The notes beneath the pieces are model-generated. The model was not told the origin of the DNA. It did not search any database and saw only the letters and a list, made by a program, of their open reading frames with translations. A program made the position numbers and the translations under genes. Of a stretch of 64,000 bases of DNA, positions 1 through 64,000 are shown piece by piece. This DNA is from Lineus longissimus (taxonomy: Eukaryota; Nemertea; Pilidiophora; Heteronemertea; Lineidae): the NCBI RefSeq assembly GCF_910592395.1, contig NC_088318.1, positions 2,604,001 through 2,668,000 of the forward strand, written 5' to 3'. Position 1 is the first letter of the stretch. Each line of letters begins with the position of its first letter.

Positions 1-992
1 CATGTTCAATCAAGGACTACACAATTAGGCACAGTCTGATCCTCCAATGTCCGGCCAACCTCCGAGTCCTGCTGCATCCGTTTCAAACCTGATGTACTAT
101 TAGCAGATGTTAACGATATCGTTGCGCGCGCTTAGGAAGCCAGCACCCTCGAGGTCACCGGTTACTGAACTCCAATCATAACACACTGTGATCGAACACT
201 CCGAACTTGGACCCTTGCCACCGTAAGTTGTGATCGACTCGGAATCCTGATTTGCATGTATAAAGTGATACGTAAGCTACTCCTCATATACCAATGACGT
301 GATGTAGCCTATTGTCGTGACCGCATGGTGTTGACATCGCAGAGAGATCCTGGGAAGGTCGCCATGTGAAGGTTCGCACGATAAAACAGACTCGACACGT
401 TCAGTCAGGTACAGGTGTCTTTAATAACTCAATGGAGGAACTGCAAATATAATAGAAGTGGGATTACAATTCAATCAACATATCTAACACAGATCAATGA
501 CTCCACACTATATCATCCTTATTACAATACATCAAACAGCCAAGCACCAGGCTTATATCATCATAATCAAACTATATCAAACAGCCTAGAAACCAGGCTT
601 ATCATCCAAATCACAATATATCAAACAGCCTAGAAACCAGGCTTATCATCCGAATCACAATATATCAAACAGCCTAGAAACCAGGCTTATCATCTGAATC
701 ACAATATATCAAACACGAATACAATGTTAACTTTTGAACAAACTTACCCCACAACTTCGTTCTACCATAATATACATCCTACCATTCTAAACTCCACCCT
801 AATACTGACTAAAGCTAAAACTCCAACCTTAAAACCTACTTAAAACATATTTACACAACAACGCACTCACCCAATAACTCAGTCACACAATAGCACCATT
901 CAACTCTTAAAATTACCCTATATACACCATTCAACTATTACAACACCATAATTATTCACCATGGTCGGTCATCGGTCAATTCGTTACAACCG
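1..992. other. Non-coding left edge with a short tandem repeat
   Basis: No coding exon is recognisable here. Positions 720-960 are strongly A/C-rich on this strand and low in complexity. The only ordered structure is a repeat of about 44 bp at about 533-715, listed separately. The segment leads into the Ty3/Gypsy remnant, so it may be leftover retroelement sequence, but no RT, RNase H or protease motif is visible. It probably lies in an intron of the RNF213-like gene, because that gene's first visible exon opens with a splice acceptor. Confidence 0.4.
533..715. repeat. 44-bp minisatellite, about 4 copies
   Basis: Four head-to-tail copies of a unit of about 44 bp share the core caaacagcctagaaaccagg followed by cttatcatcc and aatcacaatatat. 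The first copy is the most diverged (agccaagcaccagg). The last three copies differ by one or two bases. No coding potential is inferred. Confidence 0.8.
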
Positions 993-3131
993 GTGGCACC
1001 ACCAGTGTCAGTGATTCCATTTGTTCTCCAACAGAATGACAAATCTCAATCATCAACCAAGGTTGTTGATGAACCTAGGCTCATTGATTCCGCTCTTCCT
1101 CCATCTTCTGTCGTTGAAGAGTATTCAGATGATATTTTAGATCTCCTGGTTAGACCCACACCATTGGTTCCAAGGATTGATAGCATGCATACCAAGCATG
1201 TCCCTGATCAGGCATCTCTGAATAAGGTATTGAAGATCATCAGACGCAAGGTGATTCGGGATTACAATCTCCCTATTGAGGCACAACAGCTTAGTACAGC
1301 ACAACAGACATCTCCGTATTTTAAACCCATCTATGATTACTTAGTCCATGATATCTTGCCAGCAGATAAGAAAGCTGCTAGGGTTTTAGCATCAAATCTG
1401 AGCAGTATCTGACTTTCAATGGCATTCTGTTCAGGATTTTCTTTCCCACCAATTCTGAGAATTTCTGTTTTCAATTGGCAGTTCCGGAAAAGTATATAGA
1501 TACCATCATAGGCCAACATCATGGCTCAGGTTTGCTTCTGGGACATGGAGGATGTACCAGAACTTATCTCACCATTAGGAAAAATTTCTATTTTCCATCT
1601 ATGTTCCAACGCATTGTCTCGTATATTCAATCATGTGATAGGTGTCAGCAACTTAAGGGAAAGTCTGATACTACGCGGACATTTCATGAACGCATTCCAG
1701 CCAGTTTTGAACCATTCAAGACCATTAGTATGGATTTCAAATCCATGCCCACATCTCCATCAGGTTACCGTCATATGCTAGTGGTGACATATGCCATGAC
1801 CAGGTTTGTTGTGGCCGTCCCACTAAAGACAATTGACGCCCCCACTGTTTGTGAAGCCCTTCTCCAGAAGGTGATTACTCTGTTTGGCGTCCCATCTGTA
1901 ATTGTGTCAGATGCAGCAGCATCTCTCACCGGTCATCTTGTTGAATTACTGTGTGCGACACTTGGCATTCAATTCAGAAGCTTGTCTCTGTAGAAATCAT
2001 GGTAGTCTTATGGCTGAACGGCAAATCAAATCCATTGCCGACCTCATCAAAGCAAATCTCCTTGAGTATGGTGTTTCTTGGACTCAATTCGTGTCCACAG
2101 CAGTGTACACATACAATTCATTTTCAAGTGCTCACTTGGGAGGTACCTCTCCTTTCTATTTGCTCTTCTTGCGTGAACCAGCTGATTTGTCCACTTTGAA
2201 TTTCAAACCATGTCTAGGTCTCTCACGGTCACATGCTGAGTTATGTCCAACATCTGCGAAAGAAATTTCAGAATGTGTCCAAATGTATGCTACAGCTCCA
2301 AGAGCACCAGCAACTGTCTCAAAATGCCAAGATTGCTAACAAACTTCAGAAATCTCCCATCTATGCTGAAGGTCAGTTGGTTTATCTACATAAACCCAAC
2401 ACTACAGGGATGACAGCCAACACAAGAAAGTTTAAGACTCTTTGGGTTGGCCCATTTGTTATACACCAGGTTTTGGATAGGACACACTATATCATAGCAG
2501 ATTTGAAGGGAAACATCATTCCTGATATCTTCAATTTTGCAAGGTTGAAACCAGCATTTTTGAGGGCCACAGGTCAGAAAAATGTAGCACATCTCCAGCA
2601 GTTGCAAAACTTGCTTCATAAGGCAGACAAGGCACAGGATGAGAAAGCTGTGCATGCTGCTTATGCTTTGGATTTCACTGATGAGACAGGTTCCGCTCAT
2701 GACTCCACCACCTATAGAAGCGACATCTATGCCTCACAGGCTGAACTTTGTGATTTGAATATTCATTTGTCTCATGCCGAGGGTAACCATGGCATGATTG
2801 CACCCTATGTGTTGTCCACTTAAAGCAACAGGATGATTTGTCTAGGCTCACTTGGCAATCTCCCTCAGAGTTTGATTACACCACTTTGAAAGGTGCGCGT
2901 TTCAAGAATGGATGCCTAGAACTCTTGCTCTCTGTGCCTTTTGGGCAGAAACAGTTTAGCTATTGGTGGTCACCTCAATTTGAACCACATGTTGTCAGCA
3001 TTGTCCAGTTTGTGCTAAGTGCCAAGGATATACGATGTACAGGGTGTCCCATCCCGTTAAAAATGTTCAAAGATAAGACCATTCATGATAAGTCACATAT
3101 TTTGGCGAAAAGCCAAGAGAAAAGTGATTAG
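993..3131 (+). mobile_element. Degenerate Ty3/Gypsy-type retrotransposon remnant (integrase end of pol)
   Basis: This is a broken C-terminal pol segment. About 1511-1670 encodes the integrase HHCC zinc-binding module (paired His, then SCDRCQQLKG). About 1720-1960 encodes the start of the rve catalytic core, with the first acidic residue in SMDFKSM and the second in VSDAAAS, where the usual SDxGxxF is eroded. After a frame change near 1975-1990 the core resumes with the Glu-containing MAERQIKSIADLI. A GPY/F-like module (VGPFVI) lies near 2440-2465. Further frame changes or stops occur near 1400, near 2230-2330 and at 2821-2838. No RT, RNase H or protease lies upstream and no LTR pair is evident. 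In intact elements integrase inserts the cDNA into host DNA; this copy cannot encode a working protein. It probably sits in an intron. Confidence 0.8.
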
Positions 3132-3830
3132 ACGACAATTTATTGAGAATATGGTTTGTTTTTAAAACATCTCAAGTGGTTTCTTGTTGTCGTTGTTATG
3201 GTAATGATGTCATTTGGTGTTTGCAACAAGACGTTGCTATATTGCTTATCAAAACAAATCTTTACGAGAATAATTATTTCACCCTCATTGCTATTTTTAT
3301 AAAAGCTAGTGAGTTGTTAGTTGGATAATTGTAGAAACATCTATTAGCTATAGATGTGATTTTTTTTTCTACTTGTCTTCATTGAAGCTTTGTGCAACAG
3401 TATTCTGTCTATTGAACAGTTTTCCAGTTTGAATACTTTATTTTAAATACTTCATTTTATTGGATGTTTGTACGGCTACATGTTAGCAAAGCCAACTCTC
3501 ATCAGTCTTGGGACTGATTTATTTTCGTGATGGGTTTCTGTCTCCAAGCAGTGCTTGTGGCAATTGCTGTTTCGAGACAGCTCACACAATAGTGTATGAT
3601 TTAAGCAATTTGGATACTTTTGCGACAACAATATTTTTTTTCATTGAGGTTTTGTAAATACGCGTGTCATCCAGAAGTTCTTCGAGTTAAACTTTATTTT
3701 TCACAGTTTTCAGATGCCTCGTCGACCGGTCCAGTCATTTTCGCAATATTCCCAGCAGAGGTTCCGACACTTCATTGTATCATTGCATATTTTAACATGC
3801 TGTTTAGCATGAGATTAATGATTCAATGTA
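3132..3830. other. AT-rich spacer
   Basis: AT-rich DNA between the Gypsy remnant and the pogo-like MITE, with several T runs. I see no exon, RNA gene or repeat that can be supported. It may contain the 3' end of the retroelement, but no polypurine tract or LTR end is convincing. Confidence 0.4.
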
Positions 3831-4440
3831 CAGTGGAATCCCGGTAACATGACCACTCATGGGACCGTGGTCTGAGTGGTCGTGTTACCGGGGTGGTCGT
3901 GTTAGTGAAGTTGGGAATCCCCAGACGAAATACATGATTATTTTTCCCGCCAAAATTGCCGACTGCATGGCGTGTGTACGCTGTACTACCATAGCAACGC
4001 TGCCTGATTGAGATTATGCACGCTCCAAAGTTTTGTTATCATGCCTCGCAAGAACAATAAAATTACATGTTACATTCTCAGAATGAGTTAGAAAAGGTAA
4101 TTTTGTAACTCATACCGGCAAAATCACATTGTATTTTTTGTTTTCATATGTATTCCCATGGCCATTGTCCCCGTCTCAACAAAGCTTGGCAGCGAGGTGC
4201 TAATTACTATGCCGCGGTCGCGACCGATTACGGCAATTAGGCCTGGTGGTCGGGTTAGCGGGGTTGATTTTCAGTTTGGGACCGGCCAAGCCAGTGGTCG
4301 CGGTCGGGGTACCGGGGTGGTCGTCTTAGCGGGGGTCTCTTAATGGTAATTAGAGAGGAAACCATTCGGGACCAGAGAATCGTGGTCGCGTTGGCGGGGT
4401 GGTCACGTTACTGAGGTGGTCGCCAACCGGGGTTCCACTG
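3831..4440. mobile_element. pogo/Tigger-like MITE flanked by TA
   Basis: The ends form imperfect terminal inverted repeats of about 28 bp: CAGTGGAATCCCGGTAAC on the left and, reverse-complemented, CAGTGGAACCCCGGTTGG on the right. Both ends are directly flanked by TA (3829-3830 and 4441-4442), the target duplication of Tc1/mariner-superfamily elements. CAGTGGAA-type termini are common in pogo/Tigger elements. Inside both ends are several copies of a motif like ggtggtcgtgttagcgggg, typical of subterminal transposase-binding repeats. No transposase is encoded, so this 610-bp copy is non-autonomous. Confidence 0.8.
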
Positions 4441-4739
4441 TATAATATATTGTAACCTTATGATCATACTTTGTCATGAATGAAGTGGCCATTCATTAGT
4501 AAGTGGAACAAAATACAAATATTGTAACTAAGTTCGGCCGCTGGCTGAACACTGTTGGGAACCCCGAACCATATGATGTGATTTAAGTTCATTCGCTGCA
4601 TGAACACCTCGTTTAAAGCCTTATTATCATTGATTGTACCCCATTCAACAATACTATGTGTTAAGCCAAAGTCATATTCCTCTAATTGTTTTTAAAAAAA
4701 TATTTTAACTTCGTAAAATATTTTACCAGTTCCGCGGGA
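4441..4739. other. Short spacer between MITE and LTR-like block
   Basis: About 300 bp of AT-rich sequence with no recognisable gene or repeat. It separates the pogo-like MITE from the LTR-like block. Confidence 0.35.
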
Positions 4740-5243
4740 TGTTGTATAGTAATTGTAAAACCTTTCTTATGAGTAGCACTGTAATGTGTAATTCTTGCAA
4801 TTAAGTGTGCGGGATTATTGGAATTGGGTTCAGATAAGATACCTGTGGATAATCGTGGAAAATTCCCACGGTCTACTTTTAATCCTCCATTCTCCCCAGC
4901 GTGATCAATTTCGTGATCAATTACGTCAGTATTGATGCGGCTCCTCATTGGATGGAGACGCATTGACGTTGCCCCCTGATTGGTGCAGACAAAGCTGCGC
5001 GTGAATACAAAACAGCTGTCCGCACGCTCTCGGCAGAGAGAGATGGAGAGAGAGAGAGAGAGAGAGTTATTCCAGTCTCCCGAGTATTTCTAGTCACGTG
5101 CACGAATCGTCATCCCAACGAACTATTTTATCAATTATGACTTTGGTGTGTACAATTTTGTGAAGCAGTGTCAGAATAAAGGATCCGAACGTTAGAAGGC
5201 AAATTCAGGACTTCTTACTTTTGTAACCTGTGCAAATACAACA
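4740..5243 (+). repeat. Solo-LTR-like block, copy 1
   Basis: About 500 bp that recurs in reverse orientation at 23718-24237 with high similarity over the whole length. In this orientation it begins TGTTGTATAGTAATTG and ends near AAATACAACA, matching the TG...CA termini of retroviral-type LTRs. Near the end it contains AATAAA (cagaataaagg), as an LTR R region would. A (GA)n run lies at about 5035-5067. I could not find a matching target-site duplication, so the solo-LTR reading is an inference; a non-autonomous element of another class is possible. Confidence 0.6.
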
Positions 5244-5430
5244 CTGGCTCACCGAAAATAGTTGAGGGAGTTTTTTATCATAGCCTAAATGAAACCACAA
5301 TACATGTTCACATTTCTGGTGGTAGTATAAGGCTATTTTTGTTTATCATTTTCACCACTGTCACGTACCGTCTGCTAAAACAGCTAAACATTATTGAATT
5401 GATATTTGATTCATTTGATGAAATCTTCAG

Positions 5431-7045
5431 ATCCTAACAAAAACGTTGAAGGCCGCCTTCCGCGAGACTCGCCGCGACATTGACACAGAAGGTAACGACC
5501 TCTATGGACAGCTGACGATTCCAAAGCTTCATCTGACATTCATGAAGTTCCATGAGCGCTTCGAGCACTTTATTCAGGCGTGCGTCGTCTGGAAGGAATG
5601 TGTTGCTTGGCTGAAGAAGGAGCCGGGTCATGAACTGAATACAACCCGAACCGAGATGGTAGGTTTCTGTCGATCCCGTGTGTCAATCTGAGTAATACAT
5701 GTAGCTATTAGCTGCATTATGATGTAAGGTGTAATGTCCCAATAGGGCCGTTTGGATGGACCAAACCCATCTAGATGATCTGGGTTGGTCTAGACTGATG
5801 TAGGCACGCACGAATGTGATCTGGTCTGGTTGGATGTTCATACTTACGTTGTTACAAGACCTACGTCAATCATGACGCGGTTGGCGATGTGATCTGGTCT
5901 GGTTTGTTTTGGTCCTTTGTAAACGATCCTAATGACTACATCTTTGACCCAGAAGAATTACGTCCCAAGCTACTCAGAAGGAGTCTTTTGCTTGTCAAGG
6001 ATCAAATACCTGGGTTTATGTCTCATTCAAAGGACACAACAAGAGCAATAAGGGAGTTGTCCAAGGCCACAAGCAATGTGATGTGTCCATTGTTGAAATT
6101 ACAATGTTTGGATTATTAGTCCAACAGTTTAGTCACAAGAACCTCCAGCCCCTTGGCATTGAATGAGTTTCCTGTGCTCCACTGATCAATGATCTGCCTC
6201 TTTTCAGACACTTGATGTGAACATTCTTGTAAAGATGGTCGACTACATCAGTTCGTTGGATGAGAAACTCAACTCGCTCAAAGGCCGCCAAGAATGGAGC
6301 GAAACCGTCAAGAAATTCAAACCTGTGATTGACAGAATCCTGCATTCTAAATATACAATTGGTCCAATCAGCCAGCAGTACATGCAAAAGTACAGGTAGG
6401 CCTTCTGAACTAGATAGTTCATTGATTTGATCTCAAACTAGAGAGTGTGACCAAAGTTGAGGCATGATATCATTGGACCAGTATTTCGTTTCAGGAGGCT
6501 TGCATCATGACGCTTTGGACTTATTTACCAGTCCGCCATTCTGAAATTAATGATCCGAATTTTGTCTTTTCCTCTGTAGGCCTTTATGGATGCGTATTTG
6601 CGTGATTCAGCTGTTCATAGACCACGTCTGTCCTCCCCACATCAAGGAAGAGGAGGGGCGTGTCGATTCCATCAGGCCACTCTGGATCGTAAGCTTCATT
6701 CACCTTAACATTTGCAGTTTGGAAATGTATTTGTGCCACTTTTGCAGCAACAGTGTTTAAATTGAATTTCACACTACCAGCGATTATTTCCACTCATGCA
6801 CAGGTCTGGTCCAGAATTTGAAATATCATTGTGTAGATGCATGAAGTTTATCGGTATTTGAAATTTGATGATTATTTCACAGTCTCCATTTCACAGCATT
6901 CTAATTTGACTTTCTGGTGACTAGTTTATATTTCAATATTTCAGTTCCTCAGAGAAGAGGTGAACTTCCGTACGCCAAAGTCACTGACGAAGGTAGCTAC
7001 GTTCTTGAGATCCTGCAAGTTCAACGCAGTCAAGAAAATCTACAA
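5431..7045 (+). CDS. RNF213: RNF213-like: four exons N-terminal to the RING
   Basis: Exons 5431-5658, 6208-6395, 6580-6688 and 6945-7045 encode about 209 residues leading into the RING. They look helical and rich in charged and aromatic residues (for example HLTFMKFHERFEHFIQACVV and MRICVIQLFIDHVCPP). The acceptor CAG before ATC at 5431 shows that the open frame continues from an upstream exon outside the window or beyond the 5' repeats. Assignment to the hinge/E3-shell part preceding the RING rests on continuity with the RING exon rather than on a recognised domain. Confidence 0.8.
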
Positions 7046-10000
7046 GTATGTCTCTTAAACGAAATGTCTTGTGCTCGTTTTATGGAATATTTTCTCTTTA
7101 ACTAGCATTCATTTTGTCGTTAGTTGCCTCATATTCCTTCCGTCCTTTTTCCTCCAGGATCAACTCAAAATGTATCGCATGTGAAGAGCCAATGAAGGAC
7201 CCTATGATACTCCCCTGCAAACACGACATCTGTCGAACATGCTTACAGGACCAAATCGATGTTGACCAAAGGGAATGCCTCAGATGTAAGGCAGTTATAC
7301 CTGAAGACTTCGTAGCTCCTGAGAGAGGGGCAAATAGGTAGGTTGACACCTAGGTTAATCTTATGTTTGCCTGGTTTTGTAACAAGATTGACTTCCATTG
7401 AGCGTTTCTACTATTCGTCTTGTGCTTATTGATAATATCATTGGCTTGGTGATTTTCGGCCGGAATGCTTTCAGGGTTTAGGCCGCTCTCCTTGGTTCCC
7501 TGCCCTCAAAGTTAAAAAGCCGAGCTCTATCATACTGATCTCACTGGCGTTATTTTGCCCTCCAAGTACTCAATCATAAAACCTTGCAGACGTACTATAG
7601 AACTCAGCAGACGCTAAACACAGCAATGTTTGGCTTCCCAAATTTACCTTTGCAGTGTTTCTCTCAAACTTTTCAGGAAGGCTGACGAATCCTACAACCG
7701 ATATATCTGCGCCTGCAACGAGTTCTTCATGGACCTTGTCTCCCAGCTGTGTTTTGCCGAAGACCAACCGCCAACCCAGGAAGTCATCAAAATCCTCATG
7801 TCATACGTCATCCACGAGCCCAAACGTGTCGGGATGCGTTCACATACAAAGGAGTTGACTGTTTACGGCGAGTGCATTGACCCAACCCCCGTGCTTCGAT
7901 CGCTCCTGTTACAGCTCTTACTCCGATACAGCTCGAATGACGTCTGCGATCACCTCCAGTACTTCTTTAAGCGTTCTCAGGGTCTCCTGAAAGATCCGGG
8001 ACATATCGTCGAGTTGTCTCTCCTCTGTGCTCGCTGCTTCGAGGTGAGTCTGTTTATCATAATCTCGGTGAAATTTGTATTCATTGCTCGGTTGTTGAAG
8101 GTCGTGTTACTTACTTGGTTACTTGGTAAGTGTATTCCTCCTCTTAGGCCGGAGAAGCTCTGTACATTTCCCAGTAGGGTAGTCATTCTTCTTCCCTTTT
8201 TCGTTAATTTCCAAGTAGAACTTCATCAACAGGAGAATACTTACTTACTTAGTCCTCTTCGTGCCTAGAGGGCAGTGGGCGCATAAGGCTTCAATTTTCA
8301 TTCTTCACCTTGTCTTGTGAAAGTGCAAACTTCATTATATTTACATTTTTGCCTGATTTCAGGATTCTTATCACAGCCACTGTGGCTTGCAGCCTGGGAA
8401 TGCCTTGAAGACCAGGGTCGAGTTTGCCACAAGATGCATGGAAGCGGCTGAAAAAGACATTGGCACCAATGCCCTCGACATTAGAAAGGTCGAAGCAATC
8501 GCCAAGACCAGATTCGGAATGAGCGTGGCTGCCAAAATGATGAACAGGATTCATATATTGAAAGAGGAGAATCATGACGTGCACGCTGCCAGACGACTGT
8601 GGGATGTGGCCAAGCGACTCTCGGAATCAAGCAATTCAAAGTGGCCGAGGTTGTTTCTCGTGAAGCAGCTCTGCAGAAATTATGGGATGGAGAGCTTGGA
8701 CACCGTCTCGCAGCTCCGCCATCTGGCCTGGGTGATGCCCGATGAAGCTCGGGGCAGAGATGATAACGGGGTTGATAGGTTCATCCTGTTTGGTGCACAG
8801 TACAAGACCATACGTGACGAGGTGGCTGCTGTCATTTTAGGGGGCTCAGTTGAGGATTTTAGGGGGAAATGTCAAGTACGTTGTTCTTCTTCTCATTAGA
8901 ATACTTTAAGAAGGTCTCTTGCAGAAACGTCAGAAGTGAAAATTACCCTTGGTTCGACTACCGGTCGAGTTGCTACTTGGTTCCCCTACTGGTCGACTTC
9001 AAAAGAGCATCTTCTGGTTGCTCCTTGAAACCCCTGATTGATTTCTGTGGAGAGCGAGTAATAATATGATATCCCAAAAGCGCTTTGAACAGGGAAACAT
9101 GGAGAAGCACTGTATAGGAACTCAATATCATTATTGATATTGATATTATTATTACCTACTTTTGAGTAAATGTGGTTAGTTGGTTGTTAAAGCTAAACCT
9201 CTACTTCTTCTTTTGCATTGTTTCTTGAATTTCGGTTGTTACAGGGATTGAATGGCAACAAGCAGGTTAAGGAGGTCTCCTGTCTGTTGGCCCTGCATCG
9301 TGAGGTCTACACGCGCAACTTGTTTGAACCGAATGTTGCCCAAAGAATTACAGATCAGGTATGTCTTTTACAGGGTTTTTTCAGGTGGGTGAGGTTTTGC
9401 TGACAAGATGGGTGAGGTTTTGCTGACAAGATGGGTGAGGTTTTGCTGACAAGATGGGTGAGGTTTTGCTGACAAGATGGGTGAGGTTTGCTGACAAGAT
9501 GGGTGAGGTTTTGCTGACAAGATGGGTGAGGTTTTGCTGACAAGATGGGTGAGGTTTTGCTGACAAGATGGGTGAGGTTTTGCTGACAAGATGGGTACGG
9601 TTTTGCTGACAAGATGGGTACGGTTTTGCTGACAAGATGGGTGAGGTTTTGCTGACAAGATGGGTGAGGTTTTGCTGACAAGATGGGTGAGGTTTTGCTG
9701 ACAAGATGGGTGAGGTTTTGTTGACAAGATGGGTGAGGTTTTGCTGACAAGATGGGTGAGGCTTTGCTCGAACTAATGTTAATGTTATTCGATGTTACCA
9801 AGCCTGGTATCAGGTTCCTACAAAAGATTGGTTATGTATTGTAACTTTAAAGGTTTGAATAAGAATGGCTCTAGAAGTTTAGCAGATCATTTGGTGAATA
9901 TATCTCGCATGATATTGGGCAATTTCTTAATGTTTGCATCAATAAAGGATGATGTTTGAGTTATCATTTCTCCTTTTCTTTGTCTCAGACCATCGACAAC

Positions 10001-13000
10001 ATGCAGAATGTGTGTATGAACCAGGCATTCATAAACAACAAGGTATGTCTTCTTCCAACATCGGGGAATGCCCAGCCTCACTCCATCAAAGTCGTCATGT
10101 CATCAGACACCTTCTTAGTCTTAATTTGTGTTGATATGTCTTAAATCAGCATGCTTTTCTATAAACTTCCCCCAAAAAAGAAGTAAAAATCAGTTGGTTT
10201 TCATCTTTAAAAGTCAGAAAAAGGATAGGTAATTTCGAGTCTTGGGTACCATTTTGTGATTTTTCCCTCTCACTTTCCAGCAAGCAGTGGTTGATACCCT
10301 CGAAAAGGTCAAATCAAACAAAATAGGCCCTGAACCAGTGGAAGCCGACAAAATGACAAAGGATGTGTGGGATCTCTTGGTGCAGACGACTCTGGTCATG
10401 CAGTCCTTGAAGGAGACACCCCTCCTCAAGCCCTTCAAGGTCATGGCCTCCCAGGCCGGGAGGATGAAAGATGCGTTTCTGCCGGTGATGCCTCATGATC
10501 ATCTGGAGGAAACTCGTGCGGCTCTGCTTGCGGCCACGAGAGGTGGTGGCGATGAAAATCCTGTCTTCTACTCCTGTAGTCGAGGTCACCCGTACGTCAT
10601 TGGAAATGTAAGTAATATGTGTAGAAGCTACTGTAAATGCTAAATTTAAGGTCTGCAGAATTTTTTGTCGCAGCAGTAAATGAAATGAAATGTATGTTCT
10701 TATACAGTACTTAGTACTGTACAAGTGTTCTGTCTCAAGTGGTTTATAACTATTTGAGAGCTGAAAACCAGAAGCCTTTCTGTTGAAAATGTGGAGTACA
10801 CATTTTGCACTACTGTGCCATCAAAGTTGCCACAGATATTTCTGGCTTTACAATATTAACCTTTTTACCAAAATGGTGATTGTTGTTCAGTGTCGTTGCG
10901 AATTACAACATGTTAGTTATAAACATCTGCTCAAAAAAAAGCTTTTTTCTGCCAAAAAACCCTCAAGCTTGTAAAGTTATACGCAAATTTGCATGAAAAA
11001 TATTCAGTTAAAGATGGTGCTTGGGATGAAAATGTCTTTTCTTTGATTTTTGGCTCACCGTAGGGGAGTCTATGTAATACCGCAGTGTCCGTCGTCGTCC
11101 GTCGACCGTCGTCCGTCGTCCGTCGTCGGTCTTCCGTCGTCCGTCGTCGTATCCTATTTCAAAAACAGTGGCACGTTTCTTAACCGCTAGGGCTATGAAC
11201 TTGAAACTTTGTACACAGCACCCCCTAGGTCAGGTGACCTCTGACACTGAATTTCAGTCCGATCTGATTCTCAACTTGGCCACCAGGGGGCCAAATGTCG
11301 ATATCTAAAAAGTGTGATATCTCGCTTATTAGTGACTTGTTTTCGATGAAACTTGTCTTGTAGCAAATATACATCTTATATCATACGGATTTTTAATTTG
11401 ACCTACTTTTCAAGTTCACAGAGGTCATATGGCATAAATTGGCCGATAGAGTGTAAACTATGGCACGTTTCTTAACCACTAAAGCTATGAACTTGAAACT
11501 TAGTACATATAACCCCCTATATCACATAGCCTCTGGTGCTGAATTTCAGTTTGATCTGATTCTCAACTTTGCCACCAGGGGGCCAAAAGTGGATATCTAA
11601 AAAGTGTGATATCTCGCTTATAAGTGACTTGTTTTCGATAAAATTTTTATGGTAGGTACTCTTAGGAAGAATACATCACATGTTTTACGGGTTTTCAATT
11701 TGACCTACTTTTCAAGGTCACAGAGGTCATATGGCGTGAATTGGCCGTTAGAGTGTAAACTATGGCACGTTTCTTAACCAGTAAAGCTATGAACTTGAAA
11801 CTTGGTGCATATAACCCCCTACATCAGATAACCTTTGATGCCGAATTTTGGCCTGATCTGATTCTTTATTCGGCCACCAGGGGGCCATAATGGAAAAAGG
11901 AAGAAGTGCAATATCTTGCTTATTTGAGTGAATTGTTTTCGATAAAATTTTTATGGCAGGGACTTCTAGCAAGGATCAATCAATCAATCAATCAAATATG
12001 ACATTTCTAAAGCGCCCAAATTTGGTGAAAAATTTCACCAACTCTCAGGCGCCTTTGAAATACACTGGAAAAAGGTGTGCTTTTATCATCGTTCCAAAAG
12101 CTGCCTTTGACTCCGCAAGTCTAATGTGTGTGGGCAGCCCATTCCATAGGAGTGGCGCCGCCTTGTAGAAGGATCTGTCACCAAAACGTATGCACTTGGT
12201 GCGTGGCTCCTGTAGAAGGAAAGCGGCATCAGCCCTGAGGGAATAGGCTGACCCACGTCGGCGTTGTACCACATCAGTCAGGTAAGCCGGTGCCGCTCCA
12301 TGGACTGCCTTGTAGGTGAGCAAGAGTATCTTAAACTCAACCCTTGCCTTGACAGGCAGCCAATGGAGCCGCATCAGAACCGGACTGATACGGTCAAACT
12401 TGGGGATCAAGCATGTAACCCTGGCTGCAGCATTCAAAACACGCTGCAACCTACCATACTGCTGTTCCGTGATGCCGTAGAGGAGAGCATTGCAGTAGTC
12501 CAAGTGAGATGTAACAAACGCATGCACCAGGGTTTTGGTGGTGCCGACAGTCAGAAACCCGCGAATCTGACGAATCTTGTAGAGGCCAAAGAAAGCTCTA
12601 GAGCAGACTTTACTGACATGAGTTTTCATCGACATGTGTTCGTCAAAAAAGACACCCAGATTTCTGACTGACGTACTGGTGCTAACTGTCGAGTTCCCCA
12701 CCCTGACTCCGTCAATGCTCACCTTCCCAAGCTGCTGCCTGGAGCCAATCAACATGCATTCTGTCTTAGTGTCATTTATGCAGAGATGGTTGTCAATAAA
12801 CCATGCGCGCGCATCGCGTATGCACCGAACCACTGTCTCCACAGCCCCCTGCACATTTTCGACTGTGACTGGTCTGAATGACATGTACAGCTGGTTATCG
12901 TCAGAGTAACCATGAAATCCAGGGGCATGTAGAGCCAACAGATGGTACAGACGTGATAGGTAAAACAGAAAAAGGACTGGGCCCAGAGAGCTTCCCTGCG

Positions 13001-16000
13001 GGACACCACATGTCCTACGATTTTTGGATTTGACCTCCTTTTCTAGGTCACAGAGGTCAAATGGCGTAAATTGGCTATTAGAGTGTAACTATGGCACGTT
13101 TCTTAACTGCTGAAGCTATGAACTTGAAAGTTGGTACATGTAACCCCCTACATCAGATAATCTCTGACACCGAATTTTGGCCTGATCTGATTCTTGATTT
13201 GGCCACCAGGGGGTCAAAACTGAAAAAGTAGGACGTGCAATATCTCGCTTATTAATGACTTTTTTTCGATGAATTTTTTATTGCAGGGACTCTTAGCAAT
13301 CACACGATATTGATCTTGTTGATGTCATAGACAATTATTGGTTGGATCATAAACTTATATATACTGCCCTGTCTTATTACTTGACATCAATACACATCTA
13401 AAAAAAGTCTTCATGCCTGATTGTGTTCACCATATTCACCTCTAAACTAAGCATGATCCTGCCTACTAAAAGATGTATACGGTGAGCACAATGGCCCCTG
13501 GCCGTTTCATTTTGACAGTGTGGTCGTCCGTATTATACCGGTCGATGCTGGTGTGGGTCAGATATTGGAGGTCAAGGACACCATCTGTCAGCCGGCAATG
13601 TCAAACTGGATCATAGGTAAGCTATGAGACAAGTCCGCTTCTTAACTCGTTTGCTTCCATCTTTTTCATAGTGTGGTCACCCAGTTAAACAAGGAAAATG
13701 TCAGTGTGGTTCGGATATCGGTGGCATTGATTACCAACTGAGAGAAGGCAACGCTAGAATGGATCATAGGTATAGTATCAACCAGAATGAGTAATGATGA
13801 CATATTATCACCCAAAATATTCATTGGGAGTGACGTCAACTGCAATAATATGCACGTCGGTGATACTATGTCATTTGAAGTCACAGCCTCAAACTTTTCA
13901 GAGGATTTGCGTTGGTTCTCACTTGTACTTTGGAGAATCTGGACCATTTCTGAGAAGTCCAACCTCGAATCAAGGAAGACATACTAGAAAAGAGAATCAC
14001 TTTCAAATGCTAAGTAGATGCATAATATGGTACTTCAATGACATATTTGGTTTGCAATTATCCACAAAAAACTCAAATTGATACGTAATGATATGACTTT
14101 GCAAACGTCCATCTCAAACTGACGCTTTGAATATTTCAGGGACAACACCCAGAAGGGTTATGTCCTTAACGTCGCTGATATGAAGAACCTCACCCCCATC
14201 CCGGAGAGAAGCATGTCTCCAGCTGCCACGACTATCGTCCGTCTGCTGCTGCATCTCTCCATGCACATTGGGATCGAGAGTGACCTGCCGGTGAGATGTT
14301 TGGACTATATTTTATAGATACTTGGTGTTTATTTCGTTTTATGAACTACGTGATGCCTTGAACCTGGGTGGAATTGGGTGAATCAAGGAATCGGAGAAAG
14401 GGAGAGCACCGTTGAGAAAAGCGGGTACCCAGAGGGTATTTATGGTGCATTTACCAAAATTACTGGTTAAATTCAGAATACTTTCCCAAATATTGGGGGA
14501 GGGGGCTTGCTCCCGATGCCCCACCCCCTTGTCAAATCAAATACTAGCATAAGAATGACAAGATGGTAGAATTGCCAGATTGTGTTAGGAACACTTAATA
14601 AATGGCAAATATTTTGCCAGATTTATTTCCATCGGCACCAAATTTTCCAATTTTTTAATTCGCTTACGATTTTGTCAGTATTACACACAACAAACAGGAT
14701 AATTGACAGGATGTTGAAGTTGTTGCTCTCGGCACCAAATTTTCGATCGCATCTTCACTACAGGGTGTTACTGCACTCATCCAGCCACCAATCCCAGCTG
14801 ACCAGGTGCGAAGATTCCTCCTTGATCACATCCGCCACGACATCCAAGTCCTGGGCCGAGCCATCAACAAGTCCCCCGACGACTGTCTGACGCTCGTGAC
14901 CATCCTGATTGAAACATTCATGGAGAATAAGAACAGTTAGTGTTGGAGGAGTTTTTAATTGACACCTCTTGCATCTAGGGTTAAGTCCTGGGTAGGAGAG
15001 ATAACTTCAATAAGGTTTATGGAACATCCCCCTGATAAGAAGTCTGGCAAAAAAAACACTATTTGAGATGATCAGGGTTGAGGCTGAGGTTAAGGTTACA
15101 ACCGAATTTCACTCCTACAGACCTGAAAATTCTGTGTTGTCATTGGCAGCTTTCAAATCTCTTATTTCCATACGGACCTGTGTTGCGATGAAGTGGCCAA
15201 ACTTCGCCAGGGAGTGAGGTCAGTGCCGTTTATGTTGACATCATGACTGCCGTAATATCGAAAATATCAAAGACACACCAGAGGTCGGCCGTTTAGTTTC
15301 CCACAGCAATGCTGCACAACTGGGAGAGCTGAAGGAAGCAAATTGGGGCTTTTATAGTTCCATTTGGGTTCATGTTTGCAAAAATTACGCAGAAGTTGTT
15401 CTGAATTGGTTTTCTTCTTGTAGGTGATGCGCACGTCAATGCTGATCTTACCACTAAAGAGGCACGTGCTGCCTGGGAGAAAGCTTTCACCGAGGCCTAT
15501 GTCAACCCACTTCTAAATGTAAGTGAGTCGTGATACGAGGGCAGAGGGAGGTCTCTCTAGTCTAGATGCGTGAGGTGTGGAAGATCAGTGACAGTCCTAA
15601 CTTACTTACTAAGGACTCCTCAGTACCGAAAAAAACAGCACCAAGGCATCCACTCAGGCCCGCCATCCAATTCTTGGCCAGTTTGGAGATGGTTTCCAAG
15701 GTCTATCCTTAAAACTTTATTCGTAAAAGATTTCACCAAGTTCTTCATCAAGGTTGGGGGAGGGGGGGGTTCTTTGTGCCAACTGCTGCCCCCCTGCCCT
15801 TTCTGGACCAAAACTTTAACTCGTTTCTATTCCCTAAGTGCCCACCAGTGGCAGTTTATTCCAAACTTGTCACATGAAGTGTATATGTATAAGATCCTAT
15901 AATTTTCAGTATGGCTTCATTTTCAGGATTTAGATGCCATCCTGAACAGAGCAAACGCCGCGCTGGTGAATGACGATCGTTTGAGTGAGTAGTCCTAGTC

Positions 16001-19000
16001 ATTCTTTGAAGGCATTTCTTCTTCGGAAGAACACTATACGGCATGGATGAGGTGTTGTAAGGCTCTAAAATAACCACTTTGTGGAGCCCTTTTCTTCCCT
16101 GTGTTTATTTTTGGGTGGGAGTGCATATTAGCACAGTGTTACATATTATGGCTGGAGGTGTTGACTTGGCTGATTTTGCATTGTAACTTTACTGTCGGAA
16201 GAAATGTTCCTACAACTAGGTAACACTTTGATTGAGAGCTGTTCAACCCCATTTCAGGTAACAACCCGCTGATCAAGATCGTACACGAGGTAATCAGCCT
16301 CGGGGACCAGGTTGATATCAGCCAGATCCATGACTGTCATCTGATGTGGCAGTTCCGCAGCCGTGTCACGGTGGAGCACCTGACACAACTGATGAATGAG
16401 CATGCGGGCGATAAATGCCCTGCTGAGACCCTGAAGCTGTTCATTCGTGAGGTAAATATCGGCTCAAGATTCATGCAGTTTGACTCAAGAGGTCAAAGTA
16501 ACTTTTCTGTTTCAATGAAAGATTCAAGAGGAAAACTTACACCCAGTGGTGGCAAGTAATAATGGGTACAACCAAGGCAGACGATACCAGCAGACTGGAG
16601 AGGGAAACGGATGTGGCCATTTTCTGACTGAGTCTTGGACATTTCCGCATCAATCAACACCTGAGAAGGCTGGGCCTGCTCAATGCTGATATCTATAAGT
16701 GCGGGTTTTGGGTGTAAGGTTTCTGTCCATCAGTTCTTTGGCCGAATGATTTTGTTCAGTGGATTGTTTAAACTTGACTCGGATGAAAATGATTATTTGC
16801 GAATCTTTTTCTTCAAGGAACCCCACCTGCGTCTGTTGTCACGGTTACCTGACATCATCCGGCTCCAGCAGCTGTTAATCCAGCATTACCAGCGTCGTAT
16901 CACCCAGGCTGAGGCCAGGACCACATCGATCAAGGAACTGCTCCACTCACTCACTCGTAAGTCATATTTTTCTACTTGAGAAACTTTGATAAAATTAAAA
17001 CATATTTCAATTTTCTGACAAGTGCTGTCCTTAATAGAGAGGTGTCCTGATAACAGAGCTGAGGTCAAATCACACAGAGTGGATCCATTTCGGACCAAAA
17101 TCACTGTCCCTAAGAAGACAGTGTACTGCTAAGAGTGGTGTCCTCGTGGGGAGGGTCCACTGACCTAAGTTAAGCACTGTACTTGAACTGACTCGGCCAG
17201 TTGTGTTTCAAAACAGATTTCTTAACAAGGTTACTCTAATCCGTTGCAGTACAACAGCGAGGGGAATGGCAACGTCTCGTGGACGTCTTCACCGATGTTT
17301 GGAAGAATGTCAAAGATAAGCTTGTCGATTACAGTAAGTGCTATATCTGATTACTGGTACATGGTCAGTTTGTGATAATGACCAATCCAATGATTACAAG
17401 TATTCCATTCCCTATCAAATGGACCACTATCACAGACACCATAAAACTGTTCAGAGAAAACCGTCAGATTTTGAGGCATTGTTCGAGGAAAAAAGGTCCC
17501 CCCAGAAGTCAAACAAAAACGTGCTTTTGACCATGATGTTGGCCTTAAAAATTCAAAAAGTGTGATATTGCCCCCCCCCAGAGAGATTACACCCCTTTTC
17601 ATCACTCAAAAGTTTAACCATTTCTTCTCTTTCAGGCGCAAGTGGCTACACCCTCCCTGAAGAGATGTGTAAAATGACGGTCATCCCCAACACCCCCATC
17701 GCCATGCTGATTCCAAGCTCCAGGGGCCTGGGTCTGTGCTCCATGATGCTGGTCGAGTACCTCACCAGGAGACAGAACGACTTCATCATGGCGTATTGTC
17801 GACACAGAAACAAAGAGTAAGTTAAAACATGGACAAAGTAAAGTTGAAGTTTGTTTATTGGGCCAGACAGAATAGGCTTATGAAGCACTCTTTACTTCCA
17901 AACTCAGATCAATAATGCCAGGCCCCTGGTGAGGAGGCAGTCTGTTCCCTATATTCAATTGGCAGCTAACCAACCTGCCGCATCATCGGTGGGGCCGAAA
18001 CCTTTCTTTTGACTTTTCTTTTGTTAGTAAATGTAGTTCTGCTTGGAGATCCTTTAGTTTAAATGTCGAGAGCATCATGCTGAAACTGATGGGGAGTGTA
18101 TCAGATGCAAGGAATCTATACCAATGCAATCTTCTCATTCCAGCTCCAGAGAGCTCCCCAAGTTTGGTGTGACAGAAGCTACAGCCGCTCACCTGATCTA
18201 CTACGACCCTGAGAAGGACCTCCTCCCCATGGTCCTCGCTCACTGTAACTACTCCCTCGAGGTCGGCAAGGGCACTGTCATCAGTTACGACTTCGTTCGC
18301 CTGGAGCGCGAGCTGGAGGAGAGACTGCTACGTGGCAAGCCCAAGCTTGTGTTCGATGTGGCACCCATGGTGTTCCAGACCGAGTATCGAAATGCGATGG
18401 TCATATTTGGTGCGTTGAGAGACAACATAAGCCAGGTAAGAGATGTCTCGGATTCATGGTTGGCTCTGCTAATGAACCAGACCTCCAAAATTCCTCTCTG
18501 CTCTGATCACAGGAAACTTCCTTTCGATGGATGTGCCATGAGGCCTTGTGTAAAGTCTCTGTATTCTCAGTGGTTGGTTAGTCAAGCTTTGCCTGTCAGA
18601 AGTATAGTCAAGGTTGATATCTATCTGAAGTTCTGTATAAACTAAAGGCATCTGGACAGTTTGCAGCAGGCTGAGGCTCTCCACATTCTTGCCAGTTTAA
18701 ACCTTTTGCCTATTTCAAAACCTTTCAATATGATGTTCTCCATAACAACCCATCAAATCACCTTCCCAATAACATCTTTCCAAATATTTTCAGGAGCCAA
18801 TGAGTCATGCAGTCAAGGCGGAGATTCTGCTAGAGAACCGTGTCTACCAAGATCTCTGTGAAACGATCGCCAGCCTGGACATCACGATCGCCTGGCTACG
18901 CGACATTAGGCGCGAACCTGAAACTAAGCTTGTCACCTTCATGCACAATACGCTTGAAATGGACAAGGAGATTCTCTCACCGCAGGTCTGTTTAACCTTG

Positions 19001-20620
19001 CTCTTGTTTTCAGAAGTCTTCAAATAAAGTTTAAAGTTAAAAAAGATCTGACTTGAAACTTTCCCTCGGTGTATCCTGAAAGTTTTCAGCAGACCGCAGC
19101 TGTTAAATCAGTAGCGGGACTGGCACCTGAGCATTTCTGACTGGTACCTATTTACATAAACACGCGATTCAGGAAAGGAAAATAAGACAAAAGGACCTGC
19201 CTAGCACCTCACACCGACTGTGAGGCTCAAACTGGGGACCTCTTGACCACTAGCCAATAGCACAAGCTGCAAGTCTTATGGTTTCGCAATCGTAATTTTG
19301 CCTCCTTTGTTGTTTTCGGGTTTGAAAACCGACCTTGTCAATGAGCGCTGAATTGGCACGGTGCGACTTCACCCCCAGCAGATTCGTCTAACTACTACAC
19401 CCAACCGAAGCCTTCCTTATCAATCGGTCATATTCTACCAATCTCCTCCATTACAGATCCAGCAGCATTGTTCACTGATGCATGTCCAGTCCTTGTGGCT
19501 CTTACTCACCATGGAGCGATCCAAACAGCTCAAGTACTTCAACCAGGTAAGGCACCATTTGTTAGAATGTTGCCCATCAAAACACTCCTTAGCCAGCTGT
19601 TTCACCCACATTCGGTCTTTACTTCCTGGTTTATACCAACTGTGCATACAAGGAGGGTATTCTTGACCTCCAATGTACAAAAGTTTGATCATTGTTACTG
19701 CAAAAAGAGTAGCATCTGTCCAAAATTAACTGTTTTAAGACTTTTGGATGCCGAAGAATTGCAGTCATTTCTCTGTCTGTGCATCCTAACTGGAACAATC
19801 TGGACCCTGATATCCTGAAGTGCAACCAGAGTTCAAATTGTTACTGAGACTGGCTACCCTAAAACACATCCACACAGAAGTTGCCTGAAATTCTCTGCCA
19901 AATTAAGTTGTTTCGTAGGTTTACGAAACATTGAAACTGCTCTCCACCTTGCTTCTGGGCACCGCGTAATCTTGTTTATTCCATTTTCCCAGGATGCATT
20001 TGAAGACGTCTCCGAGGAGTATCATGAACCATTAGAAGGCGAGGCCCCCTTCGACATCGAACAAGCCTTGCAGCACCTGAACATTGACAGGTTTGTGTCG
20101 GAACTCTACGAGTGCATTCTACTTAACATCAACCTCCAACGAACACCCAATGATGAAGATTTCCAGGACAATACCGAGTACATGTGAGTATCGACAATTG
20201 TGCAGGCTCTGATGTAGGTTTTTCTGTTGGGAATCCCCGAGAAGGTGATGTTCTTCATTTTACCAACAAGGTTATTCAGCAAAAACTTATCAGTGCTTTG
20301 AGAAATATCTATTCCTCTTTGTCAATGATCCTCAAAATGAGGCTGTAGAAGGGGTACCAGCTGTCTCCTAGGCTGTGACTAGTTTTGCTGTGGAGGGTGA
20401 CGAAGGTCAGTAATGGTGAAATTCTAACTGAGTGATACGTGTGTTCCTTTTCAGCCTTGCCGATGTGATGACCGAATACATCAGCTCGAAAGACCGCACA
20501 GAGATTCTGGCACTGACGAACGGCGTCTTCCCCAAAGAGGTCAAGGTCAAACATGCTGTGGCCGTCTGGACGGAGGCCATCAAGGTGCAGCTCAAGGAAG
20601 AAAAAAAGAGACGACATTAG
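5431..20620 (+). CDS. RNF213: RNF213-type E3 ubiquitin ligase, C-terminal part (24 coding exon positions)
   Basis: This is the 3' end of a giant E3 ligase gene. Exons: 5431-5658, 6208-6395, 6580-6688, 6945-7045, 7158-7337 (RING), 7677-8043, 8363-8875, 9245-9358, 9989-10042, 10281-10607, 13519-13616 or 13672-13769 (alternatives), 14140-14290, 14764-14935, 15424-15518, 15927-15984, 16258-16451, 16818-16956, 17250-17333, 17636-17816, 18144-18435, 18794-18985, 19457-19546, 19993-20183, 20455-20620 (stop TAG). All phases join without a stop, giving about 1,427 residues. From RING to C-terminus is about 1,210 residues, the same as in human RNF213. CNEFFMDLVSQLCF after the RING is a clear family match. 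Vertebrate RNF213 is a cytosolic AAA+ ATPase/E3 acting on lipid droplets and intracellular pathogens. The AAA+ core must lie upstream, because exon 1 here opens with a splice acceptor. Confidence 0.9.
7158..7337 (+). CDS. RNF213: RING-finger exon of the RNF213-like gene
   Basis: This single 180-bp exon carries a C3HC4 RING: CIAC, then the central CKHDIC, then CLRC. The central LPCKHDICRTCL matches the RNF213 RING style (LPCDHxxCxxCL). RING fingers bind E2~ubiquitin, though in RNF213 the RING is reported to be dispensable for some activities that depend on the RZ finger. The exon enters in phase 2 (AA|G) and leaves in phase 2 (AG|G), joining 7045 and 7677. All zinc-ligand positions appear intact, so there is no sign of decay. 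Confidence 0.9.
7677..10607 (+). CDS. RNF213: RNF213-like: post-RING E3 shell exons up to the first half of the RZ finger
   Basis: Exons 7677-8043, 8363-8875, 9245-9358, 9989-10042 (a 54-bp micro-exon) and 10281-10607 are all in phase. They encode the helical shell after the RING, including CNEFFMDLVSQLCF, PVLRSLLLQLLLRYS and RLWDVAKRLSESSNSKWPR. The last exon ends in YSCSRGHPYVIGN, the first half of the RZ-type zinc finger (Cys-x3-His plus the GHPY.IG.C signature shared by RNF213 and ZNFX1). The remaining zinc ligands come from the next exon, 2.9 kb downstream. Confidence 0.88.
9386..9768. repeat. 23-bp minisatellite, about 16-17 copies
   Basis: Near-perfect head-to-tail copies of tgggtgaggttttgctgaca + aga. 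One unit is a base short (gaggtttgctg), two have gtacgg in place of gtgagg, and one has ttgttgaca. The array starts 27 bp after the splice donor at 9358, so it is intronic in the RNF213-like gene. Long open frames on the reverse strand (SAKPHPSCQQN-type repeats) are artefacts of the repeat. Confidence 0.95.
11040..13310. repeat. Tandem ~300-bp repeats (4 units) with GTCCGTC-rich head, interrupted by a LINE
   Basis: The unit carries ggcacgtttcttaacc, then agctatgaacttgaaact, acctctgacactgaatttc, ggccaccagggggcc, and ends with tttgacctacttttcaaggt. Copies begin near 11167, 11461, 11764 and 13091, spaced about 295-303 bp apart, with the third interrupted by the LINE fragment. At about 11088-11150 an interrupted gtccgtc/gtcgtcc array precedes the first unit. 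The structure lies in the intron between the two halves of the RZ-finger coding sequence. Similar GTCCGTC-headed repeats occur in many marine invertebrate genomes, but I cannot name the family from sequence alone. Confidence 0.85.
11975..13020 (-). mobile_element. 5'-truncated non-LTR retrotransposon (CR1/Jockey-type reverse transcriptase)
   Basis: On the minus strand an open frame of about 325 codons runs from about 13019 to 12045. It encodes the C-terminal half of a LINE reverse transcriptase: CGVPQGSSLGPVLFLFY, the catalytic YSDDNQLYMSF box, then the typical tail region with LHWLPVKARVEFKILLLTYK, RFGDRSFYKAAPLLWNGLP and FGTMIKAHLF. Downstream, at 11975-11995, is a (TTGA)n-type tail (tcaa repeats on the plus strand), the expected 3' end of such elements. 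The endonuclease and N-terminal RT are absent, the usual outcome of incomplete target-primed reverse transcription. The frame has no stops, suggesting a fairly recent insertion. It is not a host gene. Confidence 0.9.
13519..13616 (+). CDS. RNF213: RZ-finger second-half exon, version a (mutually exclusive candidate)
   Basis: This 98-bp exon joins codon-perfect to 10607 (GGN then CGRPYYTGRCWCGSDIGG). It supplies the last zinc ligands (C-x-C in RCWC) and the GSDIGG tail of the RZ finger. The acceptor is tttgacag and the donor is AG|gtaagc. It leaves in phase 2 and joins 14140 as AG|G. A second version of the same exon follows after a 55-nt gap. In RNF213 the RZ finger is required for ubiquitylating bacterial lipid A/LPS (family knowledge). 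Differences from version b concentrate in the stretch between the GHPY signature and the C-x-C, and after GSDIGG. Confidence 0.9.
13672..13769 (+). CDS. RNF213: RZ-finger second-half exon, version b (mutually exclusive candidate)
   Basis: This is a 98-bp exon with the same entry and exit phase as version a. It encodes CGHPVKQGKCQCGSDIGG followed by IDYQLREGNARMDHR. All zinc-ligand positions are intact, so it is not a decayed copy. The acceptor is ctttttcatag and the donor is AG|gtatag. Splicing version a directly to b would read into TGA at 13739-13741, so only one of the two can be used in a full-length mRNA. Version b shows conserved landmarks but a clearly different loop and C-terminal flank. 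Confidence 0.88.
14140..20620 (+). CDS. RNF213: RNF213-like: C-terminal domain exons
   Basis: Thirteen exons (14140-14290 through 20455-20620) in continuous phase encode about 700 residues after the RZ finger. They correspond to the family's C-terminal shell, which docks the E2. Recognisable conserved stretches include LTPIPERSMSPAATTIVRLL, IAMLIPSSRGLGLCSMMLVE, AAHLIYYDPEKDLLPMVLAH and VISYDFVRLERELEERLL. The protein ends in a basic KEEKKRRH tail with TAG at 20618-20620. The acceptor at 16818 is aag instead of cag; the others are ordinary. Intron 21 carries a degraded SINE. Confidence 0.88.
19070..19275 (-). repeat. Degraded tRNA-derived SINE remnant
   Basis: Read on the minus strand, about 19200-19260 resembles a decayed tRNA gene head (ggctagtggtcaagaggtcc then cagtttgagcc, a damaged B box). 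It continues into a body with the same layout as the better SINE at 47415-47725 (ttcagcag..., ctggtacctatttacat). It lies in an intron of the RNF213-like gene. The match is weak, so the assignment is tentative. Confidence 0.45.
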
Positions 20621-22835
20621 ATTCGTTCCTTCATTGCATTCTAAATCCATTGACTTAATTCGAGTGTTGCACTCAGAATCACACAGGAACAAAAAGAGAT
20701 ATTGGATCATTATGGAAAGTATCCAATTGATGTGATTGATAGATATCAATCCTGTGAAAGTTGAGAAAATGCTTAGCTGATGGAACGGGTGAGGTCAAAG
20801 TCAAGTGATAGTTCAGTGTTAGATGTTGAATTTTTTATTTTGGAGGTGAAACTTGGCAATTTCAATTGTTCAAACTGTCAATGAATACAGTGCCTTTGAC
20901 ACTAACAATACAGTACTTGACTTTGACCCCTCTCAGATTGTTGGAGAGAGGTCTACTTCACGAACTTCTCAGCTTAGTCTCTTGAGTGCCAAAGTGTTAT
21001 AGTATCCAAAATTATAAACTGTTGGAAAAAAATGCCATATTGCCATGCTTTTTGTTTTCATGTACTTATAGACTGTGAGAAAATGATTGCTTACATGTTA
21101 GAACAAACTACTCAGTCCTGACCTGTTCAGCCACTAATTGGGCCTTGATTGAGCAGTTTGTACTGCCAGATTTTTGGCACGTTCTCAAATATAATATTCC
21201 AGACAGCATCATTAGAATTTCTCATGTATAAGAAGTCGTTCTGTGTCAAATGAATTTGATTGTGATTGGTGGAGGACTTTTTTTGTGTTCCCTCATTATG
21301 CTGAACTTAACTCTGTTTGTGTGATCGTGTATTTTTGATTGAGTCTGACACTATGTTGTACTCTATTCTTCTAGGTCACAGTTGGCTGATGTTATTGTTT
21401 TGCTTGCACTTACAAGCTTGTATTTCAGTCAATGTACTCAATGTGCTGTGAACTTTTTGAATTATTTTCTCTTATATGATCATTATCATCTGATATAATA
21501 TGTGTTCATCTTAGCAGCTGTATAATCACACATGTATACAATAGGAAGATGTCAATGTGCTCAATGCAAGTGCTGTGAAGTTGCTGCTTTGAATTATTTT
21601 CTCTTATATGATCATTATCATCTGATATAATATGTGTTCATCTTAACAGCTGTATAATCACACAGGTATACAATAGGAAGATGATAATGTGATCTCCTGA
21701 ATATAGGACTGACTAGAATGATCATGCAACTTATCTCCGACTTCACACGGATTTGCATTTTCGTCATTTGGTCCTGGTGCTCATAGATATTGACACGGCC
21801 TAATGTGATTCAAATTGAGAGGTGCTACTTTAGGCCGGGACTGTTTGGTTGTTTTCCGCCATTTAAAAAAATTGCGGGGCAGCAATGTTTTCACAAATTA
21901 TTCGGGTTTTTCAGTGGAGGGATATTGGCCAGGATTTGGGATAAACCCAGTGGCTGTGTTTGTGCAATTTTGGTTATTTTTGCATTTGATGGTCAAGTTG
22001 CAAAAAATGTTGATTGGTGTACCTCCAGAAGATACTGATAAGAATTGAAACAGATGTAAATAGAACATAAATATAATTCATTTTGAGGGTCAAAAAAGCC
22101 ATATTGCTGAGAAGAAGAAAAATGTTGATTGGTGTACCTCCAGAAGATACTCATAAGAATTGAAACAGATGTAAATAGAACATAAATATAATTCATTTTG
22201 AGGGTCAAAAAAGCCATATTGCTGAGAAGAAGAAAAATGTTGATTGGTGTACCTCCAGAAGATACTCATAAGAATTGAAACAGATGTAAATAGAACATAA
22301 ATATAATTCATTTTGAGGGTCAAAAAAGCCATATTGCTGAGAAGAAGAAAAATGTTGATTGGTGTACCTCCAGAAGATACTCATAAGAATTGAAACAGAT
22401 GTAAATAGAACATAAATATAATTCATTTTGAGGGTCAAAAAAGCCATATTGCTGAGAAGAAGAGCTGGCAAAACCAGTCAGGAAAAAAGTGAACCACCCT
22501 TTTTGCATATGGCTAAAAGTTTTATTATAATAAGACTGGTGTTGTAAGCAGAGGTTAGAAAACCGAAAAATTAGTCGCACTGTACATGTATAAGAAATTT
22601 TGTAAGAGAACTTTAAATGCATGTTAACTGTTCTTCATATGACAAAGATTTCATTGTATCCCATTTGCAGTACTGGCTGTGTGATGTGCAGCGGGATCTG
22701 TAATATTTATTTCTCTGCTTTGCGAATCCTTAATAACCAAATTTGATTTCTTCATTCAAAACTATTAAGTCTAACATACATAACGATGCCTTGCTGTAAT
22801 TTTGTAATCATTATTAAAGTCCAATATCATAATTT
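20621..22835 (+). other. Probable long 3' UTR of the RNF213-like gene
   Basis: No exon of another gene is visible between the stop at 20620 and about 22835. The first plausible polyadenylation hexamer is ATTAAA at about 22812, followed by a GT-rich stretch. This would give a 3' UTR of about 2.2 kb; an earlier weak signal cannot be excluded. The stretch contains two direct copies of an approximately 100-bp block (about 21459-21560 and 21592-21690, both with ttatatgatcattatcatct) and the 115-bp tandem repeat. Confidence 0.45.
22005..22463. repeat. 115-bp tandem repeat, 4 copies
   Basis: Four nearly identical 115-bp units run head to tail (aaatgttgattggtgtacct, agatactcataagaattg, tcattttgagggtcaaaa, ccatattgctgagaagaag). 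The first copy differs at a single visible site (gatactgat for gatactcat). This near-identity suggests very recent expansion or gene conversion. It lies in the likely 3' UTR of the RNF213-like gene. Confidence 0.95.
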
Positions 22836-23717
22836 ACTGTGTTGCTGTTCTTTTGTCCTGTTGAGTCTCCTTGGTAGAAAGCGGTGGTCTGGGCTTTCTG
22901 TCCTCCAATGATGAGAAAAAGGAACAGACGTTTAAATACAATTGATAGGCAACGATTCCACACAGAGCGGGTTAATTTTGAGAGAGAAAAAGGTATATCC
23001 TTCTCATAAGGCAGAAATTTGGATAATGTATGCACAGAAATGCAACTTCACGCAGCCATTTTTATTCTGTGCCGTCATTATAGAATAATGCCATACAATA
23101 GTAGAAATTATCACATGGTCACGTGGTACGGAATAACGCGCTCCGATTGGTTCACATATTAATGAAGTTTGTAAAAACCAAGGATTAATGCATACTTGAT
23201 ATAACTAACTAACCCTCAAAGAAACAGGATTTTATTCCAATGATAAATATAACATAACCATTTATACTTCACAAACTTTCAGCTAGGGGCGACTTTTCCG
23301 ATGAAGTTCAGTCCTAACCATGCTATACACATATCACAGGTTTCCCTCCTGCTTGCTGCTCACGCGACATATTCGATATTAACATATTTACGATTTACAA
23401 AAGCACATATACAAATCATAACAATGCTAGTAGAAAAGTCCTCGTATTAAAAAACAAACCACAGATTTTGGAAAAGGGAATATCATACGCTCCATGTCAC
23501 CCTACCCAAACCAATAACACACACTGTAGATAATAGAGTAGAGTCACAATGGGGTTTAAGGTGAAAATCACAGATCTAGACTTACCCTCCAAGTCCAGTC
23601 ATTCCTGAAAGTGCACTTTGATTATGAATTGCATAACACTGTCTTCATTATCATTCAGTCTGATCATTTTAAGCTTCGCGGCCCATTTTCAGATTGTTGC
23701 AATTAGATTTAGTTACA
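22836..23717. other. Spacer before LTR-like copy 2
   Basis: AT-rich intergenic sequence. Nothing that can be called a gene, RNA or repeat is visible here. Confidence 0.35.
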
Positions 23718-24237
23718 TGTTTTATTTCCACAGGTTACAAAAGTAAGAAGTCCTGAATTTACCTTCTAACGTCCGGATCCTTTATTCTAAAACTGCTTCA
23801 CAAGATGTAACACGCCAAAGTCATACATGTAGTTGATAAAATAGTTCGTCGGGATGATGATTCGTGCACATGACTAGAAAGACTCGGGAGACTGGAATAA
23901 CTGTAATCACTCTGATAACTAACTCTCTCACTCTCTCTCTCTGCCGAGAGCGTGCGGACAGCTGTTTTGTATCCACGCGCAGCTTTGTCTGCACCAATCA
24001 GGGGGCAACGTTGATGCGTCTCCATCCAATGAGGAGCCGCATCAATGCTGACGTAATTGATCACGTAATTGATCATGCTGGGGAGAATGGAGGATTATAA
24101 GAGGACCGTGGGAATTTTCCATGATTATCCACCAGTATCTTATCTGAACCCAATTCCAATAATCCCGCACACTTAATTCCAAGAATTACACATTACAGTG
24201 CTACTCATAAGAAAGGTTTTACAATTACTATACAACA
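23718..24237 (-). repeat. Solo-LTR-like block, copy 2 (inverted relative to copy 1)
   Basis: This is the reverse complement of the block at 4740-5243, with matching ends (tgttttatttcca ... ctatacaaca on the plus strand) and matching internal landmarks: gagcgtgcggacagctgttt, gcaccaatcagggggcaac and atccaatgaggagccgcatc. It carries TTTATT (AATAAA on the element strand) and the CT/GA run at about 23925-23942. The two copies bracket the visible part of the RNF213-like gene in opposite orientation, about 18.5 kb apart. Confidence 0.65.
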
Positions 24238-25720
24238 ATGTATAGCACATCATGAAAATTAAGTAGCACATATTACTGACGATCGGCTTTTACTTTTGAC
24301 AGTACAATTTAGTTTAAGATTATAATTTGATTAATGCAAGAACCGAGAAAACATAACTACATGTATATGGCACCTATCATTTCCAAATATTTCATCCCCC
24401 TGAATAGCCTTGGGCCTTGTTTCATAAGTGCCGTAAAATAATTTAACTCTATTGGTGCTAAATTAAGCAAGACTTCAGTACAAGCGATATAACTTAAGAA
24501 ACTTTTTCTTCATGGCAAACTAATCCAGGTAGTCGTCATGTCAACAGAGTAGAAAGCGACATTTTGCGCCGTCGTATTCCGATTTGACTGGTTAGTGGTG
24601 AAATCTGCTTTTACTTTTGCAAATTAACATATTCGTTTTTCTAGTTCTAACGTTGTCTGAATTAAAGATGCTTTCCCAATGCTTGACTGGTCTCGCAAGA
24701 GGCATTGCCAGGAAAACGTGACGTCATTTTGGCTATTCTTCTTACCGCGCGCCCTCCCTCTCCGTAAAACTTCCTGACATGGTGTGAAGTGGGAGGGCGC
24801 ACAATGGGAACCACACTGCCGCGATGTTAATAGTTTCTATTTATAGAATTCAGCGGCAGAGATTTTAAGCACGGAAAAAGTAGATTAACTCGGCTGATCT
24901 CAATGGATTTTACCCAGGAATGTTTTCAAGGCGAGAGAAACATCTGATTTAAGTACTGCGCTTATTAGATTTCATGTTCATGCCGAAGATTGGCCTCAAA
25001 CGTGGACGAATGAGTGCATTATCGAGTGTTGGAGAGGTCACGTGATTGTACGAGAAACCTGAGCGAAAACAATACTGACTCCAACTGAGGAGCTGGAGTC
25101 ATAAAAACGCATCTAAAGCATCGGGAAATATTCTGAATTTTGAAAATTTTTGCGATAGTCCATGAATCGAATTGGGTTTCTTTATAATACCATCGTCCCA
25201 TCGCTCGACCAACTCCTGAGAATAATGACGTCATTATGACGGGGCGGAGCTTATGCTAATGTATCAGCGTCTCGCCTCTGCGCATGTCACAGCGCATGTC
25301 AGATTGAATCGCGGCTTCGGCATGTTGGGAGAAGACGATCAGACGAATCTCAGCAAAAAATGCTTCAAAAGTATCGAAATACTCAGGATTTTTAAAATAC
25401 TTTTGCGATAGTCCATAGATGGAATTGGGTTTGGTGGTGTAAGGGTGATTGATTTCTGGTTTATTTAGCCGTTTTGCTGGACTACCGCAATAAATGTGTT
25501 GGTGGAAGAAAATAACAGTTTCGAGAATTCCAGTGATAACAATATAGTCCCCAGACGGGATCTGGGGCCTATAATAATAACAAATAACATGAAACTCCCC
25601 AAAATAATTAGTTCGAGCAGCTGTAGCATAGTTCCAATGCAAAAATAAACAATCTCTTAAAACAGTATGAGGTCAGGGGTCACTCCAAGATGGTAGATTT
25701 CATAGCGGGGCCAAAGTCTT
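24238..25720. other. Intergenic region downstream of GPI
   Basis: Most of this is anonymous. Two diverged direct copies of about 70 bp (about 25125-25185 and 25375-25435, both with gcgatagtccat and gaattgggttt) hint at an old repeat. A short inverted pair, GCGCCCTCCC/GGGAGGGCGC, lies near 24760-24810. The GPI 3' UTR must occupy the right end: TTTATT at 25460-25465 gives an AATAAA on the minus strand about 256 bp after the GPI stop codon. Confidence 0.5.
25460..25465 (-). promoter_or_regulatory. Candidate polyadenylation signal of GPI
   Basis: AATAAA on the minus strand, about 256 bp downstream of the GPI stop codon at 25721-25723. It is the first canonical hexamer I see on that strand after the stop. 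No downstream element was scored. Confidence 0.5.
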
Positions 25721-31459
<5,739 letters not shown>

Positions 31460-33126
31460 CTTGCCAAGGGGTGCAACCTCATGCCCAGGTTTGGCCAGAT
31501 GTTTGAGGTAGCACTACACAGTGCGGAGGACGATGTCAAGGGCAGCGTCAAATAGGCCCCGGGCAACCGACACGAGGTATATGTTGCAGTGTCGCTTACA
31601 GCAAAAACAATACGAATATGCGACAGTGGCGCCACATAACGGAAATTGTTTGAACTGCTATCGCTCACGAGATAGTAGCGCCACATAACGGATTTTTTGG
31701 AACTTCTATCCCTCACGAGATCTATCACTCACGGTTCTAGAACCTGCAGACTCTGGAGCTCGCGGTATCTATCCCTCACGACGATTCTAGGAAATGCAGA
31801 TTTTAGAAATTACAGCTATATATATACGCGCCACGAACTATAACGCCTCATCGGCTTCTAGGAGTCACTTGCTATCCCTCGCGCGTTGGTGAATATTTGC
31901 GGCAATAACCACCCATATCAGCTAGCTGACAGATTATTTGGGTCGAACATGTTGCTGAGATGTTTTTGAAGAGATACTTGTGGCTGTTGAAAAGACTTCT
32001 TGTTTAAACAGTTCCATCTGCCCCCTCTTAAAGGCATTCGATGGTAACTGTTGAGCCCAAACTGGGGATTGAGACCCGCTTCAAATGGCACAGATTCTAG
32101 GCTCATAAAATCGCCAAAGATCCCTCTACACATAAAAACTACGACCAGGGCGTGAAAATAAATAGTATTTGGAACAGGTTGGACCCATTCATGAACATGG
32201 AAACGGCCTGCGTCTTAAGAACTACATTTCTCTGGGGGGGGGGGGGACAAAACGGACCCCGTCCCCACTGTGTAGTGCCACCTGAGAGAACTTAGAAATC
32301 GTTATTCACAAAGGTTTTACACGCTTGATTTATCAGTATGACTTCAATGTTCTTAATGATCTTATACATTTCATCCATTGTCTAATCAAGTTGAGATGTA
32401 GCTCAGAATAGTGGGATTTGATTGTTGTTGTCCAGATGAGTTGTCCTCTGAATTTCTCGTTTCATTCCCGCCAATTTTGACACGTGATTTAAAGTGCCTT
32501 GTTCGATTTCAGTTTTGTGATTATTCCAGTTATTTTCACCATATTTGTGTTTTGTAGAGGTACGATTGCCAGTTATCACCATTCATTATATATAGCTTCT
32601 TATGCACAGTAAATTGTCTTGATCTAGAAACTATTGATTAAACAATGAAAACCCCTTCCTCCAACAAATTATAGGCCTGGACATTTCTTCTGGTGAATGA
32701 AATGAAGTCATGTCAAAATTTATGAATGTGTTTTCATATAGGGCCTAGGGCCTAGTGGATGTAGTGCGTTCGATTTTACGCAGCAGATCTCATGCCCGAA
32801 AGTGCTTGCCTAGTATGGTCTGAAAGCAAACCCTCTTGCGCCAGGCCAAGGAACAGCAATGCAATGTTGTCTGAACACACGGCCTTAGTTGGCCATGTCA
32901 ATCGGCTTACGTAAAAGGAGGAGACGCCACCAGTGGCAGTGGCAAAAACGGCGCTGTGGTACCTACTTGCGCTACGCTTGTAATCAGCAAACGTACTTGA
33001 ATTCAGCCTCATTAGGCCAGTCTTGTCCAAAAGGGAAGGACAGATGTCGTTAACCAATACAATATAGGCCTATGATATTTCCAATTATCCTTTTCAGGTC
33101 TTGGGTTGACTTGATCAAACACTGCC
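31460..33126. promoter_or_regulatory. Divergent upstream region between GPI and MCM4
   Basis: About 1.67 kb separates the two start codons, which point away from each other. Next to GPI a 49-bp-spaced direct repeat (gcgccacataacgga ... ctatc[g/c]ctcacgagat) occurs at 31629-31673 and 31678-31721, with further ctatccctcacg-like words near 31770 and 31873. On the MCM4 side an E2F-type TTCCCGCC overlapping CCAAT lies at 32465-32475. A good splice acceptor (ttatccttttcag) at 33097 suggests a 5' non-coding exon of MCM4 upstream. No TATA box can be assigned with confidence; tatatatata-like sequence at 31820 is an uncertain candidate for GPI. Confidence 0.5.
32465..32475 (+). promoter_or_regulatory. 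Candidate E2F site overlapping a CCAAT box (MCM4 promoter)
   Basis: TTCCCGCCAAT combines an E2F-type core with a CCAAT box, about 650 bp upstream of the MCM4 start codon. MCM genes are classic E2F targets in animals, so the placement is plausible if a 5' non-coding exon lies just downstream. Such short words also occur by chance, and similar ones occur in two MITEs in this window. Confidence 0.4.
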
Positions 33127-41662
<8,536 letters not shown>

Positions 41663-42815
41663 ACATTCACAACTGATCGTGCTTCGACCAAGAAGTCAAT
41701 ACCATGAACTCTCTCATACATACTTGATTGTTGAAACTCCAAGATTTTCTGATATGTAACTTAAAATTGGACATACTCGTACTATGTTTTCAGGATTGTT
41801 GGAATTATTTAGTTGCAGAATTTATTGCGATGGTGAGAAAGGCAACATAATGGGTTTCAAGACACAATTTTGTTGGAAGATTAAATAGGTCGTTTTGGTT
41901 TCTATCCATTTCAAATCCAGCCTTTGGTACCCTGAATTCTCAAGAGTATAACTTCAGGATATAATCATGCACGCTTATGTACTATGAAGCACTGTTTTTC
42001 TTAGCATTATGTTTGTATATAAGTATTTTGCTGCAAAACCTCTTTATTACTGTGACATGCCTTGAGTGAAGCAAATCTGAATGATGCCTTTGGTTGCAAG
42101 TCCAGGTGATGTTTTGTTTGTGTGGCAAATTCAGTTGACCCAAAACTTCCTTTTCTTGGTCTTTCTCATAACATTATTGTCTGTTCAATGAAATAATTTT
42201 TATTATTACTATCAAAATAGGACAATTCATTGCACGTTACTTTATATTTTGTATTGGCTGCATTTATCATGTTTATACATTTTGTTACTGCATTTAAGAA
42301 CTCTGAAGCCATCACTGAATTGTCTAATGGCTTTCAATAAATATGTACATGATTGTACCTTCAGAAATGATGTATTTCCTCCATATGTTCGTGTGCACCA
42401 AAATAGAGACAGGATGTGACTTTGTCTCTCTTTGTTGAAAGCAATACTATGTCAAATTGCACGGGCTGAAGTTTCCATCATAACGTCTTTGATGGTCACT
42501 CTCTGTCTTAGATACTATGATGGACAACTTGCCTGTGGAAGGATTCAGTTTTCTTGTGTCCCAAAGCCACTTTGTCACAAAGAGGTTGGTGGTGATCACA
42601 TCATATTGTCCTAGATTTGAACTAGGGAGCATATGCTACAGAGATGCGATTCCAATCTTGAATCCTTGTCGCAATCGGCTGTGAATAGCAACGATTGGGT
42701 AGATCTGAAGCCAATCTACTCGTCTCGCACTGTTGATTTGGGACACTGGAGTGTGGTGATGTCTGCCAGTCTTGTGCCCCTCGGGAGGCAGCCAAACAAT
42801 AGATACACACAATCT
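41663..42815. other. MCM4 3' UTR and downstream spacer
   Basis: The MCM4 stop is at 41660-41662. The clearest polyadenylation signal is AATAAA at 42336-42341 (ctttcaataaatatg), giving a 3' UTR of about 690 nt. The sequence between is AT-rich with no open frame of interest. From about 42400 to 42815 nothing is recognisable. Confidence 0.55.
42336..42341 (+). promoter_or_regulatory. Candidate polyadenylation signal of MCM4
   Basis: AATAAA about 675 nt downstream of the MCM4 stop codon, at the end of an AT-rich untranslated stretch. No upstream canonical hexamer is obvious. Confidence 0.55.
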
Positions 42816-43935
42816 TGAGACACTCGGACCATCTCTCTACAATGGACAGTCTTATTGTGGCATGGATGATGATGTCTTCCGAATGCAGACAACCTAGAGA
42901 CGCTCGGACCAACTCTCCACAATGGACAGTCTTATTGTGACATGGATGATGATGTCTTCCATATGCAGACAACCTTGAGACGCTCGGACCAACTCTCCAC
43001 AATGGACAGTCTTATTGTGACATGGATGATGATGTCTTCCATATGCAGACAACCTTGAGACGCTCGGACCATCTCTCTACAATGGACGGTCCTATTGTGA
43101 CATGGATGATGATGTCTTTCATATGCAGACAACCTTGAGACGCTCGGACCAACTCTCCACAATGGACGGTCCGATTGTGACATGGATGAGGATGTCTTTC
43201 ATATGCAGACAACCTTGATACGCTCGGACCATCTCTCCACAATGGACGGTCCTATTGTGACATGGATGATGATGTCTTTCATATGCAGACAACCTTGATA
43301 CGCTCGGACCAACTCTCCACAATGGACGGTCCGATTGTGACATGGATGAGGATGTCTTCCATATGCAGACAACCTTGAGACACTCGGACCATCTCTTCAC
43401 AATGGACGGTCCTATTGTGACATGGATGATGATGTCTTCCATATGCAGACAACCTTGAGACACTCGGACAATCTCTTCACAATGGACAGTCTTATTGTGA
43501 CCTGGGTGACGTTGTCTCCCGTATGCAGACAACCTTGAGACACTCTGACCATCTCTCTACAATGGACGGTCCTATTGTGACCTGGGTGACGTTGTCTCCC
43601 GTATGCAGACAACCTTGAGACACTCTGACCATCTCTCTACAATGGACGGTCCTATTGTGACATAGATGACGATGTCTTTCATATGCAGACAACCTTGAAA
43701 AGCTCGTACCGTCTCTTCAATTGGCGGTTCTAATGTGACATGGATGACGTTGTCTTCCATATGGAGACAACCTTGAGACGTTCGGACCATCTCTCCACAA
43801 TGGGCGGTCCTATTGTGTGACATGGCTGATGAATGTCTCCAAACCTTGAGACCGAACAATCTTCCTACAATTGGCAGTCTAATTCTGGCATGGATGTCTC
43901 CTAATGCAGACAACCTTGGGACACTCCGACCATCA
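42816..43935. repeat. 80-bp satellite, about 13-14 copies
   Basis: Head-to-tail 80-bp units contain cgctcggaccatctctctac, aatggacggtcctattgtga, catggatgatgatgtctttc and atatgcagacaaccttgaga. Copies differ at a few fixed sites (cagtctta/cggtccta; catggatgatg/cctgggtgacg), giving sub-families. The right end becomes irregular beyond about 43680. Open frames of 100-170 codons on the reverse strand are by-products of an 80-bp period that cycles through all three frames. Confidence 0.95.
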
Positions 43936-44631
43936 CTCAACAATGGGCCCCCAACAGCCGTGCGCCAGTGGGATGTTTTCTTATGGTTTCCATAGGTACC
44001 AGAGTAGAAGGAGAAAATGTCCCCCTGGGAAAAGTGTCCGGCCCTATTGTATTCCAACAGATTATGGTATATGGTTCTCAAAAGCCATGACCATCAATAG
44101 CTCAGAGACTCAAACGCATAAAAGTATCCTTTGTTCCCTGGACATACCATTCAAGGACATGTCTAACTTCTACACTGGTACGCATGTTGTGATATCACAA
44201 ACTACATGAACTCGCGCCTTTGCAGCCTCGCCGTGTGTTGTGCTTATCATTCCGCATTAAGTACAGAATCGTCGATATTGCACACTCCGGACGCAGTGGA
44301 CCGGCCTCGTCCCGTCGCCGGGAGATACGATTAGGATGACGAAATGGACTGCCGCGGAAGTCCACGATATTTAGGTCAAGCAAATGTAGAACTCATTAGT
44401 ATCACAGGCTTTTTAAAATAATTTCTCTCGGCAATTTATTGGTTTGATTATATTCTTGACCTGGGATAATGTAAACAATCTACATCCATAAGTCACGATC
44501 TGCAAGATGATGATGCTTGGATTGTAATCGGTGATCGGCGGCAAATACTCGCAGCGCCCAGGTTGTTCCATTTCAATCAATACATCATCCAGGGATGTCG
44601 TCAAACTGACAATGTTATCCGGTGATTACTC
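43936..44631. other. Upstream region of the SLC10-like gene
   Basis: No coding exon is visible. At 44275-44365 there is an approximately 85-bp block (ggacgcagtgga, ctcgtcc, gatgacgaaatgga) that recurs at about 47335-47412 in an intron of the next gene, so it is probably a dispersed repeat. The promoter of the SLC10-like gene should lie here, but I see no assignable TATA or initiator. Confidence 0.4.
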
Positions 44632-47600
44632 ATGTCGTCTGCAGCGATGAAGATCACCATTCTCCTCGCTGTCGTCTGCTTCTTCTGTCTCACAGTCGCA
44701 GAAGGTACAAACAACCCAGGAACGCTGATTTCTGTCAATGTGACCAAAGATCAACCATTTCTGTTCCTAATTGCTCCACCTGCGCTGACGTTAGACCTGC
44801 ACGGCGAGGACACCTTGTCGTTCTACTACAAAAGGACAACAGATGATGGCGGGAAATTGGTTCTGTGGGCTGTCTCTGTGGATGAGACAATCGCTTCAGT
44901 GAAAACAGCATCGGTCGAGTTAAAAGAGTTGGATATTTTACCTGATGCAAACACCACCCTTACCAACGTTACAGCCAGCGGCAATATCACTTTACGTGGA
45001 GAATTCTTAGGATATACTGAACTCAAATTCTACGTCTGTGACAATTCCTCAAGGGAATGTAATGGCAGTTCGTCTTATCAACATGGTGGCGTTTTAGCAG
45101 ACGACGTATGGCTCCTCCTTGAATTCCAATACGACGTGACTGTTATCCGTAAACATCGACTCGTGGATGACATCTTCAGGGCGACAATCGCCATTTTGGT
45201 TATCTTTATAAACGTTGCCATGGGTTGCAAGGTCCAGCTGGATATTGTTAAGGAGGTCCTGAGGAAACCTGTGGCGCCAGCTATCGGTTTCTGTTGCCAA
45301 TTTGCTTTCATGCCCGTGGTAGGTAACCTTTCTTTTTAGACCGTCAGGGTATGTCGTCACCCTCCCCAATAATTGCCTAACTCATTTTAGCTACTTTTGA
45401 GAAAACAAGAAAAAACTAATTCTATTTCAGTGGAACAAACAGGATTTTTGCATCGTTCTTTTGCTCCGAGATGTTTTTGCGACTGATTAGAATGTTTCTT
45501 TCCAGTCCCTGAAACGATGTAGCAAAATGTAATGGCATTCGGCCGAGGCTAAAGTTTAGGAATGAAGACAATTGCACAATCGGGCATCTAAATATTTTCG
45601 GATACAAACAGTTACTGTTGCTTTTGATATCCGGGATAGAAAAGGAAAATAAATTTGTGGTCATCATACAACATGATGTACCTCGGCAGGTTTCGCTACC
45701 CTTACGAACGACGAAGTAGCCTGGCTCCCACGAAATACGAAGGTCTGTCGGGTCTTCAAGTCCTTCGCATTATTACGCGAAACGCAGTTACGAGGAGGCG
45801 GGGAAATCGTTTTCAAAGTCTTCGATAAAGTACATTTACATGCTTTCTACTTCGTCGTTCGTAGCTCTTCGTAAGGGTGTCGAACCTCCCTAATGACGAA
45901 TTAAATTAACCGAAATGCATTTTGCGAATATTACTCCACTTTGCTCGACCTAATTTTTCAACAATCATAGAAATCGGGTTATGCAAAGTGCTGACTCAGA
46001 GGTAAATTGAGTTGAATGGTACATGAAGGAAGCGCCCGAATTGTTGTATGTATTAGTATAAAAATAATGATAAATCGTATATTTCCAGCTGTCGTATGCT
46101 GTTGCCAAGTTAGCTAGCCTGTCCCCAGGAGAGACCATAGGCGTCTTCACTCTCGGTTGCTCCCCTGGTGGAGGAGCCAGTAACATCTACACCTACCTCA
46201 TCGGTGGAGACGTCAGCCTTAGCATAACGATGACTCTGATCAGTACCTTTGCCTCATTCGGTAAGTTGGAGACGATTTATAAATTAGTTCACTTTTTCCG
46301 TCGCAACTGGTCCCGAGATCCGAGGGGGGGGGGTCGTGGTTGGTGTGAGGTGAGAGGGGGCATCCTGCAATAACATGCCAGTCCAGTCGCTACAATAAAC
46401 AACTCGCATTTTTAGTGACAGCCACACCCGAAATACATCCCAGTTTGCCCTGTGTTCGTTTTAAAATGACAATGAGCCCATTGAACTGCTAGTGAACCGT
46501 GCTGAATTTGTACTGGCTACCGCTCTCTCCATCATCACCAACGGTATGTGCCGGTGCCGGTCGTGCGAGGGCGTTTCAATGAAAAGGACGCACGCCACTG
46601 CCGTACCGGTACCTGATAAAACGTGCCGTTTTTAGTTTGAAAAGTTTGGGTGCGGGGTATATGATAATGATAATAATGAAAATTTTGACATCTGTGCACG
46701 GATGATTAGATAACAAGTTAAGGAAGAAGCAAAAAAAGATAAAAATGAATGGATGATTAGATAACAAGATAAGGAAGAAGAAGAAAACAAGAGAAAAATT
46801 ACGGCAGATTCACCGGGAGTCGAACCCGTGACCAGCCGATCCACAGTCATTCACCCTTAGCGCTGAGCCGTCAAGGCTGTCATGCTGAAATGGAGGATTA
46901 TTTGCATCTTATATGCGATATGCAAACGAGCGCGCCGCAATTGTGACAAGGTAGCGCAGGTGGCAGAGTGATTGACCGAAATAGATCCAAGTAATCGTAT
47001 ATTTCGATAGTTGTACAGATTTTTCTCAACATATCGCATCTATATACCTCAGTGATATAAAAGATTATCTTTGCAATTGATTTGACGTTTGAATGGCCTT
47101 TTTTAAAGTTTTTAAAATTCGAGGTCAGCAGGGTCAAAGTCATGAATCAATGACTGTTGGTGTGAGGTGATAGGGGCCATCCTGCACTAACATGCCATAC
47201 CAGTCGCTACGATAAACAACTCGCAGTACCAACCACACCCAAAACCCATCCCAGTTTGCCCTTTGCTTTAGCTTCCTGACTACAAGGCCGGGCCACTGCG
47301 TCCGGAGTGGTGGTGTGAATCTGCGCGACTGTACTCGTTACACTTCGGACGCAGTGGAGCGGTCTCGTCCTGTCTCCATAAGGATGTCGAAATGAACTGC
47401 CCCACTGAGAGTCTATTAATAATAATAATGATGCGTCTTATATAGCGCAGTATCCAGGCCGTTTGCCCGCTCAAAGCGCTTTACATTATTACCCCGGTCT
47501 CTCCTGAAACCTTTCAGTAGAACTCAGAAAGGCTGCCGTCAATTCAGCGCACTAGCTGATCATTCCAATCGGTACCCATTTATACACCTGGGTGGAGAGA

Positions 47601-48610
47601 AGCAACTGCAGGGGTAAGTGTCTTGCCCAGGGACACTGAAACCAGTATTGTGGTTCTAACCGGAGTCGAACCCACGACCTTTCGGTTATGAGTCCGGCGC
47701 TCTAACCATTACTCCACTGATTCCCCATCTCGTCAGCAACTACAAAACTAGAGGCCCGAGGGGCAGTTTATGTTGTGTGATCTGATACAAACTTAGAAGC
47801 AGAGTACACAGTGTAATCTAGGCGGTAGCCTTTGTTTTGGCTTATTTCAAATATTTTTTCCATGTATTTCCAGCCATGGTGCCACTCTGGATGTTCACCT
47901 TGGGTAGATACATCCTGGAGGATCTCGGCAGAGGTGAAGTCAACATCCCGTACACCAACATTATTGCGACATTGGCGGGAATTCTCTTACCAGTTGTCAT
48001 AGGAATAGTAATACAGAAAAAGGCGCCAAAGGTTGCGAAGTATATCAAGATGATCATCAGGCCATTCCTATTCGTTTTTCTCCTTTTTATGTTCACCTTT
48101 GGAGTTTGGGTGAATTGGCCACTTTTCCAGTTGTTCAACACAAGATTGGCCTTCGCAGGGTTTACATTGCCCTTATTTGGATTCGCCAGCGGAGGGATTG
48201 TAGCGGCCATCTGTCGATTGTCATGGAAACGGGTCAAAACTATCGCCTTGGAAACTGGAATACAGAATACAGGGGTGGCAATAGTTATGCTTTTATTTTC
48301 CCTCCCAGCGCCCGAGAGTGACTTTTCGATCATTGGCTGTATTGCGATTTCGACTTGTACTCCTATAGGCCCACTCTCAGCTGCCATCTTTTATGAGGTT
48401 AAGAGAAGATGTGAGAAAAAGAAGGAAGAGAAGGGCGGAGACGGTGGCGCCACCGACGGAACCGACGGCGATGATGAAAATAAAGAAGGAGAAGAGGAAA
48501 TGAAGGATGTCAACAAGGCAGCAAACGGAAGTGCAAATGAGGACGACTCGCTTAAAGTTGATCGCCAGCATTATCGCCGAAGGAGTTCTCAAGTCATTTT
48601 ACCATTTTAA
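44632..48610 (+). CDS. SLC10-family (sodium/bile-acid symporter-like) membrane protein, 3 exons
   Basis: Exons 44632-45318, 46089-46260 and 47874-48610, in phase, give 531 aa. A signal peptide (MKITILLAVVCFFCLTVAEG) is followed by an exoplasmic domain of about 150 residues with many N-x-S/T sites. About eight to ten membrane segments follow, starting at DDIFRATIAILVIFINVAMG. SLC10 hallmarks are clear: GCSPGGGASNIYTYLIGGD followed by SLSITMTLIST, and ETGIQNTGVAIVMLLFSLP. The long N-terminal domain resembles SLC10A3/A5-like (P3-type) members more than the short ileal ASBT. The C-terminal cytosolic tail is very charged (KKKEEKGGDGG, ENKEGEEEMKD). Start at 44632 or at the in-frame ATG 44647, which places the signal peptide at the very start. 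Substrate cannot be inferred. Confidence 0.9.
46337..47276. repeat. Pair of ~115-bp direct repeats in the SLC10-like gene's intron 2
   Basis: 46337-46455 and 47158-47276 share ggtgtgaggtga, ggg[g]ccatcctgca, taacatgcca, cagtcgctac, ataaacaactcgca and catcccagtttgccct. They are direct copies 820 bp apart. A shorter direct repeat (gatgattagataacaag...aaggaagaag) occurs at about 46700-46730 and 46752-46782. Confidence 0.75.
46800..46885 (-). repeat. tRNA-like sequence (SINE head)
   Basis: On the minus strand, gacggctcagcgctaagggt resembles an A box and acgggttcgactcccggt is a good B box/T-arm with a paired stem. The anticodon arm is not convincing, and no separate tRNA gene is claimed. The most likely source is a SINE derived from a tRNA, in intron 2 of the SLC10-like gene. 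Confidence 0.5.
47415..47725 (-). mobile_element. tRNA-derived SINE
   Basis: Minus-strand order: a tRNA-like head at about 47725-47655 (cagtggagtaatggttagag, ggactcataacc anticodon arm with CAT, and the B box gtgggttcgactccgg). A body follows with cctgggcaagacacttaccc, ggtgtataaatgggtacc and gtaaagcgctttgagc. The 3' end is a (TTA)n tail at about 47415-47430. This is the classic layout of an RNA polymerase III SINE. It is inserted against the direction of the SLC10-like gene, in its second intron. Confidence 0.85.
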
Positions 48611-49584
48611 ATAATCTAATTTACAATTTGCCGCAGCCGAGTTAAAGGCTATGTAGCCTCTAGTTTAGTGAGAAGCTGCCGCGGACCCGGCAGCAGCGTA
48701 GTTTTATAACTCTGCCAGTCAAGTCAACATGACTAATAAACCTCTAGTTTAATTTTGCGTTCGGCTATTAGAAATAAGGGGCCCGGTGGCGATGGTCAAT
48801 TTTCTCTGGGCAACACAACCACCTTTAATGACTTTTATGATAGTTAGGATTATGTTTATTGAGATATAATTTAGAACAGAGACTACATGTATTGAAGAAT
48901 TTACGGAGTCATTATAGTCATTATCTAATTGTCGGGTCGATTAATATGGTTGTCCTGAGATTGTATGCCTGCACACCGTCCGCGTCCCGGCGGTTGTCTT
49001 TGCTGAAGAGAGTGTCCAAATGTTTAAATAAAGTCCATACTGTATCTTACAAATAAAGTTTCTTGTTCGATGTCCGTCTGATTTCCGTCAGACATCAATT
49101 TATTTCCATGATGATATCACACAGTGCACTCGGGCTCAGGATTCCAGTATCAGCGTGGGCCCGTCTGCTTCTTTGACGGTTTCTAACCGAGTTTACAGCA
49201 GGACATACACTTTTTAGTACTGCTGATTCGACTTGGTGGTAGCACCAATTCATGAATTGAATAGCAGAAGACACATGCATGCAAATGCCAGTTTCTTATT
49301 TAATCTACAGTCGAATAACATTGCCTTGTACATAGGATAGGATAATCTGATGAATAGATAAATTAACTGTGATATCTAACAACAAATTAGGCAAATGCAT
49401 ATGACATGTCCGCGGGAAGTAAAGTTAGGGTAAGTGTTAACAATGTATCTTTTTTCCATCCATCCCATCTCCTTGTACAAAAATATCAGTGTGCTACCAA
49501 GTGAAGTCAGATCCCAATGTGATGTGAGAAAGGGAGCCTTCTCCGAAAAACACTTTCATGCATGTCATGTTCATCCCCATTTCG
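48611..49584. other. SLC10-like gene 3' UTR and spacer
   Basis: Polyadenylation hexamers AATAAA occur at 48735, 49027 and 49052, so the transcript probably ends within about 130-470 nt of the stop at 48610. The rest is anonymous. Confidence 0.5.
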
Positions 49585-49770
49585 CCTACACCCATTTCAC
49601 CTATTACCCATTTCGCCTATTACCCATTTCGCCTATTCACCATTTCAACTACAAATGTGCCCATTTCGCCTAATCACCATTTGCCTATTACCCATTTCAC
49701 CTATTACCCATTTCGCCTATTCACCAGTTCGCCTACACCCATTTTGCCTATTCACCATTTTGCCTACAAT
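49585..49770. repeat. 16-bp minisatellite (cccatttcgcctatta), forward array
   Basis: About 11-12 copies of a 15-17 bp unit, cccatttcgcctatta, with variants ttcacc, attcacc and acaccc. The same unit appears in reverse complement at 50289-50563. Confidence 0.9.
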
Positions 49771-50288
49771 CAAGATTTCTTGGTGCTTTACTCAAATTTT
49801 GTCATTTTGTAACTAGATCATTCATACTTCATATTCATATTCATCATTGCTGATTTCTCAATAAAATATCTTAGAGCCAGTTTTTATAAGAACCAGAGAG
49901 ATTTCTATTAGAGGGTAATATATGTCTCCACCAGACTTGTCCCAACTTTTTTTAGTGATAGGGTAGTACTTTTTTACAGGTTAGGATAGGGTCAAAACAG
50001 GCCTAATTGACAAAATAACCAAAACTGGGTTTTCAAATGCCAATAATTTTAATAATTTCCGAAAATTTTGATGACTGACTAACTGCTCAGCCCATAGGTG
50101 GCACTCTAAATCACTACATTTTACAATTATGTCCCTTTGCATGGTACCCCCCCCCCCCAAACCTTTCCCAGGGTTCAAGAAAACTTGGTTTTCTAAGATT
50201 CAAGGTATTTTGGATAAAGTATAGGTTTCTTGTTTTTGTAAAACATTAGTTTCACAATAAAAACCTAGTTTTATTGTAAAAAAATTAA

Positions 50289-50563
50289 ATGGGTGTAGGC
50301 GAAATGATGAATAGGCAAAATGGTGAATAGGCAAAATGATGAATAGGCAAAATGATGAATAGGCAAAATGATGTATAGGCAAAATGATGAATAGGCAAAA
50401 TGGTGAATAGGCAAAATGGTGTATAGGCAAAATGGATGTAGGCAAAATGGTGAATAGGCAAAATGGGTGTAGGCAAAATGGGTGTAGGCGAAATGGTTAA
50501 TAGGCGAAATGGGTGTAGGTGAAATGGGTGTAGGTGAAATGGGTGTAGGTGAAATGGGTGTGC
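50289..50563. repeat. 16-bp minisatellite, inverted array
   Basis: About 17 copies of aaatggtgaataggc / aaatgggtgtaggcg, the reverse complement of the array at 49585-49770. The two arrays face each other across about 520 bp of unique sequence. Confidence 0.9.
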
Positions 50564-53500
50564 ACCATTTAATCCATACTTGATGATATGCATCTTACTA
50601 AAAAAATGAGATGTTACTCAGAATAGACTAAATTTTCTGCTGGGATTGTTTCATATTGCATAACAGGCATGTGAACTAAACTGGGTCAAAATGAAGCTGA
50701 TGTAAGTGGATATAAGGCTAACAAAATTCAATAATCTTGCCCAAAATATCTTAAAACCAAAAAGTTTTATTGTAATTTAATTGATAGAAAGGGTGAGGTT
50801 TGTCTATGACTGGGCATCTTGACACACAATTAAGGCTTCAAAAGTCCCTTTGCTGGATAGTCCAATTCCACCTTCACAACAGTCCAGGGCTTGTTAAAAA
50901 GGGCTGTGCAATCTCGGGGACTGGTGTGTCAAGATGCAGTTTTAAAAAACTGCTTATATGCCTTTTGAAATGACAATTACAAGGTGTATGCCTACCAAAC
51001 ATCCTCAGGCACTTGGTAAATCCGCCGCAGCAGACTTCGATTATCAGGAATGCTGTGCCTACATTCTAGGATTTTCTTCCTAAATACTAATTAGTGAGGA
51101 AGTGGTTTGAGAAATTCTGTTTTCTTTTTAAAGGAGTGTTACTCCTCCAGATAATGCTGGACCAGCACTTCCTGTATAGGAGGCACTGCAGATTCACATC
51201 CAAAAATGTGCATAAAACAGTTTTCAGAATGAATGGTTTTTGAACATTTCCTGATGCTTCCCAGAGTGAGAGCTGCCCTGTGTATAGGAATTTAGTAAAC
51301 TTCATAAGTTCAGGGTGGAATTATCTCCATCAGGACACTCTTCCTTTAAGTGAAACTGATACCATTGTTTACCTATCTCTGGCTGCTGTGCACGGCAAAT
51401 AAGAATAGCAATAGGCCTAAAATATACCTGCCATTCTTCGTTGGTTTGAGGTTGATCTCTTGAAAAAAGGTGCAATTTATATATTCATATCGGCAATCCC
51501 ACAGCTAGTTTTTCATCCCATATTCACGGAAAAGAATGACTGACAGTGCCAGGTATCTGATGGAGTCCCACTTCCACCTACTCCTGAGCATGTATTGTGC
51601 TACTAAGTACAAAATATCTCGCTAATAGGCTTCAGGAGCTTGCTTGGCTTATTTTACCATACATCAAAAGCTTGTCATATCTGGATACCAGCCCTTGTAA
51701 CAAAGCCTTCCTTTAATATAAAAAGTTTAGTCATAAAAATATAAAATATTTGGTTGCTTTTTTTCTCATTTACCATTGAACTAAGGTAAAATCAAAATAT
51801 GATTTTGCCAGAGACAAATGACATACTCTAAAAAATGAAAAATAGTAGGCCATGACTGAATCACTGCATGTACATATTTTATTCACAAACACGTTTTGCC
51901 ACTGAGAATGCCTCATCAAAAAGTGTGAAATATCAAATATTTACTTTTTGTCGGTGGTGTCCAATAAATTTCTCTGCGGTAGGTATGCCTTCATCAGCTC
52001 ATATTTCAAAGGAAAATAATGATTTTTCATTCTGCACGGACATCATTCTATTGCCAAATACATTATCAAGCAGGAGTAAATATTCGCCTGGGAACTTCAG
52101 CAATATATGCTTATACCAAACACAAATAGACTACTTGACAGGACATCTCTAAGATGTGCAATATTTTATTGCACAAAGTGATTTCCATCTGATTGTCCAG
52201 CCAAGTCCTCGTGTATATGACATAGGTTCTTTGCTTGCAAAGTTGACCCAATGGTTGTACGCAACTTATATTCTGCCGAGTTGTTGTCCTCTCTCCATGC
52301 AATGGGTGATATGAATAAAGAGTAGTAAATGCTTTTATCTAAAACTCCATGGACATTTTCACTTGGCCTTTCTGTACAAAATTGAAGTAAAAGCATTTGC
52401 TAGCCTTTATTCATATCACCCAATATCATGTCATATGCACCAAGAGGACATTTTGTCTCATATTCCCAATTCTGCCTCATTTCAATATTTGACGGAGAAA
52501 ATAAAGAGGACTACTGTACATGTATTTGTACAAGTCTTGAGAGATATGTCCATTGAAAGCTGCACCGTCCATCGGGAAGACTAATTGCAAGATCGTTTTA
52601 TGCTGTGACCAGAATTAATATGCAAGTTTCCTTGTCATTCAACTAATAATTTCAAAATTGTTCGAATGGGCAATTCCCTCGAAAGTTGATAATGAAATGC
52701 TTAATGAATCTGTAATGGTTACAATGATATTACATGCAGCTTATATTACAATTGCTCACAGGGGAACTAATTGCTGCTGATAGTCCACTTGATAGCATCA
52801 TAGTCCAATGTTGGAGAGGAATTGTTGTCAATGTCCCCATCCTCACATCTTTCCGTGGAATGGGACTATCAAGACTGATATCAATGTTATCTGGGCCAAA
52901 AATAAAGACATCATAGGCCACACTCTCCTTGCTACCTACAATAAAATCGAAGCTTAAATGGGCAGCGGAGAACACTGGGCTGATGTAAAACATGACGTTT
53001 GACCAAAATTCAATATTCCTCAAGAACTGGTCTATCATCCTGCCTCTCAAGAAGCCTTACAACACTTGGCTAAATTGATGTCTTTATCATCCAACCATGG
53101 CCAGGGAATTGAATGAGTCTTTTCTTATCTGCTGTAAGTCTAAATTTAAATCAAATCAGTTTGATACAGTCACACAAATTTAATCTAAAAACTGAAGGAA
53201 ATGAAATTAAACACAGATAGCTGGGGAAGATAAATTCCTTTCATTTCATCTTAGGATCTTCAGCGGAATCTTTAATTCCTAGGGTTTTGTGTCTTTGGAG
53301 GATTGGAGTGGAATTTGGTTATGTCACTCCGATTTTTCATTGTTGTGGAGACTCTTCCAGGGCTGCAAATGTCTTTATCTTTGCTGTATATTGTATCTCA
53401 GCTTCCATGTATAGGCATCCTGAACCTCAGGCCAACACTTTGCACTAAGGTATGCAAGGGGAGGAGCATACAGTTGACTCTATAGTGTACGAGGATGAGG

Positions 53501-54056
53501 TATAGGTAGACTTTCTGGAAGTTTCCGGAAAAAGAATGATTTCACATCCCTCTAGTAGGATGTCTTCACCTAATAAACATGACTTAGCCTTTGATTATCT
53601 GTGAATACTATGCCATGCAAATATTGACGGCAAGGATCCTTTACAACTCCAGGGTAAGTGTGGGGTTTCAACGATGGTAGGCCGAATCACTTTACACACG
53701 CTTGTCATCAGGACTATCAGACAAGTGGGTGTCCCCGGCCAGTCTTTCCTAATTAACTGAACATATCAACAAAGTGCATAGTTTCTTAAGGGGCATGACT
53801 TGAATATTCAGAAATTGTCTTAGATTGGTGAAAGTAGAGTATATTCCTTGTACTTGTACATTTCATCTGATATTGTTATCATTTGCAGAATATGTTTGGA
53901 ACTTTGTTGGTGGAGCACAACTATTTAGAACTTTTTTATTACATACTTGTGTATTGCAATTAGTGGATACACCTTGGCATATCAGCCTATGATGAAAGTT
54001 ACATGTGGGGCAGTTTGATGTTAGAAAGTGTTTGTTAACATCGTCTCCAGTCTGTA
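50564..54056. other. Long AT-rich spacer
   Basis: No exon can be supported over about 3.5 kb. A frame on the minus strand at 53050-52730 has amino-acid composition that could pass for protein (for example DVFIFGPDNIDISLDSPIPR), but it lacks a convincing splice context or homology and is not called. The only clear structure is the hairpin at 52304-52421. Confidence 0.4.
52304..52421. repeat. Imperfect hairpin, 34-bp arms, 50-nt loop
   Basis: The arms 52304-52337 (gggtgatatgaataaag ...) and 52388-52421 (... cctttattcatatcaccc) pair with about 3 mismatches in 34. It could be a small foldback element or a small-RNA precursor; no flanking duplication was found. Confidence 0.6.
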
Positions 54057-54391
54057 TCATGCTGTCTCTGATTGATTGACCTGATAGCAGACGTCATCAT
54101 CGTTATCATCTACCAATACTGGTCTGGCACAGTACTGCGGGTAAATGACCAAGTGCGGGTTTGCACATCTCATAAAGACGTCCCAAGGTTTGCACACCTG
54201 CCAGCTACAAATCGTACTGTTGTTATTAAGTGGAGAGTAGGTAGGTGATGAATTGAGTATGTATTTATGTTTTCTTCCCGATGCTTTGAAAAGGTCAAGG
54301 AGATCGTTCACTGGAAATGGTAGACGGGAGGCAATATACATAGTTTGTCCACCTTTAAATGAGTACGCCAGACATGTTTCTACTGGTAGCT
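54057..54391 (-). CDS. Possible terminal exon of an unrecognised minus-strand gene
   Basis: A good acceptor (ctgttttccag) at 54392 opens an uninterrupted frame of about 111 codons to TGA at 54059-54057, in phase 2. It includes CLAYSFKGGQTMYIASRLPF, CSWQVCKPWDVFMRCANPHL and an acidic VDDNDDDVCYQ. Cysteine and tryptophan content and codon usage look protein-like, but I recognise no domain and found no matching upstream exon to the right. It could be a genuine last exon, an exon relic or a chance frame. Confidence 0.3.
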
Positions 54392-55826
54392 CTGGAAAAC
54401 AGACAAGCATGATGCCATAACGCAGTTATTATACATGCAAATTTGCTGAAACTTGGTATTTATAGTGTTGGACAGGTATAATGAATTGTCACAGTCAAGT
54501 CATAGGCCATCACCACAACTTGGAATAGAGTCTAAAATTGGAAAGCCCCCAAGTCATTCAGCGAGAATAAATATTGAATTACCTATAGTTCATCCAATCA
54601 TTCCCAGATGGCTCCGGAGTTTTTCATGACATTTACAGAAATGAATACCCCATCTACATGTTTGTTTAATTCTCCTCGGTGTACATGCCTACTGTACTTT
54701 TTTTCCACTTCAGCACCTATGAATTTAAATCATGATTGCATTATAAAGTATCAGACCTCGATATAACAAAACTTAGGTATGGTTCAAAAGTTCTCGAAGT
54801 TCGTAAAAGCCACCCCTGTATTCTGATTCGGTGCCAAGTCCCCATGTCTGCATAACCTTTAAATAAATTATGAAATCCATCCCCTTTAATCCCTTTTCTC
54901 GGCAAGAGGGGAATAATTTGATATGTTAGGAATCTAAATCGCATTATTCTCATAAGGCCACAACTATTTGATATTTTTAGTACAACAGATTTTTCTTGCT
55001 TGATGCTGGCAGTAAGAAAATTAAAACATGCCATGCTCGGGGAAATGAATCATTTTGGGATTAAATGTGGATGTCTTAGAGAGAAGTCCTTCTGACGGCT
55101 GTCCATAAACGCAAGAAAGAAAGCTTGGTAAATTGTCAAGTCAGACGAGAGTGAGTGGGTTGAACAGTGCATCGTATGAATGGTAGTTGTCTTTCTCCAG
55201 TATGACAATGCCTGCTGCTACTCTACTGGTGTGAGAGACCGCCAAATTGTTTTCACTTTGACTGAATAGTTCAGGCAGTGTCTTGGGATTTTCGAGATTT
55301 TGGGGTAGGTTAAATCAGTTAATACTAAAAATGCAATGGCTTGGCCTAATAAACGGTATGACCGGTTACATGGAATAATATTTTTTAAAATAGGGCCTGG
55401 TACTTTGGCTTTTGTACTGTTGATATAGGCCTGCAGTAGTGTTATTTTATAAAACAAATGCAATATAATCCTGTGATATATAGGCCTACTTTGATTTGAT
55501 CAACGGAAGGGTCTATATGAAGAGTCAACGGTCCTGACATGACGTTTTTCTCGAATTCCAAATATTTCTTTTTGTGAGGTGAAACCAGACCTTTTTTTCT
55601 TTTTTTTCCTTTTCTTTTTTTAATATGATTTTTTTTTACAAGCTATCTACTAAATGAATAAAAGAAGCAAACCACTTATTTTCTGGATTTTAAAGTATCC
55701 TGAACACGCAAAACATATCCTGGATTCAAACCCAACTTGGATGAGTGTCAAAATTTGGGAAAAACTAGTTTTTTTAAAATCTGGATTCGGTTCTTTTCTA
55801 AATGTGATAGATGACTGAAGATAAAG
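54392..55826. other. Spacer upstream of the Ser-rich protein gene
   Basis: AT-rich with long T runs at about 55590-55635. No exon or repeat can be supported. Confidence 0.35.
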
Positions 55827-58800
55827 ATGCCTAAAAAGAAAAATAGTACGTCTGAAATTCCGCTTCTGCAGCGGTCAGTGTCAACAACTTCTGATCCAGA
55901 ATTGGTCCCGGGGGATACCAGTACTACCCCAGGCAACATAATTCTCAAAGGGTCGGAATCAAAATCAAGCAATGGCAATTTGCCCTGTGACACTGATGGA
56001 GTACAGCCAGGTCCTACAGCAGTTCCAACTCAAATACAAGTAAGGAAAGAGTTTGAAAATGGTACCAAGTGTGAAGCAGAAGTGAAAGATGCCATACGTC
56101 TCGATGGGTCAGAGCAAGGACCGAGCAATGGCCATTTACCCTGTGATACCGATGGGTTAGTTCAGCCAGGGCCATTGAAGGCAATTCCAAATTGGAATGG
56201 GTGGAAAGGATCTGGAAATGGTACCCAGGCTAAAAAGCAGGTCAAGGTGAGAATTTATTATCAATTATGAGAAAATGTGTGTCTTTTTCAGAATGATATC
56301 AATAGTGTTGTCATTCCTGCTTTTCTACAGATTGTGATATAAGGAATGATGTCATGATTGTGCTCTCACGATGGGTATTATGGCCATCTTTGAATTGGGA
56401 TGACTTCGACATTGCATCCTTCCCTATTTTCTCGGGCTGTTAAGCAGCGTTATATTCAATAAATGTTTGAAACGGTGCATCTTATTGGGTTATACACAAG
56501 TATTTTGTGAAATTTCATCCACCTGATGATTGCTTTTTGGTCGGCAGAGCAGCACAGCAGGCATAATCAGTCGGAGGCTCAATTAGGAACAACCTGTAGC
56601 AGCATCTTGTCTTGTTCTATTATCGTGAAGCAAAGTCGCAGCAAGCATACTATATTGTTGCCAACCTCAGCAGCGTATTGCACATAGTGTTCACCTTGTG
56701 TAACTAGACTCACTTCTGCCCACCTAGATGTACCTTCTGTTGTTTATTTTTCATCATGCATATTCCTAGAAGGTAAAAAATGCTGTTGATCTACATATCA
56801 TATTCAGTCAACCTGTTGTTCTAGTCTTGCCAGCGAGAAATGTAAATACGCCTACTGGCTCCTCTTTCTAGAATTATTCAACCATGTGCTTCAAATAACA
56901 TCCCATCGGATCTTCCCCCTGTTTGTGTAAGACTTTTTGCAACCTTGACACTAAAAATGCTAATTTCGAACTTTACAATTTGTAAAAATTTCGTCACTGC
57001 GAGTTTGGGTGTTTTGGTCATCCTGATTAGATATGCTAAGGAAATCCTGATTCCTGTTTTCATACATTTCAAAATAACTCTTCCCGAAAGCACCTCAATC
57101 CTCATTTCTTCCAGACAACTTTTTCTTGGTTCCCAATCTCGACAGTCACTTTTTAGCAACCCTGGCGTCCAGAAAAAGACCATTCCCCCTCAAATACCTG
57201 GCGTGAAGGTGAAATTCGAAGATGCATATTTCAGTTTTGGCGCTCTGACTTTACAGACCCATTCGGTCATCGATGGCTATTCTAATTGTCCAGTATGTAG
57301 CTAGCTGGTGTTCTTAGTGCGAAAGTGCCAAACATGCCTCCACGAGTGTGCTCCATCCATCAGCATCTATCAATAGCATCATAAGCACCTATTGGCCATT
57401 CCGCACCACAAAGCAACTCTCCAGCAAAAAGGTTAATGAGCACAGAAATTATGCTATGGAGAGTTATCATTGATCGCTACGTCTGTCAATTACGGTCTCT
57501 CGATGATTGATAGATTCTCCGCGCGAAACTGCAGTTTTATTGCAACTTATTTCCCAGATGATCGCCGAATACTTGTACTGATCTTCTTGGCTGGAGCTTC
57601 ATTCTATGTACGAATGATTGGATGATCTGTGGAGGCAGGTATTGTATAAAGCTCGAATAATTCTTTTAATTCAGCAACTGGCCGGTGCAAGTGACATTTA
57701 TCGTGGTCAGCTTTTGCCAATTTCTGACTTGTGGTTAAATATTTTCTTTGGATTCAGATGAGATTTTCTGACAAACTTTGTGAAGAATTATGCATTTAAA
57801 AAAATGATGGAACTGATGGATTTCATGTAAGTCGATTTAAATTTTGGTGATGATTGAAGACAACTTTTGGAGGTCATGTGAGCAGGAACATTGGACGTAT
57901 AATTTCCCAAATGTCACTTGCATTAGGATTACAACTTAGGAAAGTGGTGCCAGGGGCACTTTTCAGCAACATCCTGTAGTGTATGACCGATTTTATTGGA
58001 TATCGAGCTTGGCTATGAAAAGGCATTACCTGCCAAGAATTCTTATAGTAATCCTTGCTCAGACCACTTTGGGGTCACCATGCAGGATTAGACCATAAGG
58101 CACATATCGACCCAAGTTTTATTCTTGGTTTCCAAACTCATATCTAATATTAGTTTTCGTAGCTTAGCTTTACGACGGCTTTCATATTAAGATATCAAAA
58201 CCTTTTTATTTGTAAGCTAAGCCATTAAAAAACATGAGACCTTTCTACTATAACTTACCTTTTTTTCGACCATCATCGTTAGATCCATGAAAGGACTATA
58301 TCGGCCCAACCCCTATTTTTTGCTACAAACCTTGCCTGACTTAGACTATTCTCAGCTTAATTTGGTTTGGGCAGTAAATGAATAATAGAGGACTCGGCCT
58401 CGCACTGATTGAGACCTTCGTTAAGGATGGCATGACAATTACGGGAACGCAATCAATATTAAATGGTCACTGTAAACCAACAAAGGATTTTATCATAAGT
58501 TGCACGAAATCTTAATTTCAGAGCTCTAAAGTATGTTGGTACAGTTACAGCCCAGTAGAATGAAAGTCCACTAATGGACTATGAATGTGCTGTGGCTATA
58601 ATTGTATCACTCTACCTTGCCCTATTCGACACAGTACAAGCTCAACTTGGTCACTTCCTGCCATCCCTTTTTTGGGAAGAAAATTATGGGTGGTTGGCCA
58701 CACTTCCTGATGGTTATAAAAGTGGAAATTGCAGTCCTGAACCTAGCTGTCTTAATGGGAAAGTTGGTCACATAATGCGCCAACTCCATTTATTAGTCTA

Positions 58801-61800
58801 TTTTTAGGATGTAACTAATGGCTATCTCTGGTTTTTGGACAGTTAGGTTGGACAGTCAACCCACCTGAGTACTGGAACTGGTGCAGAGATAAAACTAAAA
58901 ACAATCCTCGTTGATTCAGATGTTCATTACAGCCTACTGGTAACAACATTTGAACTTGTAATTGACCTTCAAACATACTTGTAGAGACTGACCCTCAGGT
59001 CCCCTCAGAGACCAGATTTTGGCCCCACCCAGTCCAAACTCGGGATAGTTAGGAGACCGCATGCAATTTCCCATTTTCTAGGGAAGGGTATCTTCTGCTT
59101 CATGATAAGCAGTTTTTGCCTGAGAAGTTATTGTCTTAAATCAGGTACGGTAAGCTAATTTTTCAACACATCCAGAGAAATTTTACAAAAAGGAAGTCTT
59201 TTTTGCCAGGTTCCCTAGCTGAGTTCAACTTTCCATCTATAGGACTTTCATTACATCTTTACATACAGCATAGCAAACATGGTTTACAAATCTACTTCCC
59301 TATTAGAAAGTAATTGCCTGCAACAGACAGTTTTTCTGTCTTAATTGTTACAAGCACTTTCCATTTGCTCACAGCCTCGTCACTGCATCAATAGTTGCAC
59401 CATAGCTGTCCGACAAGTATTGAAGGAAGTTAATTAGTCAAAGCAGATCCTCTTAGGGTAAATAGTGGAAAAGATTAGCAAGACTGGAGCTAAAGAAGGT
59501 CGTCAGCCCCAAAAGGTCAGAGGTAGAGCAACTATCATTAACATAACTTAAGTGTTTTGTGAGTGGTTGAAAAAAATTGAAATTCAGTACTTTTCGATGA
59601 GAAGAAGCAAAGTTGCACTTTAATAAGTTCATCTACACACATCTTGCTTGTTTTAAGTGAAATGGACATGCCGACAAAGCTTGTCAAGTTTGACAGTAAT
59701 GTTTAATAATGATAGTTTGATCCCTTTTGAAATGTCAAAAAATCAATATACATGTACATTTAAAGGATAAGTTGGCAGGATTAAGAGAAGGATTTGTTTG
59801 CCAACTCTCCAGAGTGGAAAGATATTTTGTGTCAGTTTTAAGAGAAGTTATCCGGTTTGTGGTGCCCGTTCATCCTAGATGGGAGGTAGGGTACTGTGAT
59901 AAAATGTGGTGTCTCTCAGCAAAAGTGCTTCAGGTTCGACTCTGTACTTTGCTCACCATTAAATGGAAGGGCATACAATGACAATGACATGTCTGGTTGC
60001 TTCTTGATACTGATTGACTACTTGGTAAAGTCGGGACAAAAGGCCCCTGAGGTCAAAAGTGTGTTGAATTGTCAACAAGGAGGTATTTGGCTAACAAGGA
60101 ATATGTCATTCATCATTTAGTGGTACAGGGAAACCCTCTATGTATAGATGGTTGAAATAAACAATGTAAGGGGAAAATGTTCAGCTGTTGATTAAAATAT
60201 TTGCGAGTTCAAAACTATTTCTCCATATTTTCAGGGTCGATTTCTCTATGGAACTTCCAAAGTGTACTGTTGCAATGTAGGATAAACCAGTATGAAACAA
60301 ACCTTTTGGCTAGAATATGAAGAAATACCAGGTGGACCTCAACTCTAGCACGGAGAGTCTGTTACCAAGTATAAATGATGAGATAGACTCTGGCAATGAT
60401 CCTGGATGTTTTGAGGGCATTCCTAGCACACGGAAGGACCACCGTCTGGGATCCGGAATGGTTACCAGTGCAAAGGAGTTTGGCATTGGTGGTTCAAGCA
60501 GGTCAGGGTTGGAGGGAGACCGGTGTAATGAATCTAATTCTTCCATTGATATTCTGAAACATCCCATTCAGGGTTTGGATAAGGCCCAAAAGTGTGACAG
60601 TGCATGTAAAAGTGCTACAGAACTGTGTGTCTATCAGGATAAGAGCCCTTCGCCGTCAGGCCAAGGCTTTGGATGGGCAAAGGGATCAAACCATGTCAGC
60701 CCACCTGGCCAAGTCTATGGCAATAAACTGTGCAGAAGCGCTATAGAGCTTGGTGCTGTGAAAGACATGGGTCCTTCCAGGACGGGCAACATCAATGTAC
60801 TCGACAACCCAATGGACAGCCATGAAGGTATCTTCTTGAAAAACAACCAAACTAGTAATAAACACTTCAACAAGCACTTCTGTGATTCAGATAATATTAG
60901 AAGTCAGTCCCTGGGTATTCTACCATATGCAGTTACTGAGCGACTGCTCAATGACTACAGTAGGAGAGATATGGATCATGAACGTCGCAGCTCTCATGGA
61001 AGTTTTAATCCTCCTCCTTCAAATTTGGGGGCAGGATTTCCAAACTGTGTCGTACCCCAGATTGCTGATAGCCACTGTGATTCTGAAAATGCTTTCAACA
61101 GCAAAGACAGCTTTGTGACTGCCAGGGACCGATTGAGCTCTGATGTGTCTGAGTGTGCCGAATATGGATCTTCTTTGCCCATCTCAGGGTATGGTACCCC
61201 ACTGGCAATCTCCGATCCTTATTTGACCTTGCCACCCGGTAGCAACTACAATTCCTTTCCCGAGCCTGAATCAGCTGACATTAAATCTTGGGTCACAGTT
61301 TCTGAGACGATCCCCTCGAACTCTTTTTCAAACAATTTGGGCAACATGTCTTTAGAAGTCATCTCAAGCAATTCATTTATCGATGACTTCGGGAAGTCCA
61401 CAGCTGTCCTACCAATACCAAGTCTCAGTACTTCACATCAGGATAAAAGTTTAAGATCAACCAGCCCGCAGTCTGCATTTGGAAGTCAATATGGAGAAAA
61501 CTGTGATAATGACATTTCTGGAAAAAGCGACGAGGTGATGTCCCATCTGATGCCTGACAATGACTCGAGACAAGTTGACATGACACTGATGATTTCAGAT
61601 GAAAGACGGGGCTCAGAAATTTCTTGCCAGAAAATGTTGTCTAGGAAGTGTACTTTGATAGACCTTGGGGACCAAGTCCAACAATCGACCTCCGAACCGG
61701 TACTCACCTTTGAGAAACCACAAAGACCGCCGGCAAGGAAGAGGTATGACTCGGTCAAAGAAACGGATTACGAACCGACAAGAAAGGGATCTATCATTTT

Positions 61801-61873
61801 ACGTCGGAAAAGTCGGGACAGTCATGGCCTGGATCAGGATACTGTGATGATGGAACTGACAGGCTCAAACACG
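55827..61873 (+). CDS. Unrecognised Ser-rich, probably disordered protein (5' exons; 3' part not seen)
   Basis: Exon 1, 55827-56246, begins at an ATG after an in-frame stop (MPKKKNSTSEIPLLQRS) and ends at AAG|gtgaga on a codon boundary. Exon 2 runs from about 60314 (acceptor ggctag, phase 0) or from its own ATG at 60317 to about 61873, where ACG|gtaact is a likely donor. The frame is open throughout, about 519 codons. After the donor the translation looks intronic. The protein is rich in Ser, Asn, Gly and Asp without hydrophobic segments. Exon 1 holds an internal duplication (SSNGNLPCDTDG / PSNGHLPCDTDG). A basic cluster, KRYDSVKETDYEPTRKG then ILRRKSRDSHG, closes exon 2, as often seen just before a membrane or kinase-regulated segment. 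No domain is recognised. Because the acceptor at 60313 is weak, exon 2 may instead start a separate transcript. Confidence 0.55.
56247..60313. other. Presumed intron of the Ser-rich protein gene
   Basis: About 4.1 kb, AT-rich, without a recognisable exon or repeat. A good acceptor (atattttcag) at 60234 leads into a frame that stops after 16 codons when joined to exon 1. It could be used for a 5' non-coding exon leading to the ATG at 60317. Confidence 0.45.
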
Positions 61874-64000
61874 GTAACTGATAATTTCGATCGATGTCGT
61901 AGGCTGTGTTTTGTTGGCATGAGAAGAATCCACGCTATAGATCATAGTGTTAACATTATTTTATGGCTAATGCAATTGTTGTCTCCTTCTCAATATGCTT
62001 CTGTCCCTCTCAGCTGATCTCGATCTGTGTTGTTTTGTTATGCATGCTGTCATTGCCGGACACACTGTAGTGATGCACTTCAATATCAAAATCACCTCAT
62101 AGTCACAGCAGTTGTATTGTAATTTTGTCAATCTTTCTCATTTTGGCTTTTAGTGTCAAACGCAATTGTGACACACCAGGGGCTAATCGCGTAAATGGAC
62201 AGCCTACTGTTTGGTACAATTTACTTCGACTTTAGCCAAGTGCGGCTAGTGTAGTCCCTTGAGGTGGTCAATAAGTGGAATAGATGTCACTGCAACAGGG
62301 GATCTTCAATAACGCTCTCGTTGAGGATGAATGAATGCATCAAGCTCGCAGGCTATGAAATCTGTTAAGCCTAATTAACACTCTCGGTTAACTGAAATGT
62401 GATGCCAGGGGTAATTATATTGGACTTCTCAATAAATGATGCACGAAATGTTAGCCTGATAATTAAATCTTTTCAGCAGTAATTTACCAAACGATAATGA
62501 GGTCTGTTCGTTCTTTACCCATACCAATCTCTTTCTATGAATTTTTCGGCATGAAAATATTATTGGTCAGCCTTTCAGCACTTTCCACTGGGTGAGTGGC
62601 ATCAATATCAGTATCGATGTGTACAAGCATGGCAATAAGAAAGTGTTTTTTTTATAGTCTGATATCAACAACAGAACGTCGTCATCTACACCTTTCAGTA
62701 AAACTCTGATGAGCTGCCCTTTCGGCGCTATTCAACAGAGCATTTGCAAAGGGTATCCATTGATATACATCTGGATGGATTAAGGCTTGTGAGGCAAAGA
62801 GACATACTTAGAGTCTCTTGCCAACAGTGGGGATCGAACCTGGGACCTCATGAGAGCTAGTCAGAGACTAAAGCCACTGCACTTCTGCAGCTCCTTTACA
62901 GGACAGGACGCCTGTGGACCAAAACAGATTTGTTGTGCAGACAGACTGTTGAAATAGTTCGTGCAAAATCGCTTGCGTGGAAATTGTTACACACTTACAT
63001 TTTGTGTAATCCTTAGATTGCTGTGAGACAGGAAAAACCATGAAAAATGTATTCGAAGACATAAAAAAACCCAAACAAATGTGTCCAGGACATGTTAATG
63101 CTTTTAGAGGACAACGTACGATAAATCAAGTTTAACTAATATTGAGTTGTGAGAGGATTCCGGATCATTCTAAATGATTGATCTGCTCAGTAGGCGCTAA
63201 CTGTCATGCATACTAAGTTGCCATGGACAATGATTTTTTGTTTTTCTGTCGAAATGAGTAATTCTATAAGCATCGCTAGCCTGAGTTAGCGTGAGAGATT
63301 GTTGACGTACTTGATACTTGCATTTATCCAGCAGTGCAAGGCAGGGTTCCTGTTTTGTTGTATTTTTCATAAATACAGTTATTAGACATGTTCTTTCAGC
63401 TACAGAAAGGTGTTCTCCATTTGAAGATTTCACCCATCATTTGATTAAAATTTACAGGACAAAACCTTAATCGATGTTTTCGTGATGATTATGGCAACTA
63501 GTTTAAGAGATATGAGCATTTGAAATTGCATTTTTGTCCCAAAAGTTACCCTAGTGTAGGGCGAACAACAGTATTACACTTGTGTGGCCATTTTCACAGA
63601 TTATTTTCCATTTGGCTACCAGCAGAAGGCCAGGAGCCCTGGATGATGATGTGATGTGATAGTTCTCAGTGATACTATGAGATGTCTCTACTGGTATCAA
63701 AATTGTTTGAGGCTGGATTTTGCTTGAGCCACTTGTTTTGTTAACTTTGACATTCCACTCATTATGTCCTAGGGAGTATTAATGGAAAAGCAATTAGCTA
63801 TAATTACCAATTGCAATGAGAAAAGGATAAGCGGACTGGTCATAGGAGGACGATTTTGGAATAGTATGGCAGTTAACTTTGAATTTATTGTATTTGAAAT
63901 AAGCTGCACTGGATGATATATTTACAAAATCTTACTACCTCTTATCATTCAGATATAGATCATGTCAAGCAATCACAGGCAAATGATCTTCTTTTTCGTC
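61874..64000. other. Right-edge non-coding region
   Basis: No exon is visible after the presumed donor at 61873. A SINE lies at about 62690-62885. The rest is anonymous AT-rich sequence, probably intron of the Ser-rich protein gene. Confidence 0.4.
62690..62885 (-). mobile_element. tRNA-derived SINE, second copy (diverged)
   Basis: The minus strand carries a tRNA-like head (gtgcagtggctttagtctct, then B box caggttcgatcccc) at about 62885-62820. Its body has the same landmarks as the SINE at 47415-47725 (ttcagtaaaactctgat, catctggatgga). It is more diverged and lacks a clear (TTA)n tail. Confidence 0.7.

Follow-up and report, generated by a model that had tools for sequence, protein, structure and literature searches.

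Among the described systems, the closest to the locus considered here is the RZ finger of mammalian RNF213, a ubiquitin ligase that defends against bacteria, viruses, and parasites, according to the excerpts of the two papers on which we draw (PMC11549300, PMC12075652). In the mouse protein, as the excerpted text of PMC12075652 gives it, the zinc ligands are Cys4451, His4455, Cys4471, and Cys4474; the nucleophile, from cross-linking mass spectrometry, is Cys4462; and His4483 is the general base, its alanine mutant having reduced autoubiquitination. The human equivalents of the nucleophile and the base are C4516 and H4537, and with a C4516S or H4509A allele neither Salmonella nor Listeria nor the Toxoplasma vacuole became ubiquitylated (PMC11549300). 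MYCBP2 and the RBR ligases are likewise described as transthiolating through a Cys for which a neighboring His serves as the general base (PMC12075652, PMC11549300). In bivalves, several RNF213 entries of the Manila clam change strongly after LPS, PGN, or poly(I:C) (PMC7430831), and the RNF213 family is expanded in symbiotic species (PMC9993606).

RNF213 places its ubiquitin marks on bacteria, on their lipopolysaccharide, and on parasite vacuoles. Outside this family, exons 3A and 3C of ketohexokinase exemplify tandem duplicates that are spliced in a mutually exclusive manner. To our knowledge, neither this pair nor that of U2AF1 swaps the general base of a ubiquitin ligase, and we know of no alternative exon lacking the general-base His in MYCBP2 or the RBR ligases. 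In U2AF1, exons Ab and 3 are alternative duplicates of which one is chosen, as would be the case for the pair described below (PMC5224494). Among the papers listed by searches of open-licence literature, no title, abstract opening, or inspected passage describes an RZ exon pair or an RZ-switching RNF213 isoform, in agreement with the preliminary description of this locus.

Two RZ exons in an RNF213 gene of Lineus

The stretch of 64,000 nucleotides analyzed here (the window; C11:2604001-2668000) comes from the nemertean Lineus longissimus and carries the C-terminal half of an RNF213 gene on the plus strand, with the following features:

5431..20620, plus strand: RNF213 gene, modelled C-terminal half, with 24 exons per isoform (23 constant exons plus a or b)
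7158..7337, plus strand: RING finger exon (PF00097, 28.5 bits against a cut-off of 21)
10281..10607, plus strand: constant upstream exon, ending ...FYSCSRGHPYVIGN in phase 0, inside the exact match to protein P0004
13519..13616, plus strand: RZ exon a (His type), CGRPYYTGRCWCGSDIGGQGHHLSAGNVKLDH, with nucleophile Cys 1, zinc Cys 10 and 12, and general-base His 21
13617..13671, plus strand: intron between exons a and b, 55 nt
13672..13769, plus strand: RZ exon b (Tyr type), CGHPVKQGKCQCGSDIGGIDYQLREGNARMDH, with nucleophile Cys 1, zinc Cys 10 and 12, and Tyr 21
14140..14290, plus strand: constant downstream exon (completes Arg, then DNTQKGYVLN...), taking phase 2 from a or b

The model covers the exons from 5431 on and has its stop codon at 20618-20620, the AAA+ region falling outside the modelled exons. 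Spliced with exon b, it is identical (1427/1427) to residues 3603-5029, the last 1427 residues, of the annotated Lineus protein P0004 (“rnf213-alpha-like isoform X1”), which at full length bears precomputed matches to PF00004 and PF07728 for the AAA+ core. The RING finger is encoded upstream of the RZ finger, as the RNF213 family requires. The RZ-type zinc finger itself (PF20173, ZnF_RZ-type) scores 58.4 bits in version a and 60.2 bits in version b against a Pfam cut-off of 27, and matching against the PDB aligns 229 query residues with mouse RNF213 at E values of 1e-31 and 5e-34 for the two exon versions. With an RZ finger, a RING finger, an AAA+ core, a catalytic Cys, and zinc ligands, the gene is, judged by its sequence, a member of the RNF213 E3 ligase family.

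Mouse residue numbers were assigned to the alignment via the residue spacing given in PMC12075652. On this numbering, Cys4462 aligns with residue 1 and His4483 with residue 21 of both exon versions, and the alternative segment spans the nucleophile, the loop, and the zinc site up to the general base. The preliminary description had credited the two exons with intact zinc ligands; this applies to the last two Cys, which are in the exon, and not to the first two ligands (Cys and His), which are provided by the constant exon 10281..10607. The catalytic Cys and the RZ zinc ligands are present in both versions in the mouse alignments, zinc binding being predicted, and the Cys pair within the exon is spaced CxC, one residue shorter than the CxxC of mouse. 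What had been overlooked is that the exon opens with the catalytic Cys and that b is without the catalytic His: the equivalent of His4483 is His in exon a, and in exon b a Tyr at residue 21 occupies the general-base position. The pair would hence exchange the RZ active site itself, Cys/His against Cys/Tyr. The locus thus resembles mouse and human RNF213 in having a RING followed by an RZ finger in the same protein, with nucleophile and zinc ligands present, and differs in its two alternative active-site exons, in CxC for CxxC, and in the Tyr that replaces the catalytic His in b; the predicted chemistry of exon a is also like that of MYCBP2 and the RBR ligases, with a transthiolating Cys and a nearby general-base His. 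Two recognition or activity states had originally been suggested for such a switch. Since the swapped segment holds the ubiquitin-accepting Cys and the base position (His in a, Tyr in b), the first prediction can be sharpened to a change in transfer activity or chemistry, the altered chemistry with Tyr being extrapolated from the His-to-Ala mutant of mouse.

As regards gene structure, our frame tests agree with the coordinates, lengths (98 nt for each exon), phases, and reading frames first reported. Both exons have a phase-0 start and a phase-2 end, and the frame is intact with either one between 10607 and 14140. Joining a to b hits a TGA at 13739, also as reported, and skipping both leads to a stop at 14167; double inclusion and skipping each break the reading frame of the RNF213 model, and for this reason only exclusive use of a or b gives the full protein. 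The 55-nt length reported for the intron between them holds as well, and it is the shortest of the model, the other 23 introns having at least 112 nt; its likely branch adenosine, in a TTAAC read by eye, is base 29. An intron of this size may be too short to splice and would be a plausible physical block to joining the two exons. The splice sites, which had been called good, were scored with a matrix built from this gene's own sites. The judgment holds for the strong donor of exon a (8.0) and not for the donor of exon b (1.2, below all 22 other donors, the lowest of which scores 3.4), for its acceptor (2.0, below the lowest of 23 others, which range from 2.2 to 13.4), or for the acceptor of exon a, which at 3.5 lies toward the low end.

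An inverted paralog and the divergence of the two exons

A genome search for RZ fingers returned eight matches, two of them exons a and b themselves. The pair recurs in a second copy of the gene, an inverted paralog on the minus strand with RZ matches near C11:2703276-2703521, its RZ exons lying 86 kb from those of the window. The introns of the two copies differ at 221/7757 nt (97% identical). Exon a' is the same as a (0/98 nt different), and b' (CGRPVERAKCWCGSDIGGIGYQLKEGNAKIDHR) differs from b at 13/98 nt and 9 of the 32 full residues and keeps the Tyr; the intron between a' and b' also has 55 nt, of which 4 differ from the window copy. An assembly artefact is rejected as the source of the pair, exons a and b being only 62% identical and the paralog having both exons too. 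Paralog models with a' or with b' are both open to the end, and the one with a' is annotated protein P0051 (“isoform X2”; 1430/1430 residues identical). The annotated versions accordingly split by copy, P0004 from the window gene using b and P0051 from the paralog using a'; their clusters hold 2 and 3 member sequences, respectively. All four exons keep the frame, the splice dinucleotides, and the key residues. The acceptors of a and a' score similarly (3.5 and 4.1), and the donor of the b-type exon is weak in both copies.

The two gene copies differ next to exon a by an insertion:

11052..13504, no strand assigned: insertion of about 2.45 kb with inverted ends (GGCTCACCGTA.../...TACGGTGAGC), absent from the paralog; right boundary approximate

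It holds a minus-strand reverse-transcriptase-like open reading frame (12045-13088) and ends about 14 nt 5' of exon a, at that exon's polypyrimidine tract. The paralog intron, 448 nt long, aligns to nt 1-444 of its window counterpart. The insertion rebuilt the acceptor region of exon a in the window copy and may weaken the exon there. The flanks before a' and b' in the paralog match at 22/50 positions, a similarity that we do not count as evidence, the window flank of a being the insertion.

The other RZ matches in the genome provide a measure of how widespread the arrangement is. Each of three RNF213-like loci on C8 has only one RZ exon; in two of them the base position is occupied by Asn and the nucleophile Cys is kept, and in the third the base position is occupied by His:

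L011:5292-5393 and L012:5509-5610: Asn-type single RZ exons of RNF213-like genes on C8, found by search

A second copy of the RZ exon was not found in the 10-kb stretch around any of the three, and the exon pair is therefore not general in Lineus. These single exons likewise begin with a cysteine codon (by eye), so that the pair is not alone in having its exon border at the nucleophile. At C11:12123554, the eighth match, a different gene encodes a His-bearing RZ finger; this gene is possibly ZNFX1.

Of the 98 nt, 37 differ between exons a and b (61/98 identical; NG86 dN 0.41, dS 1.42), and both exons keep nine residues that do not vary across 43 bivalve RZ segments. When 37 random substitutions were placed on a, none of 20,000 trials combined the absence of a stop with retention of the nine residues and of at least 17/32 residues overall, so that the retention of these residues in an open frame goes beyond chance. 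Given the dS of 1.42 between a and b, exon b has had a long life without decay. The 13 substitutions between b and b' introduced no stop and left the nine invariant residues and the Tyr untouched (chance 0.016); the absence of change between a and a' (0/98) has a chance of 0.059 and is not significant alone. Between the copies, b and b' diverge at dN 0.145 and dS 0.164, compared with an intron divergence of 0.028 and, in the remaining coding sequence, dN 0.022 and dS 0.046. Exon b outpaces the introns (13/98 versus 221/7757, p 6e-6), including the one that follows it (11/369, p 2.4e-4). We do not claim positive selection on b, because its dS is elevated as well, the pattern extends to the RING exon (dS 0.237), and a conversion mosaic fits equally well.

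In this respect, the window gene and its paralog look like an exon-wise mosaic, in which some exons are more diverged than the neighboring introns, and gene conversion may blur selection tests based on the paralog. The RING exon (7158-7337; paralog C11:2707488-2707309) has 18 differences in 177 compared nt (dN 0.081, dS 0.237), its two adjacent introns differing by 2-3% between the copies. Similar to it is the exon at 17250-17333 (8/81 differ; dN 0.116, dS 0.065).

His-type and Tyr-type RZ fingers in bivalves and other animals

A protein search with the RZ region gave 7 hits, and a further search gave 65. Fifty-one aligned RZ segments carry His (35), Tyr (15), or Asn (1) at the base position; this set takes in four Lineus rows, two of which are exon a (the model with a, and P0051). 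Kept apart from it were P0031 (His-type by eye, with a different upstream part), P0065, P0067, and P0068 (no RZ by pattern), and ten vertebrate, one tunicate, and one Naegleria row, all of them His by eye. Among the 43 bivalve rows, P0053 standing outside this count, the position is His in 29 and Tyr in 14. A considerable share of the bivalve and nemertean RZ fingers compared thus lacks the catalytic His. Exons b and b' and 14/14 bivalve Tyr-type rows retain the nucleophile Cys, the two zinc Cys of the exon, and the CG..IGG core.

Like Lineus, the RNF213-like proteins of Mercenaria, Mya, oysters, unionids, and mussels have RZ segments of His and Tyr type, the bivalve comparison covering protein sequences. 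Identities upstream of, within, and downstream of the exon segment were computed for His/Tyr pairs, from which the following, alike in their flanks and different mainly in this segment, are chosen examples: 97/52/97% in Mercenaria (P0008/P0033), 99/73/98% in Mya (P0010/P0047), and, between species, 88/56/89% in unionids (P0020/P0025) and 91/55/79% in oysters (P0009/P0013). Two Tyr-type Mya proteins, P0010 and P0041, are 97% alike in the segment and 84-85% in its flanks. Such a pattern would be expected if annotation had picked either member of an exon pair, and exchange between paralogs is an alternative. The difference between P0009 (Tyr) and P0012 (His) of Saccostrea, with the segment 82% alike and the flanks 89 and 91%, resembles plain substitution rather than an exon swap. 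Over the whole alignment of P0008 and P0033 (88% identical), 257 of 4711 alignment windows match no better than the RZ exon does; the swap is conspicuous next to its flanks, not within the entire protein.

The two types also differ at the fourth residue after the nucleophile, which is aromatic in 20/29 bivalve His rows and 0/14 Tyr rows (p 1e-5, kinship ignored); exons a (Tyr) and b (Val) of Lineus agree with this rule. Beyond the key column, a shared ancestry of the Lineus and bivalve Tyr segments was unsupported (D 6.1, column bootstrap P 0.24), and label permutations gave 51/1000 for their likeness. In a tree of 50 segments and 33 columns, with an unsettled bootstrap, Lineus a groups with b and b' (78/95, not starred); the tree needs five His/Tyr changes, at least three of them forced, and the AU test does not reject a single clade of Tyr segments (p 0.26). 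We claim no age for the Tyr switch, because the tree leaves common ancestry neither shown nor rejected; the His/Tyr switch may be old or recurrent.

Candidate functions of the exon pair

Taking these observations together, we propose, with a probability of roughly 0.6, that a and b are a functional mutually exclusive pair in the RNF213 gene that exchanges the RZ active site. As to the exclusive choice, the claim from which the analysis started is partly supported: the frame logic, the 55-nt intron, and the pair in the paralog point to it, and the annotated versions come from two different paralogs. Each exon would supply the Cys that accepts ubiquitin from the E2, the following loop, two of the four zinc ligands, and the general-base position, a providing the known Cys/His dyad and b a Cys/Tyr combination with a diverged loop. 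The short intron would block splicing of a to b, and the frameshift would remove double inclusion and skipping. We infer that both RZ versions fold and bind zinc and that b could still be charged with ubiquitin; with its general base gone, b would transfer more slowly or to other acceptors. A likely use would be to adjust what an antimicrobial ligase delivers, for example by offering an active form next to one that is held back or has another specificity, and a ligase that exchanges its active site could in this way adjust how strongly, or onto what, ubiquitin is written. A natural active-site pair in which the base and the loop differ within an otherwise identical protein is also a ready-made experiment on how the RZ finger picks its acceptors and on the part played by its general base, and if the choice of exon responds to infection, it would represent a new type of ubiquitin-ligase regulation, in which the active site is exchanged by splicing. 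A wider extension is tentative and rather doubtful: nemertean and bivalve RNF213 might repeatedly splice Cys/His for Cys/Tyr together with a fast-changing loop, thereby making two kinds of ubiquitin mark (e.g., on lipid hydroxyls versus protein amines), with the Tyr exon in an arms race and the His exon fixed.

Other readings of the pair differ mainly in the role they give to exon b. It might be inactive or inhibitory, trapping ubiquitin or making a dead ligase that acts as a brake, a serious minority possibility that is compatible with exclusive splicing. The Tyr at the general-base position in both b and b', the Asn there in two more RNF213-like RZ exons of Lineus, and the reduced autoubiquitination of the mouse His4483Ala mutant (excerpt of PMC12075652) speak for such a brake; a dead finger, however, needs none of the nucleophile, zinc Cys, and CG..IGG core that b, b', and every bivalve Tyr-type row keep. 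Alternatively, labor might be divided by gene copy, the window gene using b after a transposon spoiled the acceptor of a, the paralog using a', and the unused exons being relics. The split of P0004 and P0051 between the copies, the insertion at the acceptor of a in the window copy only, and the weak b-type donor of both copies fit this proposal. We nevertheless regard it as unlikely, since all four exons are intact in frame, splice dinucleotides, and key residues, the donor of a is strong, its acceptor scores about as well as that of a', and the clusters of P0004 and P0051 may include further isoforms.

That exon b is instead a decaying duplicate taken up by the annotation pipeline has poor odds. 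Its weak donor and acceptor and the fast change between b and b' would be expected of decay, yet neither copy has a stop or an indel, both retain the Tyr and the nine invariant residues, the a-b distance implies long survival, and b is the version used in annotated isoform X1. Barely plausible is a reading of the pair as an on/off switch, in which including both exons or neither would send a frameshifted mRNA to decay: the unproductive joins do meet stops at 13739 and 14167, but one exon would suffice for such a switch, which leaves unexplained why two are kept with differing coding versions.

Several further elements of the window were noted by eye. A minisatellite with a unit like TGACAAGATGGGTGAGGTTTTGC occupies about 9380-9780, inside intron 9359-9988 of the RNF213 gene, and retroelement remains with an integrase-like reading frame are found at 894-2823, 5' of the modelled exons. 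Farther along, the exons at 35200-41551 and 44626-48610 resemble an MCM helicase gene and a bile-acid/sodium symporter-like gene, respectively.
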